Shown here: positions 1-55,647 of the stretch, piece by piece
How the letters are laid out: every line of letters begins with the position of its first letter
Numbering within the stretch: the first letter of the stretch is position 1
Source of the DNA: Treponema sp.
GTDB lineage: Bacteria > Spirochaetota > Spirochaetia > Treponematales > Breznakiellaceae
Reading direction: 5' to 3'
NCBI GenBank assembly: GCA_009784975.1
Contig: WQXG01000011.1
Location: 1-55,647, forward strand
Length of the DNA stretch: 55,647 bases
Notes under the pieces: model-generated
Database searches by the model: none
The model's input: the letters and a program-made list of their open reading frames with translations, nothing else
Told to the model about the DNA's origin: nothing
Position numbers and translations under genes: made by a program

Positions 1-1077
1 GAAGCACGTGATAAAGCCTATACTGCTGTTAATTTTTCTATGGTAATAGCGTATTGGCTTATTGGTAAACGAATTGTTGAAGAAATACAACAAGGCGGAA
101 AAAGAGCGAATTACGGGGATCAAATAATAAAAAATGTATCAAAAGCCTTAACTGCCGAATTTGGACGTGGTTATTCAGAAAGAAGCGTTTGGCAATACCG
201 CCAATTTTATCAAATTTTCCCCAAACTTCCAATTATGCGATCAATGATCGCTGAATCTGTAAAATCTGATAAAACTACAAAAATAGCCAAATCAAAAACG
301 AATTCTGCGATCAGCGATCGCAGAATTCAAAAAAATGATTTTTTATTTATACTTCACTGGACACATATCCAACGAATAATGCGGGTTGCTAACCCCGAAG
401 CAAGAACTTGGTATTTACGGGAAGCCGCCGAACAATCATGGGATGTACGCACCCTCGATCGTAATATCAGCACTCAATATTATGAACGTTTGCTTATGTC
501 TCAAGTAAAAAAGCCTGTTGTTAAAGAAATGCAGTCAAAGACTAAAAAATATCAAAAAGAAAAACTGGAATTTATTAAGAACCCGTCAGTTTTGGAATTT
601 CTTGGGTTGCCTGCAAATACAGGGTATAGTGAGGCAGTTCTGGAAAAAGCAATTATAAATCACTTGCAGCATTTTATCCTTGAATTGGGAAAGGGCTTTG
701 CATTTGTTGAACGCCAACAATTAATTCGTACAGAAGCAAGCGATTATTATATCGATTTGGTTTTTTATAATTATATCCTAAAATGTTTTATACTTATTGA
801 TTTAAAAACCAACCGTATCACGCATCAAGATGTAGGACAGATGGATATGTATGTTCGAATGTATGACGAACTGAAACGTAATGAAGGAGATAATCCCACT
901 ATTGGTATTTTGCTTTGCTCTGAAACCGATAAAGATATTGCCCGTTATTCAATGTTAAAAGGTAATGAGCATTTATTTGCAACAAAGTACAAGCTTTATC
1001 TTCCGACAGAAGAAGAGCTTCGCATAGAAATAGAGAGAGAAAAAGAACTTATCCGGCTGCAATTGGAAGATGGTTAA
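1..1077 (+). CDS. DUF1016/YhcG-type PDDEXK nuclease family protein, 5' truncated by window edge
   Basis: The reading frame is open from base 1, and the residues before the first Met (EARDKAYTAVNFS) continue the family's N-terminal helix, so the Met at base 40 is internal and the true start lies outside the window. The N-terminal half resembles the DUF1016 N-terminal domain (AYWLIGKRIVEE, YGDQIIKNVSKAL, SERSVWQYRQFY). The C-terminal half has a PDDEXK-like core: an Asp in YYIDLVFYN followed by FILIDLKTN, with Asp-x-Lys in the catalytic position, and GQMDMYVRMYD after it. Such proteins are often found near restriction or toxin genes, but the cellular role is not settled. The variable linker around codons 100-110 carries a perfect inverted repeat. 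No SD or promoter is visible because the 5' end is missing. Family assignment is by motif recognition only. Confidence 0.85.
   Translation, partial: EARDKAYTAVNFSMVIAYWLIGKRIVEEIQQGGKRANYGDQIIKNVSKALTAEFGRGYSERSVWQYRQFYQIFPKLPIMRSMIAESVKSDKTTKIAKSKTNSAISDRRIQKNDFLFILHWTHIQRIMRVANPEARTWYLREAAEQSWDVRTLDRNISTQYYERLLMSQVKKPVVKEMQSKTKKYQKEKLEFIKNPSVLEFLGLPANTGYSEAVLEKAIINHLQHFILELGKGFAFVERQQLIRTEASDYYIDLVFYNYILKCFILIDLKTNRITHQDVGQMDMYVRMYDELKRNEGDNPTIGILLCSETDKDIARYSMLKGNEHLFATKYKLYLPTEEELRIEIEREKELIRLQLEDG
300..328. repeat. Perfect inverted repeat, 13-3-13, inside the YhcG-type gene
   Basis: The left arm GAATTCTGCGATC and the right arm GATCGCAGAATTC are exact reverse complements separated by AGC. 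It lies in the poorly conserved linker between the two domains of the host protein and keeps the frame. A shorter related inverted repeat (GCGATC-AAT-GATCGC) is at 237-251. The architecture matches the inverted repeats at 38601-38627 and 47641-47669. Confidence 0.9.
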
Positions 1078-1172
1078 CCCTACTCTTCAAGCGTATTTCC
1101 CAAATAATAGAATGATCCTAATTGCACGAAACTTGCACCAATTGCACATTCCTCCGTATGTTAATCCACCCC

Positions 1173-1201
1173 TTGACATCCCCCCGCAAACATAATACCC
1201 T
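1173..1201 (+). promoter_or_regulatory. Sigma70-like promoter of the B12 uptake operon
   Basis: A consensus -35 TTGACA (1173-1178) is followed after 17 bp by TACCCT (1196-1201), which keeps the key T, A and T of the -10 box. It sits immediately upstream of the cobalamin riboswitch, where the operon promoter is expected. The -10 is weak, and other registers such as CATAAT or TATAAG give poorer spacing. Confidence 0.55.
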
Positions 1202-1212
1202 ATAAGCGTATA

Positions 1213-1404
1213 CTTCAAAGGAAGTGGGGTGCCGGGCTTTGGCTGTTTGCAGCCGGCTTGAAATCCCCCGCTAGCCCGTAACTGTAATTGGGAAGATTCT
1301 GCCAGAAACTTTGGTCACTGGGAAACCGGGAAGACCGGCGGAAGAACAGCCCGTAAGCCAGGAAACTTTGGTATACGCGCTTTTGTACAAAAGCGCACAT
1401 TTTT
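1213..1404 (+). promoter_or_regulatory. Cobalamin (vitamin B12) riboswitch
   Basis: The segment shows the landmarks of the cobalamin aptamer in order: GGAAGTGGGGTG, then TTGAAATCCCCCGC, then GTAACTGTAATTGGGAAGA, then CACTGGGAAACCGGGAAGAC, and finally a B12-box-like AAGCCAGGAAAC (about 1355-1366). A strong terminator hairpin follows directly, so the likely logic is B12 binding leading to transcription termination. Downstream genes are a TonB-dependent receptor and a BtuFCD-type ABC transporter, exactly the genes this riboswitch class controls. Boundaries are approximate. A minus-strand open frame over the same bases (1215-1400) is judged spurious. Confidence 0.85.
1377..1404 (+). terminator. 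Rho-independent terminator / expression platform of the riboswitch
   Basis: GCGCTTTT and AAAAGCGC form a perfect 8-bp stem around the loop GTAC (1377-1396), followed by ACA and five T. It lies just after the B12 box, which is the normal place for the expression platform. Confidence 0.8.
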
Positions 1405-1567
1405 AGTTAAATTTTATTTGGTAGCTAGATATTATTTAGCAGCTAAATGTAATTTAGCAGGCTTCGAGGAAAAGAGCCAATGAAAAGCCGCCCGTCTGTT
1501 ACGAATTTCCTGTTATTTACGTAAACTGGTCTTTTCGCCTGTCCTTTTTCCCGAATAGGGAGTGTTT

Positions 1568-2110
1568 ATGAAGTTAAAAGAAAGAATTCGAACTACATCT
1601 CTGCGTTCTCAGCGTCTCTGTGTCTCAGCAAAAGTTTCTTTGCAAATTTTATTGTTAGCTGCAATTGTTTTGTTAGCAGGCTGCGAAAATGGCGGAGAAG
1701 ATGGAGATTTTGTGCTGGAAGGTGTTTGGATTGGAACGGGGGATTATTACATCATTACTGCCGGTTCTGTCTTTCATATCATGGAAGGCGGAGAGTGGGA
1801 TGGTTTTCCTTTTCCCGATATGGTGCTTATAGGCGATATCAAAGAAATTATTGAATTTTCAGATAACGCAGGAGTATTGATAATTAAAATTACTTATGCT
1901 GCTCCTGATTTTACAGATTATAATGTTGGTAAATATACCGGTATTTATTACAGGGACGGCAGTTATTCATCAATCAGAATGGGAAATGCCTATTTGCTGG
2001 AAGATCCGTATTTTCCAATAGAAAAAGATTCGATAGAAGATGCCAGATTGAGTTTTACCGCAGGTAATGCGCAAACGCATATTGGTGTGTGGGGTTTATA
2101 TACAAAATGA
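1568..2110 (+). CDS. Small lipoprotein, first gene of the B12 uptake operon, function unknown
   Basis: This 180-aa protein starts at ATG 1568, six bases after GGGAG; the GTG at 1562 is part of that SD and is not the start. A basic N-terminus and hydrophobic stretch end in a lipobox LLAGC at about residues 34-38, so an envelope lipoprotein is predicted. The mature part is short, acidic and beta-rich looking (VWIGTGDYYIITAGS, YTGIYYRDGSYSSIRMG), with no family I recognise. Its stop overlaps the receptor start as ATGA, so the two are translationally coupled, which argues for a role with the receptor such as an outer-membrane partner. Codons for residues 10-21 (1596-1629) derive from a degenerate copy of the dispersed repeat seen at 6113 and 27655, on the opposite strand. 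Confidence 0.75.
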   Translation: MKLKERIRTTSLRSQRLCVSAKVSLQILLLAAIVLLAGCENGGEDGDFVLEGVWIGTGDYYIITAGSVFHIMEGGEWDGFPFPDMVLIGDIKEIIEFSDNAGVLIIKITYAAPDFTDYNVGKYTGIYYRDGSYSSIRMGNAYLLEDPYFPIEKDSIEDARLSFTAGNAQTHIGVWGLYTK

Positions 2111-4059
2111 TTTATTTGCTGCTGTTCCTGCTGCTTCCTTTCTCTTTATTCGCACAGGATTTGGACGATGAATATTTTTTTGCAGAGAGCGGCGGAATCA
2201 CGATTGTAGGAACAGTGCAAACCAGTCAGCAGATGGGCGTTGTTGAAAAAGAGCAGATAGAACGCAGCAGTGCCGGTGATCTTGCAAACCTTTTGCAGGA
2301 GACGCTTGGGCTTAATATTGTCCGTTACGGCGCTTACGGGAATCAGGCGGGAATTAATTTGCGCGGGTTTGATTCAAAACGGGTTGCATTTTTGATAGAC
2401 GGGATACCGGCGAATTCTTCAATTGACGGAAAATTTGATATTAACCTGATTGATCTTAATTTAATCGAACGTATCGAGGTTATTTACGGCGGATCTGATT
2501 CTAAATACAATGTTTCCGGCGCGTTCGGAGGTATTATTAATATTATCACCGTCAGGCGGCAGGAGAAGGGATTTAAAATATCAGCTTCTGTTTCCAATAC
2601 TTCGGTTATGCCTGCTTCATACCGGAATCGAAGCGGCGAAATGCAAAATCCTCACTGGGAGGATCTTTTTGATACGCAGAATTTTTCGCTTTCCGCAGTT
2701 TATGGCGGCAGGAATTTTTCGTTTACAGCGGGCATATTTGCAAACCGCGCGGAAAATCATTTTGTTTTTATTGACTATGCAAACAATCAGCGCCGTAAAG
2801 ATAACAATGAAATTTGGGATACCGGCGCTTCTGTAACTTTTGTTTGGGAATTAAATGAACTTACAAAACTTATTTCTTCTTCTAAAATTTATTACAGTGA
2901 CAGAAATATTCCTGTTTCAGGATTTTCTGCCAATTTTGGCAGCCAAAAAGATTTTTCTGTCAGTGAAAATCTAATGCTTGATGTTCCGCGCGCTTTCCAC
3001 GATAAACTTGCAACGGAGGCTTCTTTTGGCTTTTTGTTTCATCGGCTAAATTATGCTTCGCCTTCCGGTTTGGCATCTGTTCATGATCAATTAAAGCTGA
3101 CTGTTGTAAACCGCTGGAGCTGGTTTGCAGGAAGCACTGTTACTTTCAGATACGGGATTGATTACCGTTTCACCAGCCTTGATTCTACGGAAATCGGTAT
3201 CCGTGAAAGGCACGACGGCGGTATTTATTTAACAGCAGAGATTATGCCGCTTAAACAATTGCAAATTATTCCCTCTGCAAAAGCGGTTTTTTCAAGCGGC
3301 GCAGGAGGGTATGCGGTAATACCTAAGCTTGGTTTTCTATGGAAAGCAACCGGTAATTTTGCAATAAAGAACAATTTTTTCCGCAGTTTTAAATTTCCCG
3401 ATTTTGAGGAACTTTACTGGAATAGCGGAGGTATAAATACCGGCGGAGGCTTCGGTAATCCGGATTTAGCTCCTGAAGACGGGTGGGGCGCCGATTTGGG
3501 AGTAGAATGGCGCATAACGGAAAATCTGCAAATGGAAAATACGCTTTTTGCGCAGTGGCTGCTTAATTCGATACATTGGTTTTCAAACAGCGGGGTATGG
3601 CGGCCTGAAAATGCGGGAGAAGCGGTTTTTTTCGGAATAGACAGTAAAGTTAATTTAACTATTCCTGTTTCTACCGGTTTTATAAATAAAATAACAGTTT
3701 CGCTTTCTTATCAATATTTACTTAGCTATCTTTTATGTTACGGATACACCTTCGCTTCCAATAAACGCATTCCATACAATCCGGAACATACAATAAATGG
3801 CTCTCTGGAAATATTCTGGAAAACCGGTTCGCTATCAATCAGCGCCCGCTATGAAAGTCTTCGCTACCACGACACCGCAAACATAACAGCATTAAAACCA
3901 CTTTTTTTGCTTAACGCAGGTGTTAATCAAAACATTGGAAAAAACATAACAATTTTCGGCTCTCTGCGCAATATTCTTAATACTTCATACGAATCATTTT
4001 ATGATTACCCTATGCCAGGGATTACATTATCTTTAGGCATGAGATTGGAGTTAAAATGA
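2107..4059 (+). CDS. btuB: BtuB-like TonB-dependent outer-membrane receptor
   Basis: This 650-aa protein starts at ATG 2107 (ATGA overlap with the preceding stop); an upstream GTG at 2089 would only add residues before a clear signal peptide ending PFSLFAQ. A TonB-box-like segment near GGITIVGTVQTS is followed by a plug domain (LANLLQETLGLNIVRYG, INLRGFDSKRVAFLIDGIP, IERIEVIYGG, FGGIINIIT). The remainder is a beta-barrel with the typical NPDLAPEDGWGADLGVEW block. The C-terminus is LSLGMRLELK, without the usual terminal aromatic residue. Position behind a cobalamin riboswitch and before btuFCD points to cobalamin or corrinoid import. Substrate is inferred from context, because the plug alone does not define it. 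Confidence 0.9.
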   Translation: MIYLLLFLLLPFSLFAQDLDDEYFFAESGGITIVGTVQTSQQMGVVEKEQIERSSAGDLANLLQETLGLNIVRYGAYGNQAGINLRGFDSKRVAFLIDGIPANSSIDGKFDINLIDLNLIERIEVIYGGSDSKYNVSGAFGGIINIITVRRQEKGFKISASVSNTSVMPASYRNRSGEMQNPHWEDLFDTQNFSLSAVYGGRNFSFTAGIFANRAENHFVFIDYANNQRRKDNNEIWDTGASVTFVWELNELTKLISSSKIYYSDRNIPVSGFSANFGSQKDFSVSENLMLDVPRAFHDKLATEASFGFLFHRLNYASPSGLASVHDQLKLTVVNRWSWFAGSTVTFRYGIDYRFTSLDSTEIGIRERHDGGIYLTAEIMPLKQLQIIPSAKAVFSSGAGGYAVIPKLGFLWKATGNFAIKNNFFRSFKFPDFEELYWNSGGINTGGGFGNPDLAPEDGWGADLGVEWRITENLQMENTLFAQWLLNSIHWFSNSGVWRPENAGEAVFFGIDSKVNLTIPVSTGFINKITVSLSYQYLLSYLLCYGYTFASNKRIPYNPEHTINGSLEIFWKTGSLSISARYESLRYHDTANITALKPLFLLNAGVNQNIGKNITIFGSLRNILNTSYESFYDYPMPGITLSLGMRLELK

Positions 4060-5099
4060 AAGAAACTAGCAGAATCAGAAATATATGCCTCAATGATGTT
4101 CTTGAGGGGTGGCAGAGAAAAAAGTGCCGCCTCCGCGCGGTGCTTTTTTCTCTGACAGGACCCCAAGAAAAATTTTTAAGGCATATATTTCTGAGTTTGC
4201 TCATAATATTCATTACAATTGCAAACCAAAGTTGTAGCCAAAGTAAAGATAAGGAAATAGTTGATAGAACTGGAAGGGCGGTTGTTATAAAACATCCTAT
4301 AAATCGGATTGTATCGACCGCGCCTTCCAATACGGAAATTATTGTTGATCTTGGGCGGGCAGATCTGCTTGTTGCTGTGGATCGTCATTCGGCGAATGTT
4401 GATGGGGTGCCTGCCGGGTTGCCGCTTTTGGATTTTTTCTATCCTGATGCGGAAGTGATTGTTAATCTTAAACCGGACATTATTATTGCAAGCGGGCATA
4501 ATGCCACTGGCAGCGGAGAAGACCCATTCCGGCTGTTACGCGAAATGGGAATCCCTGTAGTTTATATTTCCATGAGCAAAAGTATCGAAGATATTTACAT
4601 GGATATTGCATTTATTGCGCAGTTGCTGCAGGCGCAGGAAGAAGGAGAAGCGCTTGTTGATTTTATAAAGAACCAGGTGCTGCAAATTCAAAATATGGAA
4701 ATTAAGAATAAAAGGGGGCACCCCAGGACGGTTTACTTTGAAATTTCTGCCGCCCCGCTGATGATGACTTTTGGAAAAGACAGTTTTATCAATGATATGA
4801 TCTCCGTAATTGGCGCGTTAAATATTTTTGAAAACGAAAACTGGCTTGTTACGCCGGGCGCAGAAGCGGTTATATACCGTAACCCGGATGTAATTCTTAC
4901 AAGCGTAGATTATATTGATGACCCGGTTGGTGAAATAAAAAAAAGACCCGGCTTTAATCATATCAATGCGGTTATTAATGATCGTGTTTATCAGATTGAT
5001 AATGATTCTTCATCAAGAACATCTGCAAGAATAGTTTTGGCTTTGCGGCAGATGTCTCAGGCTGTGTATCCGGAGCTGTGGGGGACTCTCCATGAATAA
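4056..5099 (+). CDS. btuF: BtuF-like cobalamin-binding periplasmic (lipo)protein with element-derived N-terminus
   Basis: This 347-aa protein has the periplasmic binding fold of class III (BtuF/FepB-like) proteins: DRTGRAVVIKHPINRIVSTAP, then EIIVDLGRADLLVAVD, VNLKPDIIIASG and a C-terminal KRPGFNHINAVINDRVYQID. It delivers corrinoid to BtuCD. ATG 4056 is supported by GGAG five bases upstream and by ATGA overlap with btuB. The signal segment (LSLLIIFITIANQSC) starts only near residue 45, because residues 5-48 are encoded by a 134-bp palindromic element; the lipobox is weak. Either the long n-region is tolerated or export is impaired. It overlaps btuC by 8 bp. Confidence 0.88.
   Translation: MKETSRIRNICLNDVLEGWQRKKCRLRAVLFSLTGPQEKFLRHIFLSLLIIFITIANQSCSQSKDKEIVDRTGRAVVIKHPINRIVSTAPSNTEIIVDLGRADLLVAVDRHSANVDGVPAGLPLLDFFYPDAEVIVNLKPDIIIASGHNATGSGEDPFRLLREMGIPVVYISMSKSIEDIYMDIAFIAQLLQAQEEGEALVDFIKNQVLQIQNMEIKNKRGHPRTVYFEISAAPLMMTFGKDSFINDMISVIGALNIFENENWLVTPGAEAVIYRNPDVILTSVDYIDDPVGEIKKRPGFNHINAVINDRVYQIDNDSSSRTSARIVLALRQMSQAVYPELWGTLHE
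4068..4201. repeat. 134-bp imperfect palindromic element inserted in the 5' end of btuF
   Basis: The left end AGCAGAATCAGAAATATATG is nearly the reverse complement of the right end, which reads CATATATTTCTGAGTTTGCT. Pairing continues inward (TTCTTGAGGGGT with ACCCCAAGAA) to the centre, where GAGAAAAAAGTGCCGC faces GCGGTGCTTTTTTCTC. The whole segment can fold into one long hairpin. It is open in the btuF frame and adds about 44 residues. No obvious target duplication is visible. It behaves like a non-autonomous palindromic element (MITE-like), which is inference. Confidence 0.8.
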
Positions 5100-6225
5100 G
5101 AAAAAAATAATTATTGGTTTTGTTATCTCGTTAATTTTAATTGTTGCAGCGGCATCTTTGGGAAGTACCGGCATTGGTTTTTTTGATACTGTGCAGATAA
5201 TTCTGCATAAAATTTTCCGTCTGCCGCTTTCTGCGGATATTGATCCAAGCGCTGTTTCGATTGTTTGGCTTTTACGGCTGCCTCGCGTGCTGCTTGCTTT
5301 TCTTGTTGGCGGCAGCCTGGCGATAAGCGGCGCTGTTTGTCAGTCTGTTTTGCGCAATCCGCTTGCCTCTCCGTATATTCTCGGCGTTTCATCGGGCGCT
5401 TCTCTTGGCGCCGGAATTATCATTATAAGCGGTATTGCGATTCCTCTGCTTGGCGGTTTTTCACTTCCGTTAACAGGTTTTGTTTTCGGGCTTGCAGCCG
5501 TGTTTTTGGTTGTTTCATTTTCTTCCCGCATTGACAATTCAGTGTCGAATAACACGATTATTTTGTGCGGAATGGTGCTTTCGCTCTTTTTAAATGCGCT
5601 GCTTACAGCATTAAGCGCGGTCTTTTCCGATGATTTAAGGCGTATTGTTCTTTGGCAAATGGGAAGTTTTGCCATGCGCGGCTGGTTGTATGCAGGGCTG
5701 CTTTTGCCGTTTTTATTGATTGGAGTTTTGGGAATTCTGCTTCATTCAAAGGAAATGGATATTTTAAGCTTTGGAGACGATTCGGCAAAATCTGCGGGAG
5801 TGGAAGCAGGTTCGCTTCGTAAAAAACTTCTTGCTCTGTGCGCCGTGCTCACGGGTGCATCGGTTGCTCTCAGCGGCGTTATCGGTTTTGTTGACTTAAT
5901 TGCACCTCACGCAGCGCGCAGAATTATCGGGTCACGCCACAGGCAGCTGATACCCATGTCTTTTCTTCTTGGCGGCTCGTTAATGGTGTGCGCAGACCTT
6001 GCTGCCAGAACGATTATCTCGCCGTCGGAATTGCCGGTGGGCGCAATTACTGCGTTGATTGGGGCGCCGTTTTTTGCTTGGGTTTATTTCCGCAGGAAGA
6101 GGTTGGGAAAGACTCTCGCGGAGGCGCAGGGGCGCAGAGGACGCGGAGGGGAAGAGGGGGAGAAGAGGGAAGAGAAGAGGGGGAGAAGAGGGAAGAGGGG
6201 AGAAGAAAGGGGGGTGGGGTGTTAG
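5092..6225 (+). CDS. btuC: BtuC-like cobalamin ABC transporter permease (FecCD family)
   Basis: This 377-aa inner-membrane permease of the FecCD/BtuC family has about ten predicted membrane segments and the family signatures LRLPRVLLAFLVGGSLAISG, NPLASPYILGVSSGASLGA, GFVDLIAPHAARRIIGSRHR and PVGAITALIGAPFFAWVYFR. It pairs with BtuD to move corrinoid across the inner membrane. ATG 5092 lies inside the btuF end (8-bp overlap). A normal protein would end just after FFAWVYFRRKR. Here about 37 extra residues rich in Gly, Arg and Glu follow, encoded by the dispersed repeat and its purine-rich tail (6113-6218). The extension is cytoplasmic and probably dispensable. Confidence 0.93.
   Translation: MNKKKIIIGFVISLILIVAAASLGSTGIGFFDTVQIILHKIFRLPLSADIDPSAVSIVWLLRLPRVLLAFLVGGSLAISGAVCQSVLRNPLASPYILGVSSGASLGAGIIIISGIAIPLLGGFSLPLTGFVFGLAAVFLVVSFSSRIDNSVSNNTIILCGMVLSLFLNALLTALSAVFSDDLRRIVLWQMGSFAMRGWLYAGLLLPFLLIGVLGILLHSKEMDILSFGDDSAKSAGVEAGSLRKKLLALCAVLTGASVALSGVIGFVDLIAPHAARRIIGSRHRQLIPMSFLLGGSLMVCADLAARTIISPSELPVGAITALIGAPFFAWVYFRRKRLGKTLAEAQGRRGRGGEEGEKREEKRGRRGKRGEERGVGC
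6113..6218 (+). repeat. Dispersed GC-rich repeat (core 6113-6149) with purine-rich tail
   Basis: The core begins CTCTCGCGGAGGCGCAG and ends GCAGAGGACGCGGAGG. A copy with a single mismatch in 37 bases is found at 27655-27691, and a degenerate copy on the minus strand at 1596-1629. In both good copies the core is followed by a long AG-rich tract. Here the element forms the end of btuC and the ribosome-binding region of btuD (AAAGGGGGG just before the GTG at 6219). Confidence 0.85.
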
Positions 6226-6974
6226 AGGTTAGGGAATTGTTTGCGGGGTATGGGTGTACTGATGTTATCTGTAATATTAATTTTCAAATGGGGTTGGGGG
6301 AGAGTCTTTGTGTTTTGGGGGCTAATGGGTGCGGGAAGAGTACTTTGCTTAAGGCGGTGGCGCGGATTATTGATTTTCGCGGCAGTGTTTTGATCGGCGG
6401 CGCTGATGTTTCGCTGATGCCGCGCAGGGAGCTTGCGAAAAAAATTGCGATGCTGAGTCAAAGCTCATCTGTTTATTTTCCGTATTCTGTTTATGATACT
6501 GTTTCTATGGGGCGTTATGCTTATTCGCAGGGTGTATTAAAAAATCTTTCTGCGCAGGATAGGGAAGTTATCAAAGATATTTTAATTAAACTGGATATAT
6601 ATGATATTAAAGATCGCATGATCGATGAGCTTTCCGGCGGTACTTTGCAAAGAGTTTTTCTTGCAAGAACTCTTGCGCAAACTCCGGATCTGATCTTGCT
6701 TGATGAGCCTGCCAATCATCTGGATCTTAAACATCAGATTGAATTGCTTGGTTTTTTAAAAACGTGGATTAAGGAAAACGGGAAAATGCTTATCAGCGTA
6801 TTTCACGATCTTAATTTGGCGCGGCTTTTCGGTGATACGGCAATTGTTCTGAATAATGGGACAATCGCTGTTTGTGAAAAAATCGATACTGTTCTTAACA
6901 GCGATATTTTATGCGATGTTTACGGGATTGATATCCGCAGGTTTATGAAAGAATCGCTGGAGAAGTGGAAATAA
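6219..6974 (+). CDS. btuD: BtuD-like cobalamin ABC transporter ATPase
   Basis: This 251-aa ABC ATPase has Walker A GANGCGKST, signature LSGGTLQRVFLAR, Walker B LILLDEPANHLDL and the switch His in SVFHDLNLARL. It energises BtuC. GTG 6219 is chosen because a strong SD (AAAGGGGGG) lies just upstream, the length fits the family, and it overlaps the btuC stop by 7 bp. The frame runs further upstream to 5988, but only through out-of-frame btuC sequence and the purine-rich repeat. The SD itself is part of the repeat tail, so the insertion may have rebuilt the start of this gene. Confidence 0.92.
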   Translation: MLEVRELFAGYGCTDVICNINFQMGLGESLCVLGANGCGKSTLLKAVARIIDFRGSVLIGGADVSLMPRRELAKKIAMLSQSSSVYFPYSVYDTVSMGRYAYSQGVLKNLSAQDREVIKDILIKLDIYDIKDRMIDELSGGTLQRVFLARTLAQTPDLILLDEPANHLDLKHQIELLGFLKTWIKENGKMLISVFHDLNLARLFGDTAIVLNNGTIAVCEKIDTVLNSDILCDVYGIDIRRFMKESLEKWK

Positions 6975-7022
6975 GCTTGATAATAACGGGATGATTATGG
7001 CATACTTATGCAGGTGGTTCTT

Positions 7023-8813
7023 ATGAAATGGACTGTGTTGATTTTGGTTCTATTGATATGTTCCAATGTATTTGCCGCGAATGATTTTGTTTCGGATATG
7101 TCCAGGCTGGTTCTTGGTGATTTTCTCATTTATTCGGGAAGAAATTCCGAAAGAGAGCAGATGCTTGAAAGCGGTTTTAACCTGCCCGGATTTCTGCCAT
7201 ATAACGGAGAGCATCTTTCAAATTCTGTAATAGGCGATAATTATCATGTATTTAAAACATATTTTTCCATTTCCAAAGATTTAGCGGATAAAAACCTTAC
7301 GCTCTATATAAGCCGTTTTGATATGCCGGTAATAATCCGAATTAACGGTATTTTAATTTATAGAAAAGGACTAAGGTCTGATGCAGACGGAGTTTATTCA
7401 ACAGCCGATCTTCCGGCAGCAGATGTGCCGGTTGGCGATGGTTTAATTGAATACGGCAAAGAAAATTTTCTTGTTATCGAGGTTTTTCCGCATCATGAAA
7501 CCAGCCCGCTGCCGGAATTATCCATTGCAGAATATAAAAGCAATGCCGCTAAAATATTTTTTAAAAATCTTTTTGATATTTATCTGGTGCTAGCCGCGCA
7601 GTTTATAGCCCTGCTTGTTGCGGTATTCTATTTGTATTTATTTATTTTCAGGGGGGAATACAGGGAGCTAAAATATATAATTTTTTCGTTTTTATCTTTT
7701 TCTTTTATTCTGGCTTATGCCAATATAGGGTTTTCTTTTGATTCAGATTCCTATCTTGCGCTTTATATAATTACGCGTTGTTTTCAGACCCTCAGTATTG
7801 CATTATTCTTCCTGTTTATTCTGGAATCGGTAGAGCTGTTTTTAAAACAAAAAAAATATATAGTAATTGGAATTATTATTTTGGGTATCGTATGTTCTGT
7901 ATTTCTGGCTTTGCAAAAAGATAAAGATTCGGTTAATCAGGCTTTTTCTGTTATTGCCAATGTTTATTTAACGCCTCTGTCATTACTGTGTATTTGCCTT
8001 CCTGTTATTTCAATCATTAAAAACAAAAATTTAAAGAGCTTTCCGTTTTTATTAACCGCGCTTGTTTCCATAACGGCAAGCCTGCGGGACATGATGCTGC
8101 TAAGAAGCTCAGTCCAGCCGCTGTTTTGGTTTGCACCTTATGCTTATCTGTTCATTATAATTGTTATTTTTGGAATTCTTTTAAGAGAAATGAAAAAAAA
8201 AGAACTGGAACTTATTAATAGCCGGGTAGAAATTATGCTTTCGCAAATACAGCCGCATTTTTTGTATAATTCATTGTCGGTAATTAAATATTTGTGCGAT
8301 ACCGACCCGCAAAAAGCAAAAGAAACCGTAGTTGAATTTTCCAGTTATCTGCGCAATAATCTGGATTCTCTTGCTCAAAATAAACTGATTCCCTTTGAAA
8401 AGGAACTAAGTCATACGGAAATATATCTTAAAATAGAAAAGAAACGTTTTGATGATTTTTTAACTGTAGTTTATGATATTAACGCAAAAGACTTTAAACT
8501 TCCTGCTCTTACTTTGCAGCCTGTTGTGGAGAATGCGGTTAAACACGGCATATCATCAAGGGAAAACGGAGGTACGGTTGCTATTTACTCAGATGAGACA
8601 GAAAATGAATATATTGTTACTGTAGTTGATGACGGTGTAGGGTTTAATGATATACAATTGGAATTCGAGAAAGACCGAAGTCACATTGGTATAGAAAATG
8701 TCAGAAACCGGCTTGCTTCCATGTGTAACGGGAAGATGGAGATAGAAAGCAAGCCTGATTTTGGAACAACTGTTGTTATTACTGTTCCAAAAAATAAAGG
8801 AGGCAAATTGTGA
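7023..8813 (+). CDS. LytS-like sensor histidine kinase with periplasmic and multi-TM sensory region
   Basis: This 596-aa protein starts at ATG 7023 behind AGGTGG; the ATG at 7008 lies upstream of that SD. A signal peptide (LILVLLICSNVFA) is followed by a periplasmic domain of about 160 residues and then roughly seven membrane helices (about residues 180-390), a 7TMR-DISM-like plan. The cytoplasmic end has the His_kinase-family phosphorylation motif QIQPHFLYNSLSVIKYL and a HATPase with LQPVVENAVKHGI, VDDGVGF and IGIENVRNRL. Its TGA overlaps the GTG of the response regulator gene, so they form one two-component system. The ligand is unknown. No obvious promoter lies in the 48 bp after btuD, so read-through from the B12 operon is possible. 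Confidence 0.88.
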   Translation: MKWTVLILVLLICSNVFAANDFVSDMSRLVLGDFLIYSGRNSEREQMLESGFNLPGFLPYNGEHLSNSVIGDNYHVFKTYFSISKDLADKNLTLYISRFDMPVIIRINGILIYRKGLRSDADGVYSTADLPAADVPVGDGLIEYGKENFLVIEVFPHHETSPLPELSIAEYKSNAAKIFFKNLFDIYLVLAAQFIALLVAVFYLYLFIFRGEYRELKYIIFSFLSFSFILAYANIGFSFDSDSYLALYIITRCFQTLSIALFFLFILESVELFLKQKKYIVIGIIILGIVCSVFLALQKDKDSVNQAFSVIANVYLTPLSLLCICLPVISIIKNKNLKSFPFLLTALVSITASLRDMMLLRSSVQPLFWFAPYAYLFIIIVIFGILLREMKKKELELINSRVEIMLSQIQPHFLYNSLSVIKYLCDTDPQKAKETVVEFSSYLRNNLDSLAQNKLIPFEKELSHTEIYLKIEKKRFDDFLTVVYDINAKDFKLPALTLQPVVENAVKHGISSRENGGTVAIYSDETENEYIVTVVDDGVGFNDIQLEFEKDRSHIGIENVRNRLASMCNGKMEIESKPDFGTTVVITVPKNKGGKL

Positions 8814-9619
8814 ATATAATTGCCGTTGATGACGAGAAATATTTATTGGCGGATATAGAAAAAACAATAAAAGAAGCCATCGAAGGGGCTTGGGGTTCTT
8901 CAACAGTTAAAAGTTTCAGAAAGCCAATTGATGCGCTGGAATATGCCAAAGAAAATTGTATTGATACGGCATTCCTTGATATTAAAATGATAGGCATGAA
9001 TGGGCTTGAGCTGGCAAAAAAACTAAAAGACATTAACAAAAATACCAATATAGTGTTTGTTACAGGTTATTCCGAATATGCAGTAGATTCATATTCCATT
9101 CCGGCAAGCGGGTACATATTAAAACCTGTAACCAAAGAAGCAGTTTTAAACGCAATGAAATATTTGAGAAACCCTGTTGAGGTAAAAACAGAAGGAAAAA
9201 TAAGAGTGCAGACTTTTGGCAATTTTGATGTTTTTATAGAGAACAAGCCGCTTATGTTCGGAAGATCAAAAGCAAAGGAAGCGTTTGCTTATTTGATAGA
9301 CAGGAAAGGTTCTTATGTAACCTCTGCGGAAATAGCCGCTATTTTATGGGAAGATAAAAAATACGACAGATCTCTGCAAAATCAAACGCAGGTTATTATT
9401 TCCTGTATGATGAAAACACTAAAAGACAATAAAATAAGCGATGTTATTATTAAAGGACGTAATCAGATAGCCGTAGACAAGTCAAAAATAAAATGCGATT
9501 ATTATGATTTTCTTAATTGGGATATTGCAGCTGTTAACGCTTATGTAGGTGAATATATGGCAAATTATAGCTGGGCAGAAATGACAGCAGGCGAACTAAT
9601 GATGAAAAGAACAATGTAA
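8810..9619 (+). CDS. Response regulator with SARP/BTAD-like winged-helix output domain
   Basis: This 269-aa protein starts at GTG 8810 after AAAGGAGG and overlaps the kinase stop (GTGA). The receiver domain covers residues 1-120, with acidic pair VDDE (7-9), phospho-acceptor Asp57 in FLDIKM, Thr85 and Lys105 in LKPVT. Residues about 133-240 form an OmpR/SARP-like winged helix (IRVQTFGNFDVFIENKPLMF, KAKEAFAYLIDRKG, SAEIAAILWED) of the kind seen in DnrI/SARP regulators. A LytTR domain would be more usual beside a LytS-like kinase, so the pairing is slightly unusual. Targets are unknown. It is convergent with the LuxR-type gene, 4 bp apart. Confidence 0.88.
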   Translation: MNIIAVDDEKYLLADIEKTIKEAIEGAWGSSTVKSFRKPIDALEYAKENCIDTAFLDIKMIGMNGLELAKKLKDINKNTNIVFVTGYSEYAVDSYSIPASGYILKPVTKEAVLNAMKYLRNPVEVKTEGKIRVQTFGNFDVFIENKPLMFGRSKAKEAFAYLIDRKGSYVTSAEIAAILWEDKKYDRSLQNQTQVIISCMMKTLKDNKISDVIIKGRNQIAVDKSKIKCDYYDFLNWDIAAVNAYVGEYMANYSWAEMTAGELMMKRTM

Positions 9620-9623
9620 AAAA

Positions 9624-10961
9624 TTAAACCTGCCTGTCGCGCATGCTTCTTCCAAGTTTTGCAAGCAGCTCTGTTCTGCTATGAACGTTAAGTTTTTGAT
9701 ACAGATTTTTTATATGAAAATTAACTCCCGAATAGGTAATTTCCAGCGCATAAGCTATTTGTTTTATGGATAATTCAGTCATGAGCAAACTGCAAATTTC
9801 TTTTTCCCGCGGAGAAAGTTCCGTGTTTTCCAGATCAATTTCCGGCGCGGGATTTTTCTTAAGCGCTGATTCCAGCCGCTTTTTATAGGTTAGTTTCCAT
9901 ATCACAAGAAAAACAGGAATAGCAACCGCAAAAGCAATGAGAACGATTATAAATAACTTCCGCCATAAATCCTTGTCCGGGTTATTCCATTTTTCTCCTT
10001 CTCCAAAAACGCCGTTTCCTTCCGGTGCGCCTGTGTAAGTCAGGTTTTCTGTAATCGTATCATTTCTGTACTGAAAAAATTGATGATCGATAACAGATAC
10101 TGATACCGCATGTCCGTATGCCGTGGGTCTGCCGACTCCGTCTTTGGCAGCATTGCGGAAACCCGCAGGCGCATTCGCTCCGTAAATTATACCGCCTGTT
10201 TTTTTAAATGTACCTCTTGAGTCTGAATGAAAACCTCCTCCGGTCATTTGCGCGGTATTATTCATAATAACGCCGCCTTCCATGGTAAAAATACCAAAAC
10301 CGCGTATTAACACACCGCCGCCTTTTGCAACCCGGCTCATTACATCATTTATATTTCCCCGAATGGTTCCGCCCTTCATGATAAATTCCGCCTGCCGCTC
10401 GGAATTTTCCGGGAATGTGCGGATATTAACGCCCGCTCCATTCTGATAATGGCTGTTACCCGGAACATCACCGTGATTAAAATTATTTTGCAGAAAAACT
10501 CTGTCGTACATAATAAGTTTTGCGCCCGGTCCCGAAAGCGCAATTAAAGGCGCATGTGCTTCTAAACCGCTGTCCGAATATCCTCCGTCTATAAACAATT
10601 CGTTTTTCATGCCGGGTTTTCCCAGCTCAAGGACTGCACCATTTCCTCTTACCCAAATAACAGGAAATTCGATGTTACCTGCGCCGCGCTGTATTGTTGC
10701 GCTGGTGCTTCCCGTAACAAGCTTTATGTGTACGCCGTCTTCGATCAATAAAGGTTCGTCTAAAACAATGTCTGTTAAAACTGTAATTTCGTCAGAAAAA
10801 TTTGCAGCAAATGCTTCATGGAGAGTTGCATAGTAACGTACTGTAACACCGTCAGAGCGGCTGGCTGCTGCAGCAGCAGAAATCTGGGCAAAAACCGGCA
10901 CAGTGAGAGCAATGAATAAAAACATTAACAGCAAAAATATTTTTTTACTTTTTTTTATCAT
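9624..10961 (-). CDS. Membrane-anchored LuxR-type regulator with exported beta-helix-like domain (copy 1)
   Basis: The 445 residues comprise a signal peptide (1-25), an exported Gly-rich region (about 35-330), one membrane segment (about 335-356, FIIVLIAFAVAIPVFLVIW), and a cytoplasmic LuxR/GerE helix-turn-helix (about 380-437, LSPREKEICSLL, SIKQIAYALEITYSGVNFHI). The exported part has polymorphic-outer-membrane-style repeats such as EFIMKGGTIRGN, FTMEGGVIMNNTA and TFKKTGGIIYG, suggesting a right-handed beta-helix. An external sensor coupled straight through the membrane to DNA binding, like a ToxR/CadC design with a LuxR head, is inferred. The SD is AAGGTG. It lies 12 bp downstream of a paralogue in the same operon. 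Confidence 0.85.
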   Translation of the reverse strand: MIKKSKKIFLLLMFLFIALTVPVFAQISAAAAASRSDGVTVRYYATLHEAFAANFSDEITVLTDIVLDEPLLIEDGVHIKLVTGSTSATIQRGAGNIEFPVIWVRGNGAVLELGKPGMKNELFIDGGYSDSGLEAHAPLIALSGPGAKLIMYDRVFLQNNFNHGDVPGNSHYQNGAGVNIRTFPENSERQAEFIMKGGTIRGNINDVMSRVAKGGGVLIRGFGIFTMEGGVIMNNTAQMTGGGFHSDSRGTFKKTGGIIYGANAPAGFRNAAKDGVGRPTAYGHAVSVSVIDHQFFQYRNDTITENLTYTGAPEGNGVFGEGEKWNNPDKDLWRKLFIIVLIAFAVAIPVFLVIWKLTYKKRLESALKKNPAPEIDLENTELSPREKEICSLLMTELSIKQIAYALEITYSGVNFHIKNLYQKLNVHSRTELLAKLGRSMRDRQV

Positions 10962-10973
10962 TTTACACCTTGC

Positions 10974-12293
10974 CTATTTTGGCAGTGATAATAATTTTGA
11001 CATCAGTTCTTCCCGGCTTTGAAATCCCTGTTTCCGGTACAGGTTTTTAATATGAAAAGTAACTCCGGAATAGGATATGTTCAGGGCAAAAGCTATTTGT
11101 TTTATTGAAAGATCTGTTAAAAGCAATCTGCATACATCTTTTTCTCTGGGAGAAAGACCCATGTTATCAATATTAATTTCCGGCGCGGGGTTTTGTATCA
11201 ATAGTTTTTCTATTTGTTTTTTCTGAACGATTCTCATTACAATTAAAAAGGCAGGAATACCAATAGCGAGAGCAATCAAATTAATGATTAATAATCTGCG
11301 CTGCAGGGCTTTGTTTGAATTATCCCATTTTTCACCTTCGCCGAAAGCTCCATCGCCTCTTGGTGATCCTGTATAGCTAAGAAAATCGTTTTCTGCAACC
11401 GTATCATCCCTAAAGTAAAAAACATCTCCGCCGGGCGCGCTGCGGACTGCATGTCCCAATATTTTAGGCGTACCGACTCCTTCTATGGCAATGTTGCGAA
11501 AACCGGCAGGCGCATTTTTTCCGTAAATAATACCGCCGGTTTTTTTGAATGTACCTCTTCCGCCGACAGCAACGCCGCCGCCTGAGACCCGCGCGGTATT
11601 ACCCATTATTACGCCGCCTTCCATTATGAAAATACCGTAAGCGACAATTTGCACGCCTCCGCCGTAAGCCATATACGTTGGGACATCATTTGTATTTCCC
11701 CTGATGGTTCCGCCTTTCATGACAAACTGCGCCTGCTGATTACCCAAATCCCCTGCGGTGCGGATTATTACTCCGCCTCCGTTTTCAAAAAAGCTGGATA
11801 ATGACACATCGCCGTTGTTATAATTATTTTGCAGAAACACATTGTCGTGCATTAAAAGCCTTGCATCAGGTCCTGAAAGCGCAATCAAAGGAGCATTGGC
11901 ATGAAGACCGCTATGCAGATAACTTCCGTCAATTACCAATTCATTTTCCATACCGGGTTTTCCCAGCTCAAGGCTTGCGCCCTCTCCCTTTACCCAAATA
12001 ACAGGAAATTCGATATTACCTTCGCCGCGCCGTAATGTTACACCGGAGTCTCCCGCAACAAGCCTTATGTGTATGCCGTCTTCTATCAATAAAGGTTCGT
12101 CTAAAACAATATCTGCAAGAATTGTTATTTCACCCGAATGTGCGTTCGGACGTACGGCATTAAAGGCTTCATGGAGAGTTGCATAGTAAAACACCGAAAT
12201 GCCGTCAGAGTGGCTTGCAGCCTGGGCAAAGAGCCCGGCAGGCAAAAGGGCAAAAGCAACAATAAAGATTTTTAATACGAAGCCTTGTTTCAT
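10974..12293 (-). CDS. Membrane-anchored LuxR-type regulator with exported beta-helix-like domain (copy 2)
   Basis: This 439-aa protein has the same layout as its downstream neighbour and is clearly paralogous along its whole length: signal peptide ending LPAGLFAQA, exported domain with QFVMKGGTIRGNTND, FIMEGGVIMGNTA and TFKKTGGIIYGKNAP, membrane segment near 330-350, and LuxR HTH (LSPREKDVCRLLLTDLSIKQ). No strong SD is visible; a TATAAT on the minus strand sits only 4 nt before the ATG. It is first in a two-gene operon that is divergent from a giant lipoprotein gene, with three GTTAAAAA copies and two inverted repeats in the shared region. Control of the lipoprotein genes, or of its own operon, is a reasonable guess. 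Confidence 0.85.
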   Translation of the reverse strand: MKQGFVLKIFIVAFALLPAGLFAQAASHSDGISVFYYATLHEAFNAVRPNAHSGEITILADIVLDEPLLIEDGIHIRLVAGDSGVTLRRGEGNIEFPVIWVKGEGASLELGKPGMENELVIDGSYLHSGLHANAPLIALSGPDARLLMHDNVFLQNNYNNGDVSLSSFFENGGGVIIRTAGDLGNQQAQFVMKGGTIRGNTNDVPTYMAYGGGVQIVAYGIFIMEGGVIMGNTARVSGGGVAVGGRGTFKKTGGIIYGKNAPAGFRNIAIEGVGTPKILGHAVRSAPGGDVFYFRDDTVAENDFLSYTGSPRGDGAFGEGEKWDNSNKALQRRLLIINLIALAIGIPAFLIVMRIVQKKQIEKLLIQNPAPEINIDNMGLSPREKDVCRLLLTDLSIKQIAFALNISYSGVTFHIKNLYRKQGFQSREELMSKLLSLPK

Positions 12294-12488
12294 ATTAATT
12301 ATAATATCATTTTTTTGCCTCTTTGTGAAGGAACCTGAATGTTAAAAATTGGTTAAAAACAAAGGGCGGCAAAATATACCTACAAGAATTTGTAGGAAGA
12401 AAAACCGTGTACCTGAAAATTTAACAGGAAGAAACTGATGTTAAAAAGGATACAATTTTATCATTAAATTACATTATAGGAGATAATA
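12294..12488. promoter_or_regulatory. Divergent control region between LuxR-type operon and lipoprotein genes
   Basis: This 195-bp gap contains three copies of GTTAAAAA (12341-12348, 12352-12359, 12440-12447), the first two 11 bp apart, which places them on the same helix face. It also holds a perfect inverted repeat CCTACAA-GAAT-TTGTAGG (12379-12396) and TTTAACA / TGTTAAA spaced by 12 nt (12420-12445). The SD AGGAG of the lipoprotein gene is at 12477-12481. No confident -35/-10 pair was found. Confidence 0.5.
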
Positions 12489-15400
12489 ATGAAAAACACA
12501 TTAAAATTGATAGGGCTTATCGCACTGGCGGCGCTCATTGGACTTGCAGCCTGCGATGAGGATGGTACCGGCGGCGGCAAAACGCCGTTAGTAACACCGA
12601 ATGTATGGATAGACCATGCAGACTATACCGCTTTTACCCTTAGATGGGATATAGTACCGGAAGCGGACTCTTACACGGTAGACATTGACGGTGAATTATT
12701 CCATTTTTCTTCAAGTAAAACGGATTACGATCTTAAGAATCTCACATCAGATCCAAAGGTGTATCCGATTCGGGTCAGGGCAGTTGCCTCTAGCGATGAC
12801 TTGTCATACAGCAATTCAGCGTGGTCAGATACGCTTAACTGCGAACCCGCAGAATACATTTTTCTTTACGAAAACGATTCCCCTTCGGGAAGCTCCCTGT
12901 TTGCAAGAAGCGCCGGCGGCGGTGAAACAGCCATAACAGGGCTTACCACTTACGGCGGAACTCTGGAAAAAATCGTTATTCCGCCTGTAATCGGTTCTGT
13001 TACGGTAACCTCCATAGGAAATGATGCCTTTAAAGATATTGGTGGAATAACATCAATATCCTTGCCGGAAACAATAGTTGTTATAGGGAACGGCGCCTTT
13101 TCGGGAACGAACATATCATCAATCGTTATTCCGGATTCTGTACAAACTATCGGAGACGGAGCTTTCAGCAACATCATTGTGCTGATCGTGGTGGTATTTA
13201 TCTCCCCCGAACCTCCAACTTTGGGCGAAGGTGTTTTTGAAGGCAGCACAGAGATTGAAACAATTGTTGTTCCCGAGGGCAGCGAGGGTGACTATACGAC
13301 AATGATAGAGGATAAAGCGCCGGACATTGCCGAGCAGGTGACTATACAGCAAGTAGCAAAATTCCTTATGTCGATTGCAGTAACGCAGCCGCCGAAAATT
13401 ACCTACACAGTCGGAGAAAGTTTTAACGCAAACGGAATGACTGTTATCGCGCGGTACTCGGATGACTCCATCTCTACCATACAAGATTATTCTATATTAC
13501 TCAGATCTGCCAGCGGCGCAACTGGCGGCGCCACCGGCGGCGCAACTAGCGGTTCAGAATTTGAGCCAGCCAACAACAGACCGCTAACCATTAATGATAC
13601 GGTTGTCAGATTATCGTACACAGAAGACGGCATCACCAGAACAACAGATATTTTCATTACGGTATCGCCGATCTACACCGTAACCTTTAACGCAGGGGAA
13701 GGTACCTTTCCTGTCTCTGGTAATTCAACAGGCGGCAATAACATTATTAGTTTGCAGATTGAGGAAGGACGATCCGTTAACAGTTCGCAGGTTCCAAACC
13801 CGACACGTCAAGGCTACAATTTTAACGGTTGGGTTTCAATTCAAACTGTAGACAACCCGGCGAGCGGCGGCACAACGACAACGGAAATTCTCTTTAGCTT
13901 CAATGATCGCATATACAGCGACATGAACTTATCTGCCAAATGGACAAGCAGCGGCGGAACAGGACCAGGCAATCCCACATTTTACACCGTAACCTTTAAT
14001 GCGGGAGAAGGTACCTTTCCTGTCTCTGGTAATCCAACAGGTGGCAATAAAATAATTAGTTTGCAGATTGAGGAAGGACGAACCGTTCCAAGTTCGCAGG
14101 TTCCAACCCCGACACGTCAGGGCTACACCTTTAACGGCTGGGTTTCAATTCAAACTGTAGACAACCCGGCGAGCGGCGGCACAACGACAACGGAAGTACC
14201 CTTTAACTTTAACACTCCTATAACTAGCCACATGGATCTGTCAGCGAAATGGACAGACAGCGGAACAGGACCTGGCAACCCCACTATTTACACCGTAACC
14301 TTTAACGCAGGGCAGGGCAGCTGGGCTGGTACTACCGGAAACACAATTAGTGTACAGGTAGAAGAAGGACGAACTGTCAACAGTTGGGAGGTTCCAAACC
14401 CGACATGGCAGGGCTACAATTTTAACGGCTGGGTTTCATACTACACTGAGGATAAAGATGGAAATACCACAACAACGGAAATCCCCTTTAACTTCTCTGA
14501 TTCCATATACAGCAACATGGAGCTAACAGCAAAATGGACAACCAGCGGAACAGGACCGGGCAACCCAACGCTTTACACCGTAACTTTTGACGCAGGGGAA
14601 GGCTTATTTATCATCAGCGGTCATCCCGATGGCGGCAGCAAAACAATTAGTTTGCAGGTACAGGAAGGACATTCTGTTAACAGTTCGCAGGTTACAACCC
14701 CGATACGGCTAGGTCACACCTTTGACAGCTGGGTCTATTATCACACTGATGATAAAGACGGAAATACCACAACAACGGAAATAACCTTTAACTTCAATGA
14801 TCGTATTTACAACAACATGGACTTAACAGCGAAATGGACAACCAGCGGCGGATCGACACAGTACAATATAACTACAAATGTTTCTACTTGGGGCGGGGTA
14901 ACCGGTGAAGTTGGCGGATCTATTTCAACCTATCCTCAGGGGAGTGCTGATGCAAATACAACCGTTACGATTTATGTAAATGCTAACCCGGGTTACCAAC
15001 TGACAAACATAGAGGTAATGTCCGGCGTCAACACTATTAACCACCATCCAAATACCAGCAATGGTTATTTCTTTACTATGCCTGCCGCCGGTGTTACAAT
15101 CAATGCTGTATTTTCGTCAACAGGCGGATCGACACAGTACAATATAACAACAAACGTTTCGACTCCAGGCAGTCCGGCTGGCGTTGAAGGCGGATCCATT
15201 TCAACCTACCCCTCAGGGAGAGCCGATGCAAATACAGACGTAAGGATTTATGTATATCCTAATTTTGGTTTCCAGCTGGCAAGCATAATTGCAACGAGCG
15301 GCACCACTACAATTAATCCCCAGCAAAATCCAGCCGAAGGCGGATATACCTTCAGAATGCCCGCAGGAGATGTTTTGATTTCTGCTGTATTTGAGTCTGC

Positions 15401-16055
15401 TTTAAAACCGCCGGCAAACATAAGGGCAGCTTCCGGACAGCCGTGGAATGTTATTAGCTGGGATTCTATTTCCGATGCGTCATCATATAAAGTTTACCGC
15501 TCAACCAGCACGACAGGCGGATTCAATTTGATAGGTGAAGCTGCCAATACAGGGTGGTCCCCCAGTTACACCGATAATACCGCGGTATTCGGTACAACCT
15601 ATTTTTATAGAGTCTCCACTGTAATTAACGGTGAAGAAAGCGAACAGTCCAACCATATACAGAAAATTACAGGAGAGGGTGTAGTAACATTAACCCTAAA
15701 CGGTGATTATACCGCCTACAAGAGTATTGGTCCAAATACCACAGCATACGAACAGCAAACCGATTGGTATGTGATTGATGTTACCAGCGGAACGAATTAT
15801 TTTATTCATGGAAATCTCAATAATGGAATGAATCATGGTAGTAACTGGAATATTTTAATTAATGCTGTAGATGAAAATGGAGAACTTTTAGATTTTGATC
15901 GTGGCTTCGTTGGTTCTGGTAATACAGTATTACCTATTCCAACAACATATAGCGGTAAGGCTTTCATCAAGATATTCACAACCGTAGCAAACTGGGGCGG
16001 ATCAGTAGGCTCTGATTCTTACCGAATTAAATTAAGCACCAGCCCATTGCCGTAA
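12489..16055 (+). CDS. Giant multidomain surface lipoprotein (FN3, BspA-like LRR, InlB B-repeats)
   Basis: This 1188-aa protein starts at ATG 12489 with AGGAG seven bases upstream. The signal peptide ends in the lipobox LAAC (about residues 19-22), followed by acidic DEDG. An FN3-like domain (about 36-110) comes next, then BspA-type leucine-rich repeats (about 150-265; SIGNDAFKDIGGITSISLP, IGDGAFS), an Ig-like segment (about 290-395) and four InlB B-repeats of the YTVTFNAGEG...YNFNGWV...LSAKW type (about 396-785). Two divergent B-repeats (about 789-965; YNITTNVST), a second FN3 (about 973-1050) and a C-terminal beta domain follow. Such proteins usually bind host cells, matrix or polysaccharide. 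An LRR unit appears interrupted by a hydrophobic run (IIVLIVVVFIS) near residue 230. Function is inferred from architecture. Confidence 0.88.
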   Translation: MKNTLKLIGLIALAALIGLAACDEDGTGGGKTPLVTPNVWIDHADYTAFTLRWDIVPEADSYTVDIDGELFHFSSSKTDYDLKNLTSDPKVYPIRVRAVASSDDLSYSNSAWSDTLNCEPAEYIFLYENDSPSGSSLFARSAGGGETAITGLTTYGGTLEKIVIPPVIGSVTVTSIGNDAFKDIGGITSISLPETIVVIGNGAFSGTNISSIVIPDSVQTIGDGAFSNIIVLIVVVFISPEPPTLGEGVFEGSTEIETIVVPEGSEGDYTTMIEDKAPDIAEQVTIQQVAKFLMSIAVTQPPKITYTVGESFNANGMTVIARYSDDSISTIQDYSILLRSASGATGGATGGATSGSEFEPANNRPLTINDTVVRLSYTEDGITRTTDIFITVSPIYTVTFNAGEGTFPVSGNSTGGNNIISLQIEEGRSVNSSQVPNPTRQGYNFNGWVSIQTVDNPASGGTTTTEILFSFNDRIYSDMNLSAKWTSSGGTGPGNPTFYTVTFNAGEGTFPVSGNPTGGNKIISLQIEEGRTVPSSQVPTPTRQGYTFNGWVSIQTVDNPASGGTTTTEVPFNFNTPITSHMDLSAKWTDSGTGPGNPTIYTVTFNAGQGSWAGTTGNTISVQVEEGRTVNSWEVPNPTWQGYNFNGWVSYYTEDKDGNTTTTEIPFNFSDSIYSNMELTAKWTTSGTGPGNPTLYTVTFDAGEGLFIISGHPDGGSKTISLQVQEGHSVNSSQVTTPIRLGHTFDSWVYYHTDDKDGNTTTTEITFNFNDRIYNNMDLTAKWTTSGGSTQYNITTNVSTWGGVTGEVGGSISTYPQGSADANTTVTIYVNANPGYQLTNIEVMSGVNTINHHPNTSNGYFFTMPAAGVTINAVFSSTGGSTQYNITTNVSTPGSPAGVEGGSISTYPSGRADANTDVRIYVYPNFGFQLASIIATSGTTTINPQQNPAEGGYTFRMPAGDVLISAVFESALKPPANIRAASGQPWNVISWDSISDASSYKVYRSTSTTGGFNLIGEAANTGWSPSYTDNTAVFGTTYFYRVSTVINGEESEQSNHIQKITGEGVVTLTLNGDYTAYKSIGPNTTAYEQQTDWYVIDVTSGTNYFIHGNLNNGMNHGSNWNILINAVDENGELLDFDRGFVGSGNTVLPIPTTYSGKAFIKIFTTVANWGGSVGSDSYRIKLSTSPLP
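13673..14845 (+). repeat. Four tandem InlB B-repeat coding units of about 300 bp
   Basis: Units begin near 13673, 13981, 14286 and 14571, each opening with TACACCGTAAC and ending with codons for L-(S/T)-A-K-W-T followed by a Gly/Pro linker. Units 1 and 2 are near-identical over long stretches, pointing to recent duplication and possible copy-number change by recombination. Confidence 0.85.
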
Positions 16056-16065
16056 ATAGAAAATA

Positions 16066-16091
16066 GGTAGCAGCTACCGGTAGCTGCTACC
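16066..16091. repeat. Perfect 26-bp palindrome between the two giant lipoprotein genes
   Basis: GGTAGCAGCTACC (16066-16078) is followed immediately by GGTAGCTGCTACC (16079-16091), its exact reverse complement. It lies 10 bp after the upstream stop and ends 15 bp before the next ATG. There is no T-run, so it is not a classical terminator; mRNA stabilisation, attenuation or a protein-binding site are options. Confidence 0.9.
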
Positions 16092-16106
16092 AAATTAGGG
16101 GGAGAC

Positions 16107-19100
16107 ATGAAAAACATATTCAAATTGATTGGGCTTATCGCGCTGGCAGCAGTGCTTGGGCTTGCAGCCTGCGATGAGGACGGAAATGGCGACGGCAAGA
16201 TCGTCATTAGCGGTACCATTCAAGCGGCTTCGAGTGCAAACATCAGCTTTGCAAGAACTGTTATATCTCAGGACGCAAAAACATTTACGGGCGAAGTTAA
16301 CAATGACGATGATTCCATATCCGGGATACTTCGGGATGGTGATATGATTTTCATGCTTACCGGTATGTATGATCGCAGTACCGGCGGCTTTTCCATGCAG
16401 GCAGCTTCAAGTTTTGCAGTGTTCTCCATTAACGGCGCTTTGGACCTAAGCGGAAATATAATTCCTGCTTTAAGCCAGGCGGTTATTCAGATTAGAGACA
16501 ATGAAGGTGAATGGAGTACCATCGTACTGGATGTTGTCCAAAGTTCCGGGGCAGCAGGCGGCGTAGAAGACGTTAATCAGGAAGACGGCGCGAAAACTCC
16601 CGTATGGGCAAGGGGTATATGGTACGACAGTTTCACCATGTATATCATTACCGAAAACGCCATCATGGTTCATTACGGTGATGATTGGGAGCAAATCATT
16701 ATTGTTGAGATTGAGGATGTTTTCGGCGATCCAAACGCTGTTAATTTGATTGTACGCGATTACATTGTTGATGCATCCGGTAACCCGGATTATTTTTATA
16801 CTGCAAAATTTTATGTTACCAAAGATTATAATCAAACTGTTCAGGACGTTATCGGAGATTTAACATTTGACGATGTCTACGGCACCGAAGACGACAAAAA
16901 ATTATCCGAAGCAATTGAAGAAATACTCGAAACAGGCGCAAAGGTTTTATTCCTGTCGCCGTATGTCGGTACAGGCTCAGATGTCTTTCTTGAAGACGAG
17001 CTTACAGTGGAAGGCATCTGGTCGCCTTTATTTAAAACAACTTCCTCTGCAATAGCCGCAAGCGAAATTAAAGTTGTTCCGTTTTTAACAATGATGCTTA
17101 CCGACACAGAAACGGCTGTGTACAAACCCCCGGTGAACGAAATTGAAATTAACGTACCGGCGAATTTAATGTTTTCAACAAATCCCCAAAACATACAAGT
17201 AACAATTATGCCGGAAGGCTCAATCGTAAACGATATGATAATGAATTACGACAGTGTTATCGCACAAGGCGCCAGTTGGGAAATGACCGTTGTGGGGAAT
17301 AAAATAACAACACCGCTTTATATCAGCAATATGACTATGTTTGCGCCGTGGAAAGGCGGCGGTGTTTATGACGTTTTTGTATCGTTTAATTCCGATGACC
17401 CAATGGACACAATGGCAGCAACAAGGTATCTAAAAGCGGAGTCTGTTACAATTATTTCCGAAGGAAAAACCATTGTTAACTCAAACGATTTGGAAGAAGT
17501 TTTTTATCTTCAATGGTACGATTTGACGAACATATTAGAGATTACAGTTTCAGATGAAATTATGGATTTTGCCAAAAATGAATATTATATACATGACGGA
17601 GAAAATTGGATTTCCGGTTATAACTATTCGTTGTTTGTGGTAGAACCCGCAACAACTCCAAGAGAAGTGTATGATTACCGTCCCCATGATCCGGATCATG
17701 TTAATAACAACATTATTACCCGCAATGAATATATGCCTCATTCAAGCTCTTCCTACGAAGACGGTGTATTAACTCAACCTTTATTGCCTGCTTACGGCAG
17801 CGAATTCATGTGGACAGGTACAGGTAATTATGATGTTTATTTATTGTTGAGAAATTTTTCCAACGAAGACCCGGTTAGGTTTTACAAAGTTTCAGGAGTG
17901 ACTTTTACAGATAGGATCACAGAAATTACTATTAGCGAAGCGGGACGAGTTACCCCGTTTTCAGCGGGCGGCAATGTACTGGTTATTACAGTAGTTGATG
18001 GGATGACATTTGACGCCAATACCACTGTAAGGGTTTATCCTGCAGGAACAAGTGTGCGTGGATCCATTGATAAGTTAACGGTTAATCTAATCGCCGAAAG
18101 ATACATCCCGGGTGTTATAATCGAAGGTACAACAATAACCATACCGCTTTTGGAAAGAAACAGTCCGTTTGCATGGACTGAATCCGGTGTTTTTGATGTT
18201 ATCTTAACCACCGGACCTAATGACGCCCAAAATATGTCGCTAACCAGCTTGTATAATCAGCCTCGCCGTTACAAAGCCGATTCTGTAAATATCGCGCCGG
18301 GAACAAATACAAATGTCACCGGATTTTATAGAATCAGCTCGTATGCCGGAGGGACAAAAATTATTGAGATGGACGTACCTTCTGAACTGGATGGCTTAAG
18401 CTACAGTTTTTCCGGAATAAGTTTACTTCCGGAAGGAACAACTAAAACAAAAATAACTGATGATGAAATAGCCGGAGGGTATAATAGCGTACGGCCCTAT
18501 TTTACTAATTCAGATTCTCTTGGAGCCATAAATACCGCTTATTGTTCCTACAACGGGAAAAATCCCGGCGGAAAATATATCTTCCCAATCGTCCATCCCC
18601 AAAATGGAGCCTATTATTCTCCTAACCAGTATCAGTTCAATCCATGGCGCGGCGGCGGCGTTTATGATATTTTTATAACGTTTAATGTCGCTTCTGAACA
18701 ACGTCATTTTAGAGTATCTTCCGTGGAATTTATTGACGCAAATGAATACCCAACATTTGATGATGGTCGTTATTTCATTGAAGACATAAGAATCACAAAA
18801 GATCAAATGGACGCTATTGAAGTGCTTAAATGGTGGGAGTTTGGAAAATCTTTTGAGATTAACATTCCAAAAAGTATATATGACGTTGCCAAAGACAGTA
18901 TATGGATATATTTATTTGAGGAAGGGGATCCAGGACCGCTAACCGCACCGTATGGTAATTTTGATAGCAATATTACAAGGTTGCAAAGCCCTCATCCAAT
19001 GGAGACCCCAGAAGGCTGGTATTTTAGTAATACCACAGCCGATCCTGTTACATTAACTGCGTATTTTAAAGCAGGTTATAAGGAACCATGGGCAGTAAGC

Positions 19101-19232
19101 GGAACTTATGATTTTTATATCCAATGTCATCAGCAAGGTGTCGGTTATATATTGGAATTAAGAGCTGCCTCAGTATCATTTGCAAATGATCACACGGTCA
19201 TAACAAACGCAGTGCCATTCGATAGGCAATAA
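16107..19232 (+). CDS. Giant lipoprotein of unknown family sharing the leader of its neighbour
   Basis: This 1041-aa protein starts at ATG 16107 with AGGGGGAG just upstream. Its leader and lipobox (LIGLIALAA, LGLAACDEDG) match those of the preceding lipoprotein almost base for base, while the rest is unrelated. The mature part looks beta-rich and has recurring segments of about 140-170 residues marked by W(K/R)GGGVYD(V/I)F(V/I)(S/T)FN (near residues 413 and 848) and related blocks such as WTGTGNYDVYLLL, WTESGVFDVILTT and WAVSGTYDFYIQ, each closing a repeat. Each block is followed by YK(A/V)SxVxF/I. This suggests five or more divergent repeats of one extracellular fold. No known domain is recognised. 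It probably shares a transcript with the upstream gene. Confidence 0.8.
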   Translation: MKNIFKLIGLIALAAVLGLAACDEDGNGDGKIVISGTIQAASSANISFARTVISQDAKTFTGEVNNDDDSISGILRDGDMIFMLTGMYDRSTGGFSMQAASSFAVFSINGALDLSGNIIPALSQAVIQIRDNEGEWSTIVLDVVQSSGAAGGVEDVNQEDGAKTPVWARGIWYDSFTMYIITENAIMVHYGDDWEQIIIVEIEDVFGDPNAVNLIVRDYIVDASGNPDYFYTAKFYVTKDYNQTVQDVIGDLTFDDVYGTEDDKKLSEAIEEILETGAKVLFLSPYVGTGSDVFLEDELTVEGIWSPLFKTTSSAIAASEIKVVPFLTMMLTDTETAVYKPPVNEIEINVPANLMFSTNPQNIQVTIMPEGSIVNDMIMNYDSVIAQGASWEMTVVGNKITTPLYISNMTMFAPWKGGGVYDVFVSFNSDDPMDTMAATRYLKAESVTIISEGKTIVNSNDLEEVFYLQWYDLTNILEITVSDEIMDFAKNEYYIHDGENWISGYNYSLFVVEPATTPREVYDYRPHDPDHVNNNIITRNEYMPHSSSSYEDGVLTQPLLPAYGSEFMWTGTGNYDVYLLLRNFSNEDPVRFYKVSGVTFTDRITEITISEAGRVTPFSAGGNVLVITVVDGMTFDANTTVRVYPAGTSVRGSIDKLTVNLIAERYIPGVIIEGTTITIPLLERNSPFAWTESGVFDVILTTGPNDAQNMSLTSLYNQPRRYKADSVNIAPGTNTNVTGFYRISSYAGGTKIIEMDVPSELDGLSYSFSGISLLPEGTTKTKITDDEIAGGYNSVRPYFTNSDSLGAINTAYCSYNGKNPGGKYIFPIVHPQNGAYYSPNQYQFNPWRGGGVYDIFITFNVASEQRHFRVSSVEFIDANEYPTFDDGRYFIEDIRITKDQMDAIEVLKWWEFGKSFEINIPKSIYDVAKDSIWIYLFEEGDPGPLTAPYGNFDSNITRLQSPHPMETPEGWYFSNTTADPVTLTAYFKAGYKEPWAVSGTYDFYIQCHQQGVGYILELRAASVSFANDHTVITNAVPFDRQ

Positions 19233-19241
19233 AAGGCGCTT

Positions 19242-19301
19242 GTCACTGATTACGCAGATTAAGGTTTTTCTTTTTCTGCGTAATAGCTATGCAGCGGTGA
19301 C
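19242..19301. repeat. Inverted-repeat hairpin in a convergent intergenic region
   Basis: ATTACGCAG (19249-19257) pairs with CTGCGTAAT (19276-19284), and GTCAC (19242-19246) with GTGAC (19297-19301). It lies between a plus-strand lipoprotein gene and the minus-strand hicB. It may end transcription from either side, or be a dispersed element of the CACTGATTACGCAGATTA type; no second copy is in this window. Confidence 0.6.
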
Positions 19302-19314
19302 TGTCATTTGAATA

Positions 19315-19659
19315 TTATACAGTTTGTCTAATTGCATTTTCAACTAAAGTATTTAAAGAAATGCCTCGTGCGGATGCGGTTAAAACTAATCTGCGATGAA
19401 GATCGGCATTTATTCGGACGTTAAAGGAACCTTTAAATGGTTTTTCCGGTTGTTTGCCTTTTGCATCACAAAAATCCAAATATTCATCTATCGCTTTGTG
19501 AAAGTCGTCAGTTATGGCTTTTACACTATCACCTTCGAATGATATAAGCGCTTTTATACCAACAACTTTTCCATGAAAAACAGCGTCTTCTTCGGAAAAA
19601 CACACATTTCCAATATAATCTTTATAATGTAAATAACTACCATTTCTATTGTTTTTCAT
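19315..19659 (-). CDS. hicB: HicB-family antitoxin-like protein (orphan)
   Basis: This 114-aa protein has the HicB layout. The N-terminal part is a partial RNase-H-like fold (YKDYIGNVCFSEEDAVFHGKV, ISFEGDSVKAITDDFHKAID), and the C-terminal part a ribbon-helix-helix (GSFNVRINADLHRRLVLTA, GISLNTLVENAI). HicB antitoxins neutralise the HicA mRNA-targeting toxin. No hicA is present: only 39 bp separate the start from the next upstream gene and no small ORF lies downstream. The start ATG is behind TTGGAGTACT (GGAG). It may act as a stand-alone regulator or as an antidote for a toxin elsewhere. Confidence 0.8.
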   Translation of the reverse strand: MKNNRNGSYLHYKDYIGNVCFSEEDAVFHGKVVGIKALISFEGDSVKAITDDFHKAIDEYLDFCDAKGKQPEKPFKGSFNVRINADLHRRLVLTASARGISLNTLVENAIRQTV

Positions 19660-19698
19660 AGTACTCCAACTATTTTTAGTTGCAAAAATCGCCTCGTA

Positions 19699-20337
19699 CT
19701 ACCTCGGCGCGCGAATTCTAGTATTGCTGCCGGAAGAATATGCCGCATTGTTTCCAATGGAATTATCTTTGGAATAATATATTTTGTACCATCCCGGTCT
19801 GTAAAAATCTAAATCGAAACTGTAATAGGTAATGTTAAGGGAGTAAGATTCATTGCGTTCTGAAGATGCGTCAACGGCATCGGGAATATAAACATAATAG
19901 TAAGTACTGCCGAATTCCTGCTCATAAGCCCCGCGGGCTCTTCGTCCGTCTACATTAAATACTAAAACATGGTATGGAAATTTTTTAGAATACAAGAATG
20001 AGTTATTGTCGGAAAACAAAGTCGGTTCTAAATTCGAATTGAGAGTATCATTGGATAAAGTGATGCCATTGGCTGCGGCGTTTACATTCATGGTAAAGCC
20101 ATTGCCTGTTGTTTTTACGCCTTCAATCTCCCAATCGTTTACCGATTCTACTCTGACGGTAATTTTTTCGAATTCTGCGCCTTCGGTCAGTCTGTCATTG
20201 ACAAATACTGCTCCATGAATAGTAAATGAATCTTCTGCAATAAAAAAACATTTGTAATAATGGTAAGTATATGTTACTTCGCAGGATATAAACAGCAAAA
20301 CGGAAATTAGCGGTAAATATAATCGTATCGCTTTCAT
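19699..20337 (-). CDS. Small lipoprotein of unknown function
   Basis: This 212-aa protein is started at ATG 20337 because AAAGGAGC lies just upstream and a lipoprotein signal (YLPLISVLLFISC) follows; the frame extends to 20424 but only into the upstream gene. Mature residues are rich in Tyr and Asn and suggest beta structure (DSFTIHGAVFVND, YYYVYIPDAVDASS, WYKIYYSKDNS). I do not recognise the family. It lies 10 bp after the PQQ-propeller lipoprotein gene and is probably co-transcribed with it, so the two may work together at the cell surface or periplasm. Confidence 0.7.
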   Translation of the reverse strand: MKAIRLYLPLISVLLFISCEVTYTYHYYKCFFIAEDSFTIHGAVFVNDRLTEGAEFEKITVRVESVNDWEIEGVKTTGNGFTMNVNAAANGITLSNDTLNSNLEPTLFSDNNSFLYSKKFPYHVLVFNVDGRRARGAYEQEFGSTYYYVYIPDAVDASSERNESYSLNITYYSFDLDFYRPGWYKIYYSKDNSIGNNAAYSSGSNTRIRAPR

Positions 20338-20347
20338 TTTTGCTCCT

Positions 20348-21589
20348 TTATTTACATCGTATTGCTTTAAAAAATACGGTCTGATTAGTGTATAAGCCGG
20401 AATAAAATATAACAAGCGTGTCATTATATATTATTCCTTTATACTCTGCATGGGTCATGTTTATTTCAATTGTTCTTTTATTTACACCGGTAAAATCTCC
20501 ATTGGCGGCGTTATGTACCCGTAAACCAGAGTCGCTCATAACATATAATTTTTCCTCATATATATACGGGCGTGTTCTGTAATAATAATTATCTTCATCC
20601 AGATCGTAATTCCAAACTGTTTCACCGGTATCGGCATTAATGGCAATTACTGACCTGTTGGAATTACGGATGCAATACAGTATATTATCGTGCAATGTAA
20701 TTCTGGAAGCAAATCTTTTATCTGCTTCAAAGTTTTCGTAAATTAAATCTCCGGTGTTTTTATTGTAGCTGGATAAACCTGTTGCTGCAATTAATATATT
20801 ATCATTGTATAAAACAAGAGCAAAAGTTCTGTTGTTTAAAACCTGACGTGTATCTTCTTCCCAAATAATATCGCAGGTTTCCGCGTCCATTGCAATTAGA
20901 ATACCCGACCATGTAATAAAATAAATAACTCCATTTTCTGAAATTATATTGGAAGTAACAGTTGTTATATTGTCGGTCCAGACAAGATCCGGCGCTATTT
21001 TCTGAACTTCGTAAGGATTCTTTAAAAAATCTATCATGGAAGTATCAAGCCGTCTTACCCCTCTAAAAGCTGCAGAAACATACTGTGTATTTCCCCAAAA
21101 GAGATAATCGGAAACTACAGTATAACTTTCCGGCGATGCATTGTTGCGTCTTGCTTCTGTTTCATTTTCGCCAAGCAGTAAGGTTGCAGCCAGCTTACCG
21201 TTAGATTCATTTAATATGTAGATATATCCGAGTACAGGCAGATAGATGTGTTCTCCGACTATTTGTATTTCTCGTATATTTTGGCTGGATTGCGGAAAAA
21301 TTCTGTCACTTTCCCATATTACTTTACCGGTTTCAATATCAATTTTAACAACACTTGAGCCTCCGCCGGGAATTCTATTTGCCGGGAAATATAAATATTT
21401 GCCTGCAGTAATATAAGTAAGGTCATAATAGCTACCGAAAACTTCCCTGTCCCACAATACTTCGGCATCATATCTTGTTTCTTTCCCAGCCATTATTGTA
21501 TCTATTAATAAAGCATTTTCGCTGAAATCAACAACACATGAAAGGATAGAGAAAGATAGTATAATAATCAAAACCGGCATTAATTTCAT
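20348..21589 (-). CDS. PQQ-like beta-propeller lipoprotein
   Basis: This 413-aa protein has a lipoprotein signal (PVLIIILSFSILSC) and several blades of the PQQ/quinoprotein propeller, seen as IDIETGKVIWESD, MDAETCDIIWEED, YNKNTGDLIYENF and INADTGETVWNYD. BamB of the outer-membrane assembly machinery has this fold, but nothing here identifies it as BamB; a cofactor-free scaffold role is equally possible. The start is set at ATG 21589, where the signal peptide begins; a frame extension to 21619 lacks support, and no strong SD is visible. It is followed closely by another lipoprotein gene. Confidence 0.75.
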   Translation of the reverse strand: MKLMPVLIIILSFSILSCVVDFSENALLIDTIMAGKETRYDAEVLWDREVFGSYYDLTYITAGKYLYFPANRIPGGGSSVVKIDIETGKVIWESDRIFPQSSQNIREIQIVGEHIYLPVLGYIYILNESNGKLAATLLLGENETEARRNNASPESYTVVSDYLFWGNTQYVSAAFRGVRRLDTSMIDFLKNPYEVQKIAPDLVWTDNITTVTSNIISENGVIYFITWSGILIAMDAETCDIIWEEDTRQVLNNRTFALVLYNDNILIAATGLSSYNKNTGDLIYENFEADKRFASRITLHDNILYCIRNSNRSVIAINADTGETVWNYDLDEDNYYYRTRPYIYEEKLYVMSDSGLRVHNAANGDFTGVNKRTIEINMTHAEYKGIIYNDTLVIFYSGLYTNQTVFFKAIRCK

Positions 21590-21644
21590 TGGATATAACC
21601 TAATATAATTATATACCAATCACGCAGGAAAATCCAGAGAAAAG

Positions 21645-23414
21645 CTACCCCTTCTTTACAATCTTTCCCCACGTATCCCTCAAACCAACCGTTCTGTTAA
21701 ACACAGGCTTTTCGCTGCCGATGTCGCGTACAAAGTAGCCCAGGCGTTCAAACTGGAATGATTGTTCAGGTGAGGCATTTGCTATCGCAGGCTCGCCCCA
21801 TGCGTTGGCTATTACTTCAAGTGAGTTGGGATTGAGATTATCGATGAAGGAACCGCGATTGCCCTGGCAATCAACGCTGTCCATTGGGCGTTCTGCGCTG
21901 AACAGGTAATCGTAAAGACGCACTTCGATGGGGACTGCGCTCTCTGCGCTGACCCAGTGAATTGTGCCTTTTACTTTTTTGCTGCTGTCGGCAACGCTGC
22001 TGCCGGCAGTGCCGCCGGCAACGCTGCCACCGGCGCTGCCGCTTTTGGTTTCCGGGTCATAAATGCACCTCACGGCAGTGATGTTGCCGTTTTCGTCTTT
22101 GTCAAAACCGGTGCAGGTGATAATGTATGCATAACGAAGGCGTACCGCGTTGCCGGGGAAGAGGCGGAAGTATTTGGGCGGAGGTGTTTCTTCAAAATCT
22201 TCGCGTTCAATCCACAGTTCGCGGGAGAACGGGACGCTGCGTTTTCCTGCGCTTTCGTCTTCGGGATTGTTGACGGCTTCGAGAAGTTCGCTTTTTTCCT
22301 GCGGATAATTTTCTATGATAAGTTTTAACGGTCTTAGTACAGCCATTATGCGCAATGCGCGTTTGTTTAAATCTTCGCGCAGGCAGTATTCAAGGAAAGC
22401 GATGTCTACCATGCTGTCTGTTTTTGAGATTCCGATTTGTGAAACAAAATTGCGTATTGCCTGCGGCGTGTATCCGCGGCGGCGTAAACCTGCGATTGTC
22501 GGCATTCGGGGGTCGTCCCAGCCGGAAACATATTTGTCCTGCACAAGTTTTAAAAGCCAGCGTTTGCTCATAACAGTGTAACTTAAGTTAAGGCGGGCAA
22601 ATTCTATCTGGCGGGACGGGAATACTTCCGCTTCGCGGATAAACCATTCGTAAAGCGGACGGTGTATTTCGTATTCAAGCGAACAAAGAGAATGTGTTAT
22701 TCCTTCTTTTGCATCGGAAAGCGGATGCTGAAAATCGTACATGGGATAAATACACCATGAATTGCCGGTGCGGTAGTGGTGTTCGCGGCGGATACGGTAC
22801 ATAACAGGATCGCGCATAACAAGATTGGGATGAGCCATGTCGATTTTTGCACGCAGGGTTTTTGCTCCGTCCGGGTATTCTCCGGCGCGCATCCGCGCAA
22901 AAAGATCAAGGTTTTCTTCGATTGGGCGGTCTCTGTAGGGACTGTTTCTTCCCGGCGGCGTTATGGTGATATTGTTTTTGTCTGCAACTGCGGTTCCTCG
23001 GTATTCTCTCGTTTCTTCATCTGTAAGATCATCAACATAGGCATTTCCTTTTTTGATAATCTTTACAGCAAGATCGTACAGATACTCGTAATAATCTGAT
23101 GCGTAGTATTCGCGATCTTCCCAATCGTAACCCATCCATTTAATGTCGCGCTTTATTGCCTCGACATAGGAGATGTCTTCTTTTTCCGGATTGGTGTCGT
23201 CAAAGCGAAGATTGCATTTGCCGCCGAAACGCTCCGCCATGATAAAATCAATGTAAAACGCTTTGCAATGGCCTATGTGCAGCCAGCCGTTTGGTTCCGG
23301 CGGAAAACGTGTGTGTACGTAACTGAATCTTCCGGATGCTAAATCTTCTTTTATAAATTCACTTATAAAGTCAGAGCTTGAAACTTCGCTGCAAGAGCTG
23401 CCGGCATCGGTCAT
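21645..23414 (-). CDS. glnS: Glutaminyl-tRNA synthetase
   Basis: This 589-aa class I synthetase has [14 protein letters not shown] (HIGH motif), [10 protein letters not shown], and VMSKR as the KMSKS counterpart, followed by the anticodon-binding beta-barrels. It charges tRNA-Gln with glutamine. The presence of GlnRS implies direct glutaminylation rather than the transamidation route. A Gly/Ala/Ser-rich stretch ([20 protein letters not shown], about residues 463-482) lies in the second barrel domain and looks like a surface-loop expansion. The ATG at 23414 follows CGGGGAAAA. Length is within the family range. Confidence 0.95.
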
Positions 23415-23435
23415 ATTTTTCCCCGTAAAATAGTT

Positions 23436-24119
23436 TTAAAAATTTGTCAGATAACAGAGTCCAAGAAGCAGAATAGCCCATGAAATTTTATCGTCTTTTA
23501 GCTCTTTAAATAAAGAGAGCCTGCTTCCGTACCACCAAAAAAGCCCCATTTGCGCGTCTATGCGGAATGCGTATTCGGCAAAATCTTCTTTTTCGCTCTG
23601 CGCGCCGAATAAAAGATACGCCAGTTCATCCAGAATAATGCTGAATTTTTCAATGGATTTAAAAAAATCTCCCTGCTCAATTGTCTTCATGAATAAAGGA
23701 ACTTCATCCTGGAGCGTGTCTTTTCGGTTTTCGTCGGATTTTTCTACCCATGTTTTTTTTATCAATAAATCCAGATTATTTTGAAAATGGCTTAAATATG
23801 TCTGCAATTCCCCGCTGTGTCTGTCAAGCGCAAGTAAACGCTGATATTCATTGCCTATTCCAAGCGTTTTGGCGTATTCAGATGCGGCTTTTAAATCCGG
23901 TGTTTGGCTCTTGAAAAGACCATCCCGCGGGAAGAGGCGTTCTGCCACTTTACGGTACTCGCCGGGGAATGAAAAAGATTTTGGCGGCTGGCCTCGATAC
24001 ATAAGATCAAGATGCTGATTAATTGCGAAATAGTCAAGAGGGCGCAGTGCCTGTCGGCGACCAGTAGCCTCTTGTTGTCCCCTTATCAAAAGCTTGCGCA
24101 ATGGGTATAATTTACACAT
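23436..24119 (-). CDS. Hypothetical protein, probably co-transcribed with glnS
   Basis: This 227-aa protein matches no family I know. It is mostly alpha-helical in appearance (ASEYAKTLGIGNEYQRLLAL, YLSHFQNNLDLLIKKTW, SIEKFSIILDELAYLLFG) and ends in a hydrophobic helix (ISWAILLLGLCYLTNF), which suggests a C-terminal membrane anchor. The start is uncertain: ATG 24119 overlaps the divergent thioesterase start by two bases, a TTG at 24089 is possible, and the next ATG at 24002 would remove a conserved-looking LRPLDYFAINQ. It ends 21 bp upstream of glnS in the same direction. Confidence 0.6.
   Translation of the reverse strand: MCKLYPLRKLLIRGQQEATGRRQALRPLDYFAINQHLDLMYRGQPPKSFSFPGEYRKVAERLFPRDGLFKSQTPDLKAASEYAKTLGIGNEYQRLLALDRHSGELQTYLSHFQNNLDLLIKKTWVEKSDENRKDTLQDEVPLFMKTIEQGDFFKSIEKFSIILDELAYLLFGAQSEKEDFAEYAFRIDAQMGLFWWYGSRLSLFKELKDDKISWAILLLGLCYLTNF
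24083..24111 (+). promoter_or_regulatory. Promoter of a predicted leaderless thioesterase mRNA
   Basis: TTATCA (24083-24088), a 17-bp spacer and consensus TATAAT (24106-24111) are followed by only six bases before ATG 24118. Transcription would begin at or next to the start codon. No SD precedes the ATG. Confidence 0.6.
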
Positions 24120-24510
24120 GAATACTGAATGTACACTAAGGGTGAGATCCTATGAATGTGATAGTTACAATCATGTTAATAACGCCAATTATTTAAACTA
24201 TCTGGAATATGCCCGTTACGAGTTTTTAAAGGAAGTCGGTTTTAATTATGAGAAAGCGGTTCAATCCGGTTACGGCACTTACATTGCCAAGATAGAAATT
24301 GATTACAAAAAGCCGGCTTTTATCGATGATTTGCTTGTTATAAAATCAAAGCCGATCAAAAAAGGAGCAGTCAGCGGAATTATCGAGCAGCAAATTTGGC
24401 GCGCAGAAGAATTAATAGTTGACGCTAAAGTTACCTGGGTTTTTGTTGATTCAAAGGGGACGCCTGTTAAAATCCCGGAAGAGTTTGATCTGCCCGGGCT
24501 AAAACCGTAG
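24118..24510 (+). CDS. Acyl-CoA thioesterase, 4HBT hot-dog fold (YbgC/FcbC-like)
   Basis: This 130-aa protein is a single hot-dog domain with the family's active-site region YECDSYNHVNNANYLNYLEYAR, given here only in part as DSYNHVNNANYLNYLEYAR, and later strands IEIDYKKPAFIDDLLVIKS and KVTWVFVDSKGTPVKIP. The Asp in the first motif is the usual catalytic residue of 4-hydroxybenzoyl-CoA-type enzymes. It probably hydrolyses short acyl-CoA or acyl-carrier esters; the substrate is not deducible. The ATG at 24118 is preferred over 24094 because TATAAT ends six bases before it, implying a leaderless message. It is convergent with ddl, two bases apart. Confidence 0.88.
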   Translation: MNTECTLRVRSYECDSYNHVNNANYLNYLEYARYEFLKEVGFNYEKAVQSGYGTYIAKIEIDYKKPAFIDDLLVIKSKPIKKGAVSGIIEQQIWRAEELIVDAKVTWVFVDSKGTPVKIPEEFDLPGLKP

Positions 24511-24512
24511 AA

Positions 24513-25487
24513 TCATGGGGGACCCCCAACGCTTGTTTTTAGCTTTTGATCCCGTTCAAACCTGCTGATTGCCAATTCAATCAGGCGGGTGATAAGTTCG
24601 GTGTAGGATATGCCGCTTGCTTCCCACATTTTTGGATACATGCTGATTCTTGTAAAGCCGGGCATAGTGTTAATTTCGTTTACAATCAGCTCGCCATTGT
24701 TTTTTAGAAAAAAATCTACCCGCGAAAGTCCTTCGCAGCAGAGCACTTTAAATACTTTTACCGCAAGTTCCTGGATGCGCTTTTCTGTTTCCTGAGCTGC
24801 TTCGAATTTTGCGGGTATGTGCAAAACAGCGCCTTTTTCATCAAGATACTTGGCGTCGTAAGAATAAAAATCATGGCTGGGGATGATTTCGCCGGGGACG
24901 GAAGCAATGGGGTCCTCGTTTCCAAGTACCGCGCATTCAATCTCCCTGCCGGGGATAAATTCTTCCATGATGACTTTTGTGTCGTACAGGAATGCTTCTT
25001 TTAACGCGGCTGCCAGTTCCGCTTCATTACGGACTTTGCTGATCCCTACGGAAGATCCCATGTTAGCGGGTTTGACAAAAACAGGGGAGCCCAGCGCGGC
25101 CTCAATTTCGGTAAAAGACATAGTTTGATTATAGTTAAGCACAAGAAATTTACCGATGGGAATTTGCGCATCACGCAGAAGCCTTTTCATAACATCTTTG
25201 TCCATGCCGGCAGCAGAGCCAAGCACTCCGGGTCCTACAAAGGGAATGTCGGCTAATTTTAATAACCCCTGAATTGTACCGTCTTCGCCGAACGGACCGT
25301 GCAAAATGGGAAAGATAACATCACATTGAAAAATGTCGTTCATCTGCCATTTGCCGTTTTTTTCTATTTTGATAAGTACAGGATCAAATTTTTTTCTGTC
25401 CATAGCTTCAAGAATATTGTTTGCAGATAAAAGGGAAATTTCATGTTCTGCGGATTTTCCGCCGAACAGCAGCCCTATTTTTTTCAT
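24513..25487 (-). CDS. ddl: D-alanine--D-alanine ligase
   Basis: This 324-aa ATP-grasp ligase joins two D-Ala for peptidoglycan precursor synthesis. Motifs in order are LLFGGKSAEHEISLLSA, FPILHGPFGEDGTIQGLL, FVKPANMGSSVGISKVRNE, EEFIPGREIECAVLGNE, and the C-terminal SRVDFFLKNNGELIVNEINT with MPGFT. The start is ATG 25487, which overlaps the rhomboid stop as TAATG; an upstream open frame to 25679 merely shadows the rhomboid gene. The last codons overlap a small palindrome TGGGGG-A-CCCCCA at 24516-24528. Confidence 0.95.
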   Translation of the reverse strand: MKKIGLLFGGKSAEHEISLLSANNILEAMDRKKFDPVLIKIEKNGKWQMNDIFQCDVIFPILHGPFGEDGTIQGLLKLADIPFVGPGVLGSAAGMDKDVMKRLLRDAQIPIGKFLVLNYNQTMSFTEIEAALGSPVFVKPANMGSSVGISKVRNEAELAAALKEAFLYDTKVIMEEFIPGREIECAVLGNEDPIASVPGEIIPSHDFYSYDAKYLDEKGAVLHIPAKFEAAQETEKRIQELAVKVFKVLCCEGLSRVDFFLKNNGELIVNEINTMPGFTRISMYPKMWEASGISYTELITRLIELAISRFERDQKLKTSVGGPP

Positions 25488-26140
25488 TACTGCCTTCCTG
25501 TAAGTCTTCGCCAGGGATTTACTCCGGCACGAATTAAAAAATAAAGCCAGCCAAAACCAAAACCGGCAAGGTGGGTAAGATGGGCAACTCCGCTGTTTGA
25601 CCGGGTAATGGAAAAGATCAATTCCAAAGCTGTAAAACCAAGTACCATTACAGGGGCGCGAAGGGGAAGAATTCCCCAAATATTTATTATTGCCTGCGGA
25701 AAGAATACCGCAAACGCCAGCTGAACGGCAAAAAGCGCGCCGGATGCGCCCATTAGAGCTACTATATAATTACCTGTTAAAAGATATACTGCAAATGAAA
25801 AAATCCCGGCAAGGATTCCGGTAACAAAATAATAAAGTAAAAATTCTTTGCTGCCCATGTGCCTTTCTACATGGGTTCCAAAAATAAAAAGTCCGAACAT
25901 ATTAAAAAAAACATGGCTAAAGCTGCCGTGCATAAACATATATGTAATAAATGTCCAAACCCATCCGTCTGCTATTACCATTACCGGTATCATCGATAAA
26001 TGTATCGTTAGCGTATATCTTATATCCGGACCCAAAAACTGGGTTGCCGCAAAAAGAAGAATATTTATTCCCATTAGCCAATAGACAACAACAACTTTTC
26101 CGTTTTGTTCCTTAAACGGCCGCCTGATTATATTAATCAT
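25487..26140 (-). CDS. Rhomboid-family intramembrane serine protease
   Basis: This 217-aa protein has six predicted membrane helices. It shows the rhomboid features HGSFSHVFFNMFGLFIFG, the catalytic Ser in GASGALFAVQ, and the catalytic His in VAHLTHLAGFGFGWLY, plus the L1-loop region before TFITYMFMHG. It should cleave transmembrane substrates in the inner membrane; substrates are unknown. It is coupled to its neighbours on both sides: ATGA overlap with the upstream membrane protein and TAATG overlap with ddl. Confidence 0.92.
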   Translation of the reverse strand: MINIIRRPFKEQNGKVVVVYWLMGINILLFAATQFLGPDIRYTLTIHLSMIPVMVIADGWVWTFITYMFMHGSFSHVFFNMFGLFIFGTHVERHMGSKEFLLYYFVTGILAGIFSFAVYLLTGNYIVALMGASGALFAVQLAFAVFFPQAIINIWGILPLRAPVMVLGFTALELIFSITRSNSGVAHLTHLAGFGFGWLYFLIRAGVNPWRRLTGRQ

Positions 26141-26790
26141 GCTGTGCCGGAACTTTCCGGTTTTATTTTTGCAGCAGCGACCAAAGATTTAATTACATAA
26201 GTTACGAATATGATAATAAAAATAGATGCAATTACCAATAAAACTATATTTAATATGTTAGTAATGCTTTTTTTCATTCCGTTCAATATTGACGTTACTG
26301 TTAAAAAATTGTTTTCGTCTTTAAATGAATCAACCACCTTCATATTTCCGGGATGCATTGCTAACAGGCTTTTTTGCATTTGATTTATTACCATGTTGGA
26401 AGCAAAATCATATATTCCTCTGCTGACTCCGATATCTATATATGACGGTAAAATTGCTTTTATATCGGTAAGGGCGCTGTTTATTACGGCAGCCTCTCTA
26501 TTACCGCTTAAATCAAGTCCGTTTCTTACAAAGCCGATGTTCGAATGATTATCATTGATATACTGTTTAATTGATGCTGAATAATCGTTTAGCATGGCAT
26601 CGCCGAGGATTTTTGCCTGTACTATTCCAGCCAATGCAGCCGCTGTAATCATAAAAACAATTATTGTATTTACGTACCCCAGTTTTCTTTCGTTTTCCGG
26701 AAATTTCTTAATGACCAATTTATTGAATAAAATGCCAAGACCGATGCCAAGAACGGCAAACAATGCAACTATAACAATTATTTTTACCAT
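26137..26790 (-). CDS. Predicted inner-membrane protein, function unknown
   Basis: This 217-aa protein has an N-terminal membrane helix (IIVIVALFAVLGIGLGILF), a second one (VNTIIVFMITAAALAGIVQA), a soluble, probably external, middle part of about 100 residues, and a C-terminal helix (ILNIVLLVIASIFIIIFVTYV). The pattern slightly recalls CvpA-like proteins, but I see no defining motif. The stop overlaps the rhomboid start as ATGA, so it may be a rhomboid partner or substrate. No clear SD precedes ATG 26790. Confidence 0.6.
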   Translation of the reverse strand: MVKIIVIVALFAVLGIGLGILFNKLVIKKFPENERKLGYVNTIIVFMITAAALAGIVQAKILGDAMLNDYSASIKQYINDNHSNIGFVRNGLDLSGNREAAVINSALTDIKAILPSYIDIGVSRGIYDFASNMVINQMQKSLLAMHPGNMKVVDSFKDENNFLTVTSILNGMKKSITNILNIVLLVIASIFIIIFVTYVIKSLVAAAKIKPESSGTA

Positions 26791-26825
26791 AATGTCTCAA
26801 GGATAGGCTGAAAAAGCAATGATTG

Positions 26826-27950
26826 TCAATGGACTTCTGCGGCTATCTTTTTATAATCAGCGATTGTTTCTGCATGAACTGCTTTTTCCCGCAAAGCCGC
26901 CCCTCCTGTGACTCCCTTTGTATAGGCGCAGAATTGTTTTCGCATTTCAAGACATGCTGTGCGTTCGCCGATATCTGCTGCAAGCATTTCCAGATGCCGA
27001 AGCGCTGCAGCTATCCGTCTGGAAAAAGGCGCCGGTTCCCATGTGCCGTTTGTCAGCAGCGAAAGCGTTGCCGAAAAAATGAAAGGATTGCCCATTACTC
27101 CCCTTGCAAACATAATTGCCGCACAGCCGGTTTCCTGCAGCATTTGCCGCGCGTCTTCGGGTGTGTAAAGGTCGCCGGATCCGGTAACAGGCACCGGCAG
27201 GTGTGATGCCAAATCTGCGATGTGCGACCAGTCGCTTCTGCCGCTGTAACTCTGCGCGCGTGTGCGGGGGTGCAAACTTACCATTGCAGCTCCTGCTTCA
27301 ACTGCAATACGGGCGCATTCTGCATAATTGATGGAACTGCTGTCCCAGCCGGAACGGATTTTTATCGTGACGGGAATGCCGCCTAAGCTTTCACGCGAAG
27401 CGCGGACAGCGGCTTCCACTATGCGTCCCAGATTAGCCGGATTTTTCATCAATGCGGAACCTGCGCCGTTTTTTACAACTTTGGGAACAGGGCAGCCGCT
27501 GTTTATGTCCAGCGCATCAGGCTTTAGCGGCGCAAGAAGCAGTGCCGCTTTGTAAATTGATTCGCTTTCTCCGCCGAATAATTGTATTGCGTAGTGTTTT
27601 TCGTTTTCTCCGCGCTGAATTAGGTTTACGGCGTTGGGGGAAGAGGAGGGGGAGCTCTCGCGGAGGCGCAGTGGCGCAGAGGACGCGGAGGAAGAGGGAG
27701 AGGAAGAAGAGGAAGAAGAGGAAGAAGAGGAAGAAGAGGAAGAAGAGGAAGAAGAGGAGGGGGTTAGGTTGTATCTTTGGGGGTTGCGGCTTAGGGCTTC
27801 GGCGGAGACCAGTTCTGTGAATGAAAAGTTGGCGCCTTCCTCGACGCAAATGGAGCGGAATGCGCGGTCGGTGTAACCTGCGACGGGCGCGAGGAAGAGA
27901 TTACCCGGCAGTTCCAGAGAGCCGATTTTAACAGGGCGGAATAGGTTCAT
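26826..27950 (-). CDS. dus: tRNA-dihydrouridine synthase with repeat-derived Ser-rich insertion
   Basis: This 374-aa FMN enzyme reduces uridine in tRNA to dihydrouridine. Family motifs are LAPVAGYTDRAFRSIC, YAIQLFGGES, the catalytic Cys in NSGCPVPKVVKNGAGSALM (about residue 154), KIRSGWD, and SGDLYTPEDA with GVMGNPFIF. Between RNPQRYNLTP and NAVNLIQRGENEKHYAIQ there is an extra stretch of about 42 residues consisting mainly of about 20 consecutive Ser, then PSSSASSAPLRLRESSPSSS. It is encoded by a dispersed repeat plus a 9-bp microsatellite (27655-27757). Normal Dus proteins have a short loop there, away from the active site, so activity may survive. GAGG lies about ten bases before the ATG. 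Confidence 0.93.
   Translation of the reverse strand: MNLFRPVKIGSLELPGNLFLAPVAGYTDRAFRSICVEEGANFSFTELVSAEALSRNPQRYNLTPSSSSSSSSSSSSSSSSSSSSPSSSASSAPLRLRESSPSSSPNAVNLIQRGENEKHYAIQLFGGESESIYKAALLLAPLKPDALDINSGCPVPKVVKNGAGSALMKNPANLGRIVEAAVRASRESLGGIPVTIKIRSGWDSSSINYAECARIAVEAGAAMVSLHPRTRAQSYSGRSDWSHIADLASHLPVPVTGSGDLYTPEDARQMLQETGCAAIMFARGVMGNPFIFSATLSLLTNGTWEPAPFSRRIAAALRHLEMLAADIGERTACLEMRKQFCAYTKGVTGGAALREKAVHAETIADYKKIAAEVH
27655..27759 (+). repeat. Dispersed GC-rich repeat (27655-27691) plus (GAGGAAGAA)n microsatellite inside dus
   Basis: The core differs from the copy at 6113-6149 by one base (CAGTGGCG here, CAGGGGCG there). An AG-rich tail follows, with six exact copies of the 9-base unit GAGGAAGAA (27700-27753). 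Read on the minus strand the units encode Ser. As the unit length is a multiple of three, copy-number change alters the Ser tract length without shifting the frame. Confidence 0.9.
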
Positions 27951-28020
27951 GGTTTTATTTCCTCATATTACTATTGCTTATTTTTATATATTAGGGAATA
28001 TATTACCATAGGGAAGAGAT

Positions 28021-29472
28021 ATGTTAAAACGAATAAAAAACCTCATAAAACAAGGGGAAGGTTTAAAACTGGAATTCAAGGAAGCCAAGGTCGGAGTTCC
28101 TAAATCTATTTATGAAACCATCAGCGCTTTTTCTAATACCATAGGCGGCGAGATTCTGCTGGGGGTGATAGATGATGGGACTATCCAGGGGATTGATAAA
28201 TCTAAAATCAAACATTATATAGCGGATTTAACAACAACAATAAATAATCCTCAGATAAATTATCCGGCTTTATATTTAGCAATACAGGAGATAAAAATAT
28301 CTGATAAATCGATTTTATATATCAATGTACCAGAAAGCGCTGATGTGCAATCTTATAACGGGAAAATATATATAAGAAATTATGACAGCGATTTGGATAT
28401 AACGCGGCAGTCAAAACGAATGAACGAATTGCATCTTAGGAAACAAAAAGATTTTTCTGAAAATGAAGTGTTTGAATATCTAACGCTGGAGGAAGATTTG
28501 CGTCCGGATTTAATTGAACGTGTAAGAAAAATTGCTGTAATACGAGATAAAAACCATCCTTGGGGTAATTTAAGCGATTTTGATTTATTAAAAAGTATAA
28601 AATTATACAGAAAAGATATGCTTACAAATAAAAGCGGTTTTACATTGGCTGCCGCATTGCTTTTTGGGAAAGATACAACTTTATTGAATGTTCTTCCTCA
28701 TTTTAAAACCGATTTAATTTTACGAGTTAAGGATAAAGACAGATACGATGATCGTGATGATGTAAGAACTAATTTAATCGAAAGTTACGAAAGGATTATG
28801 GATTTCATAAGCAAACATCTTCCTTCGCCGTTTTTTCTGGAAGATACTACCCGTGTAGATATTCGCAATGCAATATTTCGAGAAATTGCTGTTAATATGC
28901 TAATACATAGAGAGTTCCAAATTCACAGCCCGGCAAGGTTGATAATTGAAGATGATAAAATCATTGCAGAAAACGGAAATAAACAATACACATATAATCA
29001 CATTACTCCGGAAAGTAATATCCCTAATCCCAAAAATCCTGCAATCGCAAGAGTATTTAAAGAAATAGGATTTGCTGACGAATTAGGGTCAGGTGTACGT
29101 AATATTTTTAAGTATTCAAAACAATATGCCGGATTTGACCCTGAGTTGAAGGATGAAGAAACATTTAAGCTTGAATGGAAAATCAATTTATTTGGGAAGA
29201 ATACAGAGGTTAATGCAGATGGTGATATAAAAACTGAAAAACACCCAGAAACTACCCTGAAAACTACCCTGAAAACTACCCTGAAAACTACCCTGAAAAT
29301 TATAGAAGCAATCAAAGAAAAACCTGATATTTCTGCTCCTGAACTTGCAAGAATTCTTGGATTAAGCGTTGATGGGATTAAGTACAATCTAAAAAAACTT
29401 AAAGCCGAAGGAAAGATTAATCGCATTGGACCGGATAAAGGCGGGCATTGGGAGATTGTTGAAGAACAATAA
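28021..29472 (+). CDS. AlbA_2/Schlafen-domain regulator with GHKL ATPase-like domain and winged helix
   Basis: This 483-aa protein starts at ATG 28021 behind GGGAAGAG. Residues about 10-130 form an AlbA_2 (divergent AAA-4/Schlafen-like) nucleic-acid-binding domain (GEGLKLEFKEAK, ETISAFSNTIGGEILLGVID). The centre resembles the HATPase_c_4 domain of putative ATP-dependent regulators (VDIRNAIFREIAVNMLIHR, PKNPAIARVFKEIGFADELG, GSGVRNIFKY). The C-terminus is a winged helix (SAPELARILGLSVDGIKYNL). Between them lie four perfect copies of TTLK from a 12-bp tandem repeat. Such genes are common accessory regulators in anaerobes; targets are unknown. It stands alone between divergent and convergent neighbours. 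Confidence 0.85.
   Translation: MLKRIKNLIKQGEGLKLEFKEAKVGVPKSIYETISAFSNTIGGEILLGVIDDGTIQGIDKSKIKHYIADLTTTINNPQINYPALYLAIQEIKISDKSILYINVPESADVQSYNGKIYIRNYDSDLDITRQSKRMNELHLRKQKDFSENEVFEYLTLEEDLRPDLIERVRKIAVIRDKNHPWGNLSDFDLLKSIKLYRKDMLTNKSGFTLAAALLFGKDTTLLNVLPHFKTDLILRVKDKDRYDDRDDVRTNLIESYERIMDFISKHLPSPFFLEDTTRVDIRNAIFREIAVNMLIHREFQIHSPARLIIEDDKIIAENGNKQYTYNHITPESNIPNPKNPAIARVFKEIGFADELGSGVRNIFKYSKQYAGFDPELKDEETFKLEWKINLFGKNTEVNADGDIKTEKHPETTLKTTLKTTLKTTLKIIEAIKEKPDISAPELARILGLSVDGIKYNLKKLKAEGKINRIGPDKGGHWEIVEEQ
29251..29298 (+). repeat. Four perfect tandem copies of a 12-bp unit in coding sequence
   Basis: ACTACCCTGAAA is repeated exactly four times (29251, 29263, 29275, 29287), encoding Thr-Thr-Leu-Lys each time. 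Slippage would change linker length in steps of four residues and not the frame. Confidence 0.95.
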
Positions 29473-29492
29473 AAACTACCCGCGAATACTTT

Positions 29493-30101
29493 TTACATAT
29501 CCCATTCAAACACAATGCTATAGTTGTCTTTTATACCCGGCAGTGATTCCAGTAATCTTTTAAATTGCTGCTCGGCAGATGTTCTTGCCTGCGCAAACAG
29601 GTTTTCGTTTTCATTTATTTTTTTCTCCCGTTCAAGCCGCTGTACCAGCTGAAGAGAATATGCATCTGTCAGAGTGTATCTGTTAAATAAGCCTGATTTT
29701 TCATCGTATAGATTAAAAGTATCCGGGAAAATTTCATGAGAAATTATTTCTATTGCGGGCATTTGTATTGTAATAGTATCTCTGGAATGTTTTATATTTA
29801 TTTTTTCGCCGTTAAAACCGAGTTTTACCGTTCCATCTATTGTATAAATTGATTTCTTTTCCGTAAAAGGAATATTTCCCCAATTAAAAAATGGTATAGC
29901 GTCTGAATGAGTAATAACATCGGTATAATGATAAACAATACTTACATATTCAGAAACAGGCAGAATTTGCTTAATGGTAGAAGTTATATTTATCTTTTCT
30001 GTCTTGTTGTTCAAAAAATCAATGTTGTTTGCAAGATATATCCCGGCTCCTACACCCAATACGAGGATAAGAATAAATGCTATTAATTTTAAAGTTTTCA
30101 T
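29493..30101 (-). CDS. DUF4230-like membrane-anchored protein
   Basis: This 202-aa protein has one N-terminal membrane helix (LIAFILILVLGVGAGIYL) and an external domain with the DUF4230 look: TSTIKQILPVSEYVSIVYHYTD, then VKLGFNGEKINIKHSRDTITIQ and a C-terminal helix ARTSAEQQFKRLLESL. The family's function is unknown. AGGAG lies seven bases before the ATG. It is convergent with the AlbA_2 regulator and divergent from the Na/Pi cotransporter. Confidence 0.7.
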   Translation of the reverse strand: MKTLKLIAFILILVLGVGAGIYLANNIDFLNNKTEKINITSTIKQILPVSEYVSIVYHYTDVITHSDAIPFFNWGNIPFTEKKSIYTIDGTVKLGFNGEKINIKHSRDTITIQMPAIEIISHEIFPDTFNLYDEKSGLFNRYTLTDAYSLQLVQRLEREKKINENENLFAQARTSAEQQFKRLLESLPGIKDNYSIVFEWDM

Positions 30102-30177
30102 GATTTTCTCCTATATTAAGGATTATCTATTTATATAAACATTGTCAATACCGCGCACCATCTGGTGCACACCATAC

Positions 30178-30206
30178 TGGAAAAACTTTTCCATATATCA
30201 TATAAT
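30178..30206 (+). promoter_or_regulatory. Promoter of a predicted leaderless Na/Pi cotransporter mRNA
   Basis: TATAAT (30201-30206) ends six bases before ATG 30213, and TGGAAA (30178-30183) lies 17 bp upstream as a weak -35. No SD is present. A small inverted repeat GCACCA-TC-TGGTGC at 30155-30168 just upstream could be an operator. Confidence 0.5.
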
Positions 30207-30212
30207 TTCCGC

Positions 30213-32012
30213 ATGAATTCAATAATGCTGACATTACAAATGCTTGGGGGACTCTGCATGTTCCTCTTTGGCATGAAAACCATGAGTGACGGGCTGCAGA
30301 AAAGCACCGGCGATAAAATGCGGAAAGCGCTTAACTTTATGACCAGCAACCGGTTTATCGGGGTTTTTACCGGTTTTTTGGTAACTGCCATTATTCAGTC
30401 GTCAACTGCATTCAGCGTTATTGTGGTTTCTTTTGTGAATGCAGGACTCATGAATCTTACTCAATCTATCGGCGTAATACTTGGAACAAACATTGGTACA
30501 ACTTTAACAGCATGGATTATTTCTATCGTTGGTTTTAAGCTAAGCATCGACAGTCTTGCATTACCCGCAATAGGAATAGGTTTTATTATCAGCATTACAA
30601 AATGGAAGTACAGAAGCATCGGGGAATTTTTATTGGGGTTTGGATTTTTATTCCTGGGGCTTTTTTACCTTACATCAGGAATGGCAAATGTAAATGATAT
30701 TTTTGATTTTAGCGCCATAGGAAATTTCGGCGGCGGTAAAATTTTTGCCATATTGATTGGCGCAGGCGTTGGATTTATAATGACACTCATTATAAATTCC
30801 TCCACTGCATCTGTCGCTTTAATAATGGCGCTTGCTTTCCAGGATATAATTGTTTTTGAAATGGCTGCCGGTATGATTTTAGGCTCTAATCTTGGCACTC
30901 CTTTAAATGCGGTAATAGCATCTCTTGCAGGAAATATAAACGCAAAACAAACTGCGCTTGTTCATGTTTTATTCAATGTAATAGGAATTGTATGGGCGCT
31001 TCCCATGCTAATTCCAATGTTAAAATTGGTTCAAATAATATTGCCGGGAGATCCCTGGGCTGCAATTGCCTCCAACGAAGCTATTCCTCTTCATCTTGCA
31101 GGACTTCACACAACTTATAATATTATAAACACCCTGCTTTTTCTGCCCTTTGTAAAACAATTTGCAAATCTTATTACTTTCCTGCTTCCGGAAAAACAAA
31201 TCGCATTGGAAAAAGAGAAAGACGAAATAGAACATTACAAATTTTCATACCTGTCTGCAATTGACGCCGATTCGCCGGAATTAAACATTCTGCGCGCAGA
31301 AAAAGAAATCTCCAACATGGCGGGACTTGTTTCTTTAATGTTTGCCAGGTTCTGCGCAGTATTACGTATCCTGCATGAAGATACAGCAAAAGAAAAAACA
31401 GAAGAACTCTGCATTGAATTGCAAAGAAAAGAAGAGTTTATAGATGAAATGCGCGAGGAACTAACCAATTTCTTAATTGAATGTTCAAAAATCAAACTTT
31501 GTTCAGCATCTGAAAATCGAATTTCTTATTTGATGCAGGTTGTTGTCTCGCTGGAATCAATGAGTGATGAATGTTACAGCATCAGCCGCCTGCTGGAAAA
31601 AAGCGTAAGTAAATCATATCTGTTTAAAGACACGCAATTGGATGATCTGATTCCCTATGTGGGGTTAGTGGAAGAATTCCTTGTAGTTTTGGAAAAACAA
31701 CTAAGCCCCAATACTCCGGCAAAAGACAAAGCGCCTGTAAACTTCCGGGCATTTAGCTCAAAGCAAGCGGGCTCATTATGGGTACGCGCAAGTGAACTTG
31801 AAAAAGAAATAGACAAGAGCAGAAAGAAACTGCAAAAACTGGGACGACAGCGTCTTGAAGCAGGTGAAAATGTAAGAACAGAATTGCTTTTTATAGACAT
31901 AGTTCGCCGCATCGAAAAACTGGGTGACTATTGTTATGAAATAACCGGACCAAATAAAAAACTGCCTATATTGGGAAATGTTTTTAATTTTAATTTTGGC
32001 AAAAAAGCCTGA
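30213..32012 (+). CDS. Na+/phosphate cotransporter family protein with PhoU-like C-terminal domain
   Basis: This 599-aa protein has the duplicated NptA/PNaS membrane core: GGLCMFLFGMKTMSDGLQ, TAIIQSSTAFSVIVVSF and LGTNIGTTLTAW in the first half, LIINSSTASVALIMALAF and GSNLGTPLNAVIASLAG in the second. The C-terminal 250 residues are helical and PhoU-like (LRAEKEISNMAGLVSLM, ISYLMQVVVSLESMSDECYS, IDIVRRIEKLGDYCYEI). It probably imports phosphate with sodium, or exports it, under control of the PhoU-like part. The start is taken at ATG 30213, just after a -10 box; an upstream GTG at 30165 is not supported. Confidence 0.9.
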   Translation: MNSIMLTLQMLGGLCMFLFGMKTMSDGLQKSTGDKMRKALNFMTSNRFIGVFTGFLVTAIIQSSTAFSVIVVSFVNAGLMNLTQSIGVILGTNIGTTLTAWIISIVGFKLSIDSLALPAIGIGFIISITKWKYRSIGEFLLGFGFLFLGLFYLTSGMANVNDIFDFSAIGNFGGGKIFAILIGAGVGFIMTLIINSSTASVALIMALAFQDIIVFEMAAGMILGSNLGTPLNAVIASLAGNINAKQTALVHVLFNVIGIVWALPMLIPMLKLVQIILPGDPWAAIASNEAIPLHLAGLHTTYNIINTLLFLPFVKQFANLITFLLPEKQIALEKEKDEIEHYKFSYLSAIDADSPELNILRAEKEISNMAGLVSLMFARFCAVLRILHEDTAKEKTEELCIELQRKEEFIDEMREELTNFLIECSKIKLCSASENRISYLMQVVVSLESMSDECYSISRLLEKSVSKSYLFKDTQLDDLIPYVGLVEEFLVVLEKQLSPNTPAKDKAPVNFRAFSSKQAGSLWVRASELEKEIDKSRKKLQKLGRQRLEAGENVRTELLFIDIVRRIEKLGDYCYEITGPNKKLPILGNVFNFNFGKKA

Positions 32013-32031
32013 CATTATCCAAGTAGCCGCA

Positions 32032-32805
32032 TTACCCTTCCAGCCCGAAAAACTTGTTTGCGTTGTCCCAGAGCTGTTTTGCCAGTGCCTCTTCTTCGAT
32101 ACCAAGCCTGTCTGCCATGTAGCGGGCGGTGATGGGAAGGTATTTGGGCATGTTTCTTTTGCCGCGGTAATCGGCGGGGACCATGAACGGGGCTTCTGAC
32201 TCGATCAGGATGCGGTCTGTGGGGAGGACGTCTATTGTTTCGTGCAGGTTTTTGGCGTTTTTGTATGTCAGGTTTCCTGCGAAAGAAAAGTAGAGGTTCA
32301 GCTCCAGCGCTTTTTCGGCATAGGCGGCGTCTTCGGAGTAGCAGTGGAGCACTCCGCCTCTGGGAGGCAGACGGTCGCGGAGGATGTCCAGGACATCGTG
32401 CCCGGCATCACGGTTGTGGATGATGACCGGTAAATTGAGTTTTGCGGCAAGATCAAGCTGGCTTATGAAAAGCTCAATTTGGGACTTTTTGTCTCCGAAC
32501 CTGCGGAAATAATCCAGGCCTATTTCGCCAATGGCAACCACGCGCGGATATTGAACGCTTTGTTCGATTTTCTGGTACCAGTCCTTGCCGGGGTTTTGCA
32601 CCTCAGAAGGGCTTACACCGATGGCATGGTATACGTTTGCTGCGGATTTCAGGTTTTCGTAAACCTGACCGAAATCATGAAGACTGTTACAAATAGAAAC
32701 AATCCGATTAACAGAAACCTGGCGGGCTTCCTGTATCACAATGAGCTGCTCAATGGGGTCTTCAACTATCAGCCCCAAATGGGCATGAGTATCAAAATAT
32801 TGCAT
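32032..32805 (-). CDS. tatD: TatD-family metal-dependent hydrolase (DNase)
   Basis: This 257-aa TIM-barrel protein has the family metal ligands: FDTHAHL at the N-terminus, AIGEIGLDY with the bridging Glu, PVIIHNRDAG, GVLHCYSEDA, and a C-terminal ESEAPFMVP, where many relatives have ETDAP(Y/W). TatD enzymes act as 3'-5' exonucleases or D-aminoacyl-tRNA-related hydrolases. ATG 32805 begins exactly at MQYFDTHAHL; the frame extends to a TTG at 32838 without an SD. It is convergent with the cotransporter gene. Confidence 0.9.
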   Translation of the reverse strand: MQYFDTHAHLGLIVEDPIEQLIVIQEARQVSVNRIVSICNSLHDFGQVYENLKSAANVYHAIGVSPSEVQNPGKDWYQKIEQSVQYPRVVAIGEIGLDYFRRFGDKKSQIELFISQLDLAAKLNLPVIIHNRDAGHDVLDILRDRLPPRGGVLHCYSEDAAYAEKALELNLYFSFAGNLTYKNAKNLHETIDVLPTDRILIESEAPFMVPADYRGKRNMPKYLPITARYMADRLGIEEEALAKQLWDNANKFFGLEG

Positions 32806-32911
32806 AGCTTTATCCAAAAGGTATGATATATGGTACAAACAGAGTTTGCAATTACCAAACTGGTATACTTAATTTTAACACGAGTATCCCCTGCCGTCAA
32901 CAAAAATCTTT

Positions 32912-35900
32912 TTAATTCATTGCGCCAAAGGGGGCTAATTGTTCCCAGCGGGAGGGTTCGACCCCATCCCTGTCAATTCGGACAAAAATACCGGGTTTAT
33001 AGGCGCTGTTTGGGCGTACGGCATTGTTTGCGTTCAGGTAGCCAAGGTTGATGCCTGGCGCGCCGGGTATGTCCGAAAGGCGCATTCTTATCATGGTTTC
33101 CGGGTTTCTGGTGATAGAATCCCATGCGCGGGCAGATTCGGCGTATAATGCCCAGGCTCTGGAGCGGTATTCGTTGTTTCCGGTTTGCTCGGCAAGGGCT
33201 TCGTAGACAACCCCTGTGTTATTCCGCGCCATCATCAGGCGTTCTCCAAGTTCCAAAAAGAGCGGATTGTCGTTAGGCAGCAGTACGGGCAGCCTGACAC
33301 GCTGGTTTTCAAGGATATCAAGGAGGCGGTTATAATAGCCCTGTGCCGCAAAATAGTCTCCCCGCTGATACGCCGCATTGCCCAGCGCGTAGAGTAAACG
33401 CCTGTTAAGAGGCATTTCTGCCGAAGCCCGGAAAAGGTAGTTAAGGGCATTACCCCATTCTTCAAGCTGATAGTAAGCTGCCCCCATGCGATATTGCATC
33501 TCGGGCGGAGCATATCCGTATCCTTCGGCACGGAGGTAATCGGCAAGGGCTTTTGAAGCAGCCTGTCTGTCTCCCGTTTTTACGTAAAATTCCAGGTCGC
33601 CTTTGGCTGCATAAAGCTGCCCCAGTTGAGGGGAAGGACGTATCAGGTTTCTGGAAAGGTATTCTTCGTACAGTTCTATGCCTTTAACCAGCTGTTCTTC
33701 TGCCGGGAAGAACTCCCTGTTATTTACAAGCAGCTCCGCATAACGATAGTGGGTATCAACACGGTTTAGCCGTCTGCGTACGGATTCTTGTTTAGCCAGA
33801 TTAAATGCACGGATTGCGTTTTCCAGAGTTAACCGTTCATCATAAACATTGCCGAGATTTTTATGATAACGCGCAAGATGATAATGGGCTTCCGGGATGT
33901 AAGGGTCTTCCCTGATTGCCTGCAAAAGCATGGCGCGCACGCTTTCTATGCTTTCGATATATGGATTTGGCACGCCGGTTGGTCTTTCAAGCTGTTTATC
34001 CAAAAGGTATCCGCCAAGTTCAGTAAGAGATTCAGCTGACAGTTTGCGTTTATTGCTGCTGTCAAACCAGGCTCGCAGATAAAGCACTTCTTTTAGATTA
34101 TCTGTGCGGATAAAATACTTCATCATTCGTTCTACAATCGGCACCTGCCATCCGTTCAGTTCCAGAAGCCGGGCATAAGAGAAACGGGCATCTTCATATT
34201 TATCGCCGAATCTTGACGGATCGGAATCTGCCCATGCAAGGAAATTATCTCCGGCTGCAAGAAGACCGTGAAAATCATTTGGAGCATAATCAAGAAGCTC
34301 TCTTTGCAGAAGCCTGTTTGCCTTGTCGTAATTTAACAAATAATATGTTTGCAGGCTGGCGTAATCCAGAACGCCTTTTTTATCCCTTGGGTAATATCTT
34401 AAAAGTTCATCGTATTTTCCTTCTGCAAGCATGTAGCGGCGATGATCCCTGAAACTTTCGGCGTAAGCATAAAACCATTTTTTATTCCGATGTAAGGTAA
34501 ATCCCTGATGAAACAGATCATTTGCGCGTTGGTATTCTCCGGCTGCAATTCGTTCATAACCCCGCTTGTACATTGATTCTGCCCTAAGGGGTATATAAAT
34601 AAATCTATAGCCAAGATACACAACAGAAGCTGTTAAAGCCGCAATTACGGCGAATAACCGAAGTACCGGAAGAAAGTTGTGAACAAAAATATAGGCAAAA
34701 CTTGCCTGTTCCGCTTCAAATGCCGCGCCGGTGCTTTTTTCAAAACTTTTGGGAATAATAACCGGTTTGCCGATTATCTGCTCAACATGAAGCGCAGTCT
34801 CTTTTACATGCGCGCCGTTTACAAGAAGCCTGATTAACTTTGATAATTGCTGAGGTAAAATTACCTGCTCTGCGATTAATTCTTCGCAGATGATTCTTAA
34901 GTTTAACGGATAAGAAGACAGTGTTTTTAATAACTTGTCTACATCATTCTGAGTTAAGGCAATTTCTTCTATATCGTGGATTTCCGGCGCTTCTTCTGTT
35001 TTTTGCTTTTTTCGCCTGAAAGAAAATCTTTTCTTTACAGGAACATCAATAGTAATGTCGGTTTTTGTTTTATCAAATATATCATCGAGTCCGGGGATAT
35101 GAAAATCATCGCTGCCGAAAACATGTTCAGCAGATTCTTCTGCAGAAGAATCCGAGCTTGCCGGCGTTTCATTGTCCAGTTCAATTGAGCCGGATGCAAA
35201 ATCGGAGCCAAAATCTTCGAATTCATTTAGATTTAATTCTTCACTGCCGGATGAAACGCCGGTGTCTGACGGAATATCAGTTGATCCAAAATCATCGGAA
35301 AAACCCATATCTGACAGCGGGCTGTCAAAATTACCTGTTCCGGAATCGGCGCTTGCGGCATCATTGGTAAAATCAAAATCATCTGTTCCAAAATCGGTGC
35401 CAGCACCGCCGGTGCCGGAATCGGCAAAGGAGCTGTCGCCTAACGATTCATCTAAAGGAAAATCATTGTCGCCGGCTGGTTTTTTAAAACTGTCGGTAAG
35501 GGATTCTCCGCCAAGGTCGATGCTGCCTTCGCTGTGATAATCTTCAAAATCCGGCTCCGCAGGAGAGGATTCCGGGAAGGACGGCTCTTCATAACTTTCT
35601 GTTTTAATGCCGGAGATCTCTCCGCTCTGACTTTCGCCGCCCATGTCTATGGCATCAGAAAAATCGTTGTCTGAATCATCATCATGTTCTCCGGGAAAAC
35701 CATCGCCAAAATTGTCAAAGATATTGTCGTCTGCCGGAGCGGAAAAGGGATCCTCTGTTAAATTGTCGTCTGCCGCAGCGGCGAAAGGATCATCTGCCGC
35801 GAAGGGATCATCTGTCAGATTGTCATCTGTTGGAGCAGCGAATGGATCGTCTGCTAAAGCGGCGAAGGGGTCATCTGTCAGATTGTCGCCTGCTGAAGCG

Positions 35901-36406
35901 GCAGGAGTATCCTGAGTAAAATCTGCAAAAGGATCGTCTGCTGGTGTATCAGATAACAGACCTTCCGGGAAAGAACCTTCAAACTCATCCGGCTCTTTTT
36001 GGGGGACGCCTTGGTCATTTCCGAGTATATCTGCAAGGAACGAAGAAGTATCAATGTTTTCATCTGCGCTGCTTTCGGAATTTATGCTGCCCAGAATATC
36101 ATCCAGCGTGGAAGAATCGTCGGTACTGCCCAGCCCGCCAAGTATATCATCAAGCGGGTCGGGGTGCTCCCCGGACACGTCTCCTCCGGGAAGGTCATTT
36201 ATAAAAGAGCTAAAATCGTAGCCGGAATCCCCTGTATCTGAAAAATCCGGAGCATCGCTATGGCGGGAAGGGTTAAACGGAGGCGCTTCTGTTTTGGGGA
36301 GAGCAAGGTCATCAAAAGGTAATTCTTTTGAAGTAACATCTTTTCTTTCATTTGCGATGTCGTGAAAAGAGGCTTTAAATTCCCTTAGCTCATTTAATGA
36401 TGGCAT
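32912..36406 (-). CDS. Large acidic-plus-TPR membrane protein, possibly a flagellar collar protein (FlcA-like)
   Basis: This 1164-aa protein starts at ATG 36406 behind GGAG. Residues 1-470 are acidic and low-complexity, with tandem DDNLTDDPFAA-type units near 160-235. A basic patch (KKRFSFRRKKQK, about 455) and a small folded segment follow, then one membrane helix near 581-603 (LFAVIAALTASVVYLGYRF). The remaining 550 residues are TPR-like helices (YERIAAGEYQRANDLFHQGF, EAHYHLARYHKNLGNVYDE, LLYALGNAAYQRGDYFAAQG). With the N-terminus inside and TPRs in the periplasm, it resembles large spirochaete proteins annotated as periplasmic flagellar collar protein FlcA. That identification is from memory of architecture, not from a search. 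Confidence 0.7.
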   Translation of the reverse strand: MPSLNELREFKASFHDIANERKDVTSKELPFDDLALPKTEAPPFNPSRHSDAPDFSDTGDSGYDFSSFINDLPGGDVSGEHPDPLDDILGGLGSTDDSSTLDDILGSINSESSADENIDTSSFLADILGNDQGVPQKEPDEFEGSFPEGLLSDTPADDPFADFTQDTPAASAGDNLTDDPFAALADDPFAAPTDDNLTDDPFAADDPFAAAADDNLTEDPFSAPADDNIFDNFGDGFPGEHDDDSDNDFSDAIDMGGESQSGEISGIKTESYEEPSFPESSPAEPDFEDYHSEGSIDLGGESLTDSFKKPAGDNDFPLDESLGDSSFADSGTGGAGTDFGTDDFDFTNDAASADSGTGNFDSPLSDMGFSDDFGSTDIPSDTGVSSGSEELNLNEFEDFGSDFASGSIELDNETPASSDSSAEESAEHVFGSDDFHIPGLDDIFDKTKTDITIDVPVKKRFSFRRKKQKTEEAPEIHDIEEIALTQNDVDKLLKTLSSYPLNLRIICEELIAEQVILPQQLSKLIRLLVNGAHVKETALHVEQIIGKPVIIPKSFEKSTGAAFEAEQASFAYIFVHNFLPVLRLFAVIAALTASVVYLGYRFIYIPLRAESMYKRGYERIAAGEYQRANDLFHQGFTLHRNKKWFYAYAESFRDHRRYMLAEGKYDELLRYYPRDKKGVLDYASLQTYYLLNYDKANRLLQRELLDYAPNDFHGLLAAGDNFLAWADSDPSRFGDKYEDARFSYARLLELNGWQVPIVERMMKYFIRTDNLKEVLYLRAWFDSSNKRKLSAESLTELGGYLLDKQLERPTGVPNPYIESIESVRAMLLQAIREDPYIPEAHYHLARYHKNLGNVYDERLTLENAIRAFNLAKQESVRRRLNRVDTHYRYAELLVNNREFFPAEEQLVKGIELYEEYLSRNLIRPSPQLGQLYAAKGDLEFYVKTGDRQAASKALADYLRAEGYGYAPPEMQYRMGAAYYQLEEWGNALNYLFRASAEMPLNRRLLYALGNAAYQRGDYFAAQGYYNRLLDILENQRVRLPVLLPNDNPLFLELGERLMMARNNTGVVYEALAEQTGNNEYRSRAWALYAESARAWDSITRNPETMIRMRLSDIPGAPGINLGYLNANNAVRPNSAYKPGIFVRIDRDGVEPSRWEQLAPFGAMN

Positions 36407-36490
36407 AAAACTCCGTCCGGGTGGACCCGCTATGTATTAAGCTTCTCATATTAAGATAATTATATATCGACCGATAATTGTAAAGAATGT

Positions 36491-37249
36491 ATGAAAACGA
36501 TTAGAATATTCGTACTTTTCATGTTAATTGCCTCTTTCTCTGCCATCCCCATAACAGCGGCTGAATGGGAAAATTATGAAGTTATTAACCGTTTATTGGC
36601 TCTTTCAGGACCAGGTGAGCCGATAATTCATGAGAATTTCGTAGTTTTTACCGCTGATTCAAGCCTGAGAAGGGTGGGAGTTGCTTTTGCCCATGAAAAT
36701 TTTGCCAATATTTACTGGTATAGGCCATTAATTATTCCCCAGGATCGCAGAAACCCGATTATCCTGCCCGGAGAAAAAATTCCGAGCCCGTACAGGGATT
36801 CCGGGATGCAATTTTTTGCGTATCAGGTGCCTGATCATCTTTCTGAACTGGAATACAGGCTTATTATTAACGGACTTTGGACTATTGACCCTGCCAATCT
36901 GCAAAGCCGCCGTGATCCTGCGTCCGGTCTTGCCATGTCAATTTTGACTATGCCTCATAGGACAATAAGACAAAATCCTATTAGCGCTCTGCCCGAAGGT
37001 TTATTTTTTACCTTTAAGGGACCGCCCGGTGAAATTGTTACAATAGCGGGTGATTTTAACAGCTGGGATCCTTTTATGTACGAAATGCGGGAAGGACCGC
37101 GGGGTGTTTACAGTATTACAATTCAGCTGCCTCCGGGCACTTATCAATATGTGTTTTTTCTTCAGGGAAGACGGTTTACAGATCCTTCCAATCCGCGGCG
37201 GATTTACGCTCGTAACGGAAGCGCGGCTTCAGAGATAGTGGTTCCCTGA
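36491..37249 (+). CDS. Exported protein with AMPK/isoamylase-type glycogen-binding (early set) domain
   Basis: This 252-aa protein has a signal peptide (FVLFMLIASFSAIPITAA) and two Ig-like early-set units. The second, about residues 165-252, has the carbohydrate-binding hallmarks FTFKGPPGEIVTIAGDFNSW, then PPGTYQYVFFLQG and a final beta-strand. The Trp in GDFNSWDP fits the glycogen-binding motif. The first unit (about 50-150) resembles it but is degenerate. A role in binding polysaccharide or as an envelope structural protein is possible. It is convergent with the pseudokinase-like gene, two bases apart. The start ATG 36491 lacks a clear SD; GATAAT (36473-36478) lies 12 bases before it. Confidence 0.7.
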   Translation: MKTIRIFVLFMLIASFSAIPITAAEWENYEVINRLLALSGPGEPIIHENFVVFTADSSLRRVGVAFAHENFANIYWYRPLIIPQDRRNPIILPGEKIPSPYRDSGMQFFAYQVPDHLSELEYRLIINGLWTIDPANLQSRRDPASGLAMSILTMPHRTIRQNPISALPEGLFFTFKGPPGEIVTIAGDFNSWDPFMYEMREGPRGVYSITIQLPPGTYQYVFFLQGRRFTDPSNPRRIYARNGSAASEIVVP

Positions 37250-37251
37250 TT

Positions 37252-38667
37252 TTATTGTTCGGTTCGCAGAATTTCCGTAATTCTCCAGTTGTTTCGTCTG
37301 TCTGTTTTTAACGTAAGTTTATCGGTGCGGTTTCTTGAAAATTCATAAAGAGGTTCCAGGCCTTCGTCCAGCGGAGCCTGCGGAAACCATAATATATAAC
37401 TGGCATGGTATTTTATCTTGCCGTCGTCTTCGCCTTCGTAATCTATGATTAAATCTGTTATGCCGAACACATTGGGAGCCGGAAGTTCGCCGCCGTTTAA
37501 TTTCCATTCTTCCGCTGCAATCATTATGCTGCCGGATAAATGTTCATAAGCCTGTCTTGCTTTGCTCATCGCAGTATAGCTTATGGCAATATTTATATCT
37601 GTTCTGTTTGCCCTCATTATACATGCTTCCATAAACATATGATCCAGTAAACTGAAAGCTTCGTAGTATGCGCTTACAACAGTATCAGGCGCCATTCCTT
37701 TTGTGGTCGGTCTCTGCGCATACCCGTTATATATGCTGATTATAACAATAAGAGCAAAAATAAAACCGGCAGTAATTCCCGTTAAAAGAAACTTGTTGCG
37801 TATAACAAAACGTTTTGTTTTAACAGTAATGTTTTGCTTAAAAACAAAATTCTTTTTTTCTTTTTCTGCCTGCGCTTTTTTTTCTGCGGGTATTTCGCAG
37901 AAAAGCGAAGAAATATCTTTTGTATCTTTTAATAATTCATAAATCTCCCCAAGGATATCTGTTCCGCTTTTTAAGGTTTGTTTTTTTGCAACAGGCAGAA
38001 GGAGGGCAGACTGTATTAGATTGGATAGTTTTTCATTCATTTCCGGGGCTGCAATATGAGGCGGCAGGAATACTCCGTCTCTCATGTTCTGGTAAATATC
38101 CGCATATTCATAGGGGTGGGTTTTAATTAATATTTTGTACAGCATTACACCGGCGCAGAAAGCAGCCGCGTCCGTGCCGAATAAATCAGGGCTGTTGTAA
38201 ATATCAAGGAATTGTCCTTCTGCATAGAGGCAGTGGTTTGCCAATTGCTGCGGAGCGAAAAAAACTTTGTCATTATAAATAAATGCCGCGCCGGGGTTGT
38301 TTGCGGAACAATTATCGCCGTCTGCGGCTGAAAGCTGCAGCTTTGCCCTAATCCAGCAAATTACAGATTCAAGAGCCGTGAAGTCCCCCCATGGATCGGA
38401 ATTTTCAAGAAGCAGGTCGAGTCTTTTTCCCGGAAACATTGGTCCAAAGACTCTCATAAAGCCGTCAATTTCTTTTACTCCCGCTGCTTTCCAGGTTTCG
38501 GATAACGCGGGAGAAACAATATAACCCAATTCAACCAGGGTTTGCGATAATTTTGTCCTGGCAAAAGCGCGCGCATCCAGCCCGGTTTCAAAAAAGATCT
38601 CCGATGTCGGCGCAGCGCCGACATCGGGGTTGTCTTCTAAATTAGAAATATAGATGCGCTGCTTCAA
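37252..38667 (-). CDS. Membrane protein with degenerate protein-kinase-like N-terminal domain
   Basis: This 471-aa protein starts at TTG 38667, three bases after the hflC stop, so it belongs to the hflKC operon. Residues about 130-250 resemble the C-lobe of a Ser/Thr kinase (DAAAFCAGVMLYKILIKTHP, then YADIYQNMRDGVFLPPH and LNEKL-like LIQSALLL), but I find no glycine loop, no VAIK lysine, no HRD and no DFG. A membrane helix lies near 293-315 (FLLTGITAGFIFALIVIISIY), followed by an outer domain of about 155 residues (VVSAYYEAFSLLDHMFMEA). A pseudokinase sensor or scaffold is inferred. Residues 14-22 (PDVGAAPTS) are encoded by a perfect inverted repeat. The C-terminal domain is unrecognised. Confidence 0.6.
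   Translation of the reverse strand: MKQRIYISNLEDNPDVGAAPTSEIFFETGLDARAFARTKLSQTLVELGYIVSPALSETWKAAGVKEIDGFMRVFGPMFPGKRLDLLLENSDPWGDFTALESVICWIRAKLQLSAADGDNCSANNPGAAFIYNDKVFFAPQQLANHCLYAEGQFLDIYNSPDLFGTDAAAFCAGVMLYKILIKTHPYEYADIYQNMRDGVFLPPHIAAPEMNEKLSNLIQSALLLPVAKKQTLKSGTDILGEIYELLKDTKDISSLFCEIPAEKKAQAEKEKKNFVFKQNITVKTKRFVIRNKFLLTGITAGFIFALIVIISIYNGYAQRPTTKGMAPDTVVSAYYEAFSLLDHMFMEACIMRANRTDINIAISYTAMSKARQAYEHLSGSIMIAAEEWKLNGGELPAPNVFGITDLIIDYEGEDDGKIKYHASYILWFPQAPLDEGLEPLYEFSRNRTDKLTLKTDRRNNWRITEILRTEQ
38601..38627. repeat. Perfect inverted repeat, 13-1-13, inside the pseudokinase-like gene
   Basis: CCGATGTCGGCGC and GCGCCGACATCGG are exact reverse complements separated by one A. It lies in the N-terminal codons and encodes PDVGAAPTS on the gene strand, in frame. 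Its GC-rich sequence stands out from the flanks. Confidence 0.9.
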
Positions 38668-38669
38668 TA

Positions 38670-39647
38670 TTATCTCGGATTATAGAGATATCTGAAATAT
38701 TCCATGTCGGTTGTAAGAGTTTTCTCGAACTTTGGCATGGTTTCGCGGTATGATGTTATCGCTCTCCAGAAATCAAAGAAAGATCTGTCTCTGTTATAGG
38801 CGCCCGCGTAAATTCTCGCGGCTTCGGCATCGGCTCTTGCCCGGATTCTCTGGGCTTGAAGCTCGGCAGCCGAAATTATGGATACTTTTTCGTTTTCCAT
38901 TCTGCCCATCCATTCCGCCTTGCGGCCTTCGCCCTCGGAACGGAAAGCCATGGCTATCTGGTTTCTTTCCCTAATCATACGGGCATAAACGCTGGGTGTA
39001 AGCTCATTGGAGTAGCTAATCTGCCGTGTAACAACATCGATTAATTCAATGCCGTATTCAGGAACCATGCGCCGTGAACGCGCAAGTATTTCTTCTGCAA
39101 GCTGGCGGCGTCCGCGTATAATGGGCTCATGGCTAGAACTGGATTGTGTTGTAGAGCTGATTATTTCCACTTCGATTGTATCTCCCAATCCCATGATGTC
39201 GGCGTTTGACGAACGATCCATAATGATATTGGAATTTCTTACCGATTCCCTTAACGGGTTTTCTGCTACTACAGTGCGGACTTCGGAGTCAATTATTTCT
39301 GCCAGTTTTGAATATGCGGCATCTACAGTATTGATGGATTCGTAAAATTTCTTGGGGTCGGCAATGCGCCAGCGCGCCACGACATCAACAAAAATAAATT
39401 GTCTTTCTGCTGTCGGTACAATTCTCGCTTCTCCGTCCCATGCCATAATTTTCTTGGGATAACGGACAACTTCGTCTATAAACGGAACTTTTAGTTTAAG
39501 ACCGGCGTCTGTGACAACATTGGTTATGCGTCCAAGCTGTACAACTACTGCCTGCTCGCCTTCGTTTATAATGTAGAAAGGCCCTGCAACTATTATGCCG
39601 ATTAAAATTACTAAAACAATTATTGCGGTGGTAATTATTCTTTTCAT
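38670..39647 (-). CDS. hflC: HflC, SPFH/Band 7 protein (FtsH regulator subunit)
   Basis: This 325-aa protein has an N-terminal membrane helix (IITTAIIVLVILIGIIVAG) and a Band 7 domain (INEGEQAVVVQLGRITNVVTD, GLKLKVPFIDEVVRYPKKIM), then a coiled coil (RAEAEAARIYA-type, RADAEAARIYAGAYN) and the HflC ending FWRAITSYRET. With HflK it forms the periplasmic cage around FtsH that modulates membrane-protein degradation. The ATG overlaps the hflK stop as TAATG. A mid-domain Ser-rich stretch (STTQSSSSHEP) is an unusual loop. Confidence 0.93.
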   Translation of the reverse strand: MKRIITTAIIVLVILIGIIVAGPFYIINEGEQAVVVQLGRITNVVTDAGLKLKVPFIDEVVRYPKKIMAWDGEARIVPTAERQFIFVDVVARWRIADPKKFYESINTVDAAYSKLAEIIDSEVRTVVAENPLRESVRNSNIIMDRSSNADIMGLGDTIEVEIISSTTQSSSSHEPIIRGRRQLAEEILARSRRMVPEYGIELIDVVTRQISYSNELTPSVYARMIRERNQIAMAFRSEGEGRKAEWMGRMENEKVSIISAAELQAQRIRARADAEAARIYAGAYNRDRSFFDFWRAITSYRETMPKFEKTLTTDMEYFRYLYNPR

Positions 39648-40600
39648 TATCTTGCTCCTCCCTGAACGTTCATAAGGGGCAGGAAATTCCGTAAATTACG
39701 ATCGACAATTGTCATGCCTTCCTCGTTCTTGAATACTTCTTCTATCATTTCGTAGTACAGCCGCTGCCTGGTAACTTCGGGGGCAAGGCGGAATTCTTCG
39801 TACACGGCATTAAAACGGGCGACATCGCCGTTTGCTCTGTTTAATCGTTCTGTAGCATAACCCTGTGCTACCTGAATCATCCTTTCCGCTTCGCCTCTGG
39901 CTCTGGGAATTTGTTCGTTATAAGCCTGCTGTCCTTCATTGATTAGCCGTTCAAGATCCTGCATCGCTTTGTTTACGTCCTCAAAAGCCGCCTGTACGCC
40001 GGAGGGAGGAGTGACATTCTGGAGCTTTACGGCAATTACATCGATGCCCAAACCGTATCCGCGGAATGTATCGTTCATAAAGACAAGACCGGCATCTTCG
40101 ATGGCACTGCGTTCAACTCCCATGATGTCCATGATGGCGCGGTCGCCAACCAGCATATTAATTGCAGAACGTGACACGTCCCGGATTGTTGCAGTACGTT
40201 CGTTAACATTAAATGTCCATGCTCTTGGATCGACAACGCGGTATTGAATAATCCATTCAACATCGACGATATTAAGATCCCCTGTCAGCATGACAGATTC
40301 TGCTGTCTGGCTTGCATAGGTTGGAAAACTTCCGCCCCTTGTTGTACGAAAGCCAAACTCCTGAGTCTGTACGGTTGTAACATTGACCGTATAGTTGCGA
40401 TCTATGCCGAAAGGCAGTTTAAAATGGAGTCCGGCCCCCTTTGTTGTGGTGTATTTGCCAAAACGGGTCATAACCGCCTGTTCGGTTTGATCAACGATAA
40501 AAACACTGGTACCCAAAAGAATCAGTACCAATATTCCCGCGATTATAAAAATCAGCTTGTTCGGGCTTAATTTGCCCATGTTTGGTGGTGTGAATTTCAT
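39647..40600 (-). CDS. hflK: HflK, SPFH/Band 7 protein (FtsH regulator subunit)
   Basis: This 317-aa protein has one membrane helix (LIFIIAGILVLILLGTSVFI) and a Band 7 domain (VDQTEQAVMTRFGKYTTTKGA, GLHFKLPFGIDRNYTVNV, IVDVEWIIQYRVVDPRAW), then a coiled coil (QIPRARGEAERMIQVAQGYA) and the typical YEMIEEVFKNEEGMTIVDR end. It partners HflC. Upstream TATACT ends six bases before the ATG and there is no SD, so the message is predicted to be leaderless. It is the first gene of hflK-hflC-pseudokinase. Confidence 0.93.
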   Translation of the reverse strand: MKFTPPNMGKLSPNKLIFIIAGILVLILLGTSVFIVDQTEQAVMTRFGKYTTTKGAGLHFKLPFGIDRNYTVNVTTVQTQEFGFRTTRGGSFPTYASQTAESVMLTGDLNIVDVEWIIQYRVVDPRAWTFNVNERTATIRDVSRSAINMLVGDRAIMDIMGVERSAIEDAGLVFMNDTFRGYGLGIDVIAVKLQNVTPPSGVQAAFEDVNKAMQDLERLINEGQQAYNEQIPRARGEAERMIQVAQGYATERLNRANGDVARFNAVYEEFRLAPEVTRQRLYYEMIEEVFKNEEGMTIVDRNLRNFLPLMNVQGGAR

Positions 40601-40606
40601 GATGTC

Positions 40607-40635
40607 AGTATACTATGGATTTTTGCCTGCTGCAA
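40607..40635 (-). promoter_or_regulatory. Promoter of a predicted leaderless hflK operon mRNA
   Basis: On the minus strand TTGCAG (40635-40630), a 17-bp spacer and TATACT (40612-40607) precede ATG 40600 with a gap of six bases (GACATC). No SD is visible. The -35 is weak. Confidence 0.5.
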
Positions 40636-40743
40636 GATGGCTGGGGTAACCGCTTCGCTTTTTCAGCTTCTTTTCCATTGTTTATTATCTGAACTAATAT
40701 TATAATGAAATTAACTAGGTATAGTATAGAGGAGTTGTTATTT

Positions 40744-42078
40744 ATGAGTGATAATCATGATTTTACCATTGAAGAACTTGGAAAGCCATCGGTTCATTCG
40801 CCGATTATTATGTCGAAATCTCTTGGAGACAAGGTAGCCAATTATGTAACTGACGATCAGTATATCCGGCTTTGTCCGACCGTTGTGCCGGGACCGCAGC
40901 CGTCAATAGAAAGAAGCCAGGTGCTGGAACGCGCCGGTCCAAGGGAGTTAATTTATTATACTCCCGCGCATGTTCATGCAGGCATTGTAACTTGCGGCGG
41001 TCTTTGCCCGGGTATTAACGATGTTATCCGTGCGCTTGTACGCTGTTTGTGGACACGGTACGGCGTTAGGAGAATTTCCGGTATCCGTTACGGCTACAGG
41101 GGCTTTCTGCCGGAATCGCAGTTTGATTTAAAGAAACTCGATCCTGACATTGTTGATGATATTCACAAGATTGGCGGTACATTTTTGGGAAGCGCGCGCG
41201 GCGGCGGCAAAGAAGTTACAAAAATAGTCGATACCATGGAAAGGCTCAACCTTAACATGCTTTTTACAATCGGCGGAGACGGAACTCAGCGCGGTACAAT
41301 TGATATTGCCGAAGAGGTAGAAAGAAGGCGGCTTAAAATAGCCCTTGTAGGAATACCCAAAACAGTTGATAACGATTTTGTCCTGATAGACCGGTCTTTT
41401 GGTTTTAATACCGCAGTTTCAAAAGCGGTTGAAGTTGTTGCGGCGGCTCACATGGAAGCGTCATCTGCAATTAATGGTATCGGTCTTGTAAAAGTTATGG
41501 GACGGGATTCCGGTTTTATTGCGGCGCATACCGCGCTTGCAAGCCATGAAGTAAACTTTGTTTTAATTCCGGAAGTGCCTTTTAATCTGGAAGGTTACAA
41601 CGGCTTTTTGTATCACCTGGAAGAACGGCTTAAAAAACGCCGCCATGCAGTAATTGTTGTTGCAGAAGGCGCAATGCAGGATCAGCTTTTAAAGGAAAAA
41701 AAGACTGATGCCGGCGGAAACATCAAACTGGCTGATGTTGGGATTTATATCCGCAGCAGGATTATAAAGCACTTTGAAGAAAAAGATATGGAGATAAACC
41801 TTAAATACATAGATCCAAGTTATGCGATACGTTCTTCTCCCGCAAATCCGGAAGATTCTATTTACTGCGAACGTCTCGGCAATGCGGCGGCTCATGCGGC
41901 AATGGCAGGAAAAACAAAATTGATTATTGGCCTTGTGAACAATGAATTTGTGCATCTGCCGATTAAATCGGTAATTTCCCAGCGCAACAAGGTAAATCCG
42001 GAAAGCAGCATGTGGCGCGATACGCTGGATGCTACTCATCAGCCGCCGTTAATGGTGAACAGGTTTTCTGCGGAGTAA
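40744..42078 (+). CDS. pfk: 6-phosphofructokinase, clade-X type (spirochaete/protist-like)
   Basis: This 444-aa enzyme phosphorylates fructose 6-phosphate in glycolysis. Motifs are [65 protein letters not shown] and [24 protein letters not shown] rather than GGDDS at the nucleotide site favours ATP over pyrophosphate as donor, as in the long trypanosome-like enzymes, although PKT keeps the Lys typical of the PPi branch. The start is ATG 40744, nine bases after AGAGGAG, rather than the ATG at 40705. Confidence 0.9.
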
Positions 42079-42094
42079 CAGGCTGTCCGAGCGC

Positions 42095-42874
42095 TTAGAT
42101 CTCGTAAATTGCATGCAGAAACAACGCTGCAGCCTGTGATACATTGAGGCTTTCTATTATGCCTGTTCCCGGAATACGGAGCAGGCAGGAACAGTGATCT
42201 TTTATTTCTTTTGGCAAGCCAATCTCTTCGTTACCCATAACAAGCACGATGCCGGGCTTGCCTTCCTGTGGTCCAACTTTGGTTTTTACAATACCGGCAA
42301 GGTCGTTGATGCGCCGTCTCGCTCTTGTGTCAGTGCCGATTGTTACAAGCCGCTTTGATGCGTCTTTTAAAAAAGCAGCCGAGCTGGAAATTTTCCTAAC
42401 CGTTAAATGTTCAAACCCGCCTTCGGCAATACGGTAAGCGCTTGTAGTAAGCCTCACCTCCCCGTCGATGCCCTTCTCGTTTATAACAATATAGGTAACA
42501 TCAAAAAATGCCGCTGTTCTGGCAATGGCTCCCAAATTGTGATCGTTCCCGATAGAGTGAAGAAGCATCCCGGTTTTTCTTTCGTTTGCCCAGATGTCAA
42601 GGTCTTCCAGGCTTAACGGTTCAACTTCCGGCTCTTCGATCATAGCCACCACTCCCTGATGGTGGACACTTTTGGAAATACGTTCCAGTTCCTCATCTTC
42701 GCAAATTTTATACGGCCGTTTACGCTCGGCAAGCTGTTTGCAGATTCCGGTAAAATGCTGCAGCCTGTCTTCGCGCAGGAAAAGCCGGTTAATTGTTAAA
42801 GGATGATATTCCCCCACGGCAAGCACCGTGTTCATTCCGCAGACGGCTAGTTCATCGGTAAGTTTATTACGCAT
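42095..42874 (-). CDS. TrmH/SpoU-family RNA 2'-O-methyltransferase
   Basis: This 259-aa protein has an N-terminal substrate-binding domain (AVGEYHPLTINRLFLREDRL, HHQGVVAMIEEPE) and a SPOUT catalytic domain with the three SpoU motifs: NDHNLGAIARTAAFF, LVMGNEEIGLPKE and IPGTGIIESLNVSQAAAL. It methylates ribose in rRNA or tRNA, possibly G2251-like positions as RlmB does; the exact target cannot be told. ATG 42874 is preferred over ATG 42889 because it begins a conserved-looking sequence; neither has an SD, and a TATAAT lies directly before 42889. It is convergent with pfk and divergent from the GerMN gene. Confidence 0.88.
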   Translation of the reverse strand: MRNKLTDELAVCGMNTVLAVGEYHPLTINRLFLREDRLQHFTGICKQLAERKRPYKICEDEELERISKSVHHQGVVAMIEEPEVEPLSLEDLDIWANERKTGMLLHSIGNDHNLGAIARTAAFFDVTYIVINEKGIDGEVRLTTSAYRIAEGGFEHLTVRKISSSAAFLKDASKRLVTIGTDTRARRRINDLAGIVKTKVGPQEGKPGIVLVMGNEEIGLPKEIKDHCSCLLRIPGTGIIESLNVSQAAALFLHAIYEI

Positions 42875-42908
42875 GGTAAATAATAGCATATTATAAACAG
42901 GTAGTACA

Positions 42909-42937
42909 TTGACCCCTTCTCCTAATTGTCATATCAT
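42909..42937 (+). promoter_or_regulatory. Promoter of a predicted leaderless GerMN-domain mRNA
   Basis: TTGACC (42909-42914), exactly 17 bp, TATCAT (42932-42937), then six bases to GTG 42944. No SD is present between them. Confidence 0.6.
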
Positions 42938-42943
42938 TGTTTT

Positions 42944-43705
42944 GTGGCAGTTAGAAAAAACAAAAAAGATGAACCAAAAGGGTCTCAGGCAGTAGTCATT
43001 TTTTGGCTTGTTTTTGTGATAATAATAATCGGCGTTTTCATGCTAAACGCAGAAACCATTCAAAGAAACTTTAATGTTTTTCTTACCCGATTAACTTCCC
43101 CTGGCAGCACCGCTGCCGAAGAAGACTTTACAGTGATAGATGAAGAGTCTGAGTGGGAACCTTCCGTTGTTGTCGTTGAGCCTCCCCGGCAAACACAACA
43201 GCAGCCGCAGACCCAGCAGCCTCTGCTCCAGCAGCCGCAAGTTCCCCAGACACCGCAAACTCAGCAGCCTCAAACGCCGGTTGTGCAGACACGGGATAGA
43301 GTTATCTATTATACACAGGTCAACAATGACGGGCAGATTCTCCAGTCGCGGGTGACGCGCAGAATACCTGTTTCGCAGTCTCCCATGCAGGATGCCCTGA
43401 ATGTTTTACTTGCCGGTCCTTCTGCGGAAGAGCTCAATCGCGGCATGATCAATCTTATTCCGCAGAATACGCGGATGCTTTCGGCTGCCATACGCGGGAA
43501 TACGGCATACATCAGTTTCAGCGAAGATTTTTTATTTAACACATTCGGCGTGGAAGGTTACATTGCCCAGCTTCGGCAAATTGTCTGGACGGTTACAGAG
43601 TTTCAAAATGTTAGTGATGTGCAAATATTGATAGAAGGCAGACGGATGGATTATCTTGGCGAAGGTATCTGGATTGGCAGCCCTATCAGCCGTCAGTCGT
43701 TTTAA
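42944..43705 (+). CDS. Membrane-anchored GerMN-domain protein
   Basis: This 253-aa protein starts at GTG 42944, seven bases after a -10 box; an upstream TTG at 42926 would lie inside the promoter. One membrane helix (VVIFWLVFVIIIIGVFML) is followed by a Gln/Pro-rich linker of about 45 residues and a GerMN domain (about 130-245; DALNVLLAGPSAEELNRGMI, LIPQNTRMLSAAIRGNTAYI, FSEDFLF, QLRQIVWTVTEFQNVSDVQI). GerMN domains occur in spore germination and envelope proteins; in a non-sporing spirochaete it is probably an envelope or peptidoglycan-associated factor. Its 3' end overlaps the YmdB-like gene by 20 bp, convergently. Confidence 0.8.
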   Translation: MAVRKNKKDEPKGSQAVVIFWLVFVIIIIGVFMLNAETIQRNFNVFLTRLTSPGSTAAEEDFTVIDEESEWEPSVVVVEPPRQTQQQPQTQQPLLQQPQVPQTPQTQQPQTPVVQTRDRVIYYTQVNNDGQILQSRVTRRIPVSQSPMQDALNVLLAGPSAEELNRGMINLIPQNTRMLSAAIRGNTAYISFSEDFLFNTFGVEGYIAQLRQIVWTVTEFQNVSDVQILIEGRRMDYLGEGIWIGSPISRQSF

Positions 43706-44540
43706 TCCGCCGGATAGAAACCGCTTTTCCTGTTTCCGTATCAATCTCTGCGATAACGCCCTGCACCTGTGTGTTTTTTGAAGGCGCAATTTCCATGTTG
43801 TATAACACTTGCTTGCGGACACGTTCCAGGCAAATTTCCGGATTCATGCCGATTACGCCGTCAACGCTGCCTGTCATTCCCAAATCGGTAATGTATGCGC
43901 TGCCGTTCGGCAATATCCGCTCATCTGCAGTTTGCACATGCGTATGAGTGCCGGCAATCAGAGATACGCGGCCGTCGGCATAATGGGCAAGAGCTTCCTT
44001 TTCGCGGGAAGACTCTGCATGAAAATCAATCAGAATTATAGGGAAGGCGGAAGGGTTGTCGGTTGATAAAAGCGGATGAAGATCCGCCGCTTTGCCGGCA
44101 TGTATTTTTATAAGATGATCAAGACATCTGAACGGGCAGTCGATAGGGCTCATCAATTCACGGCCCTGAAGATTTATTACAACCCAGTTTATGCCCTTTT
44201 TTTTCAGGCTGGCAAATCCCGCGCCGGATACGCTTTGAATGGTTGTTGTGCCTGCGGGATAATTTGCAGGACGCAGTATATTGCTTTCAGTTTCCAGAAT
44301 GGTCCAGAACTCGCGCTTTTCCCAGACATGATTACCCGAAGTAACAACATCCGCGCCGGCTGCGATGATTCGCCTGAATTCCTTTTCTGTAATTCCAAAA
44401 CCTTCGGCGGCATTTTCACCATTGACAGTGACAAAGTCGATTTTGTGTTCTTTTATTAAAATTGGCAATTTGGCTTCCAGGGCTTCCAGCCCCGCCTGTC
44501 CTACGACATCGCCAATCATTGCGGCTCGAACAAGGTTCAT
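43686..44540 (-). CDS. YmdB-like metallophosphoesterase (cyclic nucleotide phosphodiesterase family)
   Basis: This 284-aa enzyme belongs to the TIGR00282/YmdB family: AAMIGDVVGQAGLEALE, VNGENAAEGFGITE, ADVVTSGNHVWEKRE, LIDFHAESSREKEALAHYADG, SLIAGTHTHVQTADERILP and YITDLGMTG supply the metal-binding Asp, Glu, Asn and His residues. Relatives hydrolyse 2',3'-cyclic or cAMP-type phosphodiesters and affect RNA turnover and biofilm in Bacillus. The start is ATG 44540; the frame to 44558 adds six residues. No SD is seen. The start region faces the divergent promoter of the SDR-like gene. Confidence 0.9.
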   Translation of the reverse strand: MNLVRAAMIGDVVGQAGLEALEAKLPILIKEHKIDFVTVNGENAAEGFGITEKEFRRIIAAGADVVTSGNHVWEKREFWTILETESNILRPANYPAGTTTIQSVSGAGFASLKKKGINWVVINLQGRELMSPIDCPFRCLDHLIKIHAGKAADLHPLLSTDNPSAFPIILIDFHAESSREKEALAHYADGRVSLIAGTHTHVQTADERILPNGSAYITDLGMTGSVDGVIGMNPEICLERVRKQVLYNMEIAPSKNTQVQGVIAEIDTETGKAVSIRRIKTTDG

Positions 44541-44549
44541 ATTTAGATA

Positions 44550-44578
44550 TTGCCACAAATGCCAGTAATCTGTAAACT
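44550..44578 (+). promoter_or_regulatory. Promoter of a predicted leaderless SDR-like mRNA
   Basis: TTGCCA (44550-44555), 17 bp, TAAACT (44573-44578), then six bases to ATG 44585. No SD is present. It overlaps the region just upstream of the divergent YmdB-like gene. Confidence 0.55.
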
Positions 44579-44584
44579 GTATTA

Positions 44585-45253
44585 ATGACCAGAGGAATAT
44601 TTATTGCAGGAAATGAATCCACGCTTGGCAGGGCAATTGAAGCTGAAGTTTTTAATAAAACTGAACAATTTGCTTCCGCTTTAATACCAAACAGGCTTTC
44701 TGATACTTTAAAAACCCCTGATGATGTTTCTGATAATGAAAGACGTTTGTCTCTGGACTGGAATCCTTCCAGCCCTATTTCTGCCCGCGCTCTTGTTCTT
44801 GCCGCAGAAAACCGGCTGGAACGTATTGATGAGGCAATACTTGTCTGTTCGCCTCCGACAATCCGCAGCAGTCCTTCGGCGCTTCCTTTTTCCGCAGTGG
44901 AAATTCTTGTAAACGATCATATAAAGGGCTGGTTTTTTCTTGTAAAGGAGATAACCGCGATTTTTAAAGAGCGCAAACACGGAACGCTTGCCCTTGTTTA
45001 CCCCGATATCAATTCCGGAAAAGACGAAGCCGCCGACATTTTGGGTCCTTCCGCTCTTGCTTCCTTCCGCGCCCTCACCAACGGCTTGCTGGCATCCGCT
45101 CAAAACGAACCGTACATTACAACCGGTTTTTCTACTTCTGACACCGGCAACGAAGCGGCATTTGCTTCTTTTATTTTTAAAACTCTTGATGAATTAACCA
45201 AGCGCTCCAAAGGCAAATTGCATAAATTCGGCAGATTTAGTTTTTTTAAGTAG
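44585..45253 (+). CDS. Degenerate short-chain dehydrogenase-like protein
   Basis: This 222-aa protein has a Rossmann-like opening (GIFIAGNESTLGRAIEAEVF) and later stretches reminiscent of SDR folds (RIDEAILVCSPP, VNDHIKGWFFLVKEITAIFK, GTLALVYPD, ALASFRALTNGLLASA). The glycine motif is altered (GNESTLG instead of TGxxxGxG), and I cannot find the Tyr-x-x-x-Lys catalytic pair, so it is probably not an active dehydrogenase. A nucleotide-binding regulatory role is possible. It ends 20 bp before the convergent NYN gene, around the small palindrome GCCTGCAGGC. Confidence 0.6.
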   Translation: MTRGIFIAGNESTLGRAIEAEVFNKTEQFASALIPNRLSDTLKTPDDVSDNERRLSLDWNPSSPISARALVLAAENRLERIDEAILVCSPPTIRSSPSALPFSAVEILVNDHIKGWFFLVKEITAIFKERKHGTLALVYPDINSGKDEAADILGPSALASFRALTNGLLASAQNEPYITTGFSTSDTGNEAAFASFIFKTLDELTKRSKGKLHKFGRFSFFK

Positions 45254-45273
45254 CAAGCGCCTGCAGGCACTCA

Positions 45274-46062
45274 TTACCTTTTCTTTTTCCACCTGATGTA
45301 CACCTGTTTGCTGCTGCTGTTTGCATGAGAACGTTCTTCTATTTCAAACTGCGGTATGGCGCGGAACATGTCTCCCAGTTTTTTAAAACCGTAGTTGCGG
45401 GGGTCAAAATCTGTGGAGCGATTGTTGATTTTTTGTCCAACGCCGCCCAGATATGCCCAGCCTGATTCTTCTGCAATGTCGTCTACTGCATCGTGCAGCA
45501 GTTTAAGCAGTTTTTTATCAACCTTGAATTCTTTTTTTTGCTTTACCGACGGACGGTTGTCTTCATCTTCCTGACTGTCGTCCAATATCTCTGTGTAAAT
45601 AAATTTGTCGCAGACGGAAACAAAAGCTTTCGGCGTTTTCTTTTCGCCGAAACCGTAAACGATACGTCCGCTTTCGCGCACCCGTGAAGCAAGGCGGGTA
45701 AAATCTGAATCGCTTGATACTATGCAAAAACCGTCCAGTTTTTCGCTGTACAATAAATCCATTGCATCGATGATCATTGCTGAATCTGTGGCATTCTTGC
45801 CTGATGTATACGAAAATTGCTGTATCGGCTGAATTGCGTTTTGCAGCAGTTTTTCTTTCCATGAACGAAGATTGTTGCTTGTCCAGTCTCCGTAAATTCT
45901 TTTTACGCTGGCAATTCCGTATTTTGCAACTTCATTCAGCAGCCCTTCAATGATTGCGGGTTTTGTATTGTCTGCGTCTATTAAAACCGCAAGTTTCGCC
46001 TGACTAATTTCCGACGTTTGAGGTTCATGAGCGCGAAATTGTGAAAATGGCAATAATGGCAT
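45274..46062 (-). CDS. NYN-domain (PIN-like) nuclease with C-terminal OST-HTH/LOTUS domain
   Basis: This 262-aa protein has an NYN/LabA-like domain (about residues 20-165) with acidic residues placed as in PIN nucleases: AVLIDADNTKP, NATDSAMIIDAMDLLYSE and CIVSSDSDFTRLASRVRESG. The C-terminal region (about 185-262) matches OST-HTH/LOTUS (LLKLLHDAVDDIAEESGWAY, FDPRNYGFKKLGDMFRAI). LOTUS domains bind RNA, including G-quadruplex RNA in eukaryotic relatives, so an RNA-degrading or silencing role is plausible. SD AAGGAG. It follows the XPB helicase and its partner in one operon (12-bp gap). Confidence 0.88.
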   Translation of the reverse strand: MPLLPFSQFRAHEPQTSEISQAKLAVLIDADNTKPAIIEGLLNEVAKYGIASVKRIYGDWTSNNLRSWKEKLLQNAIQPIQQFSYTSGKNATDSAMIIDAMDLLYSEKLDGFCIVSSDSDFTRLASRVRESGRIVYGFGEKKTPKAFVSVCDKFIYTEILDDSQEDEDNRPSVKQKKEFKVDKKLLKLLHDAVDDIAEESGWAYLGGVGQKINNRSTDFDPRNYGFKKLGDMFRAIPQFEIEERSHANSSSKQVYIRWKKKR

Positions 46063-46074
46063 TTATAACTCCTT

Positions 46075-48219
46075 TTATTCAAAAATAGATTTTTTTATTC
46101 TGCGCAGCAGGTTTATTTTAGCAAGAGGTATGCGATGTGCATCAATTATTAAGAACAATTCGTTTCCTTCTTTTTCAAGCGCTTTGGGTATCCCAAAGAT
46201 TTTTTCTTCATCGCCGCTTTTTAACATTATAATTTCTACCGGTGACTTCTGGCTTATTGCCTGTTTTGCAATATTTTGTTTTCCGGCGTAATCCATAAGC
46301 CGGGCTTCAAGTTTTTCGTAACGAATATCTGCATCTTTTAATTGAGCTTCGCAAAGAACAAGCCTCCTGTCAATTCTTGCGGAAAGTTCCGTTCTTTCCA
46401 GATCGCTTAAGCTCATTTTTTTTAGAATAGCATGAAATTCTCCAGTTAGAACAGACTGCGGAATTGCTGAAATTTTATGATCGGGAGCCGGGACTTGGGG
46501 ATCAAGGGCAGAAGAAGCTTTGGGCTGCGTATAATAATTTGTAGCAGACATGAAAGGTTTTTGAATGTTTTTGCGCTGCGCAATAATATCGATGCCTGCG
46601 CTGCGAAGAGCGTCAATTGCATCATCATTTGCATCCTCGCCAAGCAGATACAAACCGGGTGCCAGAGTTTCTGTGATAAGCGAAGATAGCTTTTTGGTCT
46701 CTGTCAAATAACGGTGTTCTTCGGAAAGAGTTAAAATAATTCCTTTTTTTAGGGATACTTCTTTGTGACGTTTTTCCCAGTCTTTTAAATTCCAGATTAA
46801 GCTGTCCTGGGGAGTTTTATTTCCGGAAAGCCTGTTTAATAAATTTATAATTTCATCTGCGCTGATATTGCTGTCAAATGCGCAGACAGCCGAGTCCCTG
46901 TTCATTTCAAAACAAACAACAGGCGGCATAAATGCAGTTTTTTGGGTTCCGGAAAGTCCTGTTTCGCGGATGTTCAGGAAAGAAGCGAGAGTTATAGCAT
47001 CTGTAAAATTGATTTCCGGGTAAACCATGATAGAAAAACAATCAATCGCTATTACCGGTTTATCATTATTAACCTGATCCATAATATCTGCTCTTTTTAA
47101 ACCCTGGTTTGAATTTATTATCAAGCCTGTTTTTTCCATGGATTCCAGCATTTTATCTGCATTAACAATTATATACATTTTGGAAGAAAGAATTTTAATT
47201 ATTCTTTTTATGGTTTTTTCCGGATAACAGGCTTGTGAGTCTAAAGAATCGATAAACCCATGAATTAGATTTACCGTATCGTGAATTCTGGTGCGGAAGA
47301 TAGGCGGTAAAATTTCATCGGGTTGATTTCCCATGCATGGGGTGCTCTTCTCGCCTAAAACCAGCAGCGCCGCAGCAAGATATTCGCTTCTTACGCGCGC
47401 AGAAAGCTGGCTGAAATCGTTAAATTGTTTTTTGTCGGGAACAAGTTTATTTTCATCGGCGTAAAAAAGCCCAAGTGCCTGCAGAGCTCCAAGTAAATAT
47501 GTAAAATCAATACCCGGAAAAATCTTTTTTGCCTCTTCAATGACCCGTCTGCGAACAACACCTGCGGTCGTATAAAAATATTCCCATTGTGAAGCAAAGG
47601 AAATCAGGCTCGCCAGGATTAGCTCATTAAAGATTTGCCCAGAAGCTTGCTTCTCCGAAGCAAGCTTCTCATCCTTCGAAGCTTGCTTTTGTAAAGCTTG
47701 CTTCTTCAAAGGTTGAACTGTTGGGAAAAGACGGGAAGTGTTTGCAATAAAGGGATGCAGCACGGGTTTAAAAACAGGATTTAATGCAAGGTATTTGGTA
47801 GCTGCCAAACTGCCTGTTGGAAAACGGCTTGTGTACGGGTTTGTAAACAAGTTTTTTATTTTATCTTCTGTGAACCGGTACAGGATGAAGCGTTCTTCCA
47901 TGTTCACGATGATATCCTGAAGCTGCGCCTTGCTGAACTCGCAGGAGAAAAAACTTTCCAGCTGATCTGCCGTCGGTTCGTCAAGGAGGGCAACAGCAGC
48001 GATTATCTTTGCATCGTTTTCATCGATATATGACGCGATTGTTTTTTGAATATCATCGCGTAACAGAAAATTTTCCAAATCATTTAACAATTGCTGTTTG
48101 TTAAAAGGCGTTTTTATTTTTCCGAATACGCTTCTTAATAATTCATAAAATGAGTTGTCCTGCATGGTTATAACAGCGGATTTCCAGAAATCTACGGGGC
48201 GGAAAATATCTTTTTTCAT
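46075..48219 (-). CDS. XPB-helicase partner with Helicase_C_3-like domain
   Basis: This 714-aa protein overlaps the helicase stop (ATGA) and so is made together with it. The N-terminal half is helical with winged-helix-like units (FYELLRSVFGKIKTPFNKQQ, IIAAVALLDEPTADQLESFF). Residues about 370-530 resemble the PF13625 Helicase_C_3 / XPB-associated domain (PVIAIDCFSIMVYPEINFTD, VCFEMNRDSAVCAFDSNISA, LTLSEEHRYLTE, GLYLLGEDANDDAIDALRSA). It probably guides or loads the helicase. Residues about 171-193 (Lys/Gln/Ala/Ser-rich) are encoded by a palindromic repeat cluster. Function is inferred from the operon and the domain. Confidence 0.7.
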   Translation of the reverse strand: MKKDIFRPVDFWKSAVITMQDNSFYELLRSVFGKIKTPFNKQQLLNDLENFLLRDDIQKTIASYIDENDAKIIAAVALLDEPTADQLESFFSCEFSKAQLQDIIVNMEERFILYRFTEDKIKNLFTNPYTSRFPTGSLAATKYLALNPVFKPVLHPFIANTSRLFPTVQPLKKQALQKQASKDEKLASEKQASGQIFNELILASLISFASQWEYFYTTAGVVRRRVIEEAKKIFPGIDFTYLLGALQALGLFYADENKLVPDKKQFNDFSQLSARVRSEYLAAALLVLGEKSTPCMGNQPDEILPPIFRTRIHDTVNLIHGFIDSLDSQACYPEKTIKRIIKILSSKMYIIVNADKMLESMEKTGLIINSNQGLKRADIMDQVNNDKPVIAIDCFSIMVYPEINFTDAITLASFLNIRETGLSGTQKTAFMPPVVCFEMNRDSAVCAFDSNISADEIINLLNRLSGNKTPQDSLIWNLKDWEKRHKEVSLKKGIILTLSEEHRYLTETKKLSSLITETLAPGLYLLGEDANDDAIDALRSAGIDIIAQRKNIQKPFMSATNYYTQPKASSALDPQVPAPDHKISAIPQSVLTGEFHAILKKMSLSDLERTELSARIDRRLVLCEAQLKDADIRYEKLEARLMDYAGKQNIAKQAISQKSPVEIIMLKSGDEEKIFGIPKALEKEGNELFLIIDAHRIPLAKINLLRRIKKSIFE
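47641..47707. repeat. Perfect inverted repeat 13-3-13 (47641-47669) plus two further partial copies
   Basis: AGAAGCTTGCTTC and GAAGCAAGCTTCT are exact reverse complements around TCC. CGAAGCTTGCTTTTG and AAAGCTTGCTTCTTC follow at about 47677 and 47693, repeating the arm. The cluster is read in frame as KQA/KLAS/EKQAS-like residues in the helicase partner. Confidence 0.9.
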
Positions 48220-49868
48220 TTATTGTCTGTCCACCGCTGAATTGAATATTTATAACCCTGCTCGGTTAAAAACTTTTGGCGGTTAGCCGCAAATTCTTCT
48301 TCTACCGTGTAGCCGGAAACCAGCGAAAAGAACAAAGCATTGTGTCCTTTAGGCCTTAAAATTCGTCCCAGCCGCTGAGCTTCCTCCTGACGCGAACCAA
48401 AAGAGCCGGAAACCTGCACTGCCATTGAAGCATCCGGAAGATCAATGGCAAAATTCGCTACTTTTGAAACAACAATTACGCGCACTTCTCCCCGTTTAAA
48501 ACTGTTATAGATACGTTCTCTTTCTGCATTGGGAGTTTTTCCTGTTATAACCGGCGTTTTTAAAATCTTTGCAAGCGAATTGAGCTGCGATATATATTGA
48601 CCTATTACCAGCACCTGATCTTCAGGATGATTTTCTATCAATTGAAGCACAACATTTTCTTTTAATGGATTTTCTGCGGCTATCCGGTATTTTTCCCGCG
48701 GCGCTGCTGTAGCATACGGTATCTTGAGATGCTGCGGTAATTCCAGCCGTATTTCCGTGCAAATCGCTTCGGCAATCCATCCTTTGCCTTCAAGGTCTTT
48801 CCACGGCACATCATAGCGTTTTGGTCCTACAAGGCTGAAGACCGCGTCTTCTTCTCCGTCTTCGCGGATAAGCGTCGCCGTCAGCCCAAGCCGCCTGATT
48901 GCCTGAAGTTCCGCCGTTACGCGAAACACCGGCGCGGGAAGCAGATGAACTTCATCGTAAATAACAAGCCCCCATGCTCTTTCGCGGAAAAGCTTAAAAT
49001 GAGGAAACTCTCCCTCTTTATAAGGTCTCCATGAAACTATCTGATATGTTGCAACAGTTACAGGCGCAACCGATTTGGAGTCTCCCGAATACTCGGCAAT
49101 CTGTTCCCGCGTTAAATCTGTCTTGTCCAGCAATTCTTCTATCCATTGATGAACTGCCGCCACGTTAGGTGTCAGAATAAGAGTGTTGGTTTTTAACATA
49201 GACATTATCAGCATTCCGACAATCGTCTTTCCGGATCCGCATGGAAGAACCACAACCCCATACCCGTTCCCGACAGAATTAGCTGCCGTAATCTGATAAT
49301 CTCTTACAACAAAAGGTTTTCCGGAAAGGCAGGTTTCCCTCATTTGAATCTGCAAATCTTCGCCCTTTAAAAGCGGCGCCTCATCCTGCACCGGCCATCC
49401 GATCCGTATCAGTTCCCGCTTAACAGTTCCCCTGTCAATCAGGGCAAGCGAAAAACCATTCGCCGTACCCGTGATATATTTTTTAAGCGATTTCCGCTCT
49501 CCGATTTCCAGCCGAATTGCTTCATCGTCTATTTGTAAAAACAGCCTGTTTTCCGGATCTTCCCGGTCCGAAATCATTTTGATTTTCCCGTAGCGGGACA
49601 TGAGTATCGAAAACCCTTCCGTAATTCCTGCCGGTATTTCATAACGGCTGAATTCCTTGAGTATTTTAACAACATCCTGCGGCGTAAAACCCGCGCTTGC
49701 GGCGTTCCACAGGGACAAAGGGGTTATCCGGTAGGTATGAATGTGCTCAGGCGATTTTTCCAGCTCCGCAAACGGAATGATCGCCTGCCTCGCCTTTTCG
49801 GCAGATTCGCAGTGGACATCCAGGAGGAGAGTTCTGTCGCTTTGTACTATCAGCGCTTTGTCGGGCAT
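48216..49868 (-). CDS. XPB/RAD25-type SF2 DNA helicase
   Basis: This 550-aa protein has an N-terminal damage-recognition-like region followed by the helicase core: FVVRDYQITAANSVGNGYG, Walker A LPCGSGKT, DEVH box IYDEVHLLP, LGLTATL, the XPB RED motif IREDG, then VLVIGQYISQL, VSKVANFAIDLPDA and motif VI QEEAQRLGRILRPKG. XPB-type enzymes unwind DNA in repair or transcription in some bacteria, including spirochaetes. It heads an operon with a PF13625-like partner and an NYN-LOTUS nuclease. TATAAT lies eight bases upstream of the ATG with TTGAAA 17 bp before it, and no SD is seen. Confidence 0.93.
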   Translation of the reverse strand: MPDKALIVQSDRTLLLDVHCESAEKARQAIIPFAELEKSPEHIHTYRITPLSLWNAASAGFTPQDVVKILKEFSRYEIPAGITEGFSILMSRYGKIKMISDREDPENRLFLQIDDEAIRLEIGERKSLKKYITGTANGFSLALIDRGTVKRELIRIGWPVQDEAPLLKGEDLQIQMRETCLSGKPFVVRDYQITAANSVGNGYGVVVLPCGSGKTIVGMLIMSMLKTNTLILTPNVAAVHQWIEELLDKTDLTREQIAEYSGDSKSVAPVTVATYQIVSWRPYKEGEFPHFKLFRERAWGLVIYDEVHLLPAPVFRVTAELQAIRRLGLTATLIREDGEEDAVFSLVGPKRYDVPWKDLEGKGWIAEAICTEIRLELPQHLKIPYATAAPREKYRIAAENPLKENVVLQLIENHPEDQVLVIGQYISQLNSLAKILKTPVITGKTPNAERERIYNSFKRGEVRVIVVSKVANFAIDLPDASMAVQVSGSFGSRQEEAQRLGRILRPKGHNALFFSLVSGYTVEEEFAANRQKFLTEQGYKYSIQRWTDNK

Positions 49869-49876
49869 AACAGTGT

Positions 49877-49905
49877 ATTATATATTATATTAAAGATTGT
49901 TTCAA
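49877..49905 (-). promoter_or_regulatory. Promoter of a predicted near-leaderless XPB operon mRNA
   Basis: On the minus strand TTGAAA (49905-49900), 17 bp, TATAAT (49882-49877), then eight bases to ATG 49868. Transcription would start one or two bases before the codon. Confidence 0.6.
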
Positions 49906-49954
49906 TGCAGGCTGGGAAGATCTTTATCTTAAAAAGACAAGAATGTCTTCAGGT

Positions 49955-50704
49955 TTAAGTGGAATATCCATAATAATATTTTGGGTTAATGGAAATAACC
50001 AATTGTTGTTCAGTCAGGCATTTTGGTAAACATGCTTCTGGTAGCTGAGGTCCATCTTTCATATTTATACTGTTTTCATATGTTATAATTTTTGCCTGTT
50101 GATGAGCCATCCCAATTGTCAAAAATTCTCCATTAGAAAACTTATTGGCTGTATCAAGTAAATTGTTTAGATAGATAGCGCCTTCATTTGTATCATATGA
50201 TGATTGTCCTATTGAACAAGAATATAAAGCCACTTGTTGGCGCATAGATTGCATTATTCTATTATTATAATTATTTCTGATGTTTTCCAGTATTTCGCTG
50301 ACTGAAGAAAAATACATTGTTGACTTATTCATTATGCTATCACGCAAACGTTGTTGTGTTTGTACACGGCAACAATCAAAAATAGATAATTGACGAGGTG
50401 CTATATCTTTCAGTTCTGACTCCATAATATGTTCTCCTCTTCCATTAATTTCAATAACAGTCTCGCGTTTTTGTCCGCCATGTCCGCTGAATAAAACTAT
50501 TACATAATCATATTTTAATAATTTCATTTTATTTATTGTATCAAGAATCAATGAGCGGGATGGATTATAAAGAGGTGCGCCAATTTCATCTGGACGCCAT
50601 AAACCTCCATTTTCACTTCTTAAAAAAGAAGCAAAATTATCCAAGTCTTTTTTAGTACCAGCTAAACCATCTGTATTAGCTATTAAAAGAGCGCTCTTTT
50701 TCAT
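49955..50704 (-). CDS. Caspase-like cysteine protease (peptidase C14/metacaspase type)
   Basis: This 249-aa protein has the caspase-fold p20 features: KSALLIANTDGLAGTKKDLD, a run of hydrophobic strand then catalytic His75 in VLFSGHGGQKRE, and catalytic Cys112 (or Cys111) in LSIFDCCRVQ. The remaining part (QVALYSCSIGQSSYDTNEGA, IYLNNLL) fits the following strand and helix with the usual S-C-x-x-G-Q-x-x-Y-D layout. Bacterial caspase-like proteases act as death effectors in several defence systems. The ATG overlaps the stop of a small membrane protein gene (ATGA), the last of a group of four minus-strand genes beginning with an HD phosphohydrolase. The target protein is unknown. Confidence 0.85.
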   Translation of the reverse strand: MKKSALLIANTDGLAGTKKDLDNFASFLRSENGGLWRPDEIGAPLYNPSRSLILDTINKMKLLKYDYVIVLFSGHGGQKRETVIEINGRGEHIMESELKDIAPRQLSIFDCCRVQTQQRLRDSIMNKSTMYFSSVSEILENIRNNYNNRIMQSMRQQVALYSCSIGQSSYDTNEGAIYLNNLLDTANKFSNGEFLTIGMAHQQAKIITYENSINMKDGPQLPEACLPKCLTEQQLVISINPKYYYGYST

Positions 50705-51141
50705 TTAACATTACCTCCAATTAAATATTTATTAACCATTTCAACAAATGGCGCGTCATATGTATCAATATTTTCATTTGGAGCTGTAGGGTCATACCAG
50801 TATTTTTTATGTATTCTTATCCAATCTTTAACTGCTAATTCCTTTTCTATCTTTTTTGTATCATATTTATAATGGCTTGATAGTCGTGAAAGATAGTTAA
50901 ATACCATTGTAGCATACAATTCATATCTTAAAAATTTTTCATCAGTAATATCATGTTTGCTAGTCCAGCTATCTGTAAAATTCTGACTTTCAAGATATGG
51001 ATATTCTATGCCTATTTTCAACAATTCATCTAATTGGTTTTCCAGATCTTTTTTCTTGTTTGAATTGTTAATAAAAAATGTTACCAATGCAGAGGTAACG
51101 GCTGAAATAAGTGTTGCTATTGCTGCTGATGTAATGTCCAT
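50701..51141 (-). CDS. Small membrane-anchored protein coupled to the caspase-like gene
   Basis: This 146-aa protein has one N-terminal membrane helix (AAIATLISAVTSALVTFFI), a short basic-acidic helix (NNSNKKKDLENQLDELL) and a cytoplasmic helical domain with many aromatic residues (FLRYELYATMVFNYLSRLSS, WIRIHKKYWYD). I know no family for it. SD AAGGAG sits eight bases before the ATG. ATGA overlap with the caspase-like gene suggests a stoichiometric partner: an anchor, a substrate or a pore-forming effector released by cleavage are all conceivable. Confidence 0.7.
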   Translation of the reverse strand: MDITSAAIATLISAVTSALVTFFINNSNKKKDLENQLDELLKIGIEYPYLESQNFTDSWTSKHDITDEKFLRYELYATMVFNYLSRLSSHYKYDTKKIEKELAVKDWIRIHKKYWYDPTAPNENIDTYDAPFVEMVNKYLIGGNVK

Positions 51142-51225
51142 TTTTTCTCTCCTTGAATTAATAAAATATTATTTTGTTGGTTTCTATACGTTTTACCATA
51201 AGGATAGCGTTTTAGGCTTAACATC

Positions 51226-51573
51226 TTATTTTTCTTCGAAAATATCAGTAAATGATTTTGGTTTTTCCAGTTCGAATGATTTTATATCTTCGCTATCTAT
51301 TTCTTTTAACCGGTCTTTATTAATTTCGTATCGAATAAATTTGGGATTTTTACGTGATAATATACCGCATAATTGATAATAAAATATCAATTCTTCAAGC
51401 TTTGGGGAATATGGATTAACTCTGATAATAAAGTCAAAAACTTTCATTTTGTCCGGGTTTAATTTATACAAATCATAAAAAGCCTTATGTAGTGCAATAG
51501 GATCAGCGCTAAATTCATTGCCTTTAAAATCATTTAATAATTTAAAAAATATTCTTTCAGCACTTATTGTCAT
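51226..51573 (-). CDS. 115-aa protein between HD phosphohydrolase and caspase module, function unknown
   Basis: The protein is acidic and helical (AERIFFKLLNDFKGNEF, ALHKAFYDLYKLNPDKMKVF, ELIFYYQLCGILSRKNPKFI) and ends in a Glu/Lys-rich tail. No family is recognised. Its ATG overlaps the HD gene stop as TAATG, so translation is coupled. An 84-bp AT-rich gap separates it from the membrane-protein gene downstream; no convincing promoter is seen in that gap. It may be a regulator or adaptor of the HD protein. Confidence 0.65.
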   Translation of the reverse strand: MTISAERIFFKLLNDFKGNEFSADPIALHKAFYDLYKLNPDKMKVFDFIIRVNPYSPKLEELIFYYQLCGILSRKNPKFIRYEINKDRLKEIDSEDIKSFELEKPKSFTDIFEEK

Positions 51574-53144
51574 TATATTATCCCTCTTTTTACCAATGTC
51601 TTTGGTCTTGAATTTGTTGTTAGCTGAATGTTTAATTTTTCATTGATAATAGAGCTAATTTTATTATATATTTTCTCATCCAGTTTCTTATAGGGTCCAA
51701 AAACATATACAGCCCATCTATATTGTGAATAAAGGCTAAAATAATTCATTGGGGATATAGTATTGTAATTTTCCATGGCCCCATCATAATTTTGGCAATA
51801 TGCATCAACTAATTCCCTTAAATCCGGGTTTTTAGGGAATCCTAGATAAATGGTATTTGGTCCAGAATCGTCAAAACCTAAATCATGACAAATTTGTTCC
51901 CGTAATTTCTCTTGTTCATCTAATTCAGAATACTTTAAAATAGCAGGTGGTATACTAGGAAGCATATTTGTATTATTTTCTATAGATAGAGGTGTAATTC
52001 TGACATATCTTATGGGTATATCACGTTTAGCAATTATTTCTTGGAGTTGTTTAATAACTGAAGAATTAGTTTGACCAATTAAAAAATCCCAGTCTGTTAA
52101 ATCTAAAAAATCAATCACTTCTTTCAGCTTTATACCTTGTAAAGTAAATGATGACGGATTCTTGCGAAGAATATTTAAAATATTTTTTACAACCTGATTA
52201 GTTGCAAGTACTTTTTGGTGATTATATACTGTTGAATACAGAGAAACTTTACTTAATACCAGATGATCGTAAGATGATACTGAATTAATATTTAGAACTA
52301 TGCTTTTCCGCTTTCCTTTTTCAAGAGGCACATCTCCAATTGATAATCCAGAAATAAATTTTTCAGCATCTGTACCTAATGCAAGACCTGTAAAAAAGCT
52401 GTCCCTAAATGTATAATCTAATCTGTCAGCATCATAAGGTCCATTTACAATGTCTGATATATACGCACGCTCCGGATTTCCATCAACGGGGCGCCCCATT
52501 ATCATATCAGAAATACGTCCTAGGGTATCACTTGGTATTCTAATAGGATTTGGATTATTTGATTTTACAGCTTCTTCAAACATAGATAAAAATGATGGCG
52601 TTTTAACAATTACACCAGACAGGAGTTCGTGGTTTTTAGGTTTTATTTTCATGTATGGTTGAACAGAATTCTCCAATTCATCTTTTACATCACTAATAAA
52701 CGTATAGTATGAATAAAGCCCCTCCGTCAGATGAGAAAGCGTTGAATGTCCTATGTCATGGAGTAAGCAGGCAAGCCTGACTTCCTGTTCATCCAATTCT
52801 GAAAACACATGTACTCGCCCCTGTGTTTTTTCTTTACGATTGATAGATTCCATTATTAGAGTCGCACAATGGAGCATCCCTAACGAATGATCGAAACGAG
52901 TATGTAATGCAGAAGGATAGGTTAAATTTACCAATCCTGTTTGATGTATCCGCCGCAGTCTTTGCAAAAGGGGAGAATCAAGAATCGATATCTCAAGTGG
53001 TGATAGGGACATCATACCCCAAACAGGGTCTTTTATGACCTTATTTTCCGAAATATGCCTTGGCGTATAGTTTTTAAGCCATTTTTTTACCCAACTATCA
53101 ACTTTGCTAGTTAGTTTGTCAAACATTGTTTCATTTGGTTGCAT
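51573..53144 (-). CDS. HD-superfamily phosphohydrolase (SAMHD1/dNTPase-like)
   Basis: This 523-aa protein has the HD metal site: LHTRFDHSLGMLH (His86, His92), ACLLHDIGHSTLSHLTEG (His129-Asp130, His133, His138), and the later Asp in VNGPYDADRLDYTFRDS. The opening IKDPVWGMMSLSPLEISILD and LLQRLRRIHQTG match the SAMHD1-like dNTP triphosphohydrolase branch, which degrades dNTPs and restricts viruses. The C-terminal 270 residues are family-specific and unrecognised. It is first of the four-gene cassette. TTGACA (53184-53179) with TAGTTT (53161-53156) 17 bp further gives a plausible promoter. No SD is present before ATG 53144; an ATG at codon 7 is possible. Confidence 0.85.
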   Translation of the reverse strand: MQPNETMFDKLTSKVDSWVKKWLKNYTPRHISENKVIKDPVWGMMSLSPLEISILDSPLLQRLRRIHQTGLVNLTYPSALHTRFDHSLGMLHCATLIMESINRKEKTQGRVHVFSELDEQEVRLACLLHDIGHSTLSHLTEGLYSYYTFISDVKDELENSVQPYMKIKPKNHELLSGVIVKTPSFLSMFEEAVKSNNPNPIRIPSDTLGRISDMIMGRPVDGNPERAYISDIVNGPYDADRLDYTFRDSFFTGLALGTDAEKFISGLSIGDVPLEKGKRKSIVLNINSVSSYDHLVLSKVSLYSTVYNHQKVLATNQVVKNILNILRKNPSSFTLQGIKLKEVIDFLDLTDWDFLIGQTNSSVIKQLQEIIAKRDIPIRYVRITPLSIENNTNMLPSIPPAILKYSELDEQEKLREQICHDLGFDDSGPNTIYLGFPKNPDLRELVDAYCQNYDGAMENYNTISPMNYFSLYSQYRWAVYVFGPYKKLDEKIYNKISSIINEKLNIQLTTNSRPKTLVKRGII

Positions 53145-53491
53145 AATATTTAATAAAACTACTAAAAATACTGTTTTTTGTCAAGAGCCTTTTCTGTAGC
53201 TTTTGTAGTAAAAATCAATGAATGTTGAATATCAGAATTATGAAATCGAAGTTTGTGTTTTTTATTAAGGGACTTTAAGAAATGACTTAAAAACTGAAGT
53301 TATGGAACATGAAAAATAAATGGAAATGTGCATAAAGGTACTAAACAACAAAAATAAAGCTTTACAATATTTTAGTATAGTGGTAATATAGCATTAGGAA
53401 ATACTTATGATTTGTGCTTAATTGTATGATATTCATACAATTAATGTATTCTATAAAATAGAAGTATAAATACTTTTTAATTTGGTAAAAT
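53145..53491. promoter_or_regulatory. Divergent AT-rich control region with 12-3-12 inverted repeat
   Basis: This 347-bp gap separates the HD gene (minus) and the ApeA-like gene (plus). On the minus strand TTGACA-17-TAGTTT (53184-53156) precedes the HD gene. On the plus strand TTTACA (53361-53366), 17 bp, TAATAT (53384-53389) can serve the ApeA-like gene. Between that promoter and the start lies a perfect inverted repeat TTAATTGTATGA-TAT-TCATACAATTAA (53418-53444), which could be an operator or an mRNA hairpin in a leader of about 95 nt. No gene is seen in the region. Confidence 0.55.
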
Positions 53492-54874
53492 ATGAAACAA
53501 GGTAATGAGATAAAAGGTTTTTGGTGGTTACCAGAACAACCGGAAAACAGAACTGCTGGTGTCTTGTATAAATCTAATGAAGGAACCCATTTATTAGAAC
53601 TATTTGGAAATATTGAAGGTAAACGTTTCTTTACAACCAGCAATAAATATCCAATAATTAATGGTTTTTCATCAAAAGGCAGAAAATATACTCTTTTTGA
53701 TACTTTTATTAAAAATCAAACATCAAGTGCTCCCGGATTTACTGAAATTACAATTTTAGCAAATATAGTACTGGAAAATATTTTATTAGGAAAGAAGGAG
53801 GATTTAAAATTAAAAGCAATAAGTACATCTTTCTTATTCTTAGATGATTGGATTATGATTAATGGTTTTAGTCGATCTGATAATTGTTCAGCAAAAACAA
53901 AAATAGAGTATAAGCTGCCAAGTTCAATTGAATACGATATAAATAAAGAATTTTGCTTAAAAATAAATTTTCAATGCTTTCCATCACCATCAGTTATAAA
54001 TACTAAAGAAGTTGCAGTAAAACAAACAGTAGAAATAAAAATAGAAGGCTCTGAAAATAATTTAGATTACTATATGGAAAAGATATATATATTTAAATGT
54101 TTGTTGATGTTGTTTATTAATAACTATACCAATACAAGTAATATACGAGTTGAAGCAATAGGAGAGAACAATGAACATATAATAGTTCCAATATATTTTT
54201 CTGATGATAAACAAAAAATAAATAAAAAGGAAATGATATTCACAGAATTCATAGCTACTTATTCAAATATAAAGGATGAATTTCTTGATATATTAAATTA
54301 TTGGTATTCAAGTTATAATAAATTATCAAATTCATACTCTTTATTTTTTGATACTTCTTTTAAATCTGGATTAAATCTAGAAAATAAATTCCTTAATCTT
54401 ATTAATGCCCTTGAGAGTTATCATAGAAATAATAATAATTTTGTATCTTCTTATATGGATAAAGAAGAGTATTTGTCCGGCATGTACCATAAGCTAATAA
54501 AAAATATTCCTAGTTCTATTGAACAAGATTTTCAAGAAGCATTAAAATCAAGAATTAAATTCGGTTATGAATATTCATTAAGAAGAAGATTAAAAGAATT
54601 ATTTTCTTCTAATAATAATTTTTTAAATAATTTTATTTATGATGCAGAAATTTTGCAAAAAGAAATTATTGATTCACGAAATTATTATACACATTATGAT
54701 GAAAAATCAAAATTTGTAAAAGATGGTATTGAGTTGTATTATCTTTGTGAAAAAATTATCGTTATTTTTATTTCATTACTACTTTTTGATTTAAAATTTA
54801 GTAATGATGATATTATAGGAATATTGAAAAATCAAGAAAAAATGCAAAGGATTATAAGAATTTCATCAAAGTAA
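53492..54874 (+). CDS. ApeA-like anti-phage HEPN protein
   Basis: This 460-aa protein opens like the ApeA N-terminal domain (IKGFWWLPEQPENRTAGVLY, then HLLELFGNIEG) and ends with a HEPN-type helical domain carrying an R-x4-H motif (SRNYYTHYD, about residues 397-402). The region ALESYHRNNNNF and the block RIKFGYEYSLRRRLKELF are also typical of the ApeA C-terminal part. Known ApeA proteins are abortive-infection RNases that stop growth after phage infection. It is very AT-rich, unlike the housekeeping genes, and divergent from the HD/caspase cassette. The start ATG 53492 has no good SD. Family call is by pattern recognition only. Confidence 0.8.
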   Translation: MKQGNEIKGFWWLPEQPENRTAGVLYKSNEGTHLLELFGNIEGKRFFTTSNKYPIINGFSSKGRKYTLFDTFIKNQTSSAPGFTEITILANIVLENILLGKKEDLKLKAISTSFLFLDDWIMINGFSRSDNCSAKTKIEYKLPSSIEYDINKEFCLKINFQCFPSPSVINTKEVAVKQTVEIKIEGSENNLDYYMEKIYIFKCLLMLFINNYTNTSNIRVEAIGENNEHIIVPIYFSDDKQKINKKEMIFTEFIATYSNIKDEFLDILNYWYSSYNKLSNSYSLFFDTSFKSGLNLENKFLNLINALESYHRNNNNFVSSYMDKEEYLSGMYHKLIKNIPSSIEQDFQEALKSRIKFGYEYSLRRRLKELFSSNNNFLNNFIYDAEILQKEIIDSRNYYTHYDEKSKFVKDGIELYYLCEKIIVIFISLLLFDLKFSNDDIIGILKNQEKMQRIIRISSK

Positions 54875-55043
54875 TTATTGTATTTTACTTGCCGCCGAAA
54901 ACAAAGACATGAATTACTGTTGGTTTGTATGAAAAGCAGGTTGTAATGTTGGAAGCAAGCAAAGCGTAACCGTCAATACAATCACTTCTACCGCTAGAAA
55001 AAAACATTAAACTTCCTGAAATACTACTTTTTGGAGGGTTAAA

Positions 55044-55341
55044 ATGACTTACAGTAAAGAAGAAAAAGCGATGTGGCTTGAAGATTGGTGGCAAAGCGGC
55101 AAAGCCATGGGACACATACGCGATGGAAAACAGACTTATTCCGCAAACATTTGTAACATGGGCAAAAAAAATTATTAAAGAAAAGTCTAGATTTGAAGAA
55201 ATAAAGCAAGAGCGGAAACCTGAGTTAAATGCATCAGGAATAGTTCTCAAAAAAAAGGGGAATTTATTAATGCATCTCCACTTTGGAATTAACGGCAATG
55301 ACCTGAGTACAGTAATTGAAAGCCAACGAGCGTTTATATGA
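55044..55341 (+). pseudogene. Frameshifted IS66-type accessory ORF (TnpA-like) remnant
   Basis: ATG 55044 has a good SD (GGAGGG, six bases) and starts MTYSKEEKAMWLEDWWQSGK, as IS66 OrfA-like proteins do. After about base 55100 the homologous text continues in the next frame: KPWDTYAMENRLIPQTFVTW, then a C-terminal HLHFGINGNDLSTVIESQ resembling the family ending. The original frame runs on to an early stop near 55170. A single-base insertion or two-base deletion explains this. No tnpB or transposase follows, so it is a dead fragment. Confidence 0.75.
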
Positions 55342-55388
55342 TAATTGTTTTAACCCAAGTAAAAATATAAATATATTTGCGACCTTGG

Positions 55389-55465
55389 AAAACCGACATG
55401 AGAAAAGTCATCATGCTAAGGGAAAGTGATGGAGCACTTGTCGCAGTGCGTATGCCGGTTTTTTT
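55389..55465 (+). ncRNA. Candidate structured RNA: three-way junction with terminal U-run
   Basis: AAAACCGACAT (55389-55399) pairs with ATGCCGGTTTT (55452-55462) with one mismatch, closing two inner hairpins: CATCA/TGATG (55409-55413 with 55427-55431) and GCACT/AGTGC (55434-55438 with 55445-55449). The outer stem is followed by further T residues as in a terminator. It matches no riboswitch class I recognise. The same bases also encode a 35-codon ORF (55398-55505), listed separately. Confidence 0.4.
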
Positions 55466-55505
55466 AGCGATTTTTATCATTATAATTATTATACCCCTAT
55501 TTTAA
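55398..55505 (+). CDS. Possible 35-aa membrane peptide (doubtful)
   Basis: ATG 55398 opens a frame with a charged start (MRKVIMLRESDGALVAVR) and a hydrophobic end (FLAIFIIIIIIPLF), like a small membrane peptide. There is no convincing SD. The frame overlaps the structured-RNA-like segment at 55389-55465, so it may be coincidental. Confidence 0.25.
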   Translation: MRKVIMLRESDGALVAVRMPVFLAIFIIIIIIPLF

Positions 55506-55543
55506 TTAATTTCCAGAAAAATCCGGGTTCTTTCCAAAGTTAG

Positions 55544-55572
55544 TTGACATATTTAATAAAATGTGGTATAAT
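55544..55572 (+). promoter_or_regulatory. Perfect sigma70 promoter of the ISL3-like transposase
   Basis: TTGACA (55544-55549), exactly 17 bp, TATAAT (55567-55572): a full consensus match at optimal spacing, 34 bp before the ATG. Confidence 0.85.
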
Positions 55573-55606
55573 CAAGAGGCCAAAAGCAAGAGGGGGCTCT
55601 GGAGTT

Positions 55607-55647
55607 ATGGAAAAGTTTATAAAAGGGTTAGATAAAAATCTTAGGTA
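55607..55647 (+). CDS. ISL3-family transposase, N-terminus only (cut by window edge)
   Basis: ATG 55607 follows AGAGGGGG and GGAG. The 13 visible residues MEKFIKGLDKNLR match how many ISL3-type (IS204/IS1001/IS1096/IS1165) transposases begin, before their zinc-finger segment. The assignment rests on this short start and on the terminal repeat and promoter just upstream. Confidence 0.55.
   Translation, partial: MEKFIKGLDKNLR

Follow-up and report, generated by a model that had tools for sequence, protein, structure and literature searches.

Do four adjoining genes of a spirochaete, encoding an HD phosphohydrolase, a 115-aa protein, a 146-aa membrane protein and a caspase-like protease, form one defence system, or do two systems lie side by side? 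An earlier note had proposed a single new four-part system. We examined the genes within the whole stretch of DNA analysed (the window, 55,647 nucleotides) and compared them with related loci. No other locus examined holds all four genes, and we favour, with a probability of about 0.6, two neighbouring and independent two-gene defence modules, one dNTP-hydrolysing and one combining a membrane protein with a caspase.

Layout of the locus

The four minus-strand open reading frames and the two start/stop couplings described in the earlier note were all present. The features are as follows.

51573..53144, minus strand: HD gene (pair 1, gene A), 523 aa, SAMHD1-like (Pfam, phmmer, alignment)
52755..52760, minus strand: codons of the HD motif, His129-Asp130 (sequence and alignment)
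51226..51573, minus strand: gene of the 115-aa putative small partner (pair 1, gene B; held-out HMM match, shuffles, alignment A12)
51142..51225, minus strand: 84-bp gap between the pairs; an AAGGAG-like ribosome site precedes the TM gene
50701..51141, minus strand: TM-protein gene (pair 2, gene A), 146 aa, one N-terminal TM segment
51067..51138, minus strand: TM segment, residues 2-25 (Kyte-Doolittle scan)
49955..50704, minus strand: gene of the caspase-like protease (pair 2, gene B), 249 aa, single domain (Pfam, tree)
50480..50482, minus strand: codon of catalytic His75 (sequence; SGHGG in 6/6 caspases compared)
50369..50371, minus strand: codon of catalytic Cys112 (sequence; D-x-C-R in 6/6 caspases compared)
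53492..54874, plus strand: ApeA-like HEPN gene, a divergent neighbour outside both pairs (PF18862, PF18739, PADLOC)

The stop codon of the HD gene and the start codon of the 115-aa gene have one base in common (TAATG), and the start of the caspase gene overlaps the stop of the TM gene by four bases (ATGA). The overlaps lie within genes 1-2 and 3-4, while genes 2 and 3 are set apart by 84 bp (51142-51225). We looked for promoter- or terminator-like sites on the minus strand of this gap and found none within it. Promoter-like matches inside the 115-aa gene, and a single terminator-like match at 51099-51080 near the beginning of the TM gene, were no more frequent than in shuffled sequences. Because all four genes lie on one strand and the gap is free of such sites, they may well be co-transcribed.

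The G+C content of the four genes was 0.26-0.34, compared with 0.41 for the whole window. The neighbouring gene was ApeA-like, as had been suggested (PF18862, 4.7e-39; PF18739, 8e-27; PADLOC PDC-S58, 8.9e-79), and the IS remnants proposed earlier found no support in the frame at 55051-55341, which gave no significant Pfam match. The four genes look like virus-defence genes. The 115-aa and 146-aa proteins matched no Pfam model at E values up to 1.

The HD protein and its small partner

The HD protein matched the Pfam HD model above its cut-off (5.2e-8), and a phmmer search gave 2q14 (7.4e-25), 2hek and SAMHD1 (4.8e-20) as its closest solved relatives by sequence. Alignment to SAMHD1 showed that the metal-binding H..HD..D residues and the active-site HE dyad were present. 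Residues R83, H86, H129, D130 and D240 were invariant in 11/11 HD proteins that have a partner gene, as was the HE dyad (H138/E141). The SAMHD1-like identity proposed earlier was upheld, and the product would be a metal-dependent nucleotide triphosphohydrolase of this type. We collected relatives of the HD protein with alignment A1, keeping the best 80 of at least 437; a scan of the whole collection by the HD protein alone gave none. HD matches came from 40 plasmid records, of which 9 were examined.

Of 120 further HD loci that we examined, 10 had a small partner gene beside the HD gene. In these ten it lay directly upstream of the HD gene, with a gap of -26 to 46 bp; the reversed order, HD before partner, was seen only in the window. 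HD protein and partner are co-inherited: the 11 partnered HD proteins formed one side of a single branch among 119 (SH-aLRT 96, by a quick method), and the tree required 1 change between partnered and unpartnered labels, against a mean of 10.6 after shuffling. This tree was built without L005, left out by choice, and L048, dropped by a filter; the HD gene of L046 is split into two ORFs and was used as it stands.

To place the 115-aa protein, we held it out of a model of the ten other partners. Among the 5,816 ORFs not used to build this model, it came first (E 0.0038), and its score was reached by 0 of 5,000 shuffles. The similarity is short, covering about 38 residues, and Q67, N76 and P77 are invariant across the partner family in alignment A12. 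An hhalign comparison with a profile of five partners fell short of significance (E 0.14), whereas the ten-member HMM reached it. As a lone query, the 115-aa protein matched only itself in 296 genomes of the phylum, and the family was reached through the HD neighbours. Judged by its sequence, it is probably a divergent member of the HD-partner family. Its AlphaFold2 model (pLDDT 58) was too poor for a fold search. An NCBIfam match to MoeB (0.0012) scored 18 bits, where the cut-off is 633; it was shared by 0/10 other partners and was treated as chance. The score of this match was similar to that under the partner model.

In 5 of the 10 partnered relatives, the HD protein carries a C-terminal extension that is absent from the window protein and that we take to be PD-(D/E)xK-like. 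A Pfam search of L033, L037 and L129 gave no nuclease match, and when the alignments of the C-terminal extension, the TM protein and the partner were searched against PDB as profiles, no match was better than 0.54, so that the label rests on the presence of a PD-(D/E)xK-like motif.

The membrane protein and the caspase

The protease matched Pfam Peptidase_C14 (PF00656) above the cut-off (5.2e-13) over residues 3-193 of its 249 aa, with no other domain over the cut-off. The results confirmed the proposed dyad: SGHGG begins at residue 73 (His75) and DCCR at residue 110 (Cys112), and both catalytic residues were kept in 6/6 caspases compared. By hydropathy, the 146-aa protein has a single TM segment, at residues 2-25, as expected from the earlier description, and the HD protein, the 115-aa protein and the caspase have none. 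Relatives of the TM protein with 33-51% identity were found at six loci (L123, L125, L127, L128, L141 and L142). A 498-aa protein of L143 was rejected as a relative, its weak model match covering 36 residues that leave out the TM segment. Searches for the TM protein around the genomes of L042 (299 genomes) and L043 (109 genomes), neither with a positive control, gave no credible match.

The TM and caspase pair was found in a prophage-like contig, in a genome of the same genus and on Leptospira plasmids. The two genes adjoin in the window, in L128 and L142, and in the Leptospira loci L123 and L124. In Leptospira locus L122, a shortened TM ORF lies 143 bp from the caspase gene, and in Leptospira locus L125 the TM protein accompanies a truncated caspase, which was used as it stands. 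The TM and caspase queries matched the same six Leptospira plasmids and none other of 72,556 records; four of these six were examined. Within about 1.5 kb of flank, the TM protein was found beside 0/30 ordinary C14 loci from the same family. It occurred without such a caspase alongside in two genomes of the same genus (G177 and G548).

We then compared the caspases in a tree of 144 retained columns, with the 29 of 30 C14 loci that could be cut as controls. The window caspase grouped with five caspases that adjoin membrane-protein genes (support 99/93); the tree carries the program's warning that long branches come together. Its nearest relative, the related phage caspase of L146, is partnered by a different, overlapping multi-TM protein.

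One system or two

Among the loci examined, all four genes occur together only in the window. The caspase model A7 (E up to 0.01) matched in 0/9 of the pair-1 genomes or records searched, some of them single plasmids or contigs, and gave no match within the tenth pair-1 locus (L039). Conversely, the HD and partner models had no match in the TM/caspase loci L128, L142 and L122-L125. Besides the window, pair 1 is known from 10 loci and pair 2 from about 4 lineages. Since the genes occur elsewhere as two separate pairs, a single conserved four-part cassette is not supported. The proposed linkage of the small proteins to both enzymes held in part: the 115-aa protein goes with the HD protein and the 146-aa protein with the caspase, with no cross-linkage.

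Under the two-module reading, a low-G+C island carries the modules in head-to-tail order. In the first, the small partner would restrain, activate or target the HD hydrolase, which on infection would remove dNTPs and so starve phage replication. Given the PD-(D/E)xK-like domain on half of the partnered relatives, the HD/partner pair may there act as a sensor for the fused nuclease. In the second module, the membrane-anchored protein would serve as sensor or platform, or as a substrate of the caspase, and the caspase, once activated, would arrest the infected cell or kill it. The analysis shows the pairings, the co-inheritance, the catalytic residues and the TM segment; the enzyme activities, the triggers, a role in defence and the direction of control within each pair are predicted.

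The alternative of one four-gene system is possible but unlikely. HD and the 115-aa protein would sense nucleotides as the front end, with the TM protein and the caspase as effector, so that a dNTP change on infection, relayed by HD/115, would free a membrane-held caspase. The shared strand and the 84-bp gap, free of promoter- or terminator-like sites, fit this reading. The slot upstream of TM/caspase, filled by an HTH gene in L128 and L142, is taken by HD/115 in the window, and the effector could stand in for the PD-(D/E)xK-like domain that the window HD protein lacks. However, the arrangement was seen once, each pair exists elsewhere without the other, and the genes overlap inside the pairs and not between them. 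Slightly more doubtful is its fullest form, in which a SAMHD1-like sensor/hydrolase and its partner control the membrane-anchored caspase, converting phage-induced dNTP changes into proteolytic cell death, and which would have arisen when the nuclease borne by some related HD proteins was exchanged for a mobile TM-caspase pair.

A tentative sub-model of pair 2, compatible with either one or two systems, makes the TM protein the killing agent. After cleavage by the caspase, its released N-terminal helix, or an oligomer of it, would harm the membrane in a gasdermin-like manner, although the protein is unrelated. A membrane-protein gene adjoins all six caspases of the group, and the unrelated multi-TM partner in L146 suggests that what counts is a partner in the membrane and not the sequence of that partner; G177 and G548 nevertheless carry the TM protein without this caspase alongside, and its AlphaFold2 model was poor (pLDDT 56), too poor for a fold search. 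A metabolic role for HD/115 outside defence, as a dNTPase or in nucleotide salvage, is improbable: HD relatives are indeed common (79/392 genomes of the phylum at 1e-10), but the partnered type is rare among HD loci (10/120) and of the ten partnered loci, six (L033, L036, L037, L039, L129 and L130) belong to plasmids or to contigs classified as viral.

With two modules as the preferred reading, the locus contributes two small gene pairs, each without a name in the family libraries and literature searched. In pair 1, a small protein is dedicated to a predicted SAMHD1-like enzyme, which at times has a nuclease-like extension; pair 2 is a minimal membrane-protein/caspase pair spread over a prophage-like contig, plasmids and chromosomes. 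Their arrangement in the window offers a ready-made case for testing whether modules of this kind combine.

Comparison with known systems

Gasdermin-caspase and Thoeris-caspase systems, both listed in PMC12799240, contain a caspase-family protease, as does pair 2, but none of the four genes had a gasdermin or TIR Pfam match. No gasdermin gene was seen beside the protease: the 146-aa protein was without a Pfam match, and seven TM relatives gave none better than 0.015. Bacterial dGTPase defence proteins likewise have an HD phosphohydrolase, and the PADLOC dGTPase model matched the window HD protein at 1.2e-5; the match is limited to residues 55-141, and the window protein has a dedicated small partner. 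Clover (CloA dNTPase and CloB nucleotidyltransferase; PMC12265719) likewise encodes a dNTPase-like HD protein and its partner in one operon, and the HD and HE residues are kept. CloB, however, is a Pol-beta-type nucleotidyltransferase, and even with Pfam hits admitted up to E 1 the four genes matched no nucleotidyltransferase model; the window partner is the 115-aa protein, and the window HD protein is nearer SAMHD1 (5e-20) than E. coli-type dGTPase (0.036). Canu (caspase-nuclease; PMC12799240) is likewise a small defence operon with a caspase gene. It has a downstream pro-nuclease, CanC, and an Ig-like domain in CanA, whereas the window's four genes gave no nuclease or Ig-like Pfam match and a membrane protein takes the partner's place.

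Full-text search of the literature found neither pair described, but the layout of pair 2 matches EACC1-caspase, a predicted two-gene membrane-associated conflict system (Kaur et al. 2020, PMC7159879). In that system, the 5' gene encodes a single-TM protein and the 3' gene a caspase, the same order as here. The NCBIfam model of the EACC1-associated caspase was the best NCBIfam match of all five caspases scanned, yet 0/5 exceeded the NF047832 cut-off (16.1-30.4 bits against 140). The pair-2 TM protein matched no EACC1 model in the libraries searched, which may lack one. There are two further differences: the TM segment of the 146-aa protein is N-terminal, unlike that of the EACC1 system, and the variable effector C-terminal to the caspase is missing from the 249-aa window protein. 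Pair 2 is thus not a member by this test but resembles the EACC1-caspase system, as a compact, effector-less look-alike of that predicted membrane-caspase system, and it could shed light on the activation of a bacterial caspase at the membrane.

Arrangement of the four genes

The assembly comprises 2.6 Mb in 73 contigs, and the window is one complete contig (C11, 55,647 bases). The earlier note proposed that four genes near the right end of the window form a single defence cassette, and an ORF check recovered all four at exactly the coordinates it gave:

53144-51573, minus strand, SAMHD1-like HD protein (523 aa)
51573-51226, minus strand, small partner protein (115 aa)
51141-50701, minus strand, single-TM protein (146 aa)
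50704-49955, minus strand, C14 caspase-like protease (249 aa)

The HD and 115-aa genes (pair 1) share one base, the TM and caspase genes (pair 2) overlap by four bases, and the two pairs are separated by 84 bp. Within this gap, a ribosome-site-like AAGGAG precedes the TM start, and the site scan found neither promoter-like nor terminator-like sequence on the minus strand. The whole scan returned 24 promoter-like sites versus 22.6 in shuffles, and one terminator-like site, early in the TM gene, versus 1.6 in shuffles.

The G+C content was 0.338 (HD), 0.264 (115-aa), 0.293 (TM) and 0.324 (caspase), all below the 0.412 of the whole window and the 0.471 of the gene at 48216-49868. An ApeA-like HEPN gene on the plus strand (53492-54874), divergent to the four, had the lowest value of the six genes measured (0.237). 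The low G+C of the four genes and the ApeA-like gene fits an acquired island.

The HD protein and its small partner

The window HD protein matched Pfam HD (5.2e-8), and phmmer placed it near 2q14, 2hek and SAMHD1 (7e-25 to 5e-20), with the E. coli-type dGTPase farther away (0.036). The HD region and a later D-x-D matched up in its alignments to SAMHD1 chains.

We collected 120 other HD loci: 29 from phylum genomes (the HD query matched 79 of 392), 9 from a set of 40 plasmid records, the 80 that ranked best in one genome scan, and two from viral-classed contigs. In 10 of the 120 loci, a gene for a 126-149-aa protein lay directly upstream of the HD gene (gap -26 to 46 bp). These loci are L004 (same family as the window), L042 (Clostridiaceae), L043 (Acidobacteriaceae) and L046 (Rhodobacteraceae), plus the plasmids L033, L036, L037 and L039; L129 and L130 complete the set. 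The window differs in gene order, with the HD gene first.

An HMM was built from the 10 small proteins, with the 115-aa protein held out, and run over 5,816 ORFs of collected loci including the window. Beyond the training set, the 115-aa protein was the top match (E 0.0038, against 0.84 for the next unrelated ORF), and none of 5,000 shuffled sequences attained its score. Q67, N76 and P77 were invariant in the alignment of all 11 partners. The likeness spans about 38 residues, and a profile-profile comparison with a smaller partner set was not significant; a MoeB model matched the 115-aa protein alone among the 11, about as weakly as the partner HMM did.

A tree was computed for 119 HD proteins (the window's and those of 118 of the 120 other loci). 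One of its branches (SH-aLRT 96, without bootstrap) separates the 11 partnered proteins from the rest, so partner and HD protein were probably inherited together. The window protein formed a subclade (98) with those of L004, L042 and L043.

R83, H86, H129, D130, D240 and H138/E141 were the same in every one of the 11 HD proteins with a partner; these residues presumably correspond to the SAMHD1 metal ligands. Five of the 11 proteins (L033, L036, L037, L129, L130) have a C-terminal extension in which the pattern G-G-x-x-D-x9-E-N-K and Q-x-R-R-Y is invariant; we take it to be PD-(D/E)xK nuclease-like. L046 has a comparable stretch (E-I-K) in a separate ORF, and the annotated L039 protein ends at 437 aa adjoining a transposase gene; the window HD protein and those of L004, L042 and L043 are not long enough to include the extension. 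H138 and E141 are spaced like the HE dyad described for CloA in PMC12265719. By analogy with the other defence dNTPases described there, pair 1 would act as a regulated dNTP triphosphohydrolase.

Other features were seen around HD genes. In L036, L037, L039, L129 and L130, a gene for a protein of 137-155 aa lies upstream of the small/HD pair and diverges from it; its product gave a MerR match below threshold in 4 of 5 and is a possible regulator of the pair in this form. In L004:1-3970 (genome G138), the pair is flanked by a gene for a 230-aa protein with many KYGYP repeats (3278-3970) and by a radical-SAM-like ORF (2-916). All of these genes share a strand, an arrangement that resembles a peptide natural product locus. 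Outside the partnered group, L007, L012 and L044 have upstream small genes (126, 183 and 145 aa) whose products gave no partner-model match; HD proteins may have recruited small partners repeatedly.

The TM protein and its caspase

With the own genome counted in both figures, the TM protein had matches in 2 of the 392 genomes from the phylum and in 4 of the 195 from the same family. It further matched 6 Leptospira plasmids among 72,556 records and one contig of the viral collection, with no match among 50,697 phage records. The caspase query matched the identical six plasmids, four of which were inspected at locus level. The caspase gene was directly preceded by the TM gene in L123 and L124, L122 had a shortened 101-aa TM ORF 143 bp before the caspase, and L125 a TM gene ahead of a truncated one. 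The order HTH, TM, caspase was found in both L128, a prophage-like contig, and L142 (genome G557, same genus). In L122:6829-9075 and L123:6829-9075, the pair is followed on the same strand by a DEAD/DEAH helicase gene and one that encodes a 110-aa protein; insertion-sequence genes surround this region in the Leptospira plasmids. TM genes lacking an adjoining pair-2-type caspase occurred in two further genomes of the same genus, G177 and G548 (L131:7697-8128 and L141:6153-6584), and the caspase model (A7) found no match elsewhere in G177.

Peptidase_C14 is common in the family, being present in 49 of 107 genomes; the own genome has 11 matches, G138 two and G177 one. Among 30 control C14 loci fetched from these 107 genomes, none had the TM protein within flanks of about 1.5 kb. 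Six caspases adjoining membrane proteins clustered apart from 29 controls (99/93, in a tree with long branches and few columns). Elsewhere in the own genome, a stretch of about 15 kb holds six C14 matches, all with the same orientation (G000:C22:858-15533). The gene of a 45% identical caspase (L146) is situated amid phage head genes, presumably terminase and portal, and overlaps the gene that follows, which encodes an unrelated multi-TM protein of 298 aa (L146:3180-4747). A limited literature search found no paper on phage-encoded caspases.

Two probable modules and their relation to known systems

We read the four genes as two modules (probability about 0.6), because the pairs occur apart and the gene overlaps are found within pairs, not between them. 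A7 had no match in nine pair-1 genomes or records (G138, G571-G573, G575, G576, W01-W03; several are plasmids or fragments), and the HD and partner models had none in TM/caspase loci. At 1e-15, the HD query matched 4 of 195 family genomes, G557 not among them. The linkage anticipated by the earlier note held inside each pair, and no other locus examined had all four genes. That all four act as one system is less likely. Common strand, closeness and the absence of a terminator point to a single transcript, and an effector swap can be envisaged from the nuclease-like domain that some HD relatives have, but the separate occurrence of the pairs in other genomes and loci and the lack of overlap between them speak for two modules. 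The TM protein as caspase substrate, a sub-model of pair 2, is compatible with either reading.

Neither pair was found described in open-licence full-text literature, which is weak evidence of novelty because subscription papers mostly lie outside that scope. Tested against Canu (PMC12799240) and Clover (PMC12265719), the four genes matched neither. Further caspase gene pairs, EACC2 and TRADD-N, are described in PMC8195603. The closest description found for pair 2, in PMC7159879, is the predicted EACC1-caspase system, whose 5' single-TM protein is proposed as a membrane sensor that activates the caspase. NF047832 was the best NCBIfam match in all five caspases scanned. However, its scores were 16-30 bits against a cut-off of 140, and the window caspase lacks a C-terminal effector; for these reasons we do not class pair 2 as a member, yet it looks as if it works as the EACC1-caspase system does.
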